DNA from: Planctomycetota bacterium
Lineage (GTDB): Bacteria; Planctomycetota; Phycisphaerae; UBA1845; PWPN01
Assembly (NCBI GenBank): GCA_029550525.1
Contig: JAKPHF010000048.1
Span: forward strand, 124,001-188,000
Direction: 5' to 3'
Length of the DNA stretch: 64,000 bases
Part shown: positions 1 through 64,000 of the stretch, piece by piece
Layout: each line of letters begins with the position of its first letter
How positions within the stretch are numbered: the first letter of the stretch is position 1
The notes under the pieces: model-generated
What the model saw: only the letters and a program-made list of their open reading frames with translations
Database searches by the model: none
Told to the model about the DNA's origin: nothing
Made by a program: the position numbers and the translations under genes

Positions 1-2398
1 GGTCGATGCGAATCCAGTGCATCTCTCGGCCGACGAGCACTTCCTCCTTGCCCACGATGGGGATGTTGTTCTCCGCCTGACAGGCTACCACGCATGCGTT
101 GCAGCCGATGCAGCTCGACAAGTCCACCGCCATGCCCCAGCGGTTGTTGTCGTACTCGACGGGTTGTTCCCACAACTGCAGGGGAATCGGTGCGTGCCCC
201 CCTTCTTGCGCCGCATACGGATTCTGCTGGTAGACGGGCAGCGGGATCTCGCGAATCAGGTGCTCGGCTCGCTGCCGGCGCTCCTCAAAGCCCAGGCGGT
301 CGATGGCGTGGTGATTCTGGGCGGTGGCGAGTTTGTACGTCTTGTTTGTCTTCTCGACGCTCGCCGCGGCGGCGTGCATAGCCTCGGTCGTGCGGAGGGC
401 GTATGTGTTGAAGCCGACGCCTTCGCCCACGCGACCGGCGGCGGCGCGGCCGTAACCCAAGGGCAGCGCGATCGAGCCGGCAGCCTGCCCCGGCAGGACG
501 TACGCGGCGATCTCCAGTTCGCGGCCGTTGGCCTTCAGCCGGATCACATCGCCGGTCTTGACGCCCAGGGCGTTCGCATCCGACACCGAGATCAAGGCCG
601 CGTTGTCCCACGTGAGCTGCGTGAGCGAATCGGGCAGTTCTTGCAGCCAGCCGTTGTTGGCGAATCGGCCGTCGAAGACTTTGCGGTCAGCCAGGAACGT
701 GACTTCGAACGCCCCCGCCGGCTGCGTCGTGACGTGCCGGCTCACAATCTCCGTCAGCGATCGCGGCTCGACGCTCACCGCCGCGTAACCGGTGCCTTCC
801 ACCAAGCCGTCATGCAACGCCTTTCGCCACGCCGACTCGAAGCTCTCCTTCGGCAAGAAGGCCGCCAGGGCACGGCGCACGATGTCGTAGCCGGCTGTCG
901 GCGTCTCGCCTGCGAGCGTGGCCAGCAACTCGGCGCTGGTCTTGCCGTTGTACAACGGCTCGATGAGCGGCTGGACGACGCTGACCGTGCCGTCCCACGC
1001 CCTTGCGTCACTCCAGGCCTCCAAATAGTGGGCCCGGGGCAGCGACCAATGGCACCGGGCGGAGGTCTCGTTGACGTACAGCGACAGGTGCAGGCTCGTC
1101 GGCACGGCAGCCAGCGCTTCGGCGAAGCCCAGGTCGGTCGGTGCGTCGTACACCGGGTTGCCGCCCAGAATCAGCAGCGTCTTGACCTCGCCGGCCCGCA
1201 TTCGCGTCACCAAATCTCGGACGGCGTCGACATGCGACGGTCGCTGCGGCTCGGGATCCTCCACGAAGATCACCGTCTGGCCGAGGTTGCCCAACCGGGT
1301 GTTGAGCGCGGCGACGGCGGCGTGTACTTCCGGCGGCTGATCGTAGCCGGCAACAATGATGCTCCGACCGGAAGCTGCCCTCAGATCGGCGGCGATCGCT
1401 CGCGGGAACGGATCGATGTTCGGTTCGCCCGCCAGGCCGCGCTCGATCTCCCGCAGAAGGCCGGCGAGCTTGCCGCTGGGCATAGGCTCGCGATGGTCAG
1501 CCACCGAACCGGTGATGCTGTACGTGCTCTCGGCCACGTACAGGCGGTTCATGGTGGCGTCCGGCTTGTTCAGCTTCCGCCGCTCGGACCACTGACGCGC
1601 GTACTTCAGCGCGTCCGGATGCGTGCCCAGCAAATCGGCCCCGAGCGAGACGATGACGTCCGCCTTGCTCAGATCGAGGAGCATCCGCAGCGGCCGGCCG
1701 AATGCCAGCCGGGCCCCTTCGCGCTGGTTGTCCCAACTGATGGGTTCGTATTCGTACCAGCCGGATTGCGGAAACGCTTCCCGCCAGCGCCGCTTCATCT
1801 CGACCATGCTCGGCCCGGAAGCCGCATCGCTCAGGACGGCCAGACCCGCCCCGCCGTTTTTTCTCAACTCCGCAAAGAGCGGTTTGGCGGTCTCGAGAAA
1901 TTCATCCCAGGTGCTGACGGTGTACGCCGAGCGGTGAGCCGGCTCGTGTCGGCGGAGAAGGAACCGCGCCCGGTCAGGGTCGTACAGTTCGAGCACGCTG
2001 GCCTGGGCTTGAGCGCTGGCCGCGCCCAGGCTGGCAGGATGGAGCGGATTACCCTCGATCTTCACGGGACGCCCGTCGAAGCTGGTGACGAGCACGCCGG
2101 TGGCCGAGCCGCCCAGTTCCCACGTGGTCGCAAACTGATTAGGCACGCCGGGTACCCGACCGGGCGGTCGATAGGCGAATGGCGCGACCTTCTCCTCCGG
2201 CCATCGCCGGCACCCCGTCAAACCGGCGAAGGCGAAGGAGGCCCCCATGATCTTCAGGAACTGCCGCCGTGAGGGCGACAGCAGCTCGGCCGCGTGGTTC
2301 GGAAACTCGTTCTCCACGAACGCGCGGAACTCCGGCGTCTGGGCCAGCTCGTCCAGACTCCGCCAATATGCCTTTCCTGTGGTTCCCGCCCGACTCAT
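1..2398 (-). CDS. actB: Alternative complex III iron-sulfur/molybdopterin-like subunit ActB (3' partial)
   Basis: This is the large peripheral subunit of alternative complex III, a quinol-oxidising respiratory complex. The reading frame is open from the ATG at 2398 to the window edge, about 799 codons, and is missing from the ORF track because its stop lies outside. The N-terminus has the Tat-variant signal typical of this family, with SRRQFLK at residues 43-49 followed by a short hydrophobic stretch. The middle is molybdopterin-oxidoreductase-like (for example VSLGADLLGTHPDALKYARQ). Near residue 762 a ferredoxin-like cluster motif, SCIGCNACVVAC, begins the C-terminal Fe-S domain, which continues off the window. 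The stop of actA lies 38 bp upstream, so the two form an operon. In characterised ActB proteins the Mo-like domain has no molybdenum cofactor; this is family knowledge and was not tested here. Confidence 0.93.
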   Translation of the reverse strand, partial: MSRAGTTGKAYWRSLDELAQTPEFRAFVENEFPNHAAELLSPSRRQFLKIMGASFAFAGLTGCRRWPEEKVAPFAYRPPGRVPGVPNQFATTWELGGSATGVLVTSFDGRPVKIEGNPLHPASLGAASAQAQASVLELYDPDRARFLLRRHEPAHRSAYTVSTWDEFLETAKPLFAELRKNGGAGLAVLSDAASGPSMVEMKRRWREAFPQSGWYEYEPISWDNQREGARLAFGRPLRMLLDLSKADVIVSLGADLLGTHPDALKYARQWSERRKLNKPDATMNRLYVAESTYSITGSVADHREPMPSGKLAGLLREIERGLAGEPNIDPFPRAIAADLRAASGRSIIVAGYDQPPEVHAAVAALNTRLGNLGQTVIFVEDPEPQRPSHVDAVRDLVTRMRAGEVKTLLILGGNPVYDAPTDLGFAEALAAVPTSLHLSLYVNETSARCHWSLPRAHYLEAWSDARAWDGTVSVVQPLIEPLYNGKTSAELLATLAGETPTAGYDIVRRALAAFLPKESFESAWRKALHDGLVEGTGYAAVSVEPRSLTEIVSRHVTTQPAGAFEVTFLADRKVFDGRFANNGWLQELPDSLTQLTWDNAALISVSDANALGVKTGDVIRLKANGRELEIAAYVLPGQAAGSIALPLGYGRAAAGRVGEGVGFNTYALRTTEAMHAAAASVEKTNKTYKLATAQNHHAIDRLGFEERRQRAEHLIREIPLPVYQQNPYAAQEGGHAPIPLQLWEQPVEYDNNRWGMAVDLSSCIGCNACVVACQAENNIPIVGKEEVLVGREMHWIRID

Positions 2399-2436
2399 GC
2401 TCCGGCTTTCCAGTGGTCGCTCCGTCTTGCGATGAC

Positions 2437-3114
2437 CTAGCGATGACAGAGCGAACAGTTGGTCATGTAGGCCGCGTCCCGGATGTTGTATTCCTTCTTG
2501 AGCCGCAGCCCCAGCTGAATCTGGTCCTCCTGCGGAACCCAATCCATCTGGGTCACGAACTCCTTGGGCCGCAAATGCTTCTCCGGCTCGCGGTGGCAGT
2601 CGAGACACCAGCCCATGCTCAACGGCGCGACCTGATGAACGACTTCCATGCGATCCACGCGGCCATGACACGAAACGCATCCGATACCCGCGTTCACGTG
2701 CGCCGCATGATTGAAGTACGCGTAATCCGGCAGATCGTGGACCTTGACCCACTCGATGGGCTTGCCCGTCGCGTAGCTTTCATTCACCTTGAGCAACCGC
2801 GGGCTGTCCGCCTTGATGCTCGCATGACAGTTCATGCAGGTCTGCGTGGGTGGAATGGCCGCAAACCCCGCTTTGTCTACCGTGTTGTGGCAATAGCGAC
2901 AATCCAAACCCAGTTGACCGACATGCACGAGGTGACTGTACGGAACCGGCTGCGCGGGCTGGTAACCCACATCCGTGGTTGCGGGCGCAGCCCCCAGGCC
3001 CACCACAAACGGGACGTAGATCGCGCCGCCCGCGATCATCACGACCAGCGCGACAAGCAGGTAGTTGGCCCAAGGCGGGAAAAGGAATCGTTGATTCGGC
3101 CCGGTGTTCGGCAT
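2437..3114 (-). CDS. actA: Alternative complex III pentahaem cytochrome c subunit ActA
   Basis: Membrane-anchored multihaem cytochrome of alternative complex III, 225 aa. One N-terminal transmembrane segment (about residues 16-38) is followed by five CxxCH sites: CRYCH, CMNCH, CVSCH, CLDCH and CSLCH. This is the pentahaem count expected for ActA. The ORF track starts at an upstream TTG (3123). I chose the ATG at 3114 because GAGAG lies about 9 bp before it and MPNTG is a plausible cytoplasmic N-terminus. It is first in the operon with actB. Later subunits (ActC onward) would lie beyond the left edge. Confidence 0.93.
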   Translation of the reverse strand: MPNTGPNQRFLFPPWANYLLVALVVMIAGGAIYVPFVVGLGAAPATTDVGYQPAQPVPYSHLVHVGQLGLDCRYCHNTVDKAGFAAIPPTQTCMNCHASIKADSPRLLKVNESYATGKPIEWVKVHDLPDYAYFNHAAHVNAGIGCVSCHGRVDRMEVVHQVAPLSMGWCLDCHREPEKHLRPKEFVTQMDWVPQEDQIQLGLRLKKEYNIRDAAYMTNCSLCHR

Positions 3115-3335
3115 ATCGCGCAACTCTCAGATGCCCAACTACGGAAGTGGCCAATTGTAGTAGCCAGCCTCGTTGAGGCCATTCGATCCGGCCACTGGGC
3201 GGCGAAATTCGCGACGGTTTCCATCATCGCCGCCACAAGGCGCGGCCGCAACTATAAGTCGCCACAACTGCCTCAGACAAGTTTCCGCCCGGCCGAAAGG
3301 TGAAGCGAGCCTACTGCACGTTCGCCTCACCCGGC

Positions 3336-3364
3336 TTTGCCGCCGCCGGGCGATCCACTATAGT
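3336..3364 (+). promoter_or_regulatory. Candidate sigma70-type promoter for the bd-like oxidase pair
   Basis: TTTGCC, a 17 bp spacer and TATAGT lie about 50 bp upstream of the chosen ATG at 3414, in the divergent gap with actA. The match is moderate. The actA side of the gap holds a TACAAT-like hexamer (complement of 3154-3159) without a convincing -35. Confidence 0.4.
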
Positions 3365-3413
3365 ACACGCGCCAGGATTTGACACACGTTTCATCTTCGA
3401 CGGGCCGCACCAT

Positions 3414-4838
3414 ATGGACTTTCCACTGTTTCACCTGGACTGGGCCGGCAACCGAATGCTCATCGCCGTCATTGCCGTCCTGCACGTCCTGGTCAATCAC
3501 TCCATGGCCGTCGGTGCCATGCCCCTGATCGCCCTCGTTCAGTGGTGGGGCTATCGGACCGCAGACCCGAGGTGGGACCGCCTGGCCTACCGGCTGCTCG
3601 GCGTCTGCTTCATCGTGACCACCACTGTCGGGGCGCTCACCGGCGTGGGCATCTGGTTGTCGGCCTCGCTGGTCAACCCGCACGCCATCGGCAGTCTGAT
3701 TCGCGTCTTCTTCTGGGCCTGGTTCACCGAGTGGATCGTCTTCATCACCGAGGTCTGCCTCATTCTGGCCTACTTCCTGACGTGGAAGAGCTGGGGTGAG
3801 CGCCGCAAGGGGCAGCACATCGTTTTTGGATGCGCACTGGCTCTCGCATCCTGGCTGACCATGGCTATCATCGTGGCCATTCTCGGGTTCATGATGGATC
3901 CGGGCTCCTGGGCCGAGCGACGTTCGTTCTGGACCGGCGTGCTCAACCCGATTTACCTGCCCCAACTGTGCTTCCGCACGCCGCTGGCCATGGTGATGGC
4001 CGGGCTGCTGGCGTTGCTGCTGATTCCGTTCTTCACCGCTCGCGACGCCTTTCGCCGCCGGGCGTTGCGATTCGTGGGCGTCTGGACGCTGGCCTGGTCG
4101 GCTCCCTGCATCGTCGGGGCGGGCTTTTATTGGCTGGCCATCCCCGACGCCATGCGGTCCAACATGCCGGTGGCTCTGGCCACGCAGGCTTTCCAGACTT
4201 GGCACACCGCCGTGGCTCAGATCCTGACCGTCGCCGCCGCCGCGATCCTCATCATTTCGTTGTGGGCGGTCATCAAACCGGGCTGGCTGCCGCGTCCGGC
4301 GACCGCCGTCCCCTTCCTGCTCATGTTTGTCCTGCTAGGCTACTTCGAACGCGTCCGCGAGTTCGTCCGCAAGCCGGCGGTAATTGAGAACTACATGTAC
4401 GCCAACGGCATCGAGATCGACAAGTACCCGCTGCTCCGCGAGGAAGGCGTGTTAGCTCATGCCACATATGCGTCGCATCGCACCGTCACGCCGGAAAACG
4501 AGCTGGAGGCCGGTCGCGACATGTTCATCATCGCTTGCAGCCGATGCCATACCACCACCGGTGTGAACGGCGTGGTGAACAAGCTGACGACGATGTATGG
4601 CCGCGAACCCTGGAGCCGTGAGATCGTGCTCACGAACATCCGCACGCTGCACAACGTGAGGCCGTTCATGCCGCCCGCCCCCGGCACGGACGCCGAACTG
4701 TCCGCGCTGGCGGCGTACCTGGTTTCGCTCCAGGCTAACCCGGTCCCGGTGGGCGGTGCTCAAAACGAGGGCGTGAAAACGCCGGTCACGACCCAGCCGG
4801 CCGTCACGCTGCGACCGACAGCGCTGGGAGAAGGATGA
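3414..4838 (+). CDS. CydA-like membrane protein with C-terminal cytochrome c domain
   Basis: Polytopic membrane protein of 474 aa resembling subunit I of the cytochrome bd superfamily. The first segment has His residues (HVLVNHSMAVG). Another contains two acidic residues in TEWIVFITEV, reminiscent of the Glu pair of CydA. The C-terminus carries a mono-haem cytochrome c domain with CSRCH and a likely Met ligand in RPFMPPAPG. I started it at ATG 3414 (MDFPLFHLDWAGN), because the preceding 38 residues of the long ORF are not membrane-protein-like. It precedes a second c-haem-fused membrane protein (5115-6452). The pair probably forms a cytochrome c-linked terminal reductase or oxidase working with alternative complex III. 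Electron donor and acceptor cannot be read from sequence. It is not the NrfD-type ActC. Confidence 0.75.
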   Translation: MDFPLFHLDWAGNRMLIAVIAVLHVLVNHSMAVGAMPLIALVQWWGYRTADPRWDRLAYRLLGVCFIVTTTVGALTGVGIWLSASLVNPHAIGSLIRVFFWAWFTEWIVFITEVCLILAYFLTWKSWGERRKGQHIVFGCALALASWLTMAIIVAILGFMMDPGSWAERRSFWTGVLNPIYLPQLCFRTPLAMVMAGLLALLLIPFFTARDAFRRRALRFVGVWTLAWSAPCIVGAGFYWLAIPDAMRSNMPVALATQAFQTWHTAVAQILTVAAAAILIISLWAVIKPGWLPRPATAVPFLLMFVLLGYFERVREFVRKPAVIENYMYANGIEIDKYPLLREEGVLAHATYASHRTVTPENELEAGRDMFIIACSRCHTTTGVNGVVNKLTTMYGREPWSREIVLTNIRTLHNVRPFMPPAPGTDAELSALAAYLVSLQANPVPVGGAQNEGVKTPVTTQPAVTLRPTALGEG

Positions 4839-5114
4839 CCCATCTCCGCGTCGCCGTGTCTCCGCGTCGCCGCGTCGGTGTCTCGCGAGAGGCTGGCGAA
4901 CCGGGCCCAAAACCATGGCAGCGGTCTTGACTCACCCGACGGCTGTTTCTGATAGAATGAAATTGAGGTGAGACCATGGTCCGTGCATTCAAACAACACG
5001 TGATGATTGGCTCGGGAACGCGCCGACTGTTTCGTTACCAATGATCGTTCGCTGCAGCGAGTTGCCGATGCGGATTGTTATATGCTGACCGAGTTGACCA
5101 CGGAGTGATCGGCT

Positions 5115-6452
5115 GTGATTCTCGCAAACATCCCTGTACCTCACGACATTCCGCTGCCCTTGCCGGTCGATCGCGTCATCCTCCAGGCGGTCATCGTGCT
5201 GCTGTTCCTCGCCCACATCGTGTTTATCAATCTCATGCTGGGCGGAGCCATGTTTGCCGTGGTGTTCGAGTGCATCGGCCTAAAGCGGCGTGACTTCGAC
5301 ACGCTGGCCCGCGAGATCACCCACACCATCACGGTCAACAAGAGCCTGGCCGTGGTGCTCGGTGTAGGGCCGCTGCTGGCCATCAACGTGCTCTACACCG
5401 TCTACTTCTACTCGGCCAACGCACTGACGGGCTACGTCTGGATCAGCATCGTTCCCCTGGTGGCGGTCGCATTTCTCATCCTCTACGCCTACAAGTACTC
5501 CTGGGAGCGCCTGGCGAACCGCAAGAAGCTGCATCTGGCGATGGGCGGGTTCGGCGTGGCCATCCTCCTGTTCGTGCCGTTGATCTTCCTGAGCAACATC
5601 AACCTCATGCTCTTCCCCGACCGCTGGACGCAGGTGCGGGGATTCCTCTCGGCCCTGTGGCTGCCCAACGTGTGGCCGCGGTTCTTGCACTTTGTGCTGG
5701 CCTGTGTGGCGGTCAGCGCCTTGTTCATGCTTGCCTACTTCACACGCGCGGGCTATCCGGTCGAAACGAAGTTTCAGGGCCTCGACCGGCCGAACCTGCG
5801 ACGGCTGTTCTACGGCATCGCCTTCGGGGCCACGCTTCTGCAGTTGGCCGCCGGCCCGCTCGTACTGTTCACGCTGCCCGCCCAGGGGCTCTCGGTGTTT
5901 TTGTACGCGGTGATCGGCACCGGCGCGGCCTTCGCCGTCGCCATGCTCGCCCTTATGTGGTGGGAGATTCTCACCCCGCGTCAGACCGCCGGGCGGTTCT
6001 TCGTGCCCATCGTCGCGCTGCTCATCCTGACCGGTTCGGCCATGGGCTTCGGCCGGCACGTCTACCGCGAGGGTGCCCTTCGCGACCATCGTCTGGCCAT
6101 GGAACAGCGGACGCAGGACCTCGCTTACGCCGCCGCTGCTGCCAAATGGCGGGCCGACCACGGTGTGGCCGTGGAAGATCTTCCGCTGGGTCAACGCGTC
6201 TTCCGCGACGTGTGCAGCAGTTGCCACATGCTGGACCGCGTGCTCACCGGGCCGTCCATCCGCGAGATCGCCGAGCTCTACAAGGACGATCCCGACGGCA
6301 TCGTGCGCTGGACCAAGGCTCCGACCCGCAAACGCACCGGCTTCCCGGCCATGCCGGCCTTCGATCGGCCCACCGAGCAACTGCGAGCCGTCGCCGAGTA
6401 CATGCTCGAGCTGGCGGCCCCGAAAAAAGAAGGCTTGAGTCCTGAGTCCTGA
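5115..6452 (+). CDS. Second bd-like polytopic membrane protein with C-terminal cytochrome c domain
   Basis: A 445 aa protein with about eight hydrophobic segments and a C-terminal c-type haem domain (CSSCHMLDRV; likely Met ligand in FPAMPAF). The start is the GTG at 5115, supported by GGAG 9 bp upstream. It sits 276 bp after the companion gene in the same direction. The organisation resembles CydA/CydA' pairs, in which two related subunits make one enzyme, rather than CydA plus canonical CydB. That relation is inference from topology and neighbourhood. The 276 bp between the two genes contains a CGCGTCGCC-type repeat (4848-4882) and nothing else recognised. Confidence 0.7.
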   Translation: MILANIPVPHDIPLPLPVDRVILQAVIVLLFLAHIVFINLMLGGAMFAVVFECIGLKRRDFDTLAREITHTITVNKSLAVVLGVGPLLAINVLYTVYFYSANALTGYVWISIVPLVAVAFLILYAYKYSWERLANRKKLHLAMGGFGVAILLFVPLIFLSNINLMLFPDRWTQVRGFLSALWLPNVWPRFLHFVLACVAVSALFMLAYFTRAGYPVETKFQGLDRPNLRRLFYGIAFGATLLQLAAGPLVLFTLPAQGLSVFLYAVIGTGAAFAVAMLALMWWEILTPRQTAGRFFVPIVALLILTGSAMGFGRHVYREGALRDHRLAMEQRTQDLAYAAAAAKWRADHGVAVEDLPLGQRVFRDVCSSCHMLDRVLTGPSIREIAELYKDDPDGIVRWTKAPTRKRTGFPAMPAFDRPTEQLRAVAEYMLELAAPKKEGLSPES

Positions 6453-6536
6453 GGCTTGAGGGGCCGTGAGCTGTGAGCCAGACGGTCCGGCTGAAAGCTG
6501 AGCGCTGACAGCGGATAGCTACACGCATCCGCGGCC

Positions 6537-7655
6537 TTACTTGAGCAGTTTGCGCAGGACGGGCTCGAGTTCGTCGGCCATGCGGACGAAGCCCAGATCC
6601 GTGGCGTGTGTGCCGTCCACCGTCGCGTCGTCGTCCACGCCCAGCAGCCGATCGCCCGGCACGAGCGTGAGCTGTGGCACGTTCGCATCACTCAACCGCT
6701 CGAAGGTGGCACGAAGTTCCGCGTTCTTACGGTCCACTCGCTCGCGTGCACTCGGCAGGAACCGGGCCGCCTGATGCGGAGCCTGCTCGACCAGGACGAT
6801 GGGCGTGTGAGGATGCGCTTTGCGCAGCGTGCGCACGAACGGCTCGATGCGCTCGCGCACCATCTCGGCGGTCATGTTGGGCAGGCAATCCAGCACGTAC
6901 ACTGCCGGATCCAGCTCGGCCAGCAGATCAGCCATCTCGGGTTCCATCTTGCCGTTGCCCGAGAAGCCCAGGTTGATGGTCGGTACGTCCAGCCGGCGAC
7001 CCAGAATCGCCACGTGAGCCATGCCCGGCCTTGACGCACAGCCGCCCTGACAAATAGACGTCCCATACACCACGACTGGCTTGGCCGCGCGCGGGGCCGG
7101 CTTGAATAGCTGTGCGGTCGGCGGGATACCGATCTCCAGCGACTTCACCCCGTTGTACAGCGGCAGGTACAGCATGTACTCATGCGTGCCCGCCGGAACG
7201 TTGTCCACGAGTACGGCCTCACTGGACGAAGTGCTGCCCGGCCGCCCCGCTCCCGTCCAGCGCCACTGCCCCTCGTGCCGTACGTACAGGTCCAGGCCGC
7301 TCACGCCGGTTGCCGGCATGTGCGGCATCGCCAGGTTCGACGACGTCACCGTCCAGCGGGCGGCGATCTTCGGGGCGTCGGTCACAAACCGCACGCAGAT
7401 GCCGGCCGTGTTCGTGCTCAGCGTCCAGACCGGATCGCGAACGACGCCCTTGGCCCGGGCGGGCAGGCGATGCCAGAACTCGGCCGTGTCCGTCCACCCC
7501 TTGCCTTCGACGGGCAACAGCCGGGCGTCATACCAGGCGAGCGTGGACTTGTCGCCGTCGGCTGCCTTGTCGGGTTCGAGCCTCTCCAGAGCCGGCGGTT
7601 TGGCCGCGACGGTCGCTGCAACGGACGCGATGAAGATGGAAGCGAATCGAAGCAT
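6537..7655 (-). CDS. Secreted SGNH/GDSL hydrolase with N-terminal GxDLY-type domain
   Basis: A 372 aa exported esterase-like enzyme. A signal peptide covers about residues 1-18 (MLRFASIFIASVAATVAA). The N-terminal half is a beta-rich domain containing GLDLY. The C-terminal half carries SGNH blocks: GTSICQGG (nucleophile Ser), GFSGNGKMEPE, and the Asp/His pair in DGTHATDLG. The start was moved from the track's 8423 to ATG 7655 because GGAG stands 8 bp before it and the signal peptide begins there. Upstream residues are antisense to the next gene. It probably deacylates a plant or algal polysaccharide, given the neighbouring glycosidases; the substrate is unknown. Confidence 0.88.
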   Translation of the reverse strand: MLRFASIFIASVAATVAAKPPALERLEPDKAADGDKSTLAWYDARLLPVEGKGWTDTAEFWHRLPARAKGVVRDPVWTLSTNTAGICVRFVTDAPKIAARWTVTSSNLAMPHMPATGVSGLDLYVRHEGQWRWTGAGRPGSTSSSEAVLVDNVPAGTHEYMLYLPLYNGVKSLEIGIPPTAQLFKPAPRAAKPVVVYGTSICQGGCASRPGMAHVAILGRRLDVPTINLGFSGNGKMEPEMADLLAELDPAVYVLDCLPNMTAEMVRERIEPFVRTLRKAHPHTPIVLVEQAPHQAARFLPSARERVDRKNAELRATFERLSDANVPQLTLVPGDRLLGVDDDATVDGTHATDLGFVRMADELEPVLRKLLK

Positions 7656-7877
7656 GGACGTGATCTCCTTTCGTTGACCGCCCTGATTGTCCGCTCGAAA
7701 TCGCCCTCTGTCCACCACCGTGTCACTCTCCCCTCGGACAGAAAAGCGCATCCGGAGCTCGCCGCCGCACTTTGAAACAACGGACAACTGACCACTGACC
7801 ATCCAGTGGTTCGCCTGTCGCCGCGCGGTTATTATGGCGACCAGCAGAGTCCCAATCGAACGTGCAAGGAGACGGTC

Positions 7878-9083
7878 ATGAGCAGCAACAAGCTTACGAC
7901 GACCGTGGGGCGGCGTGAGTTCCTGGCCGGCACGGCGGCAGCGTTCACCATCGTCCGCCCGTCGGCTGTCCGAGGCAGCACGGCCAACTCCACCATCGAG
8001 TTGGGCATGCTGGGCTGTGGCGGACGCGGCACGTGGATCGTGCCCCTGTTCCAAAAGCACGGCAAGTACAAATTCGTCACCTGCGCCGATTACTATCCCG
8101 AGCATGCCGACCGGGTCGGTGAAATGTGCCAGATCCCGGCGAACAAGCGCTTCAGTACGCTCTCGGCCTACAAGCGGATGTACGACACGAAGTTCGACGC
8201 GGTGGTGATCGAGACGCCGCCGTACTTCCATCCCGAGCAGGCCGCCGCCGCGGTCGATGCCGGCAAGCATGTGTACTGCGCCAAGCCCATCGCCGTCGAT
8301 GTCCCCGGCTGCCGAAGCTTCGAGGCATCGGGCAAGAAAGCGACGGAAAAGAAGCTCGTCTTTTTGGTCGATTTTCAGACCCGGGCCAACGAGCATTACC
8401 GCGAGGCGGCCCGCCGCATCCACCGTGGTGACATCGGCAAACTGGTGAGCGGTGACGCCAAGTACCCCTGTGGTGTCATGGGGTTAAAGACGCCGGCCAC
8501 GCCCGACGACCGGCTGCGATGCTGGTATTGCGACAAAGCCCTGTCCGGCGATTTCATCGTCGAGCAAAGCATCCACGCGCTGGACGTGGCCACCTGGATG
8601 ATCAACGCCGCGCCGGTGGCCGCCATGGGCCGCGGCGTCTCCAAAGGTTTGCGCGCCTATGGCAACATCTGGGATTCGTTCACGCTGGTCTACGAGTTCC
8701 CCGATAGCGTCAATCTGTCTTTCCATTGCGTGCAGATGGTGCACGGGGCTCCGAACGAGATTCAATGTCGGATTTATGGCGCCAACGGCACGTTCGACAG
8801 TGATTACTTCCGGTTTGTGAGCATTCAATCGCCCGACAAAGCCTATCCGCGACAGGAGTTCACGGATCTCTACACCAGCGGCACGGTGGTCAACATCAAC
8901 GAGTTCTACCAGGCGATCACCGGCGGCGATTATTCCAACCCCACGGTGGCTCCGTCGGTCCGCAGCAATCTCACCGCGGTCATGGGCCGCGAGGTTGCCT
9001 ACCGCAAGGAACTGCTGACCTGGGACGCATTGCTAAAATCCAGCGAGCGGCTCGAAGCGGACTTGTCGGGCCTGAAGAGCTGA
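7878..9083 (+). CDS. Gfo/Idh/MocA family oxidoreductase with Tat signal
   Basis: A 401 aa NAD(P)-dependent sugar dehydrogenase-like protein. The N-terminus has a Tat signal (RREFLAGTAAAF), followed by the Rossmann motif GMLGCGGRG near residues 40-48. A CAKPIAVDVPGC segment follows, the family's EKP-like Lys motif. The ATG at 7878 was chosen because AAGGAG lies 6 bp upstream. This is one of many such secreted oxidoreductases in planctomycetes; the substrate is unknown. It lies between an SGNH hydrolase and a GH106-like enzyme, suggesting a role in sugar breakdown. Confidence 0.9.
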   Translation: MSSNKLTTTVGRREFLAGTAAAFTIVRPSAVRGSTANSTIELGMLGCGGRGTWIVPLFQKHGKYKFVTCADYYPEHADRVGEMCQIPANKRFSTLSAYKRMYDTKFDAVVIETPPYFHPEQAAAAVDAGKHVYCAKPIAVDVPGCRSFEASGKKATEKKLVFLVDFQTRANEHYREAARRIHRGDIGKLVSGDAKYPCGVMGLKTPATPDDRLRCWYCDKALSGDFIVEQSIHALDVATWMINAAPVAAMGRGVSKGLRAYGNIWDSFTLVYEFPDSVNLSFHCVQMVHGAPNEIQCRIYGANGTFDSDYFRFVSIQSPDKAYPRQEFTDLYTSGTVVNINEFYQAITGGDYSNPTVAPSVRSNLTAVMGREVAYRKELLTWDALLKSSERLEADLSGLKS

Positions 9084-9145
9084 CTAGAGACTCGGAAATT
9101 CCACCACAGTGTAGGATATCCCCGGACACGGGGGAGGTTGGTTCG

Positions 9146-12055
9146 ATGATCGGGCGAAGTTGTGTGGCATGGACGTTTCTCATCGGCGTGCTGACGGCCG
9201 GTGTCGCCGCGAACGCGGACGACTTGGCCGACGGCTTTCTCCATCCGCCCGACTCGGCCAAGCCCTGGGCCTACTGGTGGTGGTTGGACAGCTACGCGAC
9301 CAAGGAGGGCATCACCCGCGACCTCGAGGAGATGAAGCGACAAGGCATCGCGGGCGTATTGCTCTTCGACGCCGGTGAAGGCAAGGGCTCACCCGTCGGG
9401 CCGGTGTTCATGAGCGACGCATGGCGCGAGCTGTTCAAGCATGCCATCGCCGAGGCCGATCGGCTTGGCATCGTCGTGGGTGCCAACATCTGCAGCGGCT
9501 GGAACGCCGGTGGTACGTGGGTCACGCCTGAACACGCTGCCAAGACCGTTGTGTGGTCGAGCGTCTCCGTGCAAGGTCCTGCCAGTGTTTCTCAAGTCTT
9601 GCCCAAGCCCCAAACATGGGAAGGCGACTACTACCGCGACATCGCCGTTTTCGCACTGCCCGAAGGCCGCCGCCCCGCCGACGCGCCCGGCCTCGACCAC
9701 TTCGACGTCAAGGCCGCTCGCGCGTTCCTCAACGTGCCGGCCGAGATGCTCGAGCGGGAGGCCGCTGGCGCACCCGACGATCGCGACTGCACGGCCAACG
9801 AAGTCCTGAATCTCACCGACCGAATGGACGCCTCAGGCCGACTCACCTGGGACGCCCCCGCCGGCAAGTGGACGTTGCTGCGCATCGGCTACGCTCTGCT
9901 CGGGGCCAAGACCAGCTGCACCAGCCCCGGCGCCCAGGGACTGGAAATCGACTTCTTCAGCACCGATGCCTTCGACATGCACTGGGGCCACACCGGTGAG
10001 AAGATGATCGCCGATGCCGGACCGCTCGCGGGCAAGACGCTTCGCTACGTGCACGACGACAGCTACGAAGTGGCCGGTCCCAACCGCCTCCAGCAGAACT
10101 GGACGCCGCGCTTCATAGAGGAGTTCAAGTCGCGCCGCGGCTACGACCCGACACCCTACCTGCCCGTGCTCACGGGCAAGATCATCGACAGCCGCGACGT
10201 CTCCAACCGGTTCCTGTGGGACTATCGCCGCACCATCGCGGACCTGTTCGCGTCGGGCCATTACGCGCGGATGCGCGAGCTCGCCCACGCCAAGGGTCTG
10301 GGCACGCACCCGGAATCGGGCGGACCGTTCTGGCCGTGCATCGACGGCCTGTTGAACCAGAGCCTGAACGATATTCCCATGGGCGAGTATTGGAAACGCG
10401 TCCCCGAAGCGCCCGACGGCAAAATCTTCTGGCGCGGCGACTACCACATCTGCGATACCGTCCGACAGGCCGCTTCCGCCGCCCACATCTACGGTAAGCC
10501 CATCTGCCAGGCCGAGGCCTGGACCTCCATGGGCCCCAACTGGGAAGAGGATCTGTTCGATCTCAAGGATCTTGGGGACGAGGCTTTCTGTGCGGGCCTC
10601 ACCCGCAATGTGCTTTGCTTCTACGTGCATCAGGCGGATTTGAAGGCACGGCCCGGCTATCAATGGGAAGCTGCCGGCACGCACTTCGATCGCAACGTGA
10701 CTTGGTGGGACCTCAGTCACGCCTGGCTTACGTATCTGGCTCGCTGCCAATACATGCTCCAACAGGGCCGATTCGTCGCCGATCTGCTGTACTTTTACGG
10801 CGAAGACGCGCCCAACTACGTGCCGGCCAAGACGCACATGCGGCCCGAACTGCCCAAGGGCTACGACTGCGACACTTGCAACGCTGACGTGCTGTTGAAT
10901 CGGCTGACCGTCCAGGACGGCCGGCTCGTGCTGCCCGACGGCATGAGCTATCGCATGCTCGTTCTGCCCGAACGCCGGCGCATGACGCCTCGCGTCCTCG
11001 CCCGGATCAAGGAACTCGTCGAGGCCGGCGCCACCGTCGTCGGACCCAAGCCCAAACAGTCCCCCAGTCTGGCCGGCTATCCCGAGTGTGATGCACAAGT
11101 CCGCCGAATGGCCGACGAACTGTGGGGCAACGACGACGATCCCAAAGGTCGCAAGCGCGAAGTCGGCAAAGGCCGTGTGATTTGGGGCAAACAGTTGTGG
11201 AAGCTGCTCGCCGCCGATCAGGTGCCGCCGGACTTCGAGTACCGTCGTCAGGCAGAAGACACCCGCCTCGATTTCATCCATCGCCGGGCCGGCGAGACCG
11301 ACATCTATTTCGTGTCCAACCAGCTCGATCGGCCTGACAAGGCAGAATGCTTCTTCCGCGTGTCCGGTAAGCAGCCGGAGATCTGGGACCCTGTGACCGG
11401 CGAGCGATGGGACGCAGTCAATTTCGAAAACAAGAACGGACGCACCCAACTGTTGCTGGAGTTCGCGCCCCGCCAGTCCTACTTCGTCGTGTTCCGCCGT
11501 CCGGCCGCACCGCCCGAAGAGCGTGCCGCTGACGGCCGCAACTTCCCGACCTACAGGCCGGCGGGCGAACTGTCCGGGCCGTGGACCGTCCGCTTCGATC
11601 CTGAACTGGGCGGTCCCGAATCCGTCGTGTTCGACAAGCTCGTGGATTGGACGCAGCGGCCCGAGCCCGGCATCAAGTACTATTCCGGCAAGGCGGTCTA
11701 CGAGAAAACGTTCGACTTGCCGCAGGATCTGCAAAAGCCCGGCAAGCGCGTCTTCCTGGATCTCGGCCGTTTCGAGAATGTCGCGGGCGTGCGGCTCAAC
11801 GACAAAGACGTGGGCGTCGTTTGGACGGCACCCTGGCACATCGAGATCACCTCGGCCGTGCAGACCACCGGCAACAAGCTTGAAATCACCATCGCCAATC
11901 TATGGCCCAACCGCCTCATCGGCGACGCGAGCCTGCCGCCCGAGAAACGTATCACCGTCACCAACGTGAAGAAGTTCAAGGCCGACATGCCTCTGTTGCC
12001 CTCGGGTCTGCTCGGCCCGGTCGTACTTAAGTCTGCGGAATCCAACGTGGAGTAA
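9146..12055 (+). CDS. GH106-like alpha-L-rhamnosidase family glycosidase
   Basis: A 969 aa secreted enzyme. A signal peptide occupies about residues 1-24. It is followed at once by the family-typical start PDSAKPWAYWWWLDSYATKEGITRDLEEMKRQGIAGV (quoted in part: YWWWLDSYATKEGITRDLEE), as in glycoside hydrolase family 106. The last 180 residues look like a galactose-binding beta-sandwich (KYYSGKAVYEKTF, WHIEITSAV). ATG 9146 is preceded by GGGGGAGG about 9 bp away. It lies 62 bp after the Gfo/Idh gene and probably in one transcript. Rhamnose specificity is family knowledge, not proven here. Confidence 0.85.
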   Translation: MIGRSCVAWTFLIGVLTAGVAANADDLADGFLHPPDSAKPWAYWWWLDSYATKEGITRDLEEMKRQGIAGVLLFDAGEGKGSPVGPVFMSDAWRELFKHAIAEADRLGIVVGANICSGWNAGGTWVTPEHAAKTVVWSSVSVQGPASVSQVLPKPQTWEGDYYRDIAVFALPEGRRPADAPGLDHFDVKAARAFLNVPAEMLEREAAGAPDDRDCTANEVLNLTDRMDASGRLTWDAPAGKWTLLRIGYALLGAKTSCTSPGAQGLEIDFFSTDAFDMHWGHTGEKMIADAGPLAGKTLRYVHDDSYEVAGPNRLQQNWTPRFIEEFKSRRGYDPTPYLPVLTGKIIDSRDVSNRFLWDYRRTIADLFASGHYARMRELAHAKGLGTHPESGGPFWPCIDGLLNQSLNDIPMGEYWKRVPEAPDGKIFWRGDYHICDTVRQAASAAHIYGKPICQAEAWTSMGPNWEEDLFDLKDLGDEAFCAGLTRNVLCFYVHQADLKARPGYQWEAAGTHFDRNVTWWDLSHAWLTYLARCQYMLQQGRFVADLLYFYGEDAPNYVPAKTHMRPELPKGYDCDTCNADVLLNRLTVQDGRLVLPDGMSYRMLVLPERRRMTPRVLARIKELVEAGATVVGPKPKQSPSLAGYPECDAQVRRMADELWGNDDDPKGRKREVGKGRVIWGKQLWKLLAADQVPPDFEYRRQAEDTRLDFIHRRAGETDIYFVSNQLDRPDKAECFFRVSGKQPEIWDPVTGERWDAVNFENKNGRTQLLLEFAPRQSYFVVFRRPAAPPEERAADGRNFPTYRPAGELSGPWTVRFDPELGGPESVVFDKLVDWTQRPEPGIKYYSGKAVYEKTFDLPQDLQKPGKRVFLDLGRFENVAGVRLNDKDVGVVWTAPWHIEITSAVQTTGNKLEITIANLWPNRLIGDASLPPEKRITVTNVKKFKADMPLLPSGLLGPVVLKSAESNVE

Positions 12056-12215
12056 CCGTACCCCTGCGAATTATCACCACAGAGAATCAGAGGCACAGAG
12101 AGAGCAATCAGAAAGAGAGTCCTGCGAGATGTCATACCGGAGTTGGGGCTCAGCTCCTTGTTGACATCGTTCTCACGGGCTATTCTTGCATTCCTCCTTT
12201 CTTTAATCTGCGACC

Positions 12216-12273
12216 ATCTGCGCAATCTGCGGACATTATCGACAAAGTATTGTTATCCGCAGATTGCGCAGAT
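12216..12273. repeat. 18-bp perfect inverted repeat
   Basis: ATCTGCGCAATCTGCGGA and its exact complement flank a 22 nt AT-rich loop in the 344 bp gap between the GH106-like gene and the cytochrome c'-like gene. The gap also holds a degenerate CACAGAG-type repeat (about 12074-12110). No gene was recognised. The hairpin has no U-tract, so it is either a repeat element or a factor-dependent terminator. Confidence 0.7.
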
Positions 12274-12399
12274 TCTCGCAGATTTTGCGTGAAGGGCACC
12301 ACACCGCGAATCCCGTAATGGCCTATTATTGTCAGTAGGAGCCAGGTACAATGTCGGCATGCAATCGCTTTACGGCGGTTTTCGGCCAGGAGGTCACGT

Positions 12400-12906
12400 A
12401 TGCACGCGTATCAGCACCTGCGAAGATGGGCGGCCGCTTCAACCGGCGCACTCCTCATGGCAGCGGGTTTGAGTGTCGGGCTATCGTCCTGTGCGGATTC
12501 GACGGACGGGCCCACCCGAGCGAGCACCGATGCGTCGGCCCGCCATGCCGTCCACAGTGCGGAGCTGCAGGCAGCCATGCGCGGCCTGGGCCAGCGGTCG
12601 AAGGAGGAGATTGCGGCTGAACTGTATACGGGATCGCCGACCAGCACGCGCATGCAGCGTGTGGCGGAAGCCGCCGGCGACATCGCCGCGACGGCCGATC
12701 GCATCCCGGAATTCCTGAGTCAGGTGCAACTGGACGCGACTGACCGTCAGCAGTTTATCGCGCTCGCCCGCCAACTGGGCAACGACGCCCGCGAAGTCCA
12801 GATCCGGGCCCGCACCGGTGATGCGCCGGCTGTGCAGCAGGCGGTCAATCGCATGGACGCCACGTGCAACGCGTGTCACAGCCTTTTCCGCCCGGGCGGC
12901 GTCTGA
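12400..12906 (+). CDS. Cytochrome c'-like haem lipoprotein
   Basis: A 168 aa exported lipoprotein. The N-terminal signal ends in a lipobox (LSSC). The rest is predicted helical and ends in CNACHSLFRPGGV. A CxxCH close to the C-terminus followed by FR is the hallmark of four-helix cytochromes c'/c556. AGGAGG stands 6 bp before the ATG. A role in electron transfer or gas-ligand binding is inferred from the family only. It stands alone, convergent with the metal transporter genes. Confidence 0.8.
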   Translation: MHAYQHLRRWAAASTGALLMAAGLSVGLSSCADSTDGPTRASTDASARHAVHSAELQAAMRGLGQRSKEEIAAELYTGSPTSTRMQRVAEAAGDIAATADRIPEFLSQVQLDATDRQQFIALARQLGNDAREVQIRARTGDAPAVQQAVNRMDATCNACHSLFRPGGV

Positions 12907-12971
12907 CGCTCGCCCCAGGGTCTTTCGCTTCTTCTCGCCGCGCGGCCGCGTCGCCGTGTCATTCTTTTCCG

Positions 12972-13880
12972 TCAGCCTTCTTTGGCCAACAGACTGACGG
13001 CGAAGATCACCGCAGCCGCCAGCACGATCACCGCACCCGTGCCCACGTAGCTGAGCGCATCGGAGAACGAAACGAGCGTGCCGGCCACGCTCGAAATCAA
13101 GGCGATCAGCGTGGCCCACCAGAACATGCCTGACACACTGCGGGCCAGGTTGCGGGCGGCGGCGGCGGGCACGACCAGCATGGCCGTCACCAACAGAATG
13201 CCTGCCGTGCGAATCAGCGTCATGATCACCAACGCCAGCAGCATGGCGAACAGGTAATCGTACAGGCGCACCCGGATCCGCCGGCTGTGAGCCAGCTCGC
13301 TGTTCAGGCCGATGAGCATGAGCGGATTGAAGCTCAACAGCATGAACACGAGCATGCCCACGGCCAGTAGAGCGGACACGTAGAGGTCGGCGTCGTCCAG
13401 CGTCAGGATGGAGCCGTAGAGATACTTGGGGAATTCCGCGCTGTGCTTGGGGAATGCGGTGATGATGGCAATGCCGATGGCCACCACCGTGCTGAAGAAC
13501 ACGCCGATGACCGTGTCGTTGGACAGATCCGTCCGGCGACGCACCATGGCGATGCCCAGCCCCACCATCACGCCGAAGATCACCATGGCGATCCGAGGGT
13601 CGAAGCTGAACCGCGTAATGGCGTCGTGCAGGAGGAAACCGAACGCCACGCCCGCGAATGCCGAGTGCGAGATGGCGTCCGAGAAGAACGCCATGCGGAA
13701 GTTCACGACCTTCACGCCCATGGCCGCACACATGGGTGCGATCAAAATGCATTCGATGATGGCCCGATGCATGAACGCGTAGTGTTGCCACGCTTCGGGC
13801 ATGAGCGAGCGCACGCCACGCTCCAGGAGCGGCTGAACCATTTGCGACCACCATTCCAGTCCGGGCAATTGGGCGATCAT
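12972..13880 (-). CDS. Zinc/manganese ABC transporter permease (ZnuB family)
   Basis: A 302 aa polytopic membrane protein of the ABC-3 permease family. The signature AFFSDAISHSAFAGVAFGF (near residues 64-82) and about eight hydrophobic segments are visible. It is the last gene of a minus-strand transporter operon, 13 bp after the ATPase gene. It forms the channel through which metal delivered by the binding protein (15130-16314) crosses the inner membrane. The choice among Zn, Mn and Fe cannot be made from sequence. Confidence 0.92.
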   Translation of the reverse strand: MIAQLPGLEWWSQMVQPLLERGVRSLMPEAWQHYAFMHRAIIECILIAPMCAAMGVKVVNFRMAFFSDAISHSAFAGVAFGFLLHDAITRFSFDPRIAMVIFGVMVGLGIAMVRRRTDLSNDTVIGVFFSTVVAIGIAIITAFPKHSAEFPKYLYGSILTLDDADLYVSALLAVGMLVFMLLSFNPLMLIGLNSELAHSRRIRVRLYDYLFAMLLALVIMTLIRTAGILLVTAMLVVPAAAARNLARSVSGMFWWATLIALISSVAGTLVSFSDALSYVGTGAVIVLAAAVIFAVSLLAKEG

Positions 13881-13893
13881 GGCGGCTTGTCCC

Positions 13894-14736
13894 TCAATGC
13901 GAATGCGGCCCCGGGCAGCCGTGGCCGGTGTGGCCCTGGCCGCCCGTCCCGTGATGGTGCTTGTGCGCGTGGCCTTCGTGCGTGCCAGTGTGCTCGTACA
14001 GGCTCACGTCCTGGCGATAGAGGGCCCGCAGGTTCTCCGCCGTGAGCGTGGTGACCGCGTCGCCCTGGCACTGCACGGTCTGGTTCAGACAGATGACGTA
14101 CTGTGCGTGCTGCGTTACGATGCTAAGGTCGTGACTGACCAGCAGCATGGTGTAACGGCCCTGCTGCTGAAGCGAGCCGAGCAGATCACAGAACAGTTCC
14201 TCGCCGGCCACGTCCACGCCCGACACGGGCTCGTCGAGCAACAGGATGTCCGGCTCGTGGCTCAACGCCATGGCCAGGAGCACGCGCTGCAACTCGCCCC
14301 CCGACAAACGTCCCAGGCTCTTGTGCTCCCAACCGCTGCCGCCCACCTGGGCAAGGTACTTGGCTGCGACGCTGCGAGCGGTGCGGCTGTGGCCGAGCCA
14401 CACCGGGCGCCGCTGCAGGCCTGCACACATGAAATCGAGCACCGAGATGGGCATGCCGCGATCGAAGTCCAGCCGTTGCGGCACGTAGCCCAGCCGCAGC
14501 GGCTCGCCCTCGACCGTCTGACCAATCTGGATCGTGCCCGTGTACGGCACGAGGCCGAGAATCGCCCGCAACAGCGTCGTTTTGCCCGCCCCGTTCGGCC
14601 CGATGATGGCGTTGAGCGCGCCCACTGCTGGCTGCGCGGTGACGTTGGACAGAATCTGCACGCCGCCCAGTGTGACCGACACGTTGCGAAGCCGCAGCGC
14701 GTAACCATCCTTCGGGATTCTGGCCGTACTGGTCAT
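13894..14736 (-). CDS. Zinc/manganese ABC transporter ATP-binding protein with His-rich tail
   Basis: A 280 aa ABC ATPase. Walker A is GPNGAGKTT, the signature is LSGGELQRVLLA, and Walker B is DILLLDEPVSGVD. The last 30 residues are unusually His-rich (HEGHAHKHHHGTGG and onward), probably binding surplus metal. Its order with the permease and the binding protein gives a complete znuACB-like importer. A 393 bp gap filled with palindromic repeats separates it from the binding-protein gene upstream. Confidence 0.93.
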   Translation of the reverse strand: MTSTARIPKDGYALRLRNVSVTLGGVQILSNVTAQPAVGALNAIIGPNGAGKTTLLRAILGLVPYTGTIQIGQTVEGEPLRLGYVPQRLDFDRGMPISVLDFMCAGLQRRPVWLGHSRTARSVAAKYLAQVGGSGWEHKSLGRLSGGELQRVLLAMALSHEPDILLLDEPVSGVDVAGEELFCDLLGSLQQQGRYTMLLVSHDLSIVTQHAQYVICLNQTVQCQGDAVTTLTAENLRALYRQDVSLYEHTGTHEGHAHKHHHGTGGQGHTGHGCPGPHSH

Positions 14737-15129
14737 GCGTCCACTGTTTCCGTCATTCTTCGGGCGGCGGGCATCTTGCCCGCCTCGAACCCGTAGTGCC
14801 TATTTAAGGGCACTATCAAACGCCTGCGCGCTTGGCGTGTCGGCCTTTCCACGCCCCGCCGGGGCGCAGGTCAGTAGCGGTAGGCGTGAGCCTACGGACC
14901 AATCGCCGAGCACCCAATCTTTCCTTTCCTCCAGATGCCGGCTCCGCCGGCATCTGGAGGAAAGGTATAGAATCTGATCGCAATACTTCCCCGGCGGCTC
15001 ACGCCGCCGGCTATTAACCTGCGCCCCGTTCGGGGCGAACAACGTCTGGTTGCCGGACGCTGGACGGTTGCGATCGTTGCTTTGCCCCACCGCGAAGAAG
15101 GCGGGCGAGACGCCGGCCCCCCGAAAGCG
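14737..15129. repeat. Intergenic block of palindromic repeats inside the metal-transporter operon
   Basis: This gap has no gene but several hairpins. One is GGCGGGCATCTTGCCCGCC (14766-14784). A TAGGCGTGAGCCTA palindrome lies near 14880. A perfect 20 bp stem (CCTTTCCTCCAGATGCCGGC, 14923-14942, with its complement 14946-14965) has a 3 nt loop. Next come the CGGCGGCTCACGCCGCCG palindrome followed by CTATTAACCTGCGCCCC, and a GGCGGGCGAGACGCCGGCCCC element (15100-15123). The CTCACGCCGCCGGCTATT unit recurs at about 25966-25984. Confidence 0.85.
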
Positions 15130-16314
15130 CTAGCCTTGAGGCGACGGCGTCGCCCCCAGGGCCCGTTGGAGCGTCGCCAGGTTCTGGTTCATGACGTCCT
15201 CGTACAACCGCCGCTTCTGCTCGGGCGTGGTCGCTTCGGGCAGGCCCGCGTCGGTGTTGAACGGGTTGAGCGGATATACGGCGGTGCCCGTCTCGCGGGC
15301 GATGGTTTCAGCCAGCTTGTCGCCGAACGGCGGCTCCCAGAAGATCGCGGCCGGCTTGGTGGCCCGGACCGTGTCGATGAGTTTGGCCATCTCGGCCGCC
15401 GATCCGGTCTCGCCGGGGATTTCCCGCAGCGTCGCCACAATGTTCAAGCCCAGATCCCGCGCCAGATAATCAAACGCCGCGTGACCGGTCACGATGTTCC
15501 GGTTGGCGAAGCTCTTGGCCGCCTCCTCCATTCGTTGAGCCAATGCCTCGAGCCGCTGAGCGTACGCCTCGGCGTTGGCGCGGTAGACGTCCGCACGATC
15601 GGCGTCGATTTCAGCCAGCCGGGCCGCCAGCGTGCGAACCTGCCGTGCGGCCTGCCGCGGCGAAACCCAAGTGTGCGGATTCACGTCGGAATCGTGATCG
15701 TGGTCATGATCGTGCGTGCAGCACGCGCGAGCGTCTTTTTCGTTCTCGTGCCCGCCATGATGGTCGTGCGTGCAACCCGCATGTCCATCGCTCCCGTGAT
15801 CATGAGGACACGCTTTGGTCTGCTCGCCTTCGTGATCGTGTGAGCAACCCTTGTGCTCGTGAGCCGCATGGTCGTGCGAGCAACCGGCATGCGCGTTGGC
15901 GGTTTCACCGCCGATCAGATCGCAGTCATTCGAGATGGTGACGATCTTCAGATCCCGCCGGCTTCGAAGCAGTTCAGACAGGAAGGGCTCGGCCCCCAAA
16001 CCGTTGGCAACCACCAGATCGGCTCGACTGATCAGCTTGAGGTCCCGACCGGTCAGCGAATACGAATGCGGGCAACCGACATCCCGATCAACCAGGAGTT
16101 GAACGTCCACGTCCGGGATGTCGCCGACAACGTTCTGCGTGAACACATAGACAGGCAGGAACGTGCACACGATGCGCAGCTTGCCGTCGTCCGCGGCCCC
16201 GCCCTGGCCCTTGGGCACAACCATCCCGATGGCCGCGAGCAGGCCGACGACCCCGACGAGCACCACCGGCAAAACCCATCGCGAACGCGCGGGCGATTGA
16301 GTCTGGCCCATCAT
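15130..16314 (-). CDS. Metal ABC transporter substrate-binding protein (ZnuA family)
   Basis: A 394 aa periplasmic metal-binding protein. An N-terminal membrane anchor or signal (VLPVVLVGVVGLLAAIGM) precedes the cluster A-1 fold. A long His/Asp/Cys-rich loop in the middle repeats CSHDH, CTHDHH and DHDHDHDSD, typical of high-affinity zinc carriers. VNPHTWVSPRQ, TGHAAFDYL and EPPFGDKLAE supply the usual ligand positions. ATG 16314 was chosen over the track start (16425) because GAGGAGG lies 5 bp upstream. The 37 upstream codons are probably leader. It is the first gene of the operon with the ATPase and permease. Confidence 0.92.
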   Translation of the reverse strand: MMGQTQSPARSRWVLPVVLVGVVGLLAAIGMVVPKGQGGAADDGKLRIVCTFLPVYVFTQNVVGDIPDVDVQLLVDRDVGCPHSYSLTGRDLKLISRADLVVANGLGAEPFLSELLRSRRDLKIVTISNDCDLIGGETANAHAGCSHDHAAHEHKGCSHDHEGEQTKACPHDHGSDGHAGCTHDHHGGHENEKDARACCTHDHDHDHDSDVNPHTWVSPRQAARQVRTLAARLAEIDADRADVYRANAEAYAQRLEALAQRMEEAAKSFANRNIVTGHAAFDYLARDLGLNIVATLREIPGETGSAAEMAKLIDTVRATKPAAIFWEPPFGDKLAETIARETGTAVYPLNPFNTDAGLPEATTPEQKRRLYEDVMNQNLATLQRALGATPSPQG

Positions 16315-16431
16315 ACCGACCTCCTCGACAGCTGCGGGCGCGACGACGTGCCCGGACCTCTCCAAAACGCGTAATTGTTTCCGGTTCAGGAACTTGCGCA
16401 TTATTCTGCGCAGGCCGGCCCGCATGTATAC

Positions 16432-16461
16432 ATTGTATCCGCAGTCGTATTACATTGTCAA
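16432..16461 (-). promoter_or_regulatory. Sigma70-type promoter of the metal transporter operon with TACATTGT repeats
   Basis: On the minus strand TTGACA, an 18 bp spacer and TACAAT lie upstream of the ZnuA-like gene. On the plus strand two TACATTGT copies (16429-16436 and 16451-16458), 22 bp apart, overlap both promoter hexamers. They could be the operator of a metal-sensing repressor (Zur, Fur or DtxR type). The promoter is well supported by sequence; the regulator is inference. Confidence 0.65.
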
Positions 16462-16550
16462 CGCGAGGGTCATACCCGAGAAATCGGTCCCGGGCACTCG
16501 GCGTACCCGGGACCGAGGGGTGAATCACACAGCGGACGCGGGCGCGCCGA

Positions 16551-18974
16551 TCAGAAGAACGGCAGGCCCACGAAGAAGTTGAAGTATCGGACGTCGTCCT
16601 CGCCGTGCCGCGACACCGGGAAGGCCAGATCGAACTCCATGGGCACCGTGCCCAGAATGTCGAGCGTGAGCCGCACGCCGGCACCCACCGACGCCCGCCA
16701 GGTGCTCAGACCGAATTCCTTTTCGACCGTGCCCATGTCCGTGAAGAACACGCCGCGAACCGCCCGAGCATACAGCGGGAAGGAGTACTCGGCTCCGGTC
16801 AGTGCGATGAACTCGCCACCCACGCGGTTGTTCCGTAGGCCGTCGCGCGGGCTGATGCCGCGGAAGTCGAAGCCGCGGATCGAGCCGATGCCGCCGGCGT
16901 AGAAGCGTTCGAACACCGGAGCATCGCCGAGAATCTGCCCGGCCTCGGCCCGCACGCTCAGCACGCTCTTGCGATCCTGCTCGTCGGTGGCCAGCGTGAA
17001 ATGCTGAACGTAGCGGGCGTATGCCTTCCCGAAGAAGAAGTCGCCGCCCATGGCCCCGGCCTGCTCGTACGAAGCCAGGAAGGTGTGACCTTTGCTTGGA
17101 TCGAATCGGCTATCCGTCGTGTCGTGAACGAGTGAGGCCTTCACGCTCGATAGGTAGTTCCAGCCGTCTACCTTGCGGATGTCGCGGGCCGCGAACGATT
17201 CGCGGTCGAGCACGCCCACGTACTCCGCCCGGAAGGCGATTTCGCCCGTCCAGCCCTTGAGCAAGCCCTGCTCAAATCGCTTGTCGAAGCTGAAGCTGCC
17301 GCCGTAACGCCGCTCGTCGTAGCCGTCGCGGCCGCGGTCGAACAGATACAGGCTGGTGTTGAAGCCGATGGGCATGTCGAGCAGGTACGGCTCGCGGAAG
17401 TCGATGCGGCCGCGGACCAACTCGGTGCCCGGCTCGAACTGGATTCGCATGGTCTGGCCCGCTCCGCGGAAGGCACGTCCGCGGAAGAACTCGCCCCAGC
17501 TGCGCGGCCAGTCGGCAATGTCGAAGTTCGTGTTCTCCAGCATGATGTTGCCCAGCAAGCCCTGGTCGCTACTGGCGCCCACGCCGGCGATGAACCGCGT
17601 CGTGTTGGGGCTCTCGGTCACCGTGACCAGCACGTCGCGCACGCTGTCCTCGTTCATAGGCGGCACGATGGGTTCGATCGTCGCCTCCGAGAACAAGCCG
17701 GTGTCCTTCAGCCGCCTCTCGGACTCGCGGACGGCCGTGACGTCGTACAACTGCTCGGGATAGAACCGCAGCTCGCGGCGAACCACCTTCTCCTGCGTGC
17801 GGAAGTTGCCGTTGACCTCGATCCAGCCGATGTGGAACTGGTTGCCTTCCTTGACCGTCAACGTGAGGACGACCAGGCCCGGTTCTTCGGCGAACACCCA
17901 GCTGGGTACGATATTCGCTTCGATGTAGCCGATGGTGCCGTACTTGGTTTCGAGGTTTTTGAGGTCCGTCTGCAGCCGCGGCTGGATGAGGTAATCGCCG
18001 GGCTTGAGCTGCATGGCCGCCTGCAGTTCCTCGCCGGTGAACACCTCGTTACCCGCGAAGCGGATCTCGCGGATGCCGTAGCGAATGCCCTCGTTCACGC
18101 GGAACACCAGGCGCAACCGCTTGCGAGCCACGTCCAGAAACTCCGGCTCCCAGCTGACCTCGGCATCCAGGAAGCCGCGGTCGCGGTAGTACTGCTGCAC
18201 GGCCAATGCGTCGCGCTGGGCGCGATCGGGGTCGAAGTCGCCCGTGCGGAAGATCCAGATGTACGTCTTGGATTCGATGACGCCTTTGAGTTCGCTGTCG
18301 CCGAACGTGACGTTGCCTTCGAAGTCGATTTTGCGGATGCGGACGCGCTGGTTCTCGACGATGGAGTACGCGACCACGTTCTCGCTCAGTCGCTGCTCGT
18401 CGTAGGTTACTTCGGCGTAGGCGTAGCCCTTCTCGCGGTACTTGCGTTCGATGAGATCGCGCCCCTGGCGAACTTCGTAGAGATCCAGCGGATCGCCGAC
18501 GGCGAACGGCAATTCCGCGAGCAGATCCTTGTCCTTGAACTTGACGTTGCCCTCGAACTCGATGGCGGCGACTTCGGGTTTCTCCGTCACCCGGAGCACG
18601 AGCTGCACCTGGTCATCGACGAGCTGTGGCACCGCCCGCACGTCGCGGAACCGACCCGTGCGCAGCAGCCGGGCCACGTCACGCTGCACCTGGTCCTGGG
18701 TGTAGGTCTCGCCGGCCCGCGTGCGGATCTGATTGCGAACGTACGACTCGCTGATCTGGTCAAGGCCCTCGATGACGATTTCGCGGACGACCCGCCCGTC
18801 CAAGGGCGAGGCCGGCGCCGCCGGGGCAGGCGTCGGCAGCCCTTCCGCCGGCGACGGCGTCTGCGCACGCGCCCCGGAATGACAGACCAGGACTGTGCAG
18901 GCACCCGTCAGCAGGAGGATGACTGTCCATCGGCGGCTGCCCATGCCGCGCCGCAGGCATGCATGTTCCATCAT
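16551..18974 (-). CDS. bamA: Outer membrane protein assembly factor BamA
   Basis: An 807 aa Omp85-family protein that inserts beta-barrels into the outer membrane. A signal peptide (about residues 10-35, RRWTVILLLTGACTVLVC) is followed by a Pro/Ala linker and a series of POTRA domains beginning with VREIVIEGLDQISESYV. The C-terminal half is a surface-antigen barrel ending in FFVGLPFF with a terminal Phe. The conserved barrel-lid motif region IRGFDFRGISP is present. I chose the ATG at 18974 (MMEHACLRRGMGSRRW); ATG 18947 (MGSRRW) is an alternative and no strong ribosome-binding site decides. The track start at 19277 is too long. Presence of BamA implies a diderm envelope. Confidence 0.93.
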   Translation of the reverse strand: MMEHACLRRGMGSRRWTVILLLTGACTVLVCHSGARAQTPSPAEGLPTPAPAAPASPLDGRVVREIVIEGLDQISESYVRNQIRTRAGETYTQDQVQRDVARLLRTGRFRDVRAVPQLVDDQVQLVLRVTEKPEVAAIEFEGNVKFKDKDLLAELPFAVGDPLDLYEVRQGRDLIERKYREKGYAYAEVTYDEQRLSENVVAYSIVENQRVRIRKIDFEGNVTFGDSELKGVIESKTYIWIFRTGDFDPDRAQRDALAVQQYYRDRGFLDAEVSWEPEFLDVARKRLRLVFRVNEGIRYGIREIRFAGNEVFTGEELQAAMQLKPGDYLIQPRLQTDLKNLETKYGTIGYIEANIVPSWVFAEEPGLVVLTLTVKEGNQFHIGWIEVNGNFRTQEKVVRRELRFYPEQLYDVTAVRESERRLKDTGLFSEATIEPIVPPMNEDSVRDVLVTVTESPNTTRFIAGVGASSDQGLLGNIMLENTNFDIADWPRSWGEFFRGRAFRGAGQTMRIQFEPGTELVRGRIDFREPYLLDMPIGFNTSLYLFDRGRDGYDERRYGGSFSFDKRFEQGLLKGWTGEIAFRAEYVGVLDRESFAARDIRKVDGWNYLSSVKASLVHDTTDSRFDPSKGHTFLASYEQAGAMGGDFFFGKAYARYVQHFTLATDEQDRKSVLSVRAEAGQILGDAPVFERFYAGGIGSIRGFDFRGISPRDGLRNNRVGGEFIALTGAEYSFPLYARAVRGVFFTDMGTVEKEFGLSTWRASVGAGVRLTLDILGTVPMEFDLAFPVSRHGEDDVRYFNFFVGLPFF

Positions 18975-19111
18975 GTCAGGCTCGTTTTGGGTAACGTATG
19001 AATGACACGGCAGCGCTGCCGGAATCGCGCCGGGGCCACGATCCCAAGCCTGAAGGCAAACCCCTGAGCAACTCCGTCGGGCTTCTGCCGACGACCGCGC
19101 TAATGCGGGGT

Positions 19112-19140
19112 AATATATCGGGTTCGTCCACGGGTGCAAA
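19112..19140 (-). promoter_or_regulatory. Candidate promoter for bamA
   Basis: TTTGCA, 17 bp and TATATT on the minus strand lie about 140 bp before the bamA start, in the 363 bp divergent gap shared with asnB. No other structure was recognised in this gap. Confidence 0.4.
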
Positions 19141-19337
19141 GCTAATCTGCAGCGAAAGTTAGCCCAGCCCACCCTGATCGCGGGCCGGATACGCCTGGCT
19201 GCGACGGTAATCCTTGTGCCAGCGTCCTGCGATTGTCGTTCGAATAGGCAATCCCCGGATGTGCCGCACCCGGGCACTGCTGAACAGGCTCGCCGGCTTC
19301 CTTGCCAACCGGCGGGTTATCGGAACAATGGTGGACC

Positions 19338-21245
19338 ATGTGCGGGATTGCCGGCATCATCGACTTCGAGGGACGCCCCATCGACGTACGTCGGCTGGAG
19401 GAGGCGTGCCAATCGCTGGCCCACCGCGGTCCGGACGACCGGGGAATCTGGCAATCCCAATCGAACGGCTGGAGCGTGGGCTTGGCTCACACGCGGCTGG
19501 CCGTGATCGACCCGGCACCCGAAGCCCATCAACCCATGATCACGCCCGACGGTCGTTGGGCCATCGCCTACAACGGCGAGCTCTACAACTACCGAGCGCT
19601 CCGGGACGAGATCGGCTCGGAGAGGCGCACGGCCTCGGACACCGAGGTGGTCCTGCAAGCCTGTCGGGCCTGGGGTCCCAAGGCCCTGGAGCGATTCGAC
19701 GGAATGTGGGCGATGGCTGTCGTGGACGCCGAGTCCCGTACGGGCCATCTGTCGCGCGATCCGTTCGGCATCAAGCCGCTGTATCACACCTTTGTCGATC
19801 GCAAGCTCGTGTTCGCCAGCGAGTTGCGCACACTCGTGGGCCTCCTCGATCAGCCGCTCGACATCGATCCGGCGGCGGTGGCCTGTTATCTACAACTGGG
19901 CCATGTCCCCCACCCTCTGACGATTTATCGTCAAGTCCGCAAGTTGCCGCCCGGCCATGTGCTGGCGTTCGACGCCCGAGGACCGGCCGAACCGCACCGA
20001 TACCATTTCTTGAAGCCGCCTCCTACGCCAGCACCCGACTACGCAGCCGCGTGCGAACAGTTGCGGGCGCTCATTCAGGATGCCGTGCTTCGGCAATGCG
20101 TGGCCGACGTGCCGCTCGGCGCGTTCCTGTCGGGTGGGCTGGACTCGTCCGTGGTGGTGGCCTGCATGGCCCGTCGGCAGGGCTCGCCCATCCGGACGTT
20201 CAGCATCGGCTACGCCGATCACGCCCGTTACGACGAGACGCACTACGCGCGGTTGGTCGCCCGACACCTGGGTACCGAGCACCATGAGTTCCGGCTCAGC
20301 TTTGCCGACATCCTGGCCGCCGTCGAGCCCATGCTCGACCATCTCGGCGAGCCGTTCGCCGACAGTTCGCTCCTGCCCACCTCACTGGTCAGCCGGTATA
20401 CCCGACAGCATGTCACCGTAGCGCTGAGCGGCGACGGCGGCGACGAGCTGTTCGGCGGCTACTGGCGCTATCTCGGCCATCACTATCTCGATCGCTACCG
20501 GCGACTGCCCGACGCGATTCGCCGGCCGATCGAGTGGCTCTTGCAGATCCTGCCCGAGGCTCGCTCGACGCGGCGGCTCGATCGGTTGCGGCAGCTGCGC
20601 AAGCTGTTGCGCGGCGATCTGCCCGATCCGATGGACCGCCATCTGGCCTGGGCCCGATTCCTAGAAGCGGACGTGGCGGCGGAGCTACTGGGCCAGGACC
20701 GTGCACGAGAGGCGACGCGGATCGTAGGCGAGGCCTACCGCGAGGCCGTCACGAGCTGGTACGCGGACAACGTACCGGAATTGGAGCCGCTCCAGCGTAT
20801 TCTCCTGGCCGACCTGGGTGTGGGACTGGCCGACGACATGCTGTGCAAGGTGGATACGGCCAGCATGTACCACTCTTTAGAGGTACGTGTGCCATTGCTC
20901 TCCACCGACGTGGTCGACTTCGTCACCGGCCTGCCGCTGGAATACAAGATCGCCGGGACGACCGGCAAGCGCATCCTCCGCGATGCATTTCGCGACTGGC
21001 TACCCGAGACCGTCATCGAACGAACCAAGATGGGCTTCGAAGTGCCCGTAGGCGAATTCTTCCGCAACGAGCTGCGCGAGCTGTTTGCCGACGCGGTGAC
21101 GCCCGACGCATTGGCCGCGTTTGGCATCAACCCGCAACCGGCACTGCAAGCGTTCGACGACCATCTGCACCGTCGGCGCGATCGGACCGAACATCTTTGG
21201 GCGCTGCTCGTGCTGTGCTGGTGGCGCCGCAAGACACGCGCGTAA
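19338..21245 (+). CDS. asnB: Glutamine-hydrolysing asparagine synthetase
   Basis: A 635 aa enzyme that makes asparagine from aspartate, ATP and glutamine. The start is fixed by MCGIAGIIDF, because Cys2 becomes the N-terminal nucleophile of the glutaminase domain. The synthetase domain begins near residue 230 with the PP-loop SGGLDSSV. An LSGDGGDELFGGYWRY segment and a KVDTASMYHSLEVRVPLLS segment follow, both typical of the family. Upstream residues in the track ORF are not part of the protein. It is a single gene with a hairpin right after the stop. In some organisms AsnB paralogues decorate cell-surface or secondary products, so metabolic asparagine synthesis is likely but not certain. Confidence 0.95.
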   Translation: MCGIAGIIDFEGRPIDVRRLEEACQSLAHRGPDDRGIWQSQSNGWSVGLAHTRLAVIDPAPEAHQPMITPDGRWAIAYNGELYNYRALRDEIGSERRTASDTEVVLQACRAWGPKALERFDGMWAMAVVDAESRTGHLSRDPFGIKPLYHTFVDRKLVFASELRTLVGLLDQPLDIDPAAVACYLQLGHVPHPLTIYRQVRKLPPGHVLAFDARGPAEPHRYHFLKPPPTPAPDYAAACEQLRALIQDAVLRQCVADVPLGAFLSGGLDSSVVVACMARRQGSPIRTFSIGYADHARYDETHYARLVARHLGTEHHEFRLSFADILAAVEPMLDHLGEPFADSSLLPTSLVSRYTRQHVTVALSGDGGDELFGGYWRYLGHHYLDRYRRLPDAIRRPIEWLLQILPEARSTRRLDRLRQLRKLLRGDLPDPMDRHLAWARFLEADVAAELLGQDRAREATRIVGEAYREAVTSWYADNVPELEPLQRILLADLGVGLADDMLCKVDTASMYHSLEVRVPLLSTDVVDFVTGLPLEYKIAGTTGKRILRDAFRDWLPETVIERTKMGFEVPVGEFFRNELRELFADAVTPDALAAFGINPQPALQAFDDHLHRRRDRTEHLWALLVLCWWRRKTRA

Positions 21246-21248
21246 GAA

Positions 21249-21300
21249 AACCGCTCTTTCCTTCGTCGCTTACACGAGCCGCAGGAAGGTAAGAGCGGTT
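21249..21300 (+). terminator. Hairpin terminator downstream of asnB
   Basis: AACCGCTCTTTCCTT pairs with AAGGTAAGAGCGGTT (14 of 15) around a 22 nt loop, three bases after the asnB stop. There is no clean U-tract (TCTCTGTCAATT follows). It stands between convergent genes and may serve both. Confidence 0.6.
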
Positions 21301-21338
21301 CTCTGTCAATTACCGACGCTCAACAGAGCGCCCGAGGT

Positions 21339-22610
21339 TTACTTCACCGGTTGGAACGGCTGCGTCCAGGCGACTTCAACATCCCCCTCGGCGAACGGGT
21401 TGGGATGCTTGGCGTCACTGATGATCTTCGCCCGCACGTACAGCTCGCTGCCGTTGAGCGTGTAGCTGACCTTTGTGCCTTCCTTCTCGGCCAGCACCTG
21501 GCCGATGGTGTCGCTGTACTCGTAAACGACGTGGTCGGCAGCCGGGCGAGTGGTCACCGTGCGATCGTAGTTGCGAGGCGTGCCGATGAACTGCGTCTTG
21601 TACGACACGCCGGGCTTGGCGTCGATCTCGACCGTCAGCGTGTTGTTCTCGAAGCGAATGTCCTTCAGAATCACGCCGGTGGTGGGATAGAAGTCGCCCT
21701 TCTCCATGGCCTCCACCAGCGACTCCGGCGTGAGCTTCTCGGCCCGGACCATGATCCAGCCTCGTCCCGGATTGGCGCCGCCGCCGGGAATCTTCGCGTA
21801 ATTATGGGCATCGTCGGAAGCCACGCCGTACATCACCGGCAGATTGAGCTGACCCAGCCGCCGGGACAGCACGACGTCCCACATCCGATCGACCGGCACA
21901 CGTGTGGCGTCGCCATAGTTGTGCACGCTGGGATGACCGTTGTGAACCTCGAAGAACTGCGCGCCGCGAAGCGGGGCGATGTCCTCAGCCGTCATGGCCC
22001 AACCAAAGTAGGGGTGGTTCACAGTAGGAAACATGGGCCGGCCGGTTGCCTTCCGCTGGGCGAGCACGGCATCAATGTTCCGCTGGGTGCACTCGGCAAC
22101 GGTTTCACCCCGCTGCGGCGGTATGAGCTCGGCCAAGTTGATCCCGTTGAGGTGGACCGGCTTCTTCGCGGCCGAATCGCTGATCTCTTCGCCTGGCACC
22201 AGGAGAAACGAACCGGGCTGCTCGAACATCGCGCGCAGCTCGTCCAGCGTCTTGAGCCGGTACTCGACCTGGTCACCCTTCTGCCGCTTGACCAGCGTGT
22301 CCCCGAACTGCTGCTCGTAGATTTCGGCTCCTTTGGCCCACCGATCTTTGGGGGCCACCCACTTCTCACCCTGGAGCATCACGTTGTGATCGCTGATGAC
22401 CAGAAATTGATACCCATGATCCTTGTACCACTTCACCGCCACCTCCGGCGGGCAGTCGCCGTCGCTCCACCAGGTGTGCGTATGCGTGTTGCCCTTGAAC
22501 CACCGCTCGGCGGCCACGGCGTTCGGAACAACCGCCAGCAGCACCAGGCCACAGGCCAACCCCGCGGCGACACCAGTTCCCATCCCTTTACTCCCGTACG
22601 TACGGCTCAT
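21339..22610 (-). CDS. Secreted PHP-domain metal-dependent phosphoesterase-like protein
   Basis: A 423 aa exported protein. After a signal peptide (about residues 10-34) the PHP metal motif HTHTW appears at 43-47, with ISDHN, a Glu in PGEEISD and later HN/DDAHNY segments that complete a trinuclear metal site. The last 120 residues look like a beta-sandwich. GAGGAG stands 6 bp before ATG 22610. The family hydrolyses phosphoesters; a secreted form next to polysaccharide lyases suggests work on extracellular substrates. The substrate is unknown. Confidence 0.85.
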   Translation of the reverse strand: MSRTYGSKGMGTGVAAGLACGLVLLAVVPNAVAAERWFKGNTHTHTWWSDGDCPPEVAVKWYKDHGYQFLVISDHNVMLQGEKWVAPKDRWAKGAEIYEQQFGDTLVKRQKGDQVEYRLKTLDELRAMFEQPGSFLLVPGEEISDSAAKKPVHLNGINLAELIPPQRGETVAECTQRNIDAVLAQRKATGRPMFPTVNHPYFGWAMTAEDIAPLRGAQFFEVHNGHPSVHNYGDATRVPVDRMWDVVLSRRLGQLNLPVMYGVASDDAHNYAKIPGGGANPGRGWIMVRAEKLTPESLVEAMEKGDFYPTTGVILKDIRFENNTLTVEIDAKPGVSYKTQFIGTPRNYDRTVTTRPAADHVVYEYSDTIGQVLAEKEGTKVSYTLNGSELYVRAKIISDAKHPNPFAEGDVEVAWTQPFQPVK

Positions 22611-22651
22611 TGCATTCTCCTCATATAGCAGACCTTAGCCACCCGGGCATT

Positions 22652-22798
22652 CTACAGGATAATCCGTTCGCTCGCCGCATCGAACCTCGCCACCTTGCCC
22701 GCTCGCATGGCCAGGCTGGCCATCTGCAGCGCGGTCTGCACGTGGAACCGGCGACGACTCCGCGCGGAAGAGCGGCTGGAATGACGGGCTGAATCCAT
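22652..22798 (-). pseudogene. Small ORF resembling a Gfo/Idh/MocA gene with an internal deletion
   Basis: A 48-codon ORF with a very strong ribosome-binding site (AGGAGG 6 bp before ATG). Its first 20 residues (RHSSRSSARSRRRFHVQTA) look like a Tat signal with SRRRF. The rest, ALQMASLAMRAGKVARFDAA, matches the C-terminal helix and wD/fD segment common in Gfo/Idh/MocA proteins. The simplest reading is a gene that lost its middle, in frame. It could instead be an expressed micro-protein. It lies between the PHP gene and the heparinase gene, next to a GGCGGGCGGGACGCC repeat. Confidence 0.45.
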
Positions 22799-22919
22799 GG
22801 TGGACCTCCTGTGAAGAGCCGGGTTCGAAAGGAGAACGTCGTGATGTTCACCCGGCCCGGCCGCGGTGTCAAACCGGGCGGTGTTCACTCTCCGTGCTCG
22901 AGTACGCATGCGTTCAGGG

Positions 22920-22970
22920 CGGCGGCAATCTGTCCGCCTCCGAGGCGGGCGGGACGCCGCCCCCCCCAAG
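22920..22970. repeat. GC-rich palindromic intergenic repeat copy
   Basis: GGGCGGCGGCAATCTGTCCGCCTCCGAGGCGGGCGGGACGCCGCCCC (quoted as overlapping units GGCGGCAATCTGTCCGCC and GGCGGGCGGGACGCCGCC) belongs to the same family as the elements at 14766, 15100, 55138 and 57419. It lies in the leader of the heparinase-like gene. Confidence 0.7.
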
Positions 22971-23042
22971 CGAGCGTCGGTTGTGGAGGGATGTGGCAGC
23001 CGTTACGATTCTCCGCACCAGACGCCCTTCAGGAGATCTGTC

Positions 23043-25823
23043 ATGTCCCGAACTTGGCTCATCGTGGTTGCCGTGCTCTGCGCCTCATCAAATTCCGATT
23101 CCGCGCGAGCGGACAAACAGACCAGCGCATTTTTTCCCGCTGAACTCGTGGCCCGGGCTCGCGCCAATGCCGAGAAGTACCCCTGGGCGGCCGCCATCCG
23201 CGACGAGATCGTCGAAGCGGCTCGACCCTGGCTCGACATGAGCGATGACGAATTGTGGTCGCTGCAGTTCGGCCACACCATCACCCGCTCGTGGATGGTC
23301 TGGTCGAACGGCCACTGTCCCGCCTGCAAAGAAGGCGTGCCCATGTATAATTGGATCATCCGGGCCCTCGAGAAACCCTGGAAGGTCCAGTGCCCGCACT
23401 GCAAGGAGCTGTTCCCCAAGAACGATTTCGCGGCCTTCTACCGGTCCGGTCTCGACGAACACGGCGTGTTCGACCCCCGAAGGGCCGACCGCACGCTGCT
23501 GTTCAACACCGACCATCCCGACCCGGCCGATCCGCTGCATCGCTTCGGCGTCGATGACGGCGAGGGCTACGTCGAAGGCGACAAGCGCTGGAGATTCATC
23601 GGGGCATATCTAATCTACGGTCAGTGGAAACAGGCGATCGTGGGCGGCATGCGCAAGTGTGCCGAAGCCTACATCGTGACCGGCGACGCACGCTACGCAC
23701 GCAAGGCCGGCATCCTGCTCGACCGGGCCGCCGACCTGTATCCCACGTTCGACTTCAAGAGCGAAGGGCTGGTCTACGAAGTGCCCGGCGTGGCGGGTTA
23801 CGTCTCGACCTGGCATGACGCCTGTATCGAAACGCGGGACATGGTCCTCACGTACGACATGATTCTGCCCGCCATCGCGCAGGACGCCGAGTTGCAGCAC
23901 TTCCTCGCCGCCAAGGCCGCGCAGTACAAGCTCGATAATCCCAAAGCGTCATTTGCCGACATCCGTCGCAACATCGAGCAGCGCATCCTCATTGATTGCC
24001 AGACCAACCGGCCCAAGATCAACTCCAACTATCCCCAAACCGACATCACCATCGCCTTCGCCAAGACCGCCCTGGCCTGGCCCGACAACCGCGACGAGGT
24101 GTACGCGATCATCGGCGAAATCGTCCAGCGCACCACCGCCGTGGACGGCACGAGCGGCGAAAAAGGCCTGTCTGGCTACTCGGCCATGGCCAACAGCGGC
24201 CTGGCCCAACTGCTGGCCATGTACGCCCGCATGGACGCGAATTTCCTGCCCGACATGATCAAACGGTGGCCGCGCATTCATGATGCGTTTCGATTCCACA
24301 TGGACGCCTGGTGCTTCCAGCGCTATTACCCCAGCTGCGGCGACGCGGGATCGTACTGCGCGCCCGTCGAGCACCTGTGTTCCGTACCGTTGTCCACGCG
24401 GGCCTCCCTCAACCCGTCCATGTTCAGCTTCCTCTGGCAGCTGTACGAGCAGACGCGCGACGTGCGATTCGTCCAGGCGCTGCATCACGGTAACGGCGGC
24501 AAGCTCGAAGGCCTGCCCCACGACCTGTTCGCCGAGTCGCCCGAGCGGTTCCAGCGCGACGTCGAAAGCGTTATCGCCCGGTTCGGCACGCGGATCGAAG
24601 TGCCCAGCACCAACAAGCAGGAATGGTGCCTGGCCCTGCTACGCGGCGGTCGCGGCGATGACGAGCGCGTGCTCTGGCTTGACTACGACTCGGGCGGCCA
24701 GCACTCGCATTGCGACGGCATGAACCTGGGTCTGTACGCCCGCGGCCTCGATCTCATGCCCGACTTCGGTTACCCGCCCGTGCAGTACGGCGGCTGGGGG
24801 GCGCCGCGCGCCCGATGGTATGTGAGCAGCATGGCCCACAACACCGTGGTGGTCGATGGCGGCAACACGCAACCAGGCACAGGCAAGACGCAAGTGTGGG
24901 CTGACGGCGAGGCCTTCCATGCCATCCAGGCGGCCTGCCCGGAAATGATCGGCGGCGGACGCTACGAGCGTACGGCCGCCATGGTCGACCTGTCCGAACG
25001 CGACTTCTACGTGATCGACGTCTTTCGCGTGACCGGCGGCACCGATCACGCCAAGTTTTTCCGCAGCCATTTCGGCACCGTCGCCACACAAGGGGTGCCT
25101 GAAAGATCCGCGACGCTATTGTCCGGCGTGCCGCACATGCGCAGCTGGCGTGGCGGTCCGGCCGAGCCCGGCTGGAGCGTGGAATGGAAGATCGAGGATC
25201 GCTTTGGCCTGCTCGACGCACCGATCGACCTGCGCGTGCGCTACACGGACCTCACCGCCGGGACTGAGGCTTACACCGGCGAGTCCTGGGTTTCCATCGG
25301 CAAGCACGGCTTCAGCAGCAACGACGATGCATGGATCCCGCACGTCGTGAGCCGGCGCCACGCCGCCGCCGGTCCGCTCGCATCGACGTTCGTGTCCGTC
25401 ATCGAGCCGTTCGAGAGCAAGAGCAACATCGCCGCCATCAAGCGAATCTCGCTGCCGGCTGCAGGCGATCCTCCTCGCGATGAGGACGTGGCGCTGGAAG
25501 TGACGTTGGTTGACGGCCGGCGCGATCTGTATATCTCGCGCGATCGGCAGGACCCGCCGACGAACGCCAATCCGGACGCGGCCGTCTCACCGGGAGCCGT
25601 GTGCCTGCTGCGTTGCGACGCTGCCGGGACTCCTGCCCGCCTGTGCCTGGCCGCCAGCCGCTGGGTTCGCATCGGCGGACTCGAAGCCCGGCTAAAGCCC
25701 GACGTCCATTACGTCGAGATCGTTTTCACCGGCGACAAAGCCCGGTTGCTGTCTGGCCAGTTAGATTCGATCGAATTGCTGACACTCAACAACAAGCCGA
25801 TCCAGATCATTAGTGTCGAATAA
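23043..25823 (+). CDS. Secreted heparinase II/III-like polysaccharide lyase with N-terminal CxxC pairs
   Basis: A 926 aa protein with a short signal peptide (about residues 1-22). The N-terminal part has two CxxC pairs (CPAC and CPHC, near residues 99 and 119), probably a structural zinc knuckle. An all-alpha toroid follows. The C-terminal heparinase II/III domain shows the typical GGQHSHCDGMNLGLYARG segment and then DFGYP and AHNTVVVDGG. AGGAG 7 bp upstream fixes ATG 23043, and the track start at 22866 is leader. It cleaves acidic polysaccharides by family; the exact substrate is unknown. Confidence 0.88.
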   Translation: MSRTWLIVVAVLCASSNSDSARADKQTSAFFPAELVARARANAEKYPWAAAIRDEIVEAARPWLDMSDDELWSLQFGHTITRSWMVWSNGHCPACKEGVPMYNWIIRALEKPWKVQCPHCKELFPKNDFAAFYRSGLDEHGVFDPRRADRTLLFNTDHPDPADPLHRFGVDDGEGYVEGDKRWRFIGAYLIYGQWKQAIVGGMRKCAEAYIVTGDARYARKAGILLDRAADLYPTFDFKSEGLVYEVPGVAGYVSTWHDACIETRDMVLTYDMILPAIAQDAELQHFLAAKAAQYKLDNPKASFADIRRNIEQRILIDCQTNRPKINSNYPQTDITIAFAKTALAWPDNRDEVYAIIGEIVQRTTAVDGTSGEKGLSGYSAMANSGLAQLLAMYARMDANFLPDMIKRWPRIHDAFRFHMDAWCFQRYYPSCGDAGSYCAPVEHLCSVPLSTRASLNPSMFSFLWQLYEQTRDVRFVQALHHGNGGKLEGLPHDLFAESPERFQRDVESVIARFGTRIEVPSTNKQEWCLALLRGGRGDDERVLWLDYDSGGQHSHCDGMNLGLYARGLDLMPDFGYPPVQYGGWGAPRARWYVSSMAHNTVVVDGGNTQPGTGKTQVWADGEAFHAIQAACPEMIGGGRYERTAAMVDLSERDFYVIDVFRVTGGTDHAKFFRSHFGTVATQGVPERSATLLSGVPHMRSWRGGPAEPGWSVEWKIEDRFGLLDAPIDLRVRYTDLTAGTEAYTGESWVSIGKHGFSSNDDAWIPHVVSRRHAAAGPLASTFVSVIEPFESKSNIAAIKRISLPAAGDPPRDEDVALEVTLVDGRRDLYISRDRQDPPTNANPDAAVSPGAVCLLRCDAAGTPARLCLAASRWVRIGGLEARLKPDVHYVEIVFTGDKARLLSGQLDSIELLTLNNKPIQIISVE

Positions 25824-25895
25824 GAGTCACGTATAACGCGATCCGCGTGCAAGGCTTCTCGCTCCTCAGGGGCGCGATGGCTCCAAGAAAACTAT

Positions 25896-26080
25896 CCCTT
25901 GTCAACGGGCGGCTTCGCCGCCCTCAGGTTGACAAGGGGAGTTGGTGTCGGGGTTTCGCACCGGCGGCTCACGCCGCCGGCTATTGACCGGCGCCCCTAC
26001 AGGGCGAGAAGGTGCCGTACACTAAACACGTACCACGCCCACGGCTATTAACTTGGCGCCCTTTCAGGGCGGAACCGCGC
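25896..26080. repeat. Palindromic repeat block between convergent genes
   Basis: In this gap (25824-26181) a long hairpin (25896-25938) pairs CCCTTGTCAAC and GGGCGGC with GCCGCCC and GTTGACAAGGG around a TTC loop. It is followed by CGGCGGCTCACGCCGCCG plus CTATTGACCGGCGCCCC, and a diverged GGCTATTAACTTGGCGCCC copy. These match the unit at about 14990-15030. A CGCGTC-type degenerate repeat (about 26150-26182) abuts the stop of the radical SAM gene. No gene was recognised. Confidence 0.8.
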
Positions 26081-26181
26081 TAATCTCTCGTGTGCTGAAC
26101 GCGTGCCGCGAGCGTCGAGACTGCCCATGTCTGCACGTCGTTTTTCGCCCCCTCGCCGCGTCTCCCCGTCGCCGCGTCGCT

Positions 26182-27345
26182 TCACGCCTTCCGCGTGGGT
26201 TCAAACGCACAGTACGGCTCTTCCGCCAGGTAGTCGCCGTACTCGTAAAATGCCCGGGCCCGACAGCCGCTGCACACCATCTTGTACTCGCAGCGCCCGC
26301 ACTTGCCGGTGAGCGTGGCGGGGTCGCGGAACTCGTTGAACACACCGGCGTCCCGCCAGATGTCGGCGAAGTTCTGACGGCGCACGTTCCCCACCGCAAC
26401 GGGCAGATAGCCGCAAGGGAACACGTCGCCGTCGTGCGAGACAAAGCAGACGGCCGTGCCGGCCAGGCAGCCCTTGGTAATCGAGTGCAACGCTCCGCTG
26501 GACGCATCGGCGGAAGCGTGCGGGCGGCCGGCGCCGGGATGGCCGCCCGGGTGACCTCCCGGATGCCCGCCGGGGTGGCCGCCGCGGCTCGGCATGGGCC
26601 GGCCCTCGGCCCGGGCCTGCTGGCGGATGACGCGGTAATAGTGCGGGGCACACGTGGGCTTGATCTGCAGGTCGGTCGTTTGCTCGAGCCGGGCGATCAG
26701 ATTCAGCCGGTCCTCGACCTCCTGCGTGGTGAGCATCTGGTCCTCGGCGATCTGTTCGCCGCAACCGACCGGCACCAGCAGGAAGTAATGCACGGCCACC
26801 GCCCCGATCTTCTCAGCCAGCCGCAGGAGCGCCTCGACCTGATCCTTGTTGTGCTGGGCCATGGTGCAGTTGATCTGCGTGGCCACGCCCGCGGCCCGCA
26901 TGTGGGCCAGCCCCTGCATGGTCCGCTCAAACGAGCCGTCCAGGCCACGGAAGCGGTCGTGCGTCTGAGCATCGGCCCCGTCAAGCGAGCAACTGACACG
27001 GTCGAAACCGGCTTCGGCGATCCGAGATGCCATGGTCGCGTCGATCATGGTGCCGTTGGTCGCCAGGGCCGTCAGCAGCCCCTTGCTCTTGGCGTAATGA
27101 GCCAAATCGAAAATGTCTGGCCGCATCAACGGCTCGCCACCCGAGAACACCACCACCGGCCGGCCCACCGAGGCCACCTGGTCGATGAGCGTCATTCCCT
27201 CGGCCGTGCTCATGTCGCTCTTCATGAGCTCACGAGACACGTCCAGCCGTCGGCAGTGAACGCATTCAAGATTGCACCCCGCCGTGGTCTCCCAGAACAG
27301 CAGTCGAAGCGGAGGTGCGCTCTTTGCGGATTGATGGTCGGTCAT
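26182..27345 (-). CDS. AhbD-like radical SAM/SPASM haem-biosynthesis protein with HPGG-repeat insert
   Basis: A 387 aa radical SAM protein. The cluster motif is CNLECVHC (Cys 24, 28, 31), followed by SGGEPLMRPDIFDLA. The C-terminal SPASM-like part contains CLAGTAVCFVSHDGDVFPCG and CGRCEYKMVCSGCRARAF. These segments resemble AhbC/AhbD/NirJ proteins of the sirohaem-dependent haem pathway, with AhbD (Fe-coproporphyrin decarboxylase) the closest by eye. Between the two parts is a tandem GGHPGGHPGGHPGGHPG insert (DNA about 26534-26585) not expected in the family, perhaps metal-binding or a flexible linker. The start is ATG 27345. It is a single gene convergent with the heparinase gene and divergent from the GH38-like gene. 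Confidence 0.8.
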   Translation of the reverse strand: MTDHQSAKSAPPLRLLFWETTAGCNLECVHCRRLDVSRELMKSDMSTAEGMTLIDQVASVGRPVVVFSGGEPLMRPDIFDLAHYAKSKGLLTALATNGTMIDATMASRIAEAGFDRVSCSLDGADAQTHDRFRGLDGSFERTMQGLAHMRAAGVATQINCTMAQHNKDQVEALLRLAEKIGAVAVHYFLLVPVGCGEQIAEDQMLTTQEVEDRLNLIARLEQTTDLQIKPTCAPHYYRVIRQQARAEGRPMPSRGGHPGGHPGGHPGGHPGAGRPHASADASSGALHSITKGCLAGTAVCFVSHDGDVFPCGYLPVAVGNVRRQNFADIWRDAGVFNEFRDPATLTGKCGRCEYKMVCSGCRARAFYEYGDYLAEEPYCAFEPTRKA

Positions 27346-27451
27346 ATGTGCCTATGATACGCGTTTCGAACGACCGTTCCCAGCGAGCGGCTCCGTTCGA
27401 CGGATGTTACGTTGGCGACACAGGATCGGATCGCAACAGAAAGGGCGTCAC

Positions 27452-30439
27452 GTGCAGTTTCACGACAACCGGTTTCACTTGTTCTGGACACCATTCCTCG
27501 CCCGACGCGGCGGGAAGACCCTCCAGGCCGTGGGCCTCGTCTGCCCGCCCGCCCTGGGTTCGGGCGGCGAACTCACCCTGCGCGTCGCAGGCAAGACGCA
27601 CAAGGCCCTCCCGTTTGATCTGCTTCGCTATCCCACCGGTCACGTGGACCAAGACGCCCCCGCGGTTTACCTCTGGCTCGTACCGAAGCCGGCTCGCCCG
27701 GTCACCTGCCGAGCCACCTGGAAAACACCGGACGGCCGGGTGCACAGCGATGCTTTGAAGCTCCGGCCGGCCGAGCCCGTCCGCGTGCACGTGGTCTCCA
27801 AGACGCACGTGGACCTGGGTTACACCGCCCGATTCGAAGAGGTCCTGACCGACTATCGAACCACGCAGTTGGACCGGCTGCTCGGTCTGCTCGAAAAGAC
27901 CGAACACAACAAGCCCGGCCGGCGGTTCGTCTGGACCATGCCGACCTGGCTGCTCGAACAGTGCCTGGACGAAGAGGCGGTTACCGCCGACCGCCGCCGC
28001 CGGCTGGCAAAGTACATCCGCAACGGCCAAGTGGTCTTCGGGCTCATGCCCTTCACGCCGCACAGCGAGTTCTTCGGCCTGGAGGAGATGTGCCGCAGCC
28101 TCTACGGCGCCCGCCGATTGGCCGAACGCTTCGGCGTGCCCGTGCCCCGAGCCGCCAAGCTCACGGACGTGCCCGCCCACACCGCCTCGATGGCCATGGC
28201 GTTCACTGCCGCCGGCGGTCAGTTCCTGCAGATCGGAACCAATCCCGATTCACAGAAGCCGCCTACGCCACAGTTGTTCTGGTGGAAGCTGCCCGATGAA
28301 AGCCGCATACTGTGTCATTATAAAGGCACGTATGGCACGACGCTGCTGCCTCCGCCCGAGTATCCGTATCGCGAGTATCTTGCCCTGCACGTCACGCACG
28401 ACAATGCGGGCCCGGGCGATCTGACCGTCATCGAGCAGATGGACTGGATCGAGCAGCACTTCGATGCCCCGGCCTTCCGCATGGGGCGCCTGGAGGATTT
28501 CGCCGACGCCTTCATCCGCACCCATGGAGCACAACTGCCGGTGATGGAAGGCGAGCCCACCGACTGGTGGATTCACGGCATCGCCAGCCAGGCCGGACCG
28601 ACCGCGCTGGCCCGTCAAGCCAAGGACCGCCTGCCTGGCGTGGAAATCATCAAGACGCTTGCGGAACTCGCATCGGGCGAGGCGAGCACCGATCGCGCCG
28701 CCATGTATCGCCTCGGCTACAAGTATCTGTCGCTGTACACCGAGCACACCTGGGGCGACCACGCCACCGACGCCGACCGGGCGTTCGGCAAACAGAACCG
28801 CTACACCGCCGACGTGGATGCACTGGCCAAGAAGAGCCGCAGCCGCGAAGGCGCGAGCATCCTCGACCGCTGGGTGCAATCCTGGCGTGACAAGACCGCC
28901 CACGCCAACGCCGCCGACGGCATCACCAACGCCCTGGAAAAAGATGTTCTTCGGAACGCGGCCGGCCGGCTCGCCTCGGGCCGTGGAAAGACCGGCATCC
29001 TGCTGTTCAACGTCGCGTCCTGGCGTCGGGGCGGACTGGTGCGCATGAGCGACGCCGACCTGCCCAAGGGCGATTTCGAACTGATCGACGCGAGCACGGG
29101 CGGCATCGTGCTCTACGAGCGGCAGGGTGGGCAGATCGAATTCCTGGCTCCGCCCGTGCCGGCGGGCGGATACCTCTATCTGGAGGTACGCCCGGTGCGC
29201 CGCCGGACCGTGCCCGGTCCCGAGGCAGACTGGAACTCAAAGCACCTCACGCTGCACTTTGAGTCCTACACGCTGCAGTTCCACACCGCCGGCGGCATGT
29301 GCCGATGGCATGACCGGGCCCGCTCGCTGCAATGGTGCTCCAACGAGGCCGAATACCCCATGGGCACGTTCCTCTACGAAATGCCCGGCGGCCGCCGCAT
29401 GCGGGAGTTCGCTCGCCGCGTGCACGGCAATGCCTGGGAGGGCACCGCCGGCTTCTTCAATCGCCACGGCTATGGCGACATGAAGGACACCGGCCTGCTG
29501 GGCGGCGGGACCGCCACCATCACGCCGGAGATCGGTCCCCTGCGCACGCGAGTCATCATCGAAGCCGCCTGCCGTGATCCCAAGGCAGCCGGACGCAAGT
29601 CGGGCAGCCCCCGCCGATACCGGACGACCTTCACCGTCTATCGCGGATGCCGCGACCTGCACGTGAACATCGAACTGCTGGACAAGCCCGCCACGTTCGC
29701 CGCCGAGGCCGGTTACGGCTTCTTCCCGTTCTACGGCAGCGAACCCTACGTCCTCATCGACCGCATCGCTCATCTCGTCGAGCCGAGCGGCGACTTCATG
29801 AAGGGCGTGAACACCGCGCATCTGGCAGTCCATCACGGCATCCGCCTGGAACTCGAGCACGCGGGCATGAACTTCTATCCGCTGCACACGCCCTTGGTCG
29901 GCTTCGGCGAGCCTGGACTGTGGCGCTATGATGATCGGCGCGAATACGAGAACGGCATCCTCTACGCAACGCTGTTCGCCAACGGCTGGGGAACCAACTT
30001 CGCCCAGTGGCAGTCCGGCAACTTCTCGTTCGACTTTGTCTGCCGCCCCACCGGCAACGACGAGTGGGACGGCGGACTCGCCCGGGGTGGACTCGAGGTG
30101 TTCCGGCCGTTGGTGGGCACGGTCGTGCAAGGCAGTGTGAATCCGCCCGCCCGCTCGCTCGTGAAGATCGAGCCCGATCTCGTGCAGCTGGTGAGCATGA
30201 AGCCGGCCGACTTCGATTCCGGCATCGTCCTGCGGTTGTGGAGTGCCGATCCCGATCCGCTCACCGCCGAGCTGTCGTTACCGTTCGCCCGCCCCGGCGA
30301 CTCGATCGAGATCTGCGATCTGCTCGAGCGCCCCACGGGAAAACGTATCCGCGTGGGCAAGAATGGAATCACCAACGTGCCCTTGCGACCGCACGGCATC
30401 ACCACGTTGCTCGTCAAATCCCCGAACAAGCGACGGTAG
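27452..30439 (+). CDS. GH38-like (alpha-mannosidase fold) hydrolase
   Basis: A protein of about 995 aa. The catalytic domain shows THVDLGYT (the family's H-x-D metal site) and TDVPAHTASM, where Asp is the probable nucleophile. The second half is beta-sandwich-rich, as in GH38 enzymes of the DUF5054 group. The start is uncertain. I prefer the GTG at 27452 (AAAGGG 7 bp upstream, peptide QFHDNRFHLFW); the ATG at 27404 adds 16 basic residues with no ribosome-binding site. No signal peptide is evident, so it may act in the cytoplasm on imported glycans. Confidence 0.75.
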   Translation: MQFHDNRFHLFWTPFLARRGGKTLQAVGLVCPPALGSGGELTLRVAGKTHKALPFDLLRYPTGHVDQDAPAVYLWLVPKPARPVTCRATWKTPDGRVHSDALKLRPAEPVRVHVVSKTHVDLGYTARFEEVLTDYRTTQLDRLLGLLEKTEHNKPGRRFVWTMPTWLLEQCLDEEAVTADRRRRLAKYIRNGQVVFGLMPFTPHSEFFGLEEMCRSLYGARRLAERFGVPVPRAAKLTDVPAHTASMAMAFTAAGGQFLQIGTNPDSQKPPTPQLFWWKLPDESRILCHYKGTYGTTLLPPPEYPYREYLALHVTHDNAGPGDLTVIEQMDWIEQHFDAPAFRMGRLEDFADAFIRTHGAQLPVMEGEPTDWWIHGIASQAGPTALARQAKDRLPGVEIIKTLAELASGEASTDRAAMYRLGYKYLSLYTEHTWGDHATDADRAFGKQNRYTADVDALAKKSRSREGASILDRWVQSWRDKTAHANAADGITNALEKDVLRNAAGRLASGRGKTGILLFNVASWRRGGLVRMSDADLPKGDFELIDASTGGIVLYERQGGQIEFLAPPVPAGGYLYLEVRPVRRRTVPGPEADWNSKHLTLHFESYTLQFHTAGGMCRWHDRARSLQWCSNEAEYPMGTFLYEMPGGRRMREFARRVHGNAWEGTAGFFNRHGYGDMKDTGLLGGGTATITPEIGPLRTRVIIEAACRDPKAAGRKSGSPRRYRTTFTVYRGCRDLHVNIELLDKPATFAAEAGYGFFPFYGSEPYVLIDRIAHLVEPSGDFMKGVNTAHLAVHHGIRLELEHAGMNFYPLHTPLVGFGEPGLWRYDDRREYENGILYATLFANGWGTNFAQWQSGNFSFDFVCRPTGNDEWDGGLARGGLEVFRPLVGTVVQGSVNPPARSLVKIEPDLVQLVSMKPADFDSGIVLRLWSADPDPLTAELSLPFARPGDSIEICDLLERPTGKRIRVGKNGITNVPLRPHGITTLLVKSPNKRR

Positions 30440-30487
30440 GTGACACTGTTTGAACGTACTCACCACAGAGACAGTGAGACACAGAGA

Positions 30488-30523
30488 AGACTGGCGCAGA
30501 GATGGCCATCCCTGCGCCAGTCT
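30488..30523. terminator. Bidirectional hairpin between convergent genes
   Basis: AGACTGGCGCAG pairs perfectly with CTGCGCCAGTCT around a 12 nt loop. It lies between the GH38-like stop (plus strand) and the fabF stop (minus strand). It is flanked by CCACAGAGACAG and GATCCGTGGTCAG degenerate repeats. Confidence 0.65.
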
Positions 30524-30553
30524 GCTTTGATGCTCCGTGGTCGTGATCCGTGG

Positions 30554-31882
30554 TCAGATGCGAGTCACGACGAGGGTGTCGTTCTGTCCCCCGAAGCCGA
30601 AGCTGTTGCTCAACGCCGCGTCCACCCGAGCCTTGCGGGCCTGGTTAGGCACGTAGTCGAGCGGGCAGTTCGGATCGGGCACCGAGTAGTTCATGGTTGG
30701 AGGCAGGATGCCGTCGCGAATCGCCAGCACGCAGGTGATCAGCTCGACCGCGCCGGCCGCCGCGATCAGGTGGCCGAACATGCTCTTGACCGAACTGATG
30801 GGCACCTTCTTGGCATGTTCGCCGAACACGCTGGCGATGGCGAGTGACTCAATCTTGTCATTCTCTTCCGTGCCCGTGCCGTGAGCCGAAATGTAGTGGA
30901 TGTCGGCCGGTGTGAGTCCCGCGTCCTCAAGGGCCAGGCGCATGGCTGCGATGCCGCCCCGGCCGTCCTCGTGAATGTCGGTGATGCGGAAGGCGTCCGC
31001 CGTCGAACCGTACCCCCTGACCTCGGCCAGGATCCGCGCCCCGCGCCGTACCGCGTGCTCGTACTCTTCCAGAATCAGCATGCCCGCGCCTTCGCCGAGC
31101 ACGAATCCGTCGCGAGTACGGTCAAACGGACGACTGGCGGTGATGCACGAGTCGTTGCGGGTCGACAACGCGGTCAACCGGTTGAACCCGGTCACGCCGA
31201 ACGGGTGAATCATGCTGTGCGTGCCGCCCGAGATGACCACGTCCGCGTCGCCGCGACGGATGAGATTGGCCGCCTCACCGATTGCCTGCGTGCTGGCCGC
31301 GCACGCGGTCAGCGTGTTGAAGGTCGGGCCTTGCACGTTGAACTGGCAGGCGATGTGCCCGGCCGCCATGTTGGGGTCCTGCTCAAACTCCCGGACGGCG
31401 TCGAGCTTCTGCCCGGCCACCTCGGCCCATTTGCAGGCGTCCAGGTCGCCTCGTCCGCCGTTGGCCTCGCGGTTCCAGGCCCGCACCGCCGCTTCCACGA
31501 AGTTGAAGAAGTCGATGGGCCCTTCGCCTCCGCCCAGGTAAATGCCCGCGCGGGTCGGGTCCAGACCGTCGAAGCGGTCGAGGCCGGCGTCCGTCCAGGC
31601 CATCTTGGCCGCCGCCAGCGCAAACTGCGTGTTGCGACTGCCGCAGCGATGCCGCTCGGCATCCGCGCCGAGGTACTTGTCGAGGCTGAACCCCTTGACC
31701 TGAGCCGAAAATGTGGTCGGGAATGTCGAGGCGTCGAACAGCTCCGTCGGCGAAATGCCGCTTTCGCCCTTGAGGAGACGCTGCCAGACGGCCTCGATGT
31801 CGTCGCCGAGCGGCGTGATCCAGCCCATGCCGGTGATCACCACGCGACGTCGGCTGCTGTCGGGGGAGTTGCTCGCCACCAT
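30554..31882 (-). CDS. Beta-ketoacyl-ACP synthase, catalytically complete (FabF-like)
   Basis: A 442 aa thiolase-fold condensing enzyme that extends acyl chains on ACP. The catalytic triad is intact: Cys194 in TACAAS, His334 in SAHGTGT and His371 in KSMFGHL. It is the last gene of a five-gene minus-strand operon. Its ATG follows the stop of the partner synthase directly (TAAATG), with GGAGG 5 bp before it. The tight coupling implies equal amounts of the two synthases and probably a heterodimer. Confidence 0.93.
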   Translation of the reverse strand: MVASNSPDSSRRRVVITGMGWITPLGDDIEAVWQRLLKGESGISPTELFDASTFPTTFSAQVKGFSLDKYLGADAERHRCGSRNTQFALAAAKMAWTDAGLDRFDGLDPTRAGIYLGGGEGPIDFFNFVEAAVRAWNREANGGRGDLDACKWAEVAGQKLDAVREFEQDPNMAAGHIACQFNVQGPTFNTLTACAASTQAIGEAANLIRRGDADVVISGGTHSMIHPFGVTGFNRLTALSTRNDSCITASRPFDRTRDGFVLGEGAGMLILEEYEHAVRRGARILAEVRGYGSTADAFRITDIHEDGRGGIAAMRLALEDAGLTPADIHYISAHGTGTEENDKIESLAIASVFGEHAKKVPISSVKSMFGHLIAAAGAVELITCVLAIRDGILPPTMNYSVPDPNCPLDYVPNQARKARVDAALSNSFGFGGQNDTLVVTRI

Positions 31883-33220
31883 TTATGCCTCCAACCGCTT
31901 GAGCACCAGGGCGGCGTTCTGACCACCACCCAGGGCGTAGGCCACAGTCAATGCCACATTCACCCGGACGTCGGCAGGCTTGTTCCGGACGACGTTGAGA
32001 GGACACTCCGGATCGAGCGTCTCCACGTTCCGGGCGGCCGGCACGGTGTTGTGCTGCATGCACAGCGTTGCGATGGCCACGTCGATCGCGCCCGCCCCCG
32101 CTCCGTTGTTGCCCGTGAATCCCTTGGTGGCCAGGGCTGGAATCTCCGTCGCCCGGTCGCCCAGGGCCAGCCGCAGACCACGTGCCTCGGACACGTCGTG
32201 TGCCGGAACGCCCGAACCGAACGTCCCGATCAGATCGACCTGGTCGGCCGACAAGCCGGCGTCCTGCAAGGCCTTGGTGGCCGCCAGCGCCAGCGCCTTG
32301 CCTTCCGGATGAGGCTCCGACCAACTGTGCGTGTTGGTGCTGGCCCCGAACCCGACCACCTCGGCATAGATCCGCGCCCCGCGCCGACGGGCGTGCTCGA
32401 GTTCCTCGAGGATAAGCAGGCCACCGCCTTCGCTGATCACTGTGCCGTCGCGGCTCGCGTCGAACGGACGGCAGGCGGACTCGGGCGTATCGTTGTATTT
32501 CGTCGAGAGCCGACCCAGCAACTGCTGACGCATCAGCCCCATGGGGTTGATTTTGCTTTCGGCCCCGCCGCAAATGCAGATGTCGGCCGCGCCGCGAGCG
32601 ATCGTCCGGAACGCTTCGCCGATGGCCAGATGGCTCGACGCTTCCGAGCAGGTGATCGTGTTCGACGGCGCCTGGGCGTCGTGCACGATGGTCACGTGAC
32701 AGCTCAGCATGTTGGGCAGGAACTTCAGCAGCCACAGCGGCGTCAGGTTGTTCATCCCTTCGGCGCCCCATTTGCGGATGCTGAACGCGCCGTTCTCATC
32801 CACCGCCGTGCTCAACGCCCCCGCCAGCTCGCACAGATCCGCACAGATCAGGCCCGCACCGATGTTGGCCCCGAATCGCGTCGACTCAATGTTGGGCGGC
32901 CCCTCGACCTCGCCCCGCTCGATCAGGCACTTGGTCTTCAATCCCGCGTCCTTGGTCGCGCAATAGGCGGCGGCCACCGCGATCTCGATGTCGCGAGCCA
33001 TCACCCGGGCGTTTTTGCGGTACGTCTTGGGGATGTAGTTGCTGACCGACAGCGACGCGATCTGCCCGCCCACCTGCGAACTGAACCGCGACGGGTCGAA
33101 CGCGCTGATCCGGCTCGTCCCGCTCTGGCCGGCCAACAGCGCGGTCCAGACCTCCTCGGTCCCGATCCCGATGGGCGTGACCAGCCCCAATCCCGTAATC
33201 ACCACGCGACGTGATTTCAT
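31883..33220 (-). CDS. Beta-ketoacyl synthase paralogue lacking both catalytic His
   Basis: A 445 aa KS-fold protein. The nucleophile Cys191 (TITCSEASS) is kept. The first catalytic His is replaced by Phe334 (IGTFGSGVPAH where HGTGT is expected). The second is replaced by Asn371 (TKGFTGNNGAGAG where K-x-x-x-G-H is expected). It is therefore unlikely to condense on its own. By analogy with KS/chain-length-factor pairs, it may shape the product of the intact synthase encoded next. AAGGAT stands 5 bp before ATG 33220. It is part of the operon with two FabZ-like proteins and an ACP. Confidence 0.88.
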   Translation of the reverse strand: MKSRRVVITGLGLVTPIGIGTEEVWTALLAGQSGTSRISAFDPSRFSSQVGGQIASLSVSNYIPKTYRKNARVMARDIEIAVAAAYCATKDAGLKTKCLIERGEVEGPPNIESTRFGANIGAGLICADLCELAGALSTAVDENGAFSIRKWGAEGMNNLTPLWLLKFLPNMLSCHVTIVHDAQAPSNTITCSEASSHLAIGEAFRTIARGAADICICGGAESKINPMGLMRQQLLGRLSTKYNDTPESACRPFDASRDGTVISEGGGLLILEELEHARRRGARIYAEVVGFGASTNTHSWSEPHPEGKALALAATKALQDAGLSADQVDLIGTFGSGVPAHDVSEARGLRLALGDRATEIPALATKGFTGNNGAGAGAIDVAIATLCMQHNTVPAARNVETLDPECPLNVVRNKPADVRVNVALTVAYALGGGQNAALVLKRLEA

Positions 33221-33318
33221 GACAGATCCTTGAACTAGAGCATTTCACGGTTCGTGCGGCGCTGCGCCGTGCCCATCGCCTCGAGGTACGTGCGAGACCG
33301 CCGCTGCGGGCGAAAGCC

Positions 33319-33822
33319 CTACGCGTCCGGCGGGGAGCCACCGGCTTTCGGACTGACGTCGATCTGGTACATCCGAAGCAGGCTCTTGAAGTCCTCGGTG
33401 AACACGAAGTTTTCTTCCGGGAAGTCCAGCCCGCTCATGTTGTTGTCGATGTGGCTGAACATCAGGTCGATGCGGCCCAGCTCTTTGCCGTCGCAGTACA
33501 CGGTCCCGCTGATCTGCGCCGCCTGCTCGGTGATCGTGTCGATGGTCGCCTCGTAGCGCAACTGCTGGCCGGGCCGAACCAGTCCGTTGAAGCTGGCCCG
33601 GCGAATCTTGGCCAGGATCACCTTCTCGGCAAACTGCCGCGCCTCGCCCACCAGGATGCCCGCCGTCTGGGCCATGCCCTCGATGATCAGGCTGGCCGGC
33701 ATGATCGGGTAGGCGGGAAACTGGTCGTGCAGATGCTCCTCGGCCAGCGTGACGTTCTTGGTCGCCACCGCCCGCCTGCCCGACTCGAACTCGACGAAAC
33801 GGTCAATCCAGATCCAACGCAT
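33319..33822 (-). CDS. FabZ-like hot-dog protein with catalytic His replaced by Gln
   Basis: A 167 aa hot-dog-fold protein similar to 3-hydroxyacyl-ACP dehydratase. The FabZ catalytic His in HFP is Gln34 here (HDQFPAYPIMP), while the catalytic Glu48 (LIIEGMAQ) is kept. Residue numbers align exactly with the intact FabZ at 34481-34954 (His34, Glu48), so the two are paralogues. The start is ATG 33822 (MRWIWIDRF) by alignment with that paralogue; the track start is 18 codons longer. It is likely a structural or substrate-binding partner, or carries altered activity. Confidence 0.85.
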   Translation of the reverse strand: MRWIWIDRFVEFESGRRAVATKNVTLAEEHLHDQFPAYPIMPASLIIEGMAQTAGILVGEARQFAEKVILAKIRRASFNGLVRPGQQLRYEATIDTITEQAAQISGTVYCDGKELGRIDLMFSHIDNNMSGLDFPEENFVFTEDFKSLLRMYQIDVSPKAGGSPPDA

Positions 33823-33884
33823 GGTATGCTGTGAGCTCTGAGCTACGCCGGTTCCTGACGCCGGCTGTCTTCGCAACTAGCACA

Positions 33885-33907
33885 ACGGCCGGCATGGGGC
33901 CGGCCGT
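33885..33907. other. Intra-operon GC hairpin
   Basis: ACGGCCGGC pairs with GCCGGCCGT around a 5 nt loop in the 143 bp gap between the ACP gene and the downstream FabZ-like gene. It may act as an RNA processing or stability element, or attenuate transcription to raise the ACP to enzyme ratio. No U-tract is present. Confidence 0.45.
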
Positions 33908-33965
33908 CGTGACTTTGAGAGCGTTTGTCCCGCACGCATCGCGCGAATCCACGCGGTTCAACCCG

Positions 33966-34355
33966 TCAGGCCGCGAGCTTGGCTTCGATGTAGTTCACCA
34001 GCGTCTTGACGGTGAACAGATCCGACATGCGGTTGACGTCAGGATCATTCTCGAAATTGGTGAAGTCCGCGTGGGGCATCGCCTTCTTGATCTGCATCAG
34101 CCCCGCCGGCGTGAACTTCCCGTTCGAGACGTAATCCGGGTTGTTCAGCAGATCGTCCGGAAACAGCTCGCCGCGCGGAATCTTGATGTTGAAGCATTTC
34201 TCCAGGCGGAAGACGATATCCAGAAAGTCGATACTCTCCGCCCCGAGATCTCCGGTCAGCGTCGCATCTTCGGTGACCTCCTCCGGCTCCACCGCCAGCG
34301 CGTCCACTAACGTCTCCTGGACGCTGCTAAAGATCTCTTCGCGGCTCATCGCCAT
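33966..34355 (-). CDS. Acyl carrier protein, long form
   Basis: A 129 aa carrier protein. Ser41 in GAESIDFLDIVF is the phosphopantetheine attachment site, in place of the usual DSL. The protein is about 50 residues longer than ordinary ACP. The extra length comes from an insertion after helix II (FPDDLLNNPDYVSNGKFTP) and an extended C-terminal part. GGAGGT lies 8 bp before ATG 34355. It sits between the two FabZ-like genes and is the likely dedicated carrier of this operon. Confidence 0.9.
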   Translation of the reverse strand: MAMSREEIFSSVQETLVDALAVEPEEVTEDATLTGDLGAESIDFLDIVFRLEKCFNIKIPRGELFPDDLLNNPDYVSNGKFTPAGLMQIKKAMPHADFTNFENDPDVNRMSDLFTVKTLVNYIEAKLAA

Positions 34356-34480
34356 ATCAGAATACCTCCATGCTGGTTCGCCTTGCGGGCTTCTCTCGTG
34401 CTCTTCTTTTCTCCGGCCGGTGGCAGACCCGCAACGAAACGGATGCCACCTTTCCGTAATGACTGCTGTTCAATGTCCGC

Positions 34481-34954
34481 TCACACCGCCGTCTGGAGCA
34501 GGCTCAACTGCTGCCGAGCCGACGCCACGAGCTTGCGATCGATTTCGGCCATCCCGGCATCGCTGTCCGCGAGGTTCAGGTGGCGAAGCGTCCAATGCGC
34601 CTTGACCATCTCCTGGTCCCCGCATCGCCCGACGCCCACGAACTGGCTGGAATCGGCGTCGATCTTCTTGGCTTCCACCTGAACTTCCAGCACCCGGCCG
34701 GGGGCGACGAAACTCTTGTACGTTACATTCTTCGCCTCGCCCAACACCAGAATGCTGTGAGCGAAATCCTCACTGACCCGGACCAGGTGCATGGACGCCT
34801 GCACCATGGCCTCGATCATGAGCACGCCCGGCAGGACGGGGAACGTGGGGAAATGATCCGCCAGATATTCCTCCGCCAGCGTGACGGCCTTGACCGCCTT
34901 GATCCGCTCGCCCGGCACCAGTTCGGTAATTCGATCGATCAGGTTGAACTTCAT
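34481..34954 (-). CDS. 3-hydroxyacyl-ACP dehydratase, FabZ family
   Basis: A 157 aa hot-dog dehydratase with intact His34 (ADHFPTFPVLPG) and Glu48 (MIEAMVQ). It removes water from 3-hydroxyacyl-ACP. It is the first gene of the five-gene operon (FabZ, ACP, FabZ-like, KS-like, FabF). The operon lacks ketoreductase and enoyl reductase genes, so those would be supplied elsewhere or the product stays partly unsaturated. Confidence 0.92.
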   Translation of the reverse strand: MKFNLIDRITELVPGERIKAVKAVTLAEEYLADHFPTFPVLPGVLMIEAMVQASMHLVRVSEDFAHSILVLGEAKNVTYKSFVAPGRVLEVQVEAKKIDADSSQFVGVGRCGDQEMVKAHWTLRHLNLADSDAGMAEIDRKLVASARQQLSLLQTAV

Positions 34955-35312
34955 GTATCATCCGCAATCGGCGCCGCGTTTACGCCAGATTACGCCGGGC
35001 AGAGTTTAGACAGCCTCTGGCCATCATGCAAGACCCGTCCGCCGGGCCGAAGGTTGGAACCCATCCCCTGCCCCGAAAACCGGCCCGGCGGGAAGCCGGC
35101 GGTTCGCCCCCCTGCGGGTTGTCTCAGGTAGATTCCGCGGGTACCGTTTTACAGAATCCCGTTCCAGGCACCCGCGACCCGCGGCATCTCGAGCCCCGCC
35201 TCGTCCCCGGTCCGCTCAGAAGCTCCCACTGAACCCGGGAGTGCCGGACCCGGGGGTGAACGAAACGAAGGGTGGACGGAACAACAAGGTGGAAGGGCCC
35301 TGCAGGTTCGAT

Positions 35313-36788
35313 ATGACACTCCGCCACCGACTGCTGCTGGTCTACCTCATCGTGGTGTTCCTCAGCGCTGCCACTGTTGGAGTGGCCATCTTCGAGTTGA
35401 ATCACGCGCACACGATTATGAGCGACCTGCAAGCCTGGAACGGACTCATGTTGAAATTTGAAAAATTAAAGCAGAGGTGGCCACCCCCGCCGGATGTGCC
35501 GCCTGAAGAGCTCGAGTACTACGACCTCAAGAGCGAGCTGGTCCATCTGTTCCGGTTTCTGGCCGCCGCCCCACCCGACGATACCGAGTCCGAAACCCTG
35601 GTCGTTCCCCGCGAACTCGCCAACCAGGTCCGCGCCAAGCTGAACGACGTCTACCGGGCCTGCGACCAGTGGGAGCGTCTACCCGCCGACCAACGCGAGC
35701 CTCAAAGCGATGCCGTGCGCCGAGCGCTCGACGGCGTCAGGGTCATCCTGGAAAGCGAATTGTCCACGCTCAACCTGAAGGCGGACACACAGTCCATCCG
35801 GACCCGCATCCTCCTGGTGATCGTCGGGTTCCTCATGCTGCTGCACGTTGTGACCATCGGGTCGCTCTTGCGGCGGTGGCTGCTTTGGCCGATGGAACGG
35901 CTGAACCGGCAGGTCGAAGCGTTGGCGCGCGATGAGGCCCCCTCCGAGCCGCTGCTGACCTCGCCGCGGGAAATGGCCCGGCTCGCGCTGGCCCTCGACC
36001 GGGCTCGACAATCACTCGGCATGCTTCGCCAGCAACTCCTGGATGCGGAACGGCTGACCGTGATCGGGCAGATGGCGGCCCAGCTGGCCCACAACCTGCG
36101 CAATCCGCTGGCCAACATCCGGGCTGCCGCGCAATTGACGCTCCGCCAGACCGACAACACCGACCGGCTGAAGGAGCGCATGACCGACATCATGGTTTCG
36201 GTAGACCGCCTCAACCGCTGGGTCATGGGCCTGATGGAAATCGCCCGGCGTGATCCGACGCTCACCAAAACCGTGGACGTCGTGCCGACCGTTCAGGAAG
36301 CCATCCAGGCCGTAGCCGGCGAACTCGCACCCAAGGAACTCGTGCTGACCACCGACGTTCCCCGCGAAGGCCTGGTGTGCGCTCACGATCCGGCTACGCT
36401 CGAGCACGCGCTGGTGGCCATGTTGGTCAACGCCATCGAGGCATCGCCCCTGGGGGGCACCATCCAGGTGCGTGTGGAGCCGGTCGAATACTCGAGCGGC
36501 ATCTCTGTGTGTCGCATTTCAGTCATCGATCAGGGCATGGGCCTGCCCCCGGACTGTCCGGACCGGATCTTCGAGTTCTCGTATTCCACCAAGCAGCGGG
36601 GGATGGGCCTGGGGCTGGCCTTGGCTCGACAGGCCCTCAAACGTCAAGGCGGAAACACGCAAGCGTTCAACAATCCCGACGGCGGCGCCACCGTCTGCGT
36701 CGAGTTGCCCAGGCAACGCGAGCCGGTTTCGCCCGGGAAGGCTGAACCGCAACCGAAGACCGTGGTATCATCGGCGGCGAGGAACTGA
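35313..36788 (+). CDS. Membrane sensor histidine kinase (NtrB/ZraS-like)
   Basis: A 491 aa two-transmembrane kinase. TM1 covers about residues 7-28 and TM2 about 164-186, enclosing a 135-residue sensor region. A HAMP-like linker and the H-box LAHNLRNPLANIR (His260) follow. The ATPase domain has the N-box MLVNAIEA, DQGMGLP and GMGLGLALARQ. The start is ATG 35313, directly before TM1; the track start adds 24 unlikely residues. The response regulator begins 3 bp after the stop, so the two are cognate. The signal sensed is unknown. The 358 bp upstream gap (34955-35312) shows no gene. Confidence 0.92.
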   Translation: MTLRHRLLLVYLIVVFLSAATVGVAIFELNHAHTIMSDLQAWNGLMLKFEKLKQRWPPPPDVPPEELEYYDLKSELVHLFRFLAAAPPDDTESETLVVPRELANQVRAKLNDVYRACDQWERLPADQREPQSDAVRRALDGVRVILESELSTLNLKADTQSIRTRILLVIVGFLMLLHVVTIGSLLRRWLLWPMERLNRQVEALARDEAPSEPLLTSPREMARLALALDRARQSLGMLRQQLLDAERLTVIGQMAAQLAHNLRNPLANIRAAAQLTLRQTDNTDRLKERMTDIMVSVDRLNRWVMGLMEIARRDPTLTKTVDVVPTVQEAIQAVAGELAPKELVLTTDVPREGLVCAHDPATLEHALVAMLVNAIEASPLGGTIQVRVEPVEYSSGISVCRISVIDQGMGLPPDCPDRIFEFSYSTKQRGMGLGLALARQALKRQGGNTQAFNNPDGGATVCVELPRQREPVSPGKAEPQPKTVVSSAARN

Positions 36789-36791
36789 TCG

Positions 36792-38192
36792 ATGCCCAAA
36801 TTGCTGATTGTCGAGGACGAGATAAGTCTCGCCCGTTCCATGGGCGACGCCCTCAGTGGCAACGGCCACGAAGTCCGCCTGGTGCACGTAGGCGAGCGGG
36901 TCATGTCCGCGTTTCGCGAGTTCGCACCGCACCTGGTGCTGCTCGATCTTCGGCTCGGAGGCGTGAACGGGCTCGATCTGCTCCAACAGATGAAGGCCGA
37001 AGCTCCTGACACCGAAGCCATCGTCATTACCGCCTACGGCAGTGTCGAGGTCGCCGTCGATGCCATGAAACACGGCGCGGCCGAGTTTCTGACCAAACCC
37101 GTCGATCTGGACGTCTTGTCCGTGGCCATCGAGCGGGTCTGGTCCTCGTCGCAAGCGCGACGGCGGCTCGAACAGTTCCGCAACGTGCAGGCGGGCCAGC
37201 TCAAGCAGATCCAGATCCTGGGCGAGTCGCCGGAAATGCAGGCGGTGCGACGCCAGATCGACCGGCTGATCCACCGCGCGGCGGCAGCCACGACCGACAT
37301 GCCCGCCATTCTCCTGACGGGCGAAACGGGCACGGGCAAAGATTTGGTCGCCAATTACATTCATGCGGCCATGCCTCATCGCAGCGGGCCCTTTGTGGCG
37401 CTGAATTGCAGCGCCGTCCCCCGCGAGTTGTTCGAGTCCGAGTTGTTCGGGCACCAGCGCGGCGCCTTCAGCGGCGCGACCGCCGACAAGCCCGGCCTGT
37501 TCGAGACCGCCGACGGCGGGACGCTGTTCCTCGACGAGGTCGGCGATCTGCCCGCCGAGCTCCAGCCCAAACTGTTGCGGGCCCTCGAGACGCGAACCGT
37601 CCGCCGCGTCGGCGAGACCCGAAGCCGTTCGTTCGATCTGCTCCTCATCGCCGCCACCAATCGCGACCTGGAAGCGCAGGTCGCCGCCGGCAAGTTCCGC
37701 CAGGACCTGTACTACCGACTCAAAGTGGTCACCATCGAACTGCCCCCGCTTCGGGATCGCGTCGATGACGTGACCCTCCTGGCCACGCACTTTCTGAACC
37801 AACTGGCCATCAAGTACGACGTGCCCGGCCTGAAGCTCTCGGAAGCCGCATTGGAGACCCTCAACCAGTACTCATGGCCGGGAAATGTTAGGGAACTGCA
37901 GCATGCACTCGAGAGCGCCACGCTGACCATCGCAGGATCCGTCATCGAGCCCAACGACCTGCCCATGCCCACCATGGTGGATCCCGTGCGGCGGGCCATG
38001 CGGGCACTCGAACACGATCGCCCTATCAACCTCGAGGAGGTGGAAAAGGAGTTGATCCAGCAGGCCATGCGGCGGACGGGAGGAAACGTCTCGGCAGCCG
38101 CTCGGCTCCTGTCCATTGGCCGCGAGGCCCTGCGGTACCGGCTGGCCAAGTTCGGGCTCTCCCCCGAACGCGGCGAGAACGACGCCAAGTAG
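36792..38192 (+). CDS. Sigma54-dependent response regulator (NtrC family)
   Basis: A 466 aa three-domain activator. The receiver has Asp52 (LLDLRLG). The AAA+ domain has Walker A GETGTGKD (about 177-184) and the sigma54-contact loop GAFSGA (224-229). The Fis-type C-terminal helix-turn-helix contains TGGNVSAAARLLSIGREALR. It is translated with the kinase just upstream. A good sigma54 promoter and paired repeats lie 65-170 bp after its stop, before the prepilin gene, which is a probable target. Confidence 0.95.
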   Translation: MPKLLIVEDEISLARSMGDALSGNGHEVRLVHVGERVMSAFREFAPHLVLLDLRLGGVNGLDLLQQMKAEAPDTEAIVITAYGSVEVAVDAMKHGAAEFLTKPVDLDVLSVAIERVWSSSQARRRLEQFRNVQAGQLKQIQILGESPEMQAVRRQIDRLIHRAAAATTDMPAILLTGETGTGKDLVANYIHAAMPHRSGPFVALNCSAVPRELFESELFGHQRGAFSGATADKPGLFETADGGTLFLDEVGDLPAELQPKLLRALETRTVRRVGETRSRSFDLLLIAATNRDLEAQVAAGKFRQDLYYRLKVVTIELPPLRDRVDDVTLLATHFLNQLAIKYDVPGLKLSEAALETLNQYSWPGNVRELQHALESATLTIAGSVIEPNDLPMPTMVDPVRRAMRALEHDRPINLEEVEKELIQQAMRRTGGNVSAAARLLSIGREALRYRLAKFGLSPERGENDAK

Positions 38193-38258
38193 GACTCAGC
38201 CGGCGATCGCCTCCGGCAGAGCCACGAGGCGACCCGCGACCCCGGCCGCATCTGATTG

Positions 38259-38289
38259 GTTCATTTCAACCAGTGCTCTGTTCATTTCA
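38259..38289 (+). promoter_or_regulatory. Candidate activator-binding repeats upstream of the sigma54 promoter
   Basis: Two GTTCATTTCA copies start 21 bp apart (38259 and 38280), two helical turns. The first sits in the palindrome TGGTTCATTTCAACCA. They lie 55-85 bp before the -24 element, a usual enhancer distance for NtrC-type activators. Confidence 0.5.
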
Positions 38290-38343
38290 CGGCCGTCCGG
38301 ACTCGGCTGACCGGCCGGCCGCCCCGGCAGCCGAGTTCGGGCG

Positions 38344-38360
38344 TTGGCATGTCGGTTGCA
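38344..38360 (+). promoter_or_regulatory. Sigma54 (-24/-12) promoter
   Basis: TTGGCATGTCGGTTGCA matches the TGGCACG-N4-TTGCA consensus, with invariant GG and GC exactly 10 bp apart. Transcription would start near 38371, giving a leader of about 100 nt before the prepilin ATG at 38471. Confidence 0.75.
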
Positions 38361-38470
38361 GGGAATGAGTTGACCAGACGGACGGCTGGTGCGGGTCGCG
38401 GACTTGTGAAACGTCGGCTGCTCCGGTACCATCCGAGCCCGAATCTCTAGTCTTCTTTGGAGGAAAAACC

Positions 38471-39643
38471 ATGTTCAGGCGCCCAAGTGCAGGTAACAGC
38501 CGGACCACCCGCGGCTTTACCCTCATCGAACTGCTGGTGGTTGTCGCGATCATCGCCCTGCTGATCAGCATTCTTCTTCCCTCGCTTCAAAAAGCCCGCG
38601 AGATTTCGCGGCGAACGGCCTGTGGCGCCAACCTGGGTGGCTTCGGTCGCGCGGCATTGACGTACGCCGAAGTCAACAAGGGCGTTCTGCCGTCGTCTGA
38701 CCACAACCCCACTGTATCCACCACAGCTCAGGGCACCGTCTCCGGTCAAACCGCCACGTTGGTCGGCTACAACCGTGCCTTCCGGGATCGCCGCACCGCC
38801 ACTGACTCGATCGCCAACACGAACGACGGCAGCAACACGCGCGGCTGGTTCAAACTGCTAAGAGGCGGCAAGAACGCGTACCTCAAGGGCAAGCAGCTCA
38901 TCTGCCAGAGCACCCGGCAATTGCGGCATAATCCGGAAGGCACCAGAGCCACAATCATCTCCGGCAGCGGTAAGGAAATCCAAGCTTACGACTTTGACGG
39001 CGGGCTCAGCGAAGATGGCCCTGCTCCTGCCCGTAATCCTACCCCCGGAACGGAAATGGCCGAATTCAGTTATTCCTTCGCGGTCACTTTGAAGAACGGC
39101 GGTCCCGGCGGCGCCAATTCGGGTGAGGTCTGGGGCCACATCCTCACGAATACCCAAGACCCGGGCAAGGCGATCGCGGCCGATCGCAACCCCTACTCGA
39201 ACCACATTGAGCCGCGCCGCAAGCTCACAGATATCACTCGCGACGGAGCGACGTTTGTGATCGGCGGCTACGGGCATTACCAGTACAAGCCAGACAAGCT
39301 GTCGTCCGACATGCAGGGCTTCAACCCTCCTCCCATCCCACAGAACGATGACGACTACCAGACCATCCTCCGCACCAAGAAGACCGTCAACTCCCGCAAC
39401 CACAAACAGGAAGGTCAGAACGTCTGCTACCTCGACGGCCATGCCAAGTGGGCCAACAATCCCAAGGTGGGTGTGGACGACGACAGCATTTGGAGCAACT
39501 GGGTCTACGACCCCCGCAGTCCTCAAGGCTTCAAAGTCAACAAGGATCGACTGCCCTACGACGCTCAGCCTCCGAGCGGCGAGACCTATGGCACCATGCG
39601 AGCCAAGAGCAACTGGGCAACCGATTCGGTGCTGATCCCATAA
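38471..39643 (+). CDS. Prepilin-like protein with type II secretion/type IV pilin N-terminus
   Basis: A 390 aa pseudopilin-like protein. The class III signal is [19 protein letters not shown]: prepilin peptidase would cut after Gly15, with Phe16 as the new N-terminus and Glu20 at mature position 5. The large globular part ends in [15 protein letters not shown], the DGH motif common in the big planctomycete pseudopilin families. TTGGAGG stands before ATG 38471. A sigma54 promoter precedes it and a strong terminator follows, so it is a single-gene unit. It is probably a surface or periplasmic filament component. Confidence 0.9.
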
Positions 39644-39678
39644 TCCCGCAGCTCGAGCTCGAGCAACACAAATACGAA

Positions 39679-39715
39679 GGGAGCACTCGGATGTCCGAGT
39701 GCTCCCTTTTCTATT
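39679..39715 (+). terminator. Rho-independent terminator after the prepilin gene
   Basis: GGGAGCACTCGG pairs perfectly with CCGAGTGCTCCC around a 4 nt loop, followed by TTTTCTATT. It is the clearest intrinsic terminator in the window and also lies at the 3' end of the convergent gene at 39749. Confidence 0.9.
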
Positions 39716-39748
39716 AGGATCCATGCCGAGACGCTGATCGCAACCGCG

Positions 39749-40069
39749 TCAGCGGTCTTGAGAATCGTCGAACTCATCCGATTCGTCGTGATCGAGCTTC
39801 CACGCGTCCGCGTCTTCCATCTCCTCGATCTCGCGCTGCATGTGCCGGAACATCTTCTCCTGCAACGGGGCCAGCCGCTTGTACATCTCCACCGTCGCCT
39901 GATACGACCGCACCATCACATCCAGCTTCACCGCCATCATGTCGAGCTTGAAGAGCTGCCACTTCACCAGGCACTCCGGCTCCTTGATGGTGGATAGCGG
40001 ATTGCACGTGAAGCTGATCTGACCGTCGCTGCCGCGGACGCAGTATTCGCAGTTGCTGCATTGGAGCAT
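39749..40069 (-). CDS. Small Cys-rich hypothetical protein with acidic C-terminus
   Basis: A 106 aa protein with no recognised family. The N-terminus is MLQCSNCEYCVRG with further Cys residues (FTCNPL, PECLVKW), giving a likely zinc or Fe-S knuckle. The middle is helical, possibly coiled coil. The tail is strongly acidic (DHDESDEFDDSQ). I chose ATG 40069 so that the protein begins at the Cys motif. Cysteine spacing and normal codon use support a real gene. Confidence 0.65.
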   Translation of the reverse strand: MLQCSNCEYCVRGSDGQISFTCNPLSTIKEPECLVKWQLFKLDMMAVKLDVMVRSYQATVEMYKRLAPLQEKMFRHMQREIEEMEDADAWKLDHDESDEFDDSQDR

Positions 40070-40205
40070 GCGGGCAGCATAACCCAAACGGCGGGGGGAA
40101 CCAAGAACACTGTAACGAACGGATTGGCCAGAACCGCGAGGCCGGGCGAACCGATCGCGATGGAGCGGGAGCCTCCTGCCGCCGCGAATCCCGGGCCGGC
40201 GGCCC

Positions 40206-40589
40206 TCAGTAAACGAAGTTGGGCACGGTACGCTCGATGCTGCTGCCGTCGCCCTCCAGCTGGTGCTCGATCGCCCGCCGATAGGCGGGCTCCTTCTCGG
40301 CCCAGTGCTCGAATTCCTGCTCGATCAGATTGCCAATGATCGTTACGTTCCGAGCCGCGGCCTCCTGGTCACGCCGGTAGCGCTCATCAATCATGCGCCC
40401 GGTCCACGCCAGGTTGTCCGACCGGTGGTCATCCAGACTACCGACGATCTTCAGGCTGCGGTTCATGGCCGCTTCCCGGGTCTCGCGAGCGCGCTGCATG
40501 GCTGGGGTTTCGCAGCCGCCCGCCAGCCCCAACACCAGCGCCGCGCCTCCCAGCCAAACCGACATCAGCCGTATTCCCGGTCGCATCAT
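40206..40589 (-). CDS. Hypothetical lipoprotein
   Basis: A 127 aa exported protein. The signal WLGGAALVLGLAGGC ends in a lipobox Cys. The mature part is charged and helical (RARETREAAMNRSLKIV). No family was recognised. The start at ATG 40589 (MMRPGIRLM) places the signal at the N-terminus; the track ORF is 23 codons longer. It is divergent from the ECF sigma operon. Confidence 0.65.
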   Translation of the reverse strand: MMRPGIRLMSVWLGGAALVLGLAGGCETPAMQRARETREAAMNRSLKIVGSLDDHRSDNLAWTGRMIDERYRRDQEAAARNVTIIGNLIEQEFEHWAEKEPAYRRAIEHQLEGDGSSIERTVPNFVY

Positions 40590-40816
40590 GTTCCGCCCCG
40601 CCCAGTTTCTGTCGCCTGTCGCCGGTTCGCCCCTGGGCGCCGGCCGGTTTACCGCCACTCGCCCCGAGCCACACCGGCAGCCAGCTCACCTTACCTGATA
40701 CGCGGCACGCCATCCAGCGGTCGCAGATGGGCCGCGACCAGGCGCCGTGAGGCCATCCTGCGCCGGCAATCGCAATTTTGTTCCAGCCGCTGCGTTAGTA
40801 CCATATGGGAGCCGGA

Positions 40817-41428
40817 ATGGACCCGACCGAACTGACGCACGTGATCTCGCGAGCCCAGGCGGGCGAGGCCGCTGCTTTCGACGCGCTCGTCGATACGTAC
40901 GGCCCGCGGCTGTACGGCTACTTTTATCGGGCATCCGGCCGGCGAACCGATGCCGAGGATCTGCTGCAGGAAACGTTCGTTCGTCTCGTGAGCATGCTCG
41001 GCCAATACGCTCACGACGGTAGATTCGAGTCCTGGCTCTTCCGGATCGCCACCAATCTGATCCGGGACCGGATTCGCCGCAGCCGGGCTTCTCGCGAGTC
41101 GTCGCTGATATCGGCGGACGAGCGGCAGGACGAAATTCAACGCGATCGCCGCCTCGACCCGGACGGCGATCGGGAGCGTTCTCCCGTGGATCGCCTGGCC
41201 ACGGCCGAGCAGTTGGACGAACTGGGCCGGGCCATTCAGCAACTACCCGAGCAGGAGCGCATGGTCATCCTTCTGAGGCACTTCTCGCAGATGTCGTTTC
41301 GCGAGATCGCCGATCTGATGGAAGCGCCTTTGGGAACGACACTGGCTCGCGCCCACCGGGGACTGGCTCGGCTGCGCGAGTTGATGACCACCGACGACGG
41401 TGTACGACCGGCCCGACCCGACAGGTGA
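40817..41428 (+). CDS. ECF-type RNA polymerase sigma factor
   Basis: A 203 aa sigma70-family factor. Region 2 runs from AFDALVDTYGPRLYGYFYRA through DAEDLLQETFVRL. Region 4 contains LPEQERMVILLRHFSQMSFREIADLM and a recognition helix (LGTTLARAHRGLARLRELM). ATG 40817 is preceded by GGAG at 5 bp. It leads a three-gene operon with a probable membrane anti-sigma factor and a secreted coiled-coil protein, so it likely responds to an envelope signal. Confidence 0.92.
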   Translation: MDPTELTHVISRAQAGEAAAFDALVDTYGPRLYGYFYRASGRRTDAEDLLQETFVRLVSMLGQYAHDGRFESWLFRIATNLIRDRIRRSRASRESSLISADERQDEIQRDRRLDPDGDRERSPVDRLATAEQLDELGRAIQQLPEQERMVILLRHFSQMSFREIADLMEAPLGTTLARAHRGLARLRELMTTDDGVRPARPDR

Positions 41429-41432
41429 TGAA

Positions 41433-42038
41433 ATGCCACATTCCACTCACATCCCGGATCTCGAAAAGCAGGTGGACACGCTGATCGGCGGTCTGAAGGT
41501 GGAACTCGACCGCCCCCAGCCCAATCCCGCCGTGCTGGCCCGCGTGAAAGCGGCGGTGCGCCACGAACTCAATGAGCGATGGCTGGACCAGTATCCATCG
41601 CCCCAACCCAGCCGCAAAGCCTTGCACCGCGTCCGGCTCGCGGTCCGCGAGGAACTGGCCCGTTCAGGGCCGGCCCGCCGTCGCACCTCGCTGTTTTCGG
41701 GTGGGTGGGCTGCGGCGGCCATGATGGCCCTCTGCGTCGGCCTCATTCAGCAGATCGGATATCTGCAACCGGTATCCGTTCCCGATAGCAACGCTGCATG
41801 GGCCCAGGCTGCTCAGACCCACGTTGAGCTCTTTGTCGAGACGGTCCAGTTGGCCATGAGCACGGACGACTTCAGCCACTCCGTCCTCGACGAGCTTGGA
41901 GAGATCAGGCAGAGCCTCACGGGACTGTCCGATCGCAGTGCGACGCAGGATGTTCTGGACGAGCTGGACAGCGCCATGTGGCAAATCCTCGACGACCAGG
42001 ACGGTGACGAGTCGCGGCAGACAAGGAGGGTGGGATGA
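41433..42038 (+). CDS. Probable membrane anti-sigma factor
   Basis: A 201 aa protein with one transmembrane segment (about residues 89-107, GGWAAAAMMALCVGLIQQIG), a charged cytoplasmic N-terminal part and an external C-terminal part. It starts 4 bp after the sigma gene stop and overlaps the next gene by 4 bp (ATGA). The position and topology indicate an anti-sigma factor. No zinc-binding HxxxCxxC motif is present, so it is not a ZAS-type protein. Confidence 0.7.
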   Translation: MPHSTHIPDLEKQVDTLIGGLKVELDRPQPNPAVLARVKAAVRHELNERWLDQYPSPQPSRKALHRVRLAVREELARSGPARRRTSLFSGGWAAAAMMALCVGLIQQIGYLQPVSVPDSNAAWAQAAQTHVELFVETVQLAMSTDDFSHSVLDELGEIRQSLTGLSDRSATQDVLDELDSAMWQILDDQDGDESRQTRRVG

Positions 42039-42868
42039 GCCACCAACGCTTTCCACTCTTGGCCAGACGGATCGTAGCCGCTTACTTGCTGACCGTGCCT
42101 TTTGGCTGGGCCACAAATGCCGACGACAACAGGCCCGCTTGGGCAGACTCCAGGCCGGCGGAGGTCATGCCCTTTGGACCGCCGCCGGAATCACCAGATG
42201 TGGGACCGCTACCCGGCCCACCCGAAGACCACCCACCCTTGCCCGGTCCGCCCGGCCACGGTCTTGGCGTGCGCGGCGGCCCCGGCGGCCGGCGCCTGGG
42301 ACCGGGCGGCCCCGGACGCGGCCCCCAAGGAGGACCCGATGACGGCAGCCAGCTTCGGCCGGACGAAATCGACGAGTTCCTCGACTTCGCTCGCCAGCAC
42401 TTTCCGCCGCTGCACGACCAGTTGGCCAGGGCGCGCCGCGAGGATCCCCGGCTGTTCCGCCAGATGCTGCGGCAGATCGGCCCTCCCATGACGCGGCTCA
42501 TGCGACTATGGCGCGATGACCCGGTCGAGGCTGAGCGGATCATCCAAATTCAGCAAATCGAAATGCGCATCCGTGAACAGCACCGGAAATTCCAATCGCT
42601 CCGCAGCGAGGCGGAGAAGAACGCTGTTCGCGCGGAAATTCGAGAACTCCTCGAAAAGCGGTTCAGACTCCGGCTGCAGCGGCTCGAGAACGAGGTGGCC
42701 GATTTGCGCCGCCGGTTGGACGAACAGACCGCCCGCCTGGCCGAGCAGAATCGTAACCGGGATCGCCTGGTGGAAGAGGAACTGGACCGCTTGCTGGAAG
42801 GGAAACCATGGGACCGCGGACCGCGAAGGAACAGGCCGCCCTCAGCCGAATCCCGACCGGCGAACTGA
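42035..42868 (+). CDS. Secreted Pro/Gly-rich coiled-coil protein of the sigma operon
   Basis: A 277 aa exported protein. A signal sequence (about 1-29) precedes a Pro/Gly-rich stretch (PGPPEDHPPLPGPPGHG, GGPGGRRLGPGGPGRG). About 150 helical residues follow, with long Glu/Arg/Leu heptads (RRRLDEQTARLAEQNRNRD). Its layout recalls periplasmic sensor partners such as Spy/CpxP/CnrX proteins, but no family motif was seen. It is translationally coupled (ATGA) to the anti-sigma gene and probably helps sense envelope stress or metal. Confidence 0.7.
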   Translation: MSHQRFPLLARRIVAAYLLTVPFGWATNADDNRPAWADSRPAEVMPFGPPPESPDVGPLPGPPEDHPPLPGPPGHGLGVRGGPGGRRLGPGGPGRGPQGGPDDGSQLRPDEIDEFLDFARQHFPPLHDQLARARREDPRLFRQMLRQIGPPMTRLMRLWRDDPVEAERIIQIQQIEMRIREQHRKFQSLRSEAEKNAVRAEIRELLEKRFRLRLQRLENEVADLRRRLDEQTARLAEQNRNRDRLVEEELDRLLEGKPWDRGPRRNRPPSAESRPAN

Positions 42869-42916
42869 AGAGTCATAATTACGGCACCAAAAAAACAGGA
42901 GTCGGAAGAGAGGAAT

Positions 42917-42960
42917 CAGAAGACAGGAGCCAGGAGACAGAAGTCCTGTCTTCTGTCTCC
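42917..42960. repeat. 27-bp repeat with two alternative hairpins between convergent genes
   Basis: CAGAAGACAGGAGCCAGGAG and its continuation (42917-42943) can pair in two exclusive ways: 42918-42928 with 42944-42954, or 42933-42943 with 42950-42960, each an 11 bp perfect stem. The second is followed by TTCTCTTCTC and may terminate the sigma operon. The reverse complement recurs at 58927-58953 with one mismatch. Confidence 0.75.
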
Positions 42961-42968
42961 TTCTCTTC

Positions 42969-43412
42969 TCACTCCGCATCCCAGTCGCTGCCCACGGGCT
43001 GACGGCCTTTCGCCCCCGCGTCGATTTCGTGCCACCAACTGATTTTCTCTTCGCCCAACATCCAGCAGAGCAGGACGTCGCGGCCGTTATGCCGAGCCGG
43101 AAAATCCACCAGGCCGTTGGCGTAGTCCTTGAGTTCACAACCGATTTCTTCCAGCTCTTCGCGCAGAGCGGAAAGTCGATCCGTCACCTGGATGTAACGG
43201 CCCCGAGCTTCCTCGGCTCGAGCGGTGTCACCCTCCGCTTCATGCAAACGGCAGCTCGAATGCAACTCGCGCAGTCGGCCGTACTCACGCACGATATCCG
43301 CTACGATGCGCCGTACCAGCGTTAAAGAACGATTTGCTTCAGCCAGGGAAAAACGCTTGCGGCACGACAGTGCGGATGAATCAGGGAGCGAGATGGCCTC
43401 GAATGCATCCAT
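42969..43412 (-). CDS. DUF2203 family protein
   Basis: A 147 aa cytoplasmic protein with the DUF2203 pattern: KRFSLAEANRSLTLVRRIV at the start, a helical middle, then ELKDYANGLVDFPARHNGRD and CWMLGEEKISWWHEIDAG. Function unknown. GAGAGGAG stands 7 bp before ATG 43412. The upstream 234 bp gap to the next gene shows no feature. Confidence 0.88.
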   Translation of the reverse strand: MDAFEAISLPDSSALSCRKRFSLAEANRSLTLVRRIVADIVREYGRLRELHSSCRLHEAEGDTARAEEARGRYIQVTDRLSALREELEEIGCELKDYANGLVDFPARHNGRDVLLCWMLGEEKISWWHEIDAGAKGRQPVGSDWDAE

Positions 43413-43646
43413 GAAAAAACTCCTCTCGCACCGTACTGCAGGATGGGTGGCAAAGCGGCGAACAACCGCTCAGCCCGGAAGTGAAGCCTCGTTCTCCACC
43501 TCCACTGCTGAGGCTACCAAAGGGGTTCGGGCAAGTCAACGTGAGCGGGAGTTGCACTCCATCGCGCCGCCGTACGCCGGCCGATAAAATCCGCTCATCG
43601 GATCGCGGGAGCGCCGTGAAGCATCATGGAGAAATGCGAAACGGCT

Positions 43647-44267
43647 TCAAGCGCCGCCTTGTTGAAGCAGCATGAGGACCATCAGGCCTTGGCAAACCAC
43701 GATTAGTGCGCCGATCAGGCAAGCCGCGCCCGCTTTGACATAGTGTCGCTCATCGGCGATGAACGATCGCAACGCAAGAGCCAGCGCCGCGATTCCGCAC
43801 AGAATGCCGACGGCCAGTGTCGTCACCGCCGCGGGACTCACCGGCGCCTTGCCGCCCATCATGATTTGCTGAGCCGCTCGCTGCAGTTGTTCCGGCGCGG
43901 CATTCTCGCCAACCTGGCGAATCGCGGCCTCGTACAGCCCGACCCACCAGAGCATGGTGCCCGCGAACGCCAACACCGCCGCGAAGATCGCCAGCATCAG
44001 TGCCCAACCCGCGCTACTGACACCGCCTCCCGTTGAACGAGGCGGCGGGCCATAGACCTGTTCCGCCGGACGACCGATCGGGGGAGGAGGCGGCGCGAAT
44101 GCACCGCTCGCCGGTGAAGCAACTGGTACATCGCCCGGCGGCCAAGTGCTTTCTCGCGGCGCCGTCACCACGCGCCGGCAATACGGACACGCCACCGCTT
44201 GACCGCCCCAGTTGTCATCCACTTCGATAGGCTGCTGACAGGAGGGACACGAGAATCGGATGGCCAT
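43647..44267 (-). CDS. Zinc-ribbon membrane protein, hypothetical
   Basis: A 206 aa protein. The N-terminal zinc ribbon (CPSCQQPIEVDD, CPYCRRVV) is followed by a Pro-rich linker and three to four transmembrane segments (ALMLAIFAAVLAFAGTMLWW; TLAVGILCGIAALALAL; LIGALIVVCQGLMVLML). GGAG lies 5 bp before ATG 44267. Such ribbon-plus-membrane proteins are common in planctomycetes and have no known function. Confidence 0.7.
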   Translation of the reverse strand: MAIRFSCPSCQQPIEVDDNWGGQAVACPYCRRVVTAPRESTWPPGDVPVASPASGAFAPPPPPIGRPAEQVYGPPPRSTGGGVSSAGWALMLAIFAAVLAFAGTMLWWVGLYEAAIRQVGENAAPEQLQRAAQQIMMGGKAPVSPAAVTTLAVGILCGIAALALALRSFIADERHYVKAGAACLIGALIVVCQGLMVLMLLQQGGA

Positions 44268-44399
44268 GACTGCTCCACATCACCGGCGAACGACGCAGCG
44301 CCTTGAACGCAACTGAACTTCCTCGGTAATGCCTGGGATCATACGCGCACTTGGGGCGCGCGACAAGATGAGACGCACTGTCGGTGCCAGTCGTGCAGA

Positions 44400-45680
44400 C
44401 TATCGTTGTTGCAGCACGACCGGCATCACAACGGTTTCGTTACCATCGAGCTCGCCAACTGGCAGGAACCCGGGAGGGGCACTCGCCAACTTTCGCAACG
44501 CTTGGACGCGAAGCTCACCCTCCCAACCGGCGCCGTAGGGCGAAGCCAGCGTCAGTGTGCCGGAGATCCAACTGCGGACCTCCTTCGGATCGACGGCCAC
44601 ACCCGTCGCTGCACACCACTTCTCGACCGGAATGACGAATGTACGCTCGGTGTCGAACTCCGAAACGAATCGGCCCGTTCCGATCTGCAGGTAGAACGTC
44701 CGTCCGATCTGTTCGATGACGGCCGGTAAGGGCGCAACCTCTTCGCCCATCACTAAGCTGAACGTGCCGACCGCCCGCGGCCAAGCACGACAAAGCCTAT
44801 TCAACTGGTCGATCCGACGGGCTGGTGCATCGGCCGAACTCAGCATTTCCAGTGTCCGATCATCCAGCGGGATCTTGAACAAAAGACATAGAGCTTCGGC
44901 CGCTGGACGCCGCACTTCGGCTTGATCGTCAACGCTCAGTTCGACAAGCCGTCTGGGTCCCAAGGCCTGCAAAATCTGAATCGCGCCAGACGCCAGCGCG
45001 GCATCGGTGGACTTGGCCTTGTCCACGATGGGCTGCACTTGCGTGATCTTCCCGCACGCGATGAGAGGCGCAGCCGCGGCGCGAATCATGGCGTCGCCCG
45101 CGTTGAGCATTTCCAGTGCGCGGGGCAAATTCTTGTCGGTCACGCGTCCGGCGTGTGTCACCGCGAAATCGTCGGGATCCATCCCGTTGGCGAGATCCTG
45201 CGCCGCTTTGCGGATCATCCGCACCTGGGCCATCTCCAAGCCGTCGTCCACTGCGGCCTTGAACATGCTCTTGATGGCCACGAACACGCCCATGCCGATC
45301 GCTGCCACCACGGCGACCACAATTAGCGGCTTGATGGGAAGCAGCGCCCAGAAAGGGGCTTTCACGTCCTGCACGGGCCGATTTCTCGGCTTGTGCACGA
45401 GACCGGTGATCTGATTCGCACCACAGGCCAGACAGCGAATAGCATCATCACCCAGCGGCGCATCGCAGATGATGCAATGCTTGATTTCCTTCTTCTCTTC
45501 CGGCGGCTCCACGCCGATCCACGAGTCCTCGGCCAGACTGGTTGGTTTCCACGTGAAGGGTGGGCGGGCCTCGCCGATCCGAAAGCTCTGGTGGCAGCCG
45601 CTGCACACGGCCGTTACGCCCATGGCTTCGGTCGTCGTGCGGAACGTGCGCTGACAATGGGGGCAGGCGACGCGAATCAC
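44400..45680 (-). CDS. Zinc-ribbon, single-TM, HEAT-repeat protein, hypothetical
   Basis: A 426 aa protein starting at GTG 45680 (GAGGA 9 bp upstream). It has a first ribbon (CPHCQRTF, CSGCHQSF), a second ribbon near residues 69-86 (CIICDAPL, CLACGAN), and a transmembrane segment (PLIVVAVVAAIGMGVFVAI). HEAT-like helical repeats follow (AAAPLIACGKITQVQPI; LVELSVDDQAEVRRPAAEAL). The C-terminal 130 residues are beta-rich. It is likely a membrane-tethered scaffold. It lies between KamA and the other ribbon protein on the same strand. Confidence 0.7.
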   Translation of the reverse strand: MIRVACPHCQRTFRTTTEAMGVTAVCSGCHQSFRIGEARPPFTWKPTSLAEDSWIGVEPPEEKKEIKHCIICDAPLGDDAIRCLACGANQITGLVHKPRNRPVQDVKAPFWALLPIKPLIVVAVVAAIGMGVFVAIKSMFKAAVDDGLEMAQVRMIRKAAQDLANGMDPDDFAVTHAGRVTDKNLPRALEMLNAGDAMIRAAAAPLIACGKITQVQPIVDKAKSTDAALASGAIQILQALGPRRLVELSVDDQAEVRRPAAEALCLLFKIPLDDRTLEMLSSADAPARRIDQLNRLCRAWPRAVGTFSLVMGEEVAPLPAVIEQIGRTFYLQIGTGRFVSEFDTERTFVIPVEKWCAATGVAVDPKEVRSWISGTLTLASPYGAGWEGELRVQALRKLASAPPGFLPVGELDGNETVVMPVVLQQR

Positions 45681-45776
45681 GGTCCGGCATCCTCGTCAGA
45701 TCGATGTTGATTCCCGCGAGCGGCGGAATGACGGTCAAGGTACGCTGCACGACGCGCGACCGCCAGCATGAGCGTT

Positions 45777-46973
45777 TTATTCCGGACCGTCGGCCGCGCC
45801 TGTGTCCGGAAATTCATCAGCAGCCGGCGCCGGGTCACCCGCCGGCGTCAGTTCATCCAGCCAGTACGCCTCATCGTTCCGCTCGTACCGCAGGAACTGC
45901 CCGCGCAACGCGGGGTCGTGCGCTCGATGATACCGCGCATAGATGTATCTCGAATCGACGCCCACCAACTCGATCTTGCCCGTGGCATGAGACATGACGA
46001 ACCGGGCGCGCCGGGCCAGTCCGGAACCGATCCGCAGCGCATCGCGGAAAATGAACCAAGCTCGAACGATAGGAACGCGAAACGGCTCGTTGCCCGCGGT
46101 GGGCCGGCCTTGGAACAGGTAGTACGGTGGGCAACCGATGAACGACAGTTCCCGGAACAGATCGCTCAAGACCACCGGATCGTCATTGATCCCGCGCAAC
46201 AGCGGACACTGGTTCACGCAGATGACGCCGTCGCGAATGAACGCGTCGATGCAATCGATGGCCGCATCGGTCAGCTCGCGGGGATGGTCGAAATGGGCCA
46301 TCAAGTAAATGCGCTTGCGGGCGGTCGAGTATTTCCGCAGACACGTATGCAGCAGCTCGTCCTCGAGCAGCCGGTGCGGATCGAACGCCGGCATCTTCGA
46401 GCCGATCCGGATGATGCGAACGTGCGGGATGGCCCGTAAGCGACCGATGATGTCGGCCAAATGACGAGAACTCATCATCAGCGGATCGCCACCGGTCAGC
46501 AGGACATTGGTGACGTTGGGGTTCGCAGCGATGTAACGAATGCCCTCCGAGACGTCCCGGGTGGTCTCATCGGCATCGTTCATGAACAGCCGCTTGCGGA
46601 AACAATACCGGCAGTAGCCGCCGCACACTTCATTGCACAGCAAAAGCACGGTGTGCGGATACTTGTGCTGGACGCCTTTGGCGACGGTGATGGCCTTCTC
46701 GTTGCTGGCGTCGAGCTGGCCCCACTCGTTCAGCTCGCCCAGTTGCGGAATGATCAGCCGGCGAATGGGATCGTTCGGATCGCTCCAGTCGATCAGATCG
46801 AGGTAATAATCGCTGACCCGGAACGCATATTCACGCGTGACACGCTCGAGTTCGCGTTGCTCACCGGCCGAAAGCTGGGGCAACTGGCGCAGACTGCGGA
46901 GGTAACGCGCACGGGCCGGCGGCGAAACCAAGGACTCGGAACTGTCGAGCGGAAGAGACGGCAACAGAAACAC
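45777..46973 (-). CDS. KamA-family radical SAM aminomutase (lysine 2,3-aminomutase/EpmB-like)
   Basis: A 398 aa PLP- and SAM-dependent enzyme. The cluster motif is CGGYCRYC (Cys 117, 121, 124). LLTGGDPLMMSSRHL and AHFDHPRELT are family segments. KamA proteins move an amino group on lysine or glutamate, or make beta-lysine for EF-P. Which one applies cannot be told here, and no EF-P gene is in the window. The start is a GTG with no in-frame ATG nearby and is uncertain. Confidence 0.85.
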   Translation of the reverse strand: MFLLPSLPLDSSESLVSPPARARYLRSLRQLPQLSAGEQRELERVTREYAFRVSDYYLDLIDWSDPNDPIRRLIIPQLGELNEWGQLDASNEKAITVAKGVQHKYPHTVLLLCNEVCGGYCRYCFRKRLFMNDADETTRDVSEGIRYIAANPNVTNVLLTGGDPLMMSSRHLADIIGRLRAIPHVRIIRIGSKMPAFDPHRLLEDELLHTCLRKYSTARKRIYLMAHFDHPRELTDAAIDCIDAFIRDGVICVNQCPLLRGINDDPVVLSDLFRELSFIGCPPYYLFQGRPTAGNEPFRVPIVRAWFIFRDALRIGSGLARRARFVMSHATGKIELVGVDSRYIYARYHRAHDPALRGQFLRYERNDEAYWLDELTPAGDPAPAADEFPDTGAADGPE

Positions 46974-47150
46974 CTCGCAAACAATACACGGCGCAGACCT
47001 CTCGGTCAGCCCGAATGTCGTTGAACGTGAATGGCGGCCCGACCATTCAATCGCCTGCGAGCGGCCTTCGCCCGCACCCTCTGGATATCATATTTTATCC
47101 CATGGTATTCAGCCTTTCCGTTAGGGTCAACCCGGATCTCACAGGTCGCA

Positions 47151-47156
47151 TATAAT
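47151..47156 (+). promoter_or_regulatory. TATAAT -10 element, probable leaderless start
   Basis: A perfect TATAAT ends 6 bp before the GNAT gene ATG (TATAATTATGGAATG), so transcription would begin at or within a base or two of the start codon. No Shine-Dalgarno sequence is possible. No good -35 is present. Confidence 0.55.
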
Positions 47157-47162
47157 TATGGA

Positions 47163-47954
47163 ATGTCCACCGACACCGATCCGTTGATCGCGATGCATCG
47201 GGCCAATCAGGCCTTTCACGAGCAACTGACGCAACAGGCAGCGCTCAGTTGCGGCGTCGCGCATTTCTCCATGCCATTCGGCCGTCTTGCCAATCAGCTT
47301 CGTGAGGCTGTCGTGCCCGCCGATCGATCCATGCAGGAGGCGTATGCGGAAGTCGAGGAGTTCTACGGCCGGCTCGCTCACCCTTGCCGATGCTGGTCGC
47401 CCGCACCTGATCAGCCAATCCAAGAAATGGAGCGGTTCTTGATCGAGCACGGTTACACTCCACGGCACATGGCGATCATGCAACTGCGGCCCTGGCCCGA
47501 GCTGCCTGCCCGGCCGGCCGTCCGCGTGCTCCCCGGGCGAGCCATGCGGGCGAGTCTGCGCGAGCTCCTGCTGAGCCATCCGACTCATAGCCCTTCCGAG
47601 ACCCGCGAAGTCTGGGCCGAAATGATGCTCGCTCGCCTGGACGATCCATCCTTCGAAGTGCTGCTCGCAATGTCGGGAAGTACACCGATCGGACACGCGT
47701 GCCTCCTGCAGGTCGGTCCCATCGCTGCGATCTATGACGTGTACGTCCGCGAGGATTTTCGGCGCGGCGGCTGCGCGTTGGCCATGATGCACGATATGAT
47801 TACCACCTGCCGACGGCTGGAACTCCGGACGGTCGTGCTGGAAGTCGGCGAATTCAACGCGCCCGCCATCAAGCTGTACGAGCGTTGCGGCTTCGAGCGG
47901 GCGGGCAACACAGTGGATTTCTGGAAACCGGCGACGACGGGAAACGAAGCCTGA
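47163..47954 (+). CDS. GNAT family N-acetyltransferase
   Basis: A 263 aa protein. The acetyl-CoA-binding signature is VREDFRRGGCALAMMHDM, a variant of the Q/RxxGxG/A loop. It is followed by LEVGEFNAPAIKLYERCGFERAG, the usual GNAT end. The N-terminal half is less typical and may be a second, degenerate GNAT half. ATG 47163 was chosen because TATAAT lies just upstream, and the track extension would include the promoter. Its stop overlaps the next gene by 1 bp (TGATG), so the two are coupled. Substrate unknown. Confidence 0.8.
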   Translation: MSTDTDPLIAMHRANQAFHEQLTQQAALSCGVAHFSMPFGRLANQLREAVVPADRSMQEAYAEVEEFYGRLAHPCRCWSPAPDQPIQEMERFLIEHGYTPRHMAIMQLRPWPELPARPAVRVLPGRAMRASLRELLLSHPTHSPSETREVWAEMMLARLDDPSFEVLLAMSGSTPIGHACLLQVGPIAAIYDVYVREDFRRGGCALAMMHDMITTCRRLELRTVVLEVGEFNAPAIKLYERCGFERAGNTVDFWKPATTGNEA

Positions 47955-49237
47955 TGTCGAGCCTGATCCTCAACGCACGATGGATTCTCCCGGTGACCGG
48001 CCGGCCCATCGAGAACGGGTGCCTGCGAATCGCAGACGGCCGCATCGCCTCCGTCCAGCGAGCTCAGCCCGGACAGACCTGCGACGTGGATTACGGCGAC
48101 GCGGTGATTCTCCCGGGACTCGTCAACGCTCACACTCACCTGGACCTCACCGCCTTCCGCGGCTGCGTACCGTACCTCGGCGCATTCACCGACTGGATCC
48201 GCATTCTCGTGTCCATGCAAACCGCCGCAGGGGCCGATGAGCGAATGGATGAAGGCATTCGCGTGGGCCTCGACGAATCCCTTGCCGCCGGTGTGACCTG
48301 CATCGCCGACATCGGTTGCGGACAGCGCGCCACCACCGCCTGGTCAAACGCGCCGGCTAATATCGTCGGCTTCCTTGAAGTCATCGGCATGGGCCCGCGC
48401 CGATTCGACACGCATCCACGGTCGCTGCGGAAATCCCTCGAAACCTGCGATGCGGCACGAGCCACGGCCGTGGGTGATCGATCAACCTCCGCAACGGACT
48501 CTTGCGTCTCGCCGCGCGTGTTCATCCCCACGCTCTCGCCCCATGCCCCCTATAGCACGGCGCCGGAAGTCTATCGCGAAGCGATGGCCTATTGCCGCCG
48601 GCATGGCCTGCCCATCTGCACGCACCTGGCCGAGACGCAGGAGGAGGCGGAGTTTCTCGCCCACGGCACGGGACCGTTCCGCACGTTGCTCGAACACAGG
48701 GGTTTGTGGGACGGGTCATTCACACCGCCGGGTTGTTCCCCAGTCCAATATGCCGCTTCGATCGGCCTGCTCGAATCGCAACCGCTTCTGGCTCATGTGA
48801 ACTACGTGAGCGATGAGGATATCGATCTGCTCGCGCGGCATTGCTGCAGCGTGGCGTACTGCCCACGCACGCATCGATTCTTCCGGCATCCCCCGCATCC
48901 GTACCCGCGCATGCTCGCCCGCGGCCTGAACGTCTGCCTGGGAACCGATTCGCTGGCCAGCGCGCCCAGCCTGTCCATCCTGGAAGAAATGCGGCTCTTC
49001 CGTGAGATCGATCCCGCCGTGGGCGACAGCTTGCTCCTGGAGATGGGCACGCTCCGCGGCGCCCGGGCTCTGGGGCTGGAGAACGTGCTGGGCTCGCTCG
49101 AACCGGGCAAGCAGGCCGACTTCGTGGTCTTCCCCCTGACTGCACCCGCCGCAGAACCCATGGAGGACCTCCTCCGCGGTCAGTCCTCCCCGCTCGCCGT
49201 CTATGTTGGCGGCCGGGCCGTAGCCGGCCACTCCTAG
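47954..49237 (+). CDS. Amidohydrolase of the SAH/MTA/aminofutalosine deaminase group
   Basis: A 427 aa TIM-barrel metal hydrolase. The metal motif is [33 protein letters not shown] and [13 protein letters not shown] supply the later His and Asp residues. This pattern is shared by deaminases of S-adenosylhomocysteine, methylthioadenosine and 6-amino-6-deoxyfutalosine (menaquinone pathway). The last is plausible in planctomycetes, but no other mqn gene is nearby. It is coupled to the GNAT gene by TGATG. Confidence 0.8.
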
Positions 49238-49348
49238 CCTGGCCGTGCTTCTGGAGACCCGTGGTATTTGCTGGTGAAGGATTCTGGCGTCCATTCTTGG
49301 TGTGCCCTTCACTGTGTCCTTCGCATCGCGGCCTTCGGGCCTGTTCTG

Positions 49349-49378
49349 TTGACGCTGGGCAAGGGCAAGACCTATTAT
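49349..49378 (+). promoter_or_regulatory. Sigma70-type promoter of cysK
   Basis: TTGACG, 18 bp and TATTAT place the transcript start near 49385, about 38 nt before the ATG. Confidence 0.6.
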
Positions 49379-49422
49379 TGCTCCGGAAATTCGGCCCCGG
49401 TATCCCTGTCTTGGAGAAGACC

Positions 49423-50367
49423 ATGGCACGACTGTACGACGACATCACGCAAACCATCGGGAACACGCCGCTGGTGCGGATCAACCGCATCATTCAGGCC
49501 CCGGCCACCGTGTACGCCAAGCTGGAGTATTTCAATCCACTGTCCAGCGTTAAGGACCGCATCGGCGTGGCCATGATCGATGCGGCGGTCCAGGCCGGCC
49601 GTCTCAAGCCCGACACCGTGATTATCGAGCCGACGTCGGGTAACACCGGCATCGCCCTGGCCTTCGTCTGTGCCGCCCGCGGGTACCGCCTCATCCTCAC
49701 CATGCCGGAAAGCATGTCCATCGAGCGGCGTAACCTGCTCAAGGCCCTGGGGGCCGAACTGGTTCTCACGCCGGCCTCCGAGGGCATGCGGGGGGCCATC
49801 AACCGGGCCGAGGAGCTGCGGGCACAAAACCCCAACGCCTTCGTCCCGCAGCAGTTCGAGAATCCGGCCAACCCCGAGATCCATCGTAAGACGACTGCCG
49901 AGGAGATCTGGCGGGATACCGACGGTGCGGTCGATATTGTGGTGGCCGGCGTCGGCACCGGCGGGACGATCAGCGGCATCGGTCAGGTCATCAAGCCTCG
50001 CAAGCCGTCGTTCAAGTGCGTCGTCGTCGAACCCACCGACTCGCCGGTCATCACCCAGCAGCGACAAGGTCAGGAACTACGGCCCGGGCCACACAAGATC
50101 CAGGGCATCGGTGCCGGCTTCATCCCCAAGAACCTCGATCTGAGCGTCGTGGACGAGGTCGTCTCGGTCAGCAACGACGATGCCTTCAACTGGGCCCGCC
50201 AGGCCGCCAAGCGCGAAGGAATCCTGTGCGGTATCTCGTCGGGTGCCGCCCTGTGCGCCGCCAACCAGATCGCTTCCCGTCCGGAGAATAAGGGCAAATT
50301 CATCGTGGTCATCCTGCCCAGCGCCGGCGAGCGATATCTCTCGACTCCGCTGTTCCAGGAGGCGTAG
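49423..50367 (+). CDS. cysK: Cysteine synthase (O-acetylserine sulfhydrylase)
   Basis: A 314 aa PLP enzyme that joins sulfide to O-acetylserine. Lys44 (NPLSSVKDR) binds [13 protein letters not shown] is the substrate loop, and [10 protein letters not shown] is the phosphate-binding loop. Length and motifs are those of CysK rather than cystathionine beta-synthase. GGAG 6 bp upstream fixes ATG 49423; the track extension contains the promoter. Confidence 0.95.
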
Positions 50368-50369
50368 CC

Positions 50370-50512
50370 GCCAATCCGTGATCAGTCGTCCGTGGTCCGT
50401 CATCAGACCCGCGGTCCGTTGGTCCGTGGCGAGGCGGTCGCTCATGGGATATGGTCTTGGGGACCGACGGGGAACCACAGCTGACAACTGACTACTGACA
50501 ACTGGCCACGGA
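50370..50512. repeat. Degenerate short-repeat block
   Basis: The 145 bp after cysK is made of GTCCGTGGTCCGT-like units and then CTGACAACTGACTACTGACAACTGG. Related strings stand at 7783-7803 (GACAACTGACCACTGACC) and 30535-30555. No gene is present. Confidence 0.65.
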
Positions 50513-51268
50513 ATGTCCACTGACGCCGGCGACCGCCTGTCCATCGCACGCCAGGTTCTCGAGCGGATGAGCCTGCGGCCGGGCTGCGCTCACGTCTGCC
50601 CGTACCTGCCCGACCGCCAGGCTCGCGATGTGGCGTTCCAGGTCCGGCGCATGCCGCCCGGGCTGTACCATTCGCTTATGGATTTGAACTTTCGGCGCAG
50701 CGGGCTGATCGTGTATCGGCCCGCCTGCGACTCCTGCAGCCAATGTCGCGCGATTCGTCTGCCCGTAGCGGAGTTTCGGCCGAACCGCAGTCAGCGACGA
50801 TGCTGGGCGGCCAACGCCGACGTCACCGTCGGGCTCTCTCCACCCCTGCCCACGCCGAGCAAGCACGAGCTCTATCGCCGCTACCTCCGGCAGCGACACG
50901 ACCGCCAGATGGACGAGTCCTGGGATGCCTTCCGCGACTTCCTCTATCGCTCGCCCGTGGACTCCCTCGAAGTGGTCTACCGCCGGCGCGACCGCCTACT
51001 AGGCGTGGGCATCCTGGATTTCGACGGCGATGCGGCCAGCACCGTCTATTGCTACTACGACCCCGACGAGCGCGGCTCGCTCGGTACGTTCAACATCCTG
51101 TGGACGATCGACTATTGCCGCCGCCTGGGCATACGTTGGGTCTACCTGGGCTACGCCATCCAGGACTGCCCCAAGATGAACTACAAGCTGCGCTTCCGTC
51201 CGCACGAAATCCTCGCCCCCGACGGCACGTGGATCCGCAGCGAACCTTCCGCGCTACAACACCCGTAG
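50513..51268 (+). CDS. Arginyl/leucyl-tRNA-protein transferase (Bpt/Ate1 family)
   Basis: A 251 aa N-end-rule transferase that adds an amino acid from tRNA to protein N-termini. The Cys motif CPYLPDRQARDVAF, the FRRSGLIVYRPAC segment and CSQCRAIRLPVAEF with RSQRR are diagnostic. The C-terminal half is GNAT-like. Leu versus Arg specificity cannot be decided by eye. The start is ATG 50513 directly after a repeat block, with only a weak ribosome-binding site. Its 3' end overlaps the convergent GTPase gene by 15 bp. Confidence 0.9.
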   Translation: MSTDAGDRLSIARQVLERMSLRPGCAHVCPYLPDRQARDVAFQVRRMPPGLYHSLMDLNFRRSGLIVYRPACDSCSQCRAIRLPVAEFRPNRSQRRCWAANADVTVGLSPPLPTPSKHELYRRYLRQRHDRQMDESWDAFRDFLYRSPVDSLEVVYRRRDRLLGVGILDFDGDAASTVYCYYDPDERGSLGTFNILWTIDYCRRLGIRWVYLGYAIQDCPKMNYKLRFRPHEILAPDGTWIRSEPSALQHP

Positions 51269-52219
51269 CTCAGGTATCACGCCGAGACTGCGCGCGAATG
51301 CATCGACGTGCGGCCGGGCCGCGGGCGCGGCGATGATCACCAGCTCGCCCGCTTGCGAGTCAACCGGTTGGTATGAGGAATGAACACTGCGCGGATCATT
51401 GCGGCAATCAACACCCGCCGCGGAAACATCGACGTATACCACACCCGCGGGCGTGCGCACGAAACCTTTGGCACGATAGACGTGCGGTTGCAGCTCAGTC
51501 AACGCACTGACCAGCCGCTCGCGTTCGACGTGGCATGTCACATTTACGACACGTGACTCGACGTTCGGATCCACGCATTGTGCATACTCGCCCACCAGTG
51601 AACGGTGTGGCTCGGCCCCGCCGATCTTTGCCGTAACGGCATCCGCGGCGAACACGTCGAACTCCACCCGGCAATACTGCGTGCACACCACGCGTGCCCC
51701 AGGGTTCATTTCGCGAACGCCGGCGATCGTCCGCTCGACCTGCTCGGCCGTGTATAAATCGGTCTTGTTGATCAACACCACGTCGCTGGCTTCGACCTGG
51801 GCGATGATATTCGGCAGCGTGTGCACGAGCTTGGAGAAGCTGCCGGGGTCCACCACCGTCACAATCGTCCGCAGGTCGTAAACGATATCCAGCCGCGTTT
51901 CGGCCAGCATCTGCACGATCACCTTGGGGTCGGCGATGCCGCTGGCTTCGATGAGCACGCCGTCCGGAACGGACGCATCACTGACTTGACGCAGGACGCG
52001 GATGAACTCACCCACCAGGCAACGACAGAAAATGCTCCCGCCGGGAATGCTCACCCGTTGTTCGGGAGGCAGCTCGACGAGCTCACCGTCGATGTCCACC
52101 GGCCCAAACTCGTTGATGATGCAGACGCACCGTCGCGAACGGCTCCGTTCGATCAACCCGCGCATCAACGTGGTCTTGCCGCTACCGAGAAAGCCGGTGA
52201 TGAGCGCGAGCGGAATCAT
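51254..52219 (-). CDS. COG0523/CobW-family GTPase, putative metallochaperone
   Basis: A 321 aa G3E GTPase. Walker A is GFLGSGKTT; NKTD is the guanine-specificity motif. The usual CxCC metal motif appears as the variant FCRC (GGSIFCRCLVGEF). The C-terminal CobW domain runs from about residue 210. It lies 31 bp after the UroD-thioredoxin fusion on the same strand. This pairing suggests it delivers zinc to, or serves the corrinoid of, that methyltransferase-like protein (inference). Confidence 0.88.
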   Translation of the reverse strand: MIPLALITGFLGSGKTTLMRGLIERSRSRRCVCIINEFGPVDIDGELVELPPEQRVSIPGGSIFCRCLVGEFIRVLRQVSDASVPDGVLIEASGIADPKVIVQMLAETRLDIVYDLRTIVTVVDPGSFSKLVHTLPNIIAQVEASDVVLINKTDLYTAEQVERTIAGVREMNPGARVVCTQYCRVEFDVFAADAVTAKIGGAEPHRSLVGEYAQCVDPNVESRVVNVTCHVERERLVSALTELQPHVYRAKGFVRTPAGVVYVDVSAAGVDCRNDPRSVHSSYQPVDSQAGELVIIAAPAARPHVDAFARSLGVIPELRVL

Positions 52220-52250
52220 GGGAACCTCAACGTGAGAAGCGGTGGACTCC

Positions 52251-53618
52251 TCACTGTTTCGCTTTGATCTTTTCCTCCAGCGCCTCGATCAGCGTGGTGA
52301 TGTCGGGAATGATGGACGGGAACTTCACCTCACCGTCGATGCAGATGGTGGGAATCTGCCCCACGCCGAGTTTGGCCATGTGGCCCAGACCGCTGCGGGT
52401 CGTGATCTTGTGCTCGTTGACGACCACGCGGTCGCCAAACTTCTGCGCCGCCCGCTCCACCGCGGCCACCATGTACTGGCAGGGAGCGCACGAGGCCGAG
52501 TCCAGCGTGATGACGTCCACGATTACGCGATCTTCGTGCGAATAATCCGGCAACTGGATGTCGTCGAAAGACTCTGCCGAGTCCACCTGCGTGGCCGCCC
52601 GAGCCACGTTGCGCTGGTACTCGTCGTGCACCATGTGGGCCACCGCCTGCAGGTTGGCCTCCGGCGTGGCGTAAGGCAGATCGCAGCCGGGGGCCAGGAT
52701 GAACCCTTGCGTCCCGCCGATGTCAATGCAGCGCAACGCGTCCCGCCGAGCCGCCGCCTCGTCCCCGAGCAGGAGGACGGTGGTCAGCTTGAGGTTTCCG
52801 CCGAAGCTCTTGCCTGCCGCCCGCGCCATCTCGCCCAGCCGAGCAAGGTCGATGTTCTCATCGACCGACACGTTGTCGCATCGTGTCGCACACATATTCT
52901 CGAGGTTGCGGGTGGCGTTACCGCACACGAACAGCGATGACAGCGCGCCCTTCTCGCGAATGTGGTCGAAGACGACGTTGACCGGGGCGGTCACAAACTC
53001 CTGGAAGTGCTTGGGCGAAATCTGACTGGTCATGGGATCGACCACGGCCACCACGTCCGCCCCCTGGTCGATGTAGAAGTCCGCCGCCTTGCAGCCCACG
53101 CCCGCGCAGAAGTCCACCACTCGCTTGACCAGATCGGGATTGTTGAACATCTCCAGGAAGATGTTCGTCCCCATGAGGTGCAGGGCCAGCGTGAACGGGC
53201 CGGTGATCAGCCCGTACAGCGCGACTTCCTCGCCGATCTGCCGCTTGATCGTCTTCATCGCCTCGGCGACGACGGGATAGCGACGCTTGCCTGTGTCAAA
53301 CGACGGCAGACCGTCCAGATCCGTGCCCGACGAGAGCGGGTGCGACGTCACCGCAGGCGGCGTCTCGTCCGACCATCGCAGTTGGCAGCCCAATACCTCG
53401 GCTTCCAACTGCAGATCGAACACGATGGGCAAGCCATCGGGCCGATAGAGCTCGAAGGCTCGAGTCAGACCTCGAATGATCAGCTCGGCCGATCGCAGGT
53501 AGTTCTGCGCCGTCGCCCCGATGATCTTGCCGCCGTGCACACCCACGAACGGCACCCAGGCCGGCCGGGACGTGGACTGATTCCGCAACGCGTTCAGCAA
53601 AAGCGTCTTGCCGCTCAT
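52251..53618 (-). CDS. Uroporphyrinogen decarboxylase-family (MtaA-like) protein fused to a thioredoxin domain
   Basis: A 455 aa two-domain protein. Residues 1-345 form a UroD/MtaA-type barrel as in corrinoid or CoM methyltransferases. The family's zinc site is only partly kept: FVCGN (Cys232) has Phe where HxCG is usual, while Cys312 (APGCDLP) is present. Residues 363-455 are thioredoxin-like with CAPC (Cys377, Cys380) and the cis-Pro segment GQIPTICIDG. GAGGTGA 8 bp before ATG 53618 fixes the start. The track extension crosses the promoter region shared with the divergent DUF423 gene. It is in an operon with the COG0523 GTPase. No haem-pathway neighbours occur, so a haem role is unlikely. 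Confidence 0.82.
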   Translation of the reverse strand: MSGKTLLLNALRNQSTSRPAWVPFVGVHGGKIIGATAQNYLRSAELIIRGLTRAFELYRPDGLPIVFDLQLEAEVLGCQLRWSDETPPAVTSHPLSSGTDLDGLPSFDTGKRRYPVVAEAMKTIKRQIGEEVALYGLITGPFTLALHLMGTNIFLEMFNNPDLVKRVVDFCAGVGCKAADFYIDQGADVVAVVDPMTSQISPKHFQEFVTAPVNVVFDHIREKGALSSLFVCGNATRNLENMCATRCDNVSVDENIDLARLGEMARAAGKSFGGNLKLTTVLLLGDEAAARRDALRCIDIGGTQGFILAPGCDLPYATPEANLQAVAHMVHDEYQRNVARAATQVDSAESFDDIQLPDYSHEDRVIVDVITLDSASCAPCQYMVAAVERAAQKFGDRVVVNEHKITTRSGLGHMAKLGVGQIPTICIDGEVKFPSIIPDITTLIEALEEKIKAKQ

Positions 53619-53773
53619 GTGGAGATTCACCTCGGTCAGTGTTCCGCGGACCCGGGGAACTATGGTACAAGGTGCAAGCGGGGATTGCGAGGACCGCCGG
53701 AGCTTCTCGGCCCGTACGCCGGCTTCGCCCGGCCCCGGTTCCCGACCCAACCCCAATGCAAGGAGATGCCTGC

Positions 53774-54148
53774 ATGGTGCGCCTATGGCTCGTTTTGGGT
53801 GGGGTGAACGCGTTCATCGCCGTCGCCGCCGGCGCGTTCGCCGCCCACGGTCTGCGTGGCAAGCTGGAGCCGCGGATGCTGGAGGTCTTCGAGACCGCCG
53901 CCCGCTACCAGATGTACCACGCGTTGGCCCTGTTGGCGGTGGGATGGCTGGCCGCCCGTTCGCCCTCGCCCGTCGTGACCGCCGCCGGCTGGTGCTTCCT
54001 CGCCGGTATCGTCCTGTTCTCCGGCAGCCTCTATGTCCTCACCACGGCCGGTCTGGGCCGACTGGGGATCATCACACCCATCGGAGGCACGCTGTTCCTG
54101 GCGGGATGGGCGCTGATGATCGTCGCCGCCGTTCGACTCGAGCAATGA
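53774..54148 (+). CDS. DUF423 family small membrane protein
   Basis: A 124 aa protein with four hydrophobic helices. The family start AAGAFAAHGLRGKL and the RYQMYHALALL and SGSLYVL segments are present. AAGGAG 8 bp before ATG 53774 fixes the start; the 45 extra codons in the track are leader. Function unknown. Confidence 0.88.
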   Translation: MVRLWLVLGGVNAFIAVAAGAFAAHGLRGKLEPRMLEVFETAARYQMYHALALLAVGWLAARSPSPVVTAAGWCFLAGIVLFSGSLYVLTTAGLGRLGIITPIGGTLFLAGWALMIVAAVRLEQ

Positions 54149-54219
54149 TCCCTCCTCGATAGCCCCGGGCCGGGCACGAGCGATCAGGCTCGGCGGATGG
54201 GAACGCCGAGGTCATTGCG

Positions 54220-55014
54220 TCAAGCGGACCGTTCGGCCACCACGAACGTGCGGCCGCGATCGAGGAAGCTTCCCACATTCAGCACCCGCCGTTCGCGAAT
54301 CGTGAACAGCCGGCCGATAATCTCGATCACTCCCGCAAGGCCCTCGCCTTCGTGATCCGGGGCGTGCGACTCGAACAGAAACAGGCCGCCGGGCGGGAGC
54401 AGGTCGCGACACTTACGAAAATACGTTTCCAAATCCTGGCGGGTGTTGCCGTCGTACGTGTGATGGTTCGCGAACGAGAGAACCGCGTCGTACGCCTGGT
54501 CCGAGGTAAAATCCTCGAAACTGGATACGTCGAATCGCGTGTTATCCGTCCCGAGCCACATCGCCGCCTCGCACGCCATTCGCACCAGGTATGGATTGAT
54601 GTCGAAGCCGGTCACTTCGCGGGCCACGTCCGCGACGGACAGCCCGAGAAACCCGCTGTTGCAGCCGATCTCCAACACCCGCCGTCCGGCGAGCTTCTCC
54701 CGCAGGCCCATCGCGGCGACGCGGGCGGCTGTATCTCGAAGGCCGCTCACGCCGATCTGCGGAAAGGACTGGTAGAAGTACCCTTCGCCGTAGTCGTAGC
54801 TGCTCCACTCCCGGGCGGAGGCGACAAGCTGCTCGTTCAACGCTCGATGTAACGGCAGCAGTTCCGGGTGTCGGCCCAGGTTGAGGTAGTCGTGGTACCG
54901 GTTCAGCATCGACGCTCGGCGCAGGGAGGTCGGCGCCCGCCAAGCCGCGAACAGAATCCTGGGCACCGCGTACCAGGAGAACCGCTCGTACGCTGAAAGA
55001 AACTGATCTGACAT
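54220..55014 (-). CDS. Class I SAM-dependent methyltransferase
   Basis: A 264 aa protein. Motif I is VLEIGCNSGFLGLSVA. The acidic residue after strand 2 is in GFDINPYLV, and later segments are YDAVLSFANHHTY and LLPPGGLFLFESH. The first 90 residues are helical and not typical of a known substrate group. It is the last gene on the minus strand after the aminotransferase, separated by 183 bp that contain a GC-rich palindromic repeat. Substrate unknown. It could modify a product of the nearby surface-polymer cluster. Confidence 0.82.
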   Translation of the reverse strand: MSDQFLSAYERFSWYAVPRILFAAWRAPTSLRRASMLNRYHDYLNLGRHPELLPLHRALNEQLVASAREWSSYDYGEGYFYQSFPQIGVSGLRDTAARVAAMGLREKLAGRRVLEIGCNSGFLGLSVADVAREVTGFDINPYLVRMACEAAMWLGTDNTRFDVSSFEDFTSDQAYDAVLSFANHHTYDGNTRQDLETYFRKCRDLLPPGGLFLFESHAPDHEGEGLAGVIEIIGRLFTIRERRVLNVGSFLDRGRTFVVAERSA

Positions 55015-55137
55015 TGAAAACCTTATCCGCCCTCTCGGCCAGGATGAGGAGTGCTCGGGTGTCGAGAAACAACAGGAGTGCGGAACAGCATCAAGATCGA
55101 TGCGGCCGACTCGCTTGCGGATGATGCCGAGGGGCGA

Positions 55138-55182
55138 GCATCTTGCCAGCCTGAGGCGGGTGGGACGCCCGCCCCCCGGGGA
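55138..55182. repeat. GC-rich palindromic intergenic repeat copy
   Basis: CATCTTGCCAGCCTGAGGCG continues as GGTGGGACGCCCGCCCCCC. It shares its CATCTTGCC part with 14772-14780 and its GGGACGCC part with 22952-22959. It lies just downstream of the aminotransferase stop. Confidence 0.7.
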
Positions 55183-55197
55183 AGCCGCCGTTATCCA

Positions 55198-56559
55198 TCA
55201 CAACTCGGACGCGATCTTCTCGAGCACCTCGAGACCTTCGCGCAAGGCTTCCTCGTTGATGACCAGCGGTGGATTGATCTTGATGGCGCAGCCGCCCACT
55301 CCGACCGGCGCGAACAGCATCACGCCGCGCTGGACCGCCCGCAGCACCATTTGCCAGGCCGTCTCAGGATCGGGCGTGGTCGTGCCCGGCTGCGTGAACT
55401 GCACGCAGCCCACCAGGCCGACCGCATCGTAGTGGCCGATCTTTCCGCGGCTGGCGGCGGTGATGCGCTTCACACCGTCGGCGAGGATAGGAGCGAGCTT
55501 CTGAACGTTGTCGATCAACTTCTCCTTGCGGATGGCCTGGAGATTGGCCAGCGCCGCCGCACAGCAGACCGTGTTGGCCGAGTGCGTGCTGGTCATCTCG
55601 CCCGGACCGTACATGCTCATCAGCTCGTCCGTACCCAGCACGGCCGACAACGGCATACCGCCGGCGATCCCCTTGCCGCACGCCGCGAGATCCGGCACGA
55701 CGCCCAGGTGCGAGAAACCGAACGGCGCCCCCGTACGGCCGAAGCCCGCTTGCACCTCGTCGAAGATCATGACCACCTTGTGCGCGTCGCACCACCGGCG
55801 CAGGGCCTGGGCATAGGCCGCGGGCATGAGCGTGGCGTTGCAGCCCTGGTACGTCTCGGACATCACACCGCACACCTGCTCGGGCTTGATGCCCTTGGCC
55901 ACCAGCGTCGCCTCGAACACCGAGAAGCTCGTGTCCTTCTGCCGGAAGCCGTCGGGGAACGGAACCTGCACGAAATCCGGGTTGTCGCCGAGCCAGTTCT
56001 TCAGCGCCGCCGATCCTCCCGCCAGTTGCGCGCCCATGGTGCGCCCGTGAAACGCGTTATCGAACGTGACCAAGACCCTCTTGCTCGGACCGCCCACCTT
56101 CAGCCCGTACGTGCGAGCCAGCTTGATGCAGCACTCGGTCGCCTCCGAGCCGGTGGTCAGCAGGAACACCCGCTTGAGCGGAGCCGGCAACCACGACGAG
56201 AGCTCTTCGATGAGCTTCAAGCGGATCTCGGTCGGGAAACAGTAGGCGTGATACAGGCCTTGGTCCGCCATGCCGCGAATCGCCCCGATCACGTCCGGAT
56301 GGTTGTGGCCCACGCTCGTGACCAACACGCCAGCGCTGAAGTCGATCCACCGGTTGCCCCAGCGATCGCTGACCGTCGCGCCCTGGCCGCTGTGCCAAAT
56401 GACCGGCGGCTGGCCGCCCATGCTGCGGGGCTCGAGTGCGCGAAGCTTCTCGAGCAAGGGCACACTCTCCGGAACGGGGATCGGTGTGCTGATCCTGCGA
56501 TAACGGGTTTCGATGAGCTCGACCTTTTCGGGTACGAGTGGGAATTCCTTCGTTGCCAT
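55198..56559 (-). CDS. Class III aminotransferase (4-aminobutyrate-type)
   Basis: A 453 aa PLP enzyme of the ornithine/GABA aminotransferase group. The GSEATECCIKLARTY segment and the Asp of IFDEVQAGFGRTG are present, and ACGKGIAGGMPLSAV contains the PLP-binding Lys. The gene follows the GntR regulator by 67 bp and is probably in its transcript and under its control. The exact amine donor is unknown. Confidence 0.9.
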   Translation of the reverse strand: MATKEFPLVPEKVELIETRYRRISTPIPVPESVPLLEKLRALEPRSMGGQPPVIWHSGQGATVSDRWGNRWIDFSAGVLVTSVGHNHPDVIGAIRGMADQGLYHAYCFPTEIRLKLIEELSSWLPAPLKRVFLLTTGSEATECCIKLARTYGLKVGGPSKRVLVTFDNAFHGRTMGAQLAGGSAALKNWLGDNPDFVQVPFPDGFRQKDTSFSVFEATLVAKGIKPEQVCGVMSETYQGCNATLMPAAYAQALRRWCDAHKVVMIFDEVQAGFGRTGAPFGFSHLGVVPDLAACGKGIAGGMPLSAVLGTDELMSMYGPGEMTSTHSANTVCCAAALANLQAIRKEKLIDNVQKLAPILADGVKRITAASRGKIGHYDAVGLVGCVQFTQPGTTTPDPETAWQMVLRAVQRGVMLFAPVGVGGCAIKINPPLVINEEALREGLEVLEKIASEL

Positions 56560-56626
56560 ATGCGTTGTTCCTCTCTGCGAATATTTCGCTAGTCCTTGAC
56601 GATCTTCTTAAACGAGTCGCGCGATT

Positions 56627-57337
56627 TCAGTCCGCGCCATGCGTCGCCGATGCTCGCCGCTTCCCCTTCGCCATCCTGCCGTACCGCTTGATGGAGTCCA
56701 GGTGCCGATCGAGCACACGGCAGGCGGTCCCCACGTCTTCGGCTTCGATCGCCGCCAGCAGCCGCTCGTGATGCCGCAGGGCCCGAGCCTCCTCCCCTTC
56801 CTGCTGCGACGTGTACACCGCGGAAAAGCGGTGATAGTCGTAGATGGCCTCGAAGGCAGTCGCCAGTACGGCATTGCCGCTCGCTCGCACGAGTGACTGG
56901 TGGAACGTCAGATCCAGCTCCAAGAACGCCGGCAGATCATCGACGGCCGACGCCATCCGTTGCAGCAGGCCGCGCAGCGCGCGCAGGTCGCGCGGCGCGA
57001 TCCGTCCCACCGCCTGTCGCAACGCCGCCAGCTCGATGGCCTTACGGGCGACGATAATGTCATCGAGATCCACCCGTTTGAAGTCGGGCGGCAAGAACGT
57101 CTGCGGTAACTCGGTGTGTGTGACCCCTCGCACGTACACGCCCGAGTTAGCCTTGATTTGCACCACGCCCAGTTCTTCGAGCATGCTCAAGGCCTTGCGC
57201 AGCGTGCCGCGGGCAACGTGGAATTCTTCGCACAGCACCCGCTCGGCGGGCAGCCGCCGACCAACTGCGTACGTTCCCGACGCCACGCGAGCGATGATCT
57301 CGCGAACGATCAAGTTGTGCAGATGATCGCGCTGCAT
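56627..57337 (-). CDS. GntR-family transcriptional regulator, FadR subfamily
   Basis: A 236 aa repressor-type protein. The winged helix-turn-helix covers residues 1-70 (RLPAERVLCEEFHVARGTLR). The FCD effector domain follows, with metal-ligand-like His residues in LTFHQSLVRASGN and RHHERLLAAIEA. It heads an operon with the aminotransferase. A perfect TGGTACAC/GTGTACCA palindrome 140 bp upstream is its likely operator, suggesting autoregulation. Confidence 0.92.
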   Translation of the reverse strand: MQRDHLHNLIVREIIARVASGTYAVGRRLPAERVLCEEFHVARGTLRKALSMLEELGVVQIKANSGVYVRGVTHTELPQTFLPPDFKRVDLDDIIVARKAIELAALRQAVGRIAPRDLRALRGLLQRMASAVDDLPAFLELDLTFHQSLVRASGNAVLATAFEAIYDYHRFSAVYTSQQEGEEARALRHHERLLAAIEAEDVGTACRVLDRHLDSIKRYGRMAKGKRRASATHGAD

Positions 57338-57418
57338 GAAACCGCACTACATGCGGGAATGTCGCCCCACCGGAATGCCATGTCGGCCGCCGTCTCGCGC
57401 GGACGGCGGTCTTTTAAG

Positions 57419-57468
57419 GGACGGGCATCCGGCCCGTCTCTGACGGCGGGCAAGACACCCGCCCCCGA
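57419..57468. terminator. Tandem GC hairpins after the phosphoramidate-like cluster
   Basis: GACGGGCATCCGGCCCGTC and GGCGGGCAAGACACCCGCC are two adjacent hairpins in the gap between the formyltransferase-like stop and the gntR start. They belong to the same palindromic repeat family as 14766 and may stop cluster transcription. Confidence 0.5.
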
Positions 57469-57476
57469 AGTCAAAC

Positions 57477-57495
57477 TGGTACACAGAGTGTACCA
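57477..57495. promoter_or_regulatory. GntR/FadR-type operator palindrome
   Basis: TGGTACACAGAGTGTACCA has 8 bp perfect arms and is flanked to give AACTGG...CCAATT, close to the TGGT-N-ACCA layout of FadR-subfamily operators. It lies between the cluster's last stop and the gntR gene. Confidence 0.65.
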
Positions 57496-57510
57496 ATTTC
57501 CGATGCAGTG

Positions 57511-58905
57511 TCAAGCGAGCCCGAACAGATGGGACAGCACCCGACGGCGCAGCCGGGGATGCATGAAGTGGTAAGTGACGCCCTCCGAGGGATCTTGCGG
57601 TGCGGTCGCGAGTTGCTGCGGATTGACCGCCGAACTCAGCACGTTCACCAGCAGATCGGCGCGGAGCAGTGGATCGATGAAGGCGAAAACCGCCCGGTAG
57701 AGCGTGAGGTCATCGGGCCAACTGCCGTTCAAGCGCAGATTCAGCGGCGGGTACTCGCGGCGGGCGATCACGTCGCCGGTGTCCAGCCCGGCCGACAAGT
57801 GAAAACAAGACATGGCCGGCCGGCCGCGCACCAGCGTGGACCACAACAATCCGTCAGCGCCCCGCACGTGAGGCAGATGGCCGGGGTGGACATGCAAGAA
57901 GCGTAAGCCAGGCAGGTCAATGATCCGGGCGGGCAGGATGCCGCCGCCGGTGAACAGCACGGTCGAGGGCGTGATGTCGCGCAACGCGTCCGCCAATCGC
58001 TCGTCGCGAAGATCGCGGACGACCACACGATCCGCGCGTTGGGCCCAGCGCTCATATCGCGGCGGACCGTACATGTCGTCGATCAACTCGCCCGGCCGAT
58101 CGACGATCGCCGCCAAGCCGTCGGTGATGGCACGAACCAGATTCGGATGCGCGGCACGTAGGCGTCGAGGCCAATGGTTCAGCGCCATCTCCTGCGTCTT
58201 CTCGGCATACCAACTGCGCAGCCGGCCGGGAAACCACCGCCCCACCGGCTTGTGCGAGGCCGGATGCTCGCTCAAGACCAGCAACACGAGGCGCTCAGGT
58301 CGCAAACCCGCTCGTCGCAGCGAGCTCAGGTATGCGCGAAAACACGGGCCCTCGTAGCCCAGGACGGTGACGGGCAGCGTGCGGTCGGCTGACGGAACTC
58401 GCCGCTCGCCTCTTTCGTGGGCCGCATCCCCCTCGATTTCACATGCTGGAACGGCCACCGCGCTCAACAACTGTTCGGCCTGCTCGGCCAGTTTGCCCGC
58501 TGCGATCTGTTCGCCGAAGAACGAATCCAGCGCGGTCAGCGCTGCGTTCAAAAGCTTGTATGCCAAACCCCGCCCTTCCGGTCCCATCTGCTCGGGCACG
58601 TGGGCCCATGCGAGAAGCGTGGCCACGGCCAACGTGGCGCCTTGCAAGTCCAGCGGGTTCTTCCCGCCCTTCGCTGGCTTCCAATTCTCGCCGTATCGCC
58701 TGTACAGCGTGCCAGTGAGTGCCAGCTTGCGACAGATGGCGTCCAGATATTCGCGGTGAAGCGAAGTCAGCGGACCTGGCCACGCTCGTGCCAATTCGCG
58801 GAGAACGCCGAGCGTGGCGATCCCATCATCGTCAGCGGACCCCGCGCAAGCGCCGGTCCCCACGTTTTTCAGCGCTTCCGACAACCGCGTCTCGATCGAA
58901 GTCAT
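57511..58905 (-). CDS. Formyltransferase-like protein with long N-terminal region
   Basis: A 464 aa protein. The C-terminal 280 residues have a formyltransferase fold. The core FLHVHPGHLPHVRGADG carries His where the usual catalytic Asn stands (N-x-H becomes H-x-H), and the catalytic Asp is kept in GLDTGDVIARREYP. The first 180 residues are helical and unlike known formyltransferases. ATG 58905 was chosen because it starts 1 bp after the upstream stop (TGAGATG). It is the last gene of the five-gene cluster. It may transfer a formyl or related one-carbon group to an amino sugar or amidate; this is inference. Confidence 0.7.
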   Translation of the reverse strand: MTSIETRLSEALKNVGTGACAGSADDDGIATLGVLRELARAWPGPLTSLHREYLDAICRKLALTGTLYRRYGENWKPAKGGKNPLDLQGATLAVATLLAWAHVPEQMGPEGRGLAYKLLNAALTALDSFFGEQIAAGKLAEQAEQLLSAVAVPACEIEGDAAHERGERRVPSADRTLPVTVLGYEGPCFRAYLSSLRRAGLRPERLVLLVLSEHPASHKPVGRWFPGRLRSWYAEKTQEMALNHWPRRLRAAHPNLVRAITDGLAAIVDRPGELIDDMYGPPRYERWAQRADRVVVRDLRDERLADALRDITPSTVLFTGGGILPARIIDLPGLRFLHVHPGHLPHVRGADGLLWSTLVRGRPAMSCFHLSAGLDTGDVIARREYPPLNLRLNGSWPDDLTLYRAVFAFIDPLLRADLLVNVLSSAVNPQQLATAPQDPSEGVTYHFMHPRLRRRVLSHLFGLA

Positions 58906-58906
58906 C

Positions 58907-60118
58907 TCACCGACCATCCTGCTCGCCTTCTGTCTCCTGGCGCCTGTCTTCTGTCTCCTGCCCTCCAGCAATCTCCGCAATCGCTCGTGCCCCCACCCGT
59001 CCGCTCTCGCTCACGTTGTACACCGTTTCGGCCCGAACTCGCTGAATACGGGCCCGTATTCCCTCACCGTCGCGCATCAACGCTTCCAGATGCATCGGCA
59101 GATCGGCCAGACGGTCCGGAGATATCACCCGGCCGACTTGCTCGCGAATCGAGACCTCCAGCGGTTCGCAACTGATCCGTTCGTACTCGGGGTTGTTGAC
59201 CTTGCGCGGCACGTCCACGAACAGCACCGGTCGCTCGTACGCGAATGCGAACTCCAGCGCCGCTCCCGACCAGTCGCTGATCATCACGTCCGCGGACTCG
59301 AGTGAATCGAATGCCGCCACGCCCGTCTCCAGCGTCAGTCGATCCTCCCCGCCGAACCCACGCTCGATCTCGCGGATGCACTCAGGCCACTTGCGTCGCG
59401 TCATGGGGTGCGGCCGCACCGTCACCCGCAGCCCCGACGACAGCAGTACCCGGCATAGCTCGACGCCGCGTGTCTCCAGGAGTCCGTGCGGCCCCCACGA
59501 CGGCGCGACCAGCACATGGGCCGGCGCCGAACGATTCGGTGCTGCCGACGAGCCGGCGCGACGCGAGGCGAGCATGGTATCAAGACGGCCGTAGCCGCAT
59601 GGGATCAGCTTCTTCGGGGCAAGTCCATAGGTTTGTTCCGTGGCTCGAATTTCCCGCTCGTGATGCGGGCCCACGCACAGGATCGTGTCGAACGCGTCGA
59701 ACGCCGCTTTTCGATAGATCATGTGCGTGCTGACCATGGAATGAAACACGTAGACGTAGTGCACGTTCTGCGCCTGCGATCGCTTGAGATGGAACGTCTG
59801 CAGGTCGGGCATCGTCATGACGCACACGCCAGCCCGCAGCGACAGGAACAGCGACGTACGAACGAGACCCTCGCCGATGCAAAAAGGTCGGATGCGTGGA
59901 TTGGAAGTCCGCAGCACCGGATCGCTTCGGCTCGACGTGAGATAGCAAACCTCGCGGCCCATTTCGCCGGTCAGCTCGCGCACGATCGGCTCGAAATGCG
60001 GCCAGGAATCGCCGTCCTCGGCATAAAACACAATCGACCGCGCCGCGTCAGGCAAGGCTTGAAACCGCCGAGCGCTGGCCCAGTCTTCCAGCAATGATTG
60101 ACCAGGAAAGCGAAACAT
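58907..60118 (-). CDS. CDP-glycerol glycerophosphotransferase-like enzyme
   Basis: A 403 aa GT-B-like transferase. VLVAPSWGPHG, RVTVRPHPMTRRKWPE and ADVMISDWSGAALEFAFAYERPVLFVD are typical of the teichoic-acid TagB/TagF polymerase family. Members move a phospho-group from a CDP-activated donor onto a surface polymer. In this cluster the donor could be CDP-activated phosphoramidate (inference). The last 20 residues (GQETEDRRQETEGEQ) are encoded by an intergenic-type 27 bp repeat that has extended the reading frame. No transmembrane segment was seen. It lies 63 bp after the nucleotidyltransferase gene. Confidence 0.82.
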   Translation of the reverse strand: MFRFPGQSLLEDWASARRFQALPDAARSIVFYAEDGDSWPHFEPIVRELTGEMGREVCYLTSSRSDPVLRTSNPRIRPFCIGEGLVRTSLFLSLRAGVCVMTMPDLQTFHLKRSQAQNVHYVYVFHSMVSTHMIYRKAAFDAFDTILCVGPHHEREIRATEQTYGLAPKKLIPCGYGRLDTMLASRRAGSSAAPNRSAPAHVLVAPSWGPHGLLETRGVELCRVLLSSGLRVTVRPHPMTRRKWPECIREIERGFGGEDRLTLETGVAAFDSLESADVMISDWSGAALEFAFAYERPVLFVDVPRKVNNPEYERISCEPLEVSIREQVGRVISPDRLADLPMHLEALMRDGEGIRARIQRVRAETVYNVSESGRVGARAIAEIAGGQETEDRRQETEGEQDGR

Positions 60119-60181
60119 GTTGAGCGACGAATGACGAAACCAGAATGACGCATGAATGAGAGTGCGAGTTCATGCTCGGCA

Positions 60182-60982
60182 TTAGGCATTCGTCATGGCT
60201 GGTGCGAAGTCCAGGCAACACAGCTCGTCCAATGTGCCGTCGTGCCGCATCCGCTCGTACATCTGCAGATCGCTGACGCTGTCCACCTCCAGCCAGCCTC
60301 CGTCCACGGGCACGGCCCGCACGGGCCAGTCATGGTCGACGAGGTGCTGCAGGAAGCTGGTCATGAACATGCGGTGCTTCGGCTTGCCGTCGTAGAGCCG
60401 AGCGTCGTCCAATCCGCGATAGATGGCCGGGAGCATGCGGGCGAATTCGGCCCGAGCCAGGATGAGCCCCATGTACTGGGCCTCGATCTCGTCGATCGAC
60501 TTCGGTTTGCCACCGATCTCGACGATGTTGCCCCCGGCGTCCAACCGCAACGTCTCGGCATCCGTGAGCGGATCCTCTTGCCGAGCCCGCCACAACCGCA
60601 GCCACTGCCGGTCCACGGTCGTGCACAACGGCCGACGGCAACCGCACAGCGCCTCCACGATCCGCGGCTCGTAGACGATGTCGGCGTACGCGATGAGCAC
60701 ATCATCCGTGCCGTCGAGCAGATCCGCCGCACACATCAGGCTGGCCACCATGTTGGTGGACGCATAGTTCGGATTATGACGCATGGGCCGGCCGTACGAA
60801 GCAAGCGCTTCGGCTCGATAGCCGGTCACCAGCGTGACGTCCTCGATGCCCGCCGCCGCCAGCGCGTCGAGCTGGTACTGCAGCAGCGGACGACCCGCCA
60901 GTTCAACCAGGCACTTGGGCCGATCGTTGGTGAACGGCCGAAGCCGCGTACCCTCTCCGGCCGCCAGAATAATCGCTCTCAC
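60182..60982 (-). CDS. Nucleotidyltransferase, Cj1416-like (CTP:phosphoglutamine cytidylyltransferase candidate)
   Basis: A 266 aa enzyme. The nucleotide-binding signature is LAAGEGTRLRPFTNDRPKCL. Metal ligands are probably Asp in AYADIVYE and in GGWLEVDSVSDLQ. It is closest by eye to the phosphocholine/phosphoglutamine cytidylyltransferase group. Its neighbours are a class I amidotransferase-like hydrolase (4 bp overlap) and a PEP-synthase-like kinase, the exact set found for Campylobacter Cj1416-1418. In that pathway it would couple CTP to glutamine phosphate. An ordinary sugar or choline cytidylyltransferase is the alternative. Confidence 0.8.
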   Translation of the reverse strand: MRAIILAAGEGTRLRPFTNDRPKCLVELAGRPLLQYQLDALAAAGIEDVTLVTGYRAEALASYGRPMRHNPNYASTNMVASLMCAADLLDGTDDVLIAYADIVYEPRIVEALCGCRRPLCTTVDRQWLRLWRARQEDPLTDAETLRLDAGGNIVEIGGKPKSIDEIEAQYMGLILARAEFARMLPAIYRGLDDARLYDGKPKHRMFMTSFLQHLVDHDWPVRAVPVDGGWLEVDSVSDLQMYERMRHDGTLDELCCLDFAPAMTNA

Positions 60983-61629
60983 GCGTGCCCGCCTCCGAAC
61001 AAGGTGCGAAGAATGACCACGTCGCGCTCGTCACGGCTGCCGCCCGGACGGATCGGTCGCTCCGGGTGCCACATAATCGCCCAGATGGGCAACGTCCGAT
61101 GGACTACCGCCTCGACCCCGCCGTCCGGAGCCATTCCCGCCACCACCAGTTCCCCCGGCAAATGCTCCGCCCGCGCGACGAACCGGTGAAAACTGTTGAC
61201 CTCGGCCCGGGGCAGCGTCGGCATGTTGGACGGACGCGGGATGATCGGGTGCGGCACGCGCACGTGACCTTCGGTCGCAGCCAGCCGTCCGCCGAAATGA
61301 CGCACCACGAATTGCATGCCCCGGCAGACGCCCAGCACGGGCAGCCGCCGCTCGATGCAGTGTTCGAGCAACTCGCGCTCGAACGCGTCGCGCTGCGGCG
61401 CGACACCCGTCGCCCCCGGCACGTCGGCCAGGTCGTTGCCTCCCGTGAAGATCACGCCGTCCAGACCCAATGCTCCGACGAGTCGCCCGGCGTGACCCGG
61501 CTGATTCGGCAGCGGCACGGGGACGAACCCTGCGTGCAACACGACCTGAGCCCAGGCTTGATCGAGAGCATCCCGTCGCTCGTCGCGATCGGCAAGCACA
61601 TCGACACGCTGCGTCAGGCCGATTTTCAT
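60979..61629 (-). CDS. Peptidase C26 hydrolase, Cj1417-like (gamma-glutamyl-CDP-amidate hydrolase candidate)
   Basis: A 216 aa class I glutamine amidotransferase-fold protein. The nucleophile is in VLGVCRGMQFVV, and the His/Glu pair is in MWHPERP. It resembles gamma-glutamyl-GABA hydrolases. In the Campylobacter pathway the counterpart releases cytidine diphosphoramidate and glutamate from gamma-glutamyl-CDP-amidate. The gene starts 12 bp after the kinase-like gene and overlaps the nucleotidyltransferase gene by 4 bp, which implies tightly coupled production. Confidence 0.82.
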   Translation of the reverse strand: MKIGLTQRVDVLADRDERRDALDQAWAQVVLHAGFVPVPLPNQPGHAGRLVGALGLDGVIFTGGNDLADVPGATGVAPQRDAFERELLEHCIERRLPVLGVCRGMQFVVRHFGGRLAATEGHVRVPHPIIPRPSNMPTLPRAEVNSFHRFVARAEHLPGELVVAGMAPDGGVEAVVHRTLPIWAIMWHPERPIRPGGSRDERDVVILRTLFGGGHA

Positions 61630-61641
61630 GAGGGCTCGTAC

Positions 61642-64000
61642 CTACCGTATTTTGCGGATCTGGCCGCTCGCACAGTCCAGCTCGACCATTTCAGCCGTGC
61701 TGGTCTGCTCGTACAATCGCTCGCCTACGCCGATCGCCGCCGGCAACTGAAATTCGGCCGCGCGAATCGCCATATGCGAGTTGGCACCCCCATACATCGT
61801 CACCAGTCCGGCAATCGGGTGAGAGAAAATCCAATCGAAGCCGGGATCCGCGTTCGGCGTGACCACCAACTTGCCGGCCAGATCGACGTCCGGCCGGCTC
61901 TTGTTCGACAGGCACACCACCTCGGCCTGCACCTTGCGCGACGTGATGAAGTTGGGCTGTGCCCGCAACTGCTGGAAACAGACGATGTCCAGTTCCGAGC
62001 GAATCTGCCCCGGCAAGCAAACCGCCTGCGTCAGTGCTGCCTGTTCGCGGCCTTCAGCCGCCCATCGTTCGAGCCGCCGCGTCACGTTCTCGCATGACGC
62101 GCTGCGAAGCGACAGCAGATCGGTAATCCGGATCTGGGCCAGATCATCGCGAGTCAAAAAGTGGGCTGCGCCAAAGTCGGCGATGGCCTCGAGCGCCGCG
62201 CTCAGATTGCGCGTGAACACGAATTTGGCATACTCTCGCCCCTCGATGGCCCGACGGCAGAAGTGCTCGAAGCCGTCCGCGTCCACGCCGAGATTCAGCC
62301 TGGCCAACTCGGCATTGACAGCGCTGCGGGTCGTCGCGTCCCAGACCTCCTCACGCGCCGCAGGCGTCTCCGCATTTCGTGCCCCGGCCACGATCGGCCG
62401 CAAGTAAGCCTCGGCCATGCTCGCGTAGTTGGGCGACGTGATGTCATACGTGCCGGGGCGCAGGTGCCCATATCGCTCGACGAACGCATCCCATTCCAGC
62501 TCACCGCGGGCGACCGCCGCCGCATCCTCCTGGAGACGGCTCGAGACCGTCCGCACGCTCGCGAGAAACGCGTCCTTCTGCGCCGCCGAGATGATCCCTG
62601 CGTCAACCAGCGAGCGCAGCAGACTCACTGCCACGAAGCCGTTCCGCGCCAGGTGCGCGAACGCCAGCACGCTGCTCAACCGCGCGTCTTCCAGCCATAG
62701 GAATGCCTTCTCCAGCGGCGGCAACTGCGCGGCGCGGATCGTTTCGAACCGCCGCTGCGCATCGGCCAGCACGGCCCAATCGCGCTCGCAGCGGGCGATC
62801 CCGCCGCGGGTAATGCCGATGAGCGCCGAGCGAAGTCGGCGAATCTCCTCCTCGCTGAAGCGGGCCTGCCGCAGCCGGTCGGCCTTGGCATCGAAATCGA
62901 ACGTCATGCAGGTGAACAGGACGTCGAATTCGACCTTGTCGTGCAGTTCGGGATTGCACGAAAGGTGATCGAGGTAATGCTCGAGCAGCCGCTCGGCCAG
63001 CGCGTCCGGCAATGCCGCCGGAATGAACGAGTTGAACGTCGCCCTTACGTCGATGTACGGATGCCCCAGTATATCGACCAGCAACTGGCAGGGCCGCACG
63101 TCGCGGTAGCCGTACTCGCTGCGCTGGCGGGCCCACGTTTCGTCGGTGATGAGGTAACGATACAACGAGAACGCCAGCCGCGAAGGCTTGGTGCCCACGA
63201 TCTCGGCCGGGTTCCAGTCGGTCATCACGCTCAACTGTGTCGATCGCCCCAGCAGATGCGGTCGCGGCCGCTGTAGCTCGCGGAAGAAGCGAATCGCGTC
63301 CCGCACCGCATCCGTGAACCGTTGATCGTCCACGGGATGGTCGGGATGCGCGACAGCGATGGGCCGAACCTGCAGGACATGTGCCGTGCCGTCGTCGGTG
63401 AAGGCGAACTCGATGTCGAGCGAGTCGTGTCCGACCAGTTGCTCGATTTCCTGCACGACGGCGATCAGCCGGTAGAACTCGCCGGGCAACCCCGGCCGCA
63501 GCATCATGCCGCGCTTCAGGAAGAGCGTGCGGACAGCCGAGCTTTCGCCCGACGTCACGGTGTCTGTGCGGCTCGTCGTGTTGTCGTAGTTGATGACGTA
63601 GTACGGGGCTCCCAGCGTGGGCGTGCGGGTCATGACCACGCCGCTCATGGTCACGTTCCGCAGCATCTCCTGCACGAGCACCTGGTTCTGCTCGTCGGGC
63701 TCGCCGTAAGACGCCAGCACGCGCTCGATGGCTTCGGCCAGTCGAGGCGTGTCGCTGGCCGGCACGTCGAGCACGCTCGTGTACGCTCCGGCCGACGACT
63801 GCCGCCAACTGTCCTCGCTCAGTGCGCTGCTGCGGACGATGACGTTGGCGTCCGCAAACGCTTGTTCGATCCGATCGAGCACGGCGGGACGGTTGCGTTG
63901 CCACTCGCCATGCGTGAACGAGACCGATTCGCCAATGTGCCCGATCTGCACGAGCGGGCGCAGCCGTTCCAGCGACTCGGCCTTCGTGCCCAGCACGAAT
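61642..64000 (-). CDS. PEP-synthase-like phosphotransferase, Cj1418-like (L-glutamine kinase candidate), 5' partial
   Basis: At least 785 codons, running off the right edge. The track start (GTG 63996) is probably internal, because VLGTKAESLERL looks like the usual opening strand of the family. The ATP-grasp domain contains VIVRSSALSEDSWRQSSAGA. The C-terminal swivelling domain has the phosphorylated His in MYGGANSHMAIRAAEFQLPA (residue 741 of the track ORF, 44 from the end). There is no PEP-binding barrel at the end, so it is not a PEP synthase or PPDK. This architecture and length match Cj1418, which phosphorylates the amide of glutamine. It is the first visible gene of the cluster. Confidence 0.8.
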   Translation of the reverse strand, partial: FVLGTKAESLERLRPLVQIGHIGESVSFTHGEWQRNRPAVLDRIEQAFADANVIVRSSALSEDSWRQSSAGAYTSVLDVPASDTPRLAEAIERVLASYGEPDEQNQVLVQEMLRNVTMSGVVMTRTPTLGAPYYVINYDNTTSRTDTVTSGESSAVRTLFLKRGMMLRPGLPGEFYRLIAVVQEIEQLVGHDSLDIEFAFTDDGTAHVLQVRPIAVAHPDHPVDDQRFTDAVRDAIRFFRELQRPRPHLLGRSTQLSVMTDWNPAEIVGTKPSRLAFSLYRYLITDETWARQRSEYGYRDVRPCQLLVDILGHPYIDVRATFNSFIPAALPDALAERLLEHYLDHLSCNPELHDKVEFDVLFTCMTFDFDAKADRLRQARFSEEEIRRLRSALIGITRGGIARCERDWAVLADAQRRFETIRAAQLPPLEKAFLWLEDARLSSVLAFAHLARNGFVAVSLLRSLVDAGIISAAQKDAFLASVRTVSSRLQEDAAAVARGELEWDAFVERYGHLRPGTYDITSPNYASMAEAYLRPIVAGARNAETPAAREEVWDATTRSAVNAELARLNLGVDADGFEHFCRRAIEGREYAKFVFTRNLSAALEAIADFGAAHFLTRDDLAQIRITDLLSLRSASCENVTRRLERWAAEGREQAALTQAVCLPGQIRSELDIVCFQQLRAQPNFITSRKVQAEVVCLSNKSRPDVDLAGKLVVTPNADPGFDWIFSHPIAGLVTMYGGANSHMAIRAAEFQLPAAIGVGERLYEQTSTAEMVELDCASGQIRKIR

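Follow-up and report, generated by a model that had tools for sequence, protein, structure and literature searches.

A predicted TagF-fold transferase gene within a proposed phosphoramidate gene set

The gene at positions 58907 to 60118 (minus strand) of the window, the 64,000-nucleotide stretch of Planctomycetota DNA analysed here, probably encodes a transferase with a TagF-type fold, which would use cytidine diphosphoramidate as its direct donor and release CMP, the donor being read from the gene context. ORF reading on the minus strand gave exactly these bounds, with an ATG start and 403 codons (403 aa). The ORF lies downstream of a cytidylyltransferase gene, on the same strand as a kinase-hydrolase-cytidylyltransferase trio. 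Its position behind these genes was confirmed, and as the same set recurs in other genomes the arrangement goes beyond chance. Short repeats (ETEDRRQETEG / RRQKTGARRQK; window 58907-58980) run across the end of the ORF and the start of the next one, and the final 20 or so residues are probably read-through into this spacer rather than genuine coding sequence.

The initial annotation held that the three preceding genes would make a CDP-linked amidate, and the profile matches agree with it. The kinase part of a Cj1418-like L-glutamine kinase (61642 to 63996, minus strand) scored 882.8 bits against NF004508/PRK05849 (cut-off 501). This gene crosses the window edge; the complete ORF (L064:5643-8819) has 1058 aa and carries an additional N-terminal NTP-transferase-like domain (28% over 245 aa when compared with the cytidylyltransferase of the window). 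A comparable domain or stretch precedes the kinase in L098 (from the genome of L027), L029, L031 and the Roseovarius and Vibrio plasmids, and none was seen in L063. The next gene (60979 to 61629, minus strand) encodes a class-I glutamine-amidotransferase-like hydrolase (Peptidase_C26), proposed to be a Cj1417-like gamma-glutamyl-CDP-amidate hydrolase; it matched NF045546, the model of that name, at E 3.1e-33 and 115.5 bits, below the cut-off of 250. The third (60182 to 60982, minus strand) is a LicC/Cj1416-type cytidylyltransferase (PF12804, NTP_transf_3, 2.1e-20), proposed to act as a CTP:phosphoglutamine cytidylyltransferase; its closest solved relative is LicC, a CTP:phosphocholine cytidylyltransferase. 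Kinase and hydrolase genes are 12 bp apart, hydrolase and cytidylyltransferase genes overlap by 4 bp, and 63 bp separate the cytidylyltransferase from the transferase.

Family, fold and conserved histidines

Searched alone against Pfam, the protein gave a single match, PF04464 (Glyphos_transf), at E 0.005 and 16.3 bits where the gathering score is 22.1 bits, and none with NCBIfam models. The TagB/TagF-like call of the initial annotation was thus fair but weak from one sequence, and the sub-threshold scores of this protein in Pfam and of the hydrolase in NCBIfam count against the preferred reading. Neither a phmmer search of the PDB with the protein nor one with a three-sequence profile returned anything useful; no match was found among plasmids, and 70 pattern matches in viral contigs included no relative. 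When genome contigs were scanned with the three-sequence profile, 37 related loci were recovered from many phyla of bacteria and archaea. The family alignment comprised 36 members (the window's and 35 others), the partial sequences L054 and L063 being left out. All but one of these 36 matched PF04464 at E <= 0.1 (best 3.7e-15), and the 36-member profile found Staphylococcus aureus TarL (8va1) at E 2.7e-5, which neither the single sequence nor the three-sequence profile had reached. Compared by hhalign with a profile of eight Planctomycete TagF-like proteins, it scored 99.6% over 333 columns.

The AlphaFold2 model of the protein had a mean pLDDT of 90.8, and Foldseek placed TagF (3l7k) first in the PDB with E 2.1e-11 and TarL sixth. 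VIA-align superposed the model on TagF with Z 22.0 and an rmsd of 4.8 over 337 residues, a score tied by UDP-GlcNAc 2-epimerases, which also have the GT-B fold. Given this tie, family membership is decided by the sequence profiles and not by the fold alone. Two histidines, H126 and H237, were invariant in all 36 members. In the alignment with the Planctomycete TagF-like proteins, H126 falls on the histidine of FHG and H237 on that of PHD; H237 also aligned with TarL. We take this pair to correspond to the two essential histidines of TagF-type enzymes. Through the FHG motif, H126 would be the equivalent of TagF H444, a residue named in PDB titles. The family has its own signature, FH[S/A/T/N] instead of FHG, mostly followed by STHM. 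From profiles and model, the gene encodes a predicted GT-B-fold transferase of the TagF/TarL superfamily. In L011, L013, L015, L016, L017 and L022, Planctomycete TagF-like proteins of the FHG type adjoin LicC-like cytidylyltransferases, an arrangement that would be a separate CDP-donor system.

Gene context of the relatives

Marker proteins were searched for by tblastn in the window and in the 37 loci. The full set of kinase, hydrolase, cytidylyltransferase and transferase genes was present in five of the 38 (the window, L027, L029, L031 and L063); the L027 contig has just the end of the kinase gene, and in L063 a reversed formyltransferase-like gene stands between cytidylyltransferase and transferase. 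A PEP mutase was encoded within the stretch in 12 loci, the typical arrangement being a cytidylyltransferase-PEP mutase fusion, a phosphonopyruvate decarboxylase-like TPP enzyme and an Fe-ADH beside the transferase; the phosphonate gene set of L046 was confirmed by Pfam. Adding L052 (TPP enzyme and Fe-ADH) and L039 (a cytidylyltransferase-Fe-ADH fusion) brings the phosphonate loci to 14. In three further loci an ATP-sulfurylase-like and pyruvate-kinase-like pair lies directly beside the transferase (L030:10133-12675, assigned by Pfam; L034:6920-8975 and L049:10141-12215, by similarity). Their hosts are two Deltaproteobacteria/Myxococcota MAGs and one Woesearchaeote, and the pair may make a third kind of activated donor. 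The fetched stretches of the remaining 16 loci yielded neither trio, phosphonate genes nor sulfurylase pair by tblastn, and four of them (L041, L042, L044 and L054) have a related cytidylyltransferase near the transferase.

The proposal of phosphoramidate transfer held in part. The trio does travel with the transferase, in the five loci above, which answers the co-occurrence survey suggested by the initial annotation. Since most relatives with readable context appear to serve CMP-activated phosphonates, the proposed new donor for this fold would belong to a wider P-C/P-N family. That the P-N trio accompanies just five of 38 transferases, with 14 in phosphonate, three in sulfurylase-type and 16 in marker-less loci, counts against the preferred reading.

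Apparently different histories of donor genes and transferases

A quick tree was built from 30 cytidylyltransferases; its row L101, excised in the wrong reading frame (9 X), sits on a false long branch and is disregarded. The 17 glutamine-kinase-linked sequences (the window's and 16 others) required a single change on this tree, which none of 500 shuffles matched, with a branch support of 75. Placing the five P-N members on the transferase tree takes three changes. The partial L063 transferase is closest to that of the phosphonate cluster L062 (59% over 157 columns), and the L063 cytidylyltransferase groups with the P-N set. As the cytidylyltransferases sort by chemistry and the transferases do not, repeated donor switching is suggested; on the plain reading of these sequences, the choice of phosphorus group would rest with the cytidylyltransferase, and the transferase would have moved between chemistries. 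A single clade of P-N transferases (the window's, L027, L029, L031 and L063) was rejected at a cost of 61.7 log units (AU p 0.0005), a result not relied on alone, as the L063 sequence is incomplete (158 residues) and the bootstrap unsettled. Thirteen alignment columns separating P-N from P-C transferases passed the filter; because most P-N rows are close kin these mostly mark a subclade, and none is claimed as a donor determinant.

Co-occurrence in genomes and the search for other donors

Glutamine kinase was found in six of the 38 genomes and PEP mutase above its cut-off in 17, leaving 15 with neither. In the sixth kinase genome (G395, which holds L030) the kinase sits apart, clustered with an APS-kinase-like gene (L097). 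In a background of 392 Planctomycetota genomes the kinase occurred in eight and PEP mutase above cut-off in 14, so that both were enriched among the relatives' genomes (Fisher, 6/38 against 8/392, p 6e-4; 17/38 against 14/392, p 3e-12). These p values serve as guides, since a single-phylum background is set against relatives from many phyla, several of them partial MAGs. Within the 392 genomes the focal transferase had matches in 13 at E <= 0.001 and in four at E <= 1e-30, and three of these four have a glutamine kinase (Fisher p 2e-5). The four are the window's own genome, G103 (L029 contig), G057 (L053 contig, with PEP mutase) and G250. In G250, transferase and kinase lie on different contigs; the transferase, a 30% relative, is near YidC-like and cytidylyltransferase-like genes, and the kinase belongs to an APS-kinase-type cluster.

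We consider it very improbable that the enzyme is an ordinary CDP-glycerol or CDP-ribitol phosphotransferase with incidental operon membership and a donor made elsewhere. Fold and histidines are those of TagF/TarL, and the window's genome (contamination estimate 5.89%) holds one full-length IspD-type gene; as TarI belongs to the IspD family, a TarI-like activity stays conceivable and, with a second LicC-like gene also present, so do other CDP-alcohols. An IspD is, however, expected anyway for isoprenoid synthesis. The initial annotation had seen no CDP-glycerol synthesis gene nearby and had named a glycerol- or ribitol-phosphate cytidylyltransferase elsewhere in the genome, together with conserved glycerophosphate-binding residues, as the observation that would overturn its proposal; no TagD exceeded the cut-off in the window's genome or in the 37 genomes of the relatives. 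The window genome's own TIGR01518 matches are HldE-like and RfaE-II-like proteins, and its four PF01467 proteins resemble NadD, CoaD, HldE and an RfaE-domain-II protein. Moreover, the gene set recurs in five loci, and the genome has no other PF04464 protein at E 0.001. Descent raises a different alternative, equally hard to credit, in which the enzyme is a CMP-phosphonate transferase still using a phosphonate while the P-N trio is served by a transferase outside the cluster. PEP-mutase clusters do house most of the relatives with readable context, and the fold does not distinguish P-C from P-N donors. Yet the window's genome has no PEP mutase over cut-off: its best TIGR02320 match scored 75.1 bits against a cut-off of 319.55, and the EDKxxxxxNS motif is absent from its two strongest PF13714 matches. 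Across the 38 genomes, the six with glutamine kinase and the 17 with PEP mutase do not overlap (p 0.024).

Glutamine-kinase clusters lacking the focal transferase

For comparison we assembled 21 kinase loci without the focal transferase: six from Planctomycetota (L084-L089), L097 from G395, and 14 plasmid records, which were all the plasmid records with glutamine kinase found. An APS-kinase-like gene of the Cj1415 type was detected nearby by tblastn in nine (L067, L068, L084, L085, L087, L088, L089, L097 and L106). None was detected by tblastn in the available stretches of the five focal cassettes, of which L027, L029 and L063 are on short contigs, so that the APS-kinase and the TagF-type transferase are mutually exclusive in the stretches examined. 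The window's genome has one APS kinase, on another contig. A PF04464-type protein was present in five of the 21 loci, namely three Vibrio records, Roseovarius and Pseudohalocynthiibacter. The Vibrio protein (one of three tested) scored 22.5 bits against the cut-off of 22.1 and matched the focal family weakly in hhalign (30.6%); Roseovarius and Pseudohalocynthiibacter have a borderline protein in common (21.2 bits), encoded upstream of the kinase. In two Rhizobiaceae loci, on plasmids of Agrobacterium vitis (L070:13335-13997) and Allorhizobium ampelinum (L110:10325-10987), the glutamine kinase trio is followed by LysE and a CDP-alcohol phosphatidyltransferase, an arrangement found in these two of the 21 that suggests another transferase type for CDP-amidate. 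That other glutamine-kinase plasmids carry other CDP-using protein types in the same place counts in favour of the preferred reading. Five loci (L069, L086, L107, L108 and L109) had no APS-kinase-like, PF04464-type or CDP-alcohol phosphatidyltransferase gene. Beside the glutamine kinase of Azospirillum lipoferum is an 846-aa protein (L067:5632-8172) that ends in an APS-kinase domain and whose large N-terminal part matched nothing in Pfam; it is a possible transferase-kinase fusion.

Neighbouring genes and the nature of the acceptor

A formyltransferase-like protein with an extra N-terminal region is encoded at 57511 to 58917 (minus strand; start codon uncertain). It scored 24.7 bits against PF00551 (cut-off 26.1), its best solved relative is the PseJ formyltransferase (E 4.4e-5), and its gene is present in four of the five cassettes (window, L027, L029 and L063). 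Its active-site motif reads HVHP in the alignment, where formyltransferases usually have N-x-H. A role in tailoring the acceptor is probable. A class I SAM methyltransferase (54220 to 55014, minus strand; PF13847 and others) likewise occurs in four of the five, with homologues in L027, L031 and L063; in the window it is separated from the rest of the cassette by GntR and aminotransferase genes. It is a possible candidate for an O-methylation step. Further along, at 51254-53756, an MtaA/CmuA-type uroporphyrinogen-decarboxylase-like protein is fused to a thioredoxin-like domain and adjoins a CobW-type GTPase.

These neighbours leave two other accounts to consider. The phosphoramidate could be methylated, formylated or otherwise tailored on CMP before transfer, which we regard as quite unlikely. 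The frequency of the methyltransferase and formyltransferase-like genes in the cassettes would fit it, and against it tblastn detected neither of them in any of the 14 phosphonate loci that carry related transferases; the order of steps is not readable from sequence. It is also unlikely, in our estimate, that the trio feeds a small-molecule natural product and the enzyme couples phosphoramidate to a soluble alcohol, an account that keeps the donor of the preferred reading and differs in the acceptor. The adjacent GntR regulator, aminotransferase and formyltransferase-like genes would suit a small-molecule cluster. On the other side, the genes beyond the kinase, read by eye, resemble exopolysaccharide genes (glycosyltransferase, polysaccharide deacetylase, FemAB/CelD-like), and the kinase loci of Roseovarius, Pseudohalocynthiibacter and two Vibrio records are set among polysaccharide or glycosyltransferase genes.

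Proposed mechanism and relation to known systems

The preferred reading, direct transfer from cytidine diphosphoramidate, builds on observed gene content, kept histidines, co-occurrence and TagD absence, and on the predicted fold; from these we infer the donor, its direct use and the release of CMP, and likewise the acceptor and any later O-methylation. The upstream enzymes would phosphorylate the amide nitrogen of glutamine, load the product on CMP and remove the glutamate by hydrolysis, yielding cytidine 5'-diphosphoramidate (CMP-O-PO2-NH2). TagF-type reactions proceed by attack of an acceptor hydroxyl on the distal phosphorus of a CMP-activated donor, with CMP as the leaving group. The same attack here would give a sugar-O-PO2-NH2 group, the acceptor most likely being a surface or exopolysaccharide sugar. 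What distinguishes cytidine diphosphoramidate, CMP-phosphonates and CDP-glycerol from one another is only the third substituent of the distal phosphorus (NH2, carbon and O-glycerol, respectively). The proposed reaction would thus be that of TagF with O-glycerol replaced by NH2, and in the sister loci by a carbon substituent (hydroxyethyl or a similar phosphonate). NH2 and CH3 are near-isosteric, and a TagF-type site tolerant of small substituents could accept donors of either bond type, P-N or P-C, in keeping with the loci. Since the cassette is without a Cj1415-like kinase, 3'-phosphorylation of the donor is not expected.

The focal enzyme shares with TagF/TarL, the PF04464 polymerases that make poly(alditol phosphate) from CDP-glycerol or CDP-ribitol, the GT-B fold, two conserved histidines and, as that chemistry is generally understood, a CMP-activated donor attacked at the distal phosphorus. 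It differs from them in having no TagD partner gene and in standing beside donor genes for a P-N (in its relatives a P-C) group; it is also shorter than TagF (403 aa against a 729-residue chain), with 12% identity in the structural alignment and FH[S/A/T/N] in place of FHG. With the Campylobacter jejuni MeOPN pathway (Cj1415-Cj1418, Cj1421/Cj1422) the cassette has in common homologous glutamine kinase, hydrolase and cytidylyltransferase types and, in most cases, a methyltransferase, whereas it lacks the APS-kinase-like CDP-amidate kinase (Cj1415 type) and has a TagF-fold protein in the transferase slot. No TagF-like nature is known for the MeOPN transferase of C. jejuni itself, which counts against the preferred reading. 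Papers from Raushel reportedly deal with glutamine kinase, CDP-amidate kinase and phosphoglutamine cytidylyltransferase. Pnt phosphonate tailoring (Ppm-PntC; CMP-HEP, Fom1-type cytidylyltransferase) likewise activates an unusual phosphorus group with CMP, and relatives of the focal gene follow Ppm-cytidylyltransferase fusions, decarboxylase and Fe-ADH genes; the bond is P-C in Pnt and P-N here.

Glutamine kinase is established to make N-phospho-glutamine; nucleoside diphosphoramidates come from later steps, after which a 3'-phosphate is added in C. jejuni (compare PMC6429109). The abstract of the PntC paper calls the steps after the mutase enigmatic. As neighbours of its clusters, PMC6697681 mentions LicD-like phosphotransferases and glycosyltransferases, and its text contains neither 'Glyphos' nor 'glycerophospho'. 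In the Campylobacter HS1 work, as far as available, a 637-aa MeOPN transferase is tabulated apart from TagF. A PubMed Central search for phosphoramidate with glycerophosphotransferase returned a nucleotide-sugar review (PMC7729866) and two Campylobacter capsule papers that, in the portions available, treat the TagF-like gene as a glycerophosphate enzyme; one for phosphonate, glycerophosphotransferase and phosphoenolpyruvate mutase together returned no paper. Further sources, likewise seen as excerpts, were PMC3907429, PMC8949473, PMC7901785, PMC12409886 and PMC8931226. None of the sources searched gives a name to this TagF-fold transferase family.

The enzyme probably hangs rare P-N or P-C groups on surface sugars. 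We see an even chance that a TagF-fold family in bacteria and archaea transfers CMP-activated substituted phosphoryl groups onto glycans, with carbon, nitrogen and perhaps a third substituent, the cytidylyltransferase setting the chemistry and the transferase being swapped. The transfer step is the poorly known end of phosphonate and phosphoramidate surface decoration, and a TagF-fold enzyme linked to both chemistries offers one testable protein for both. Such an enzyme also points to a phosphoramidate route free of the Campylobacter 3'-phosphate, and glycans carrying P-N groups would be expected in some Planctomycetota as well as in other environmental bacteria. If the family reading is true, phosphoramidate decoration would have a second route, one that skips the Campylobacter 3'-phosphorylation.
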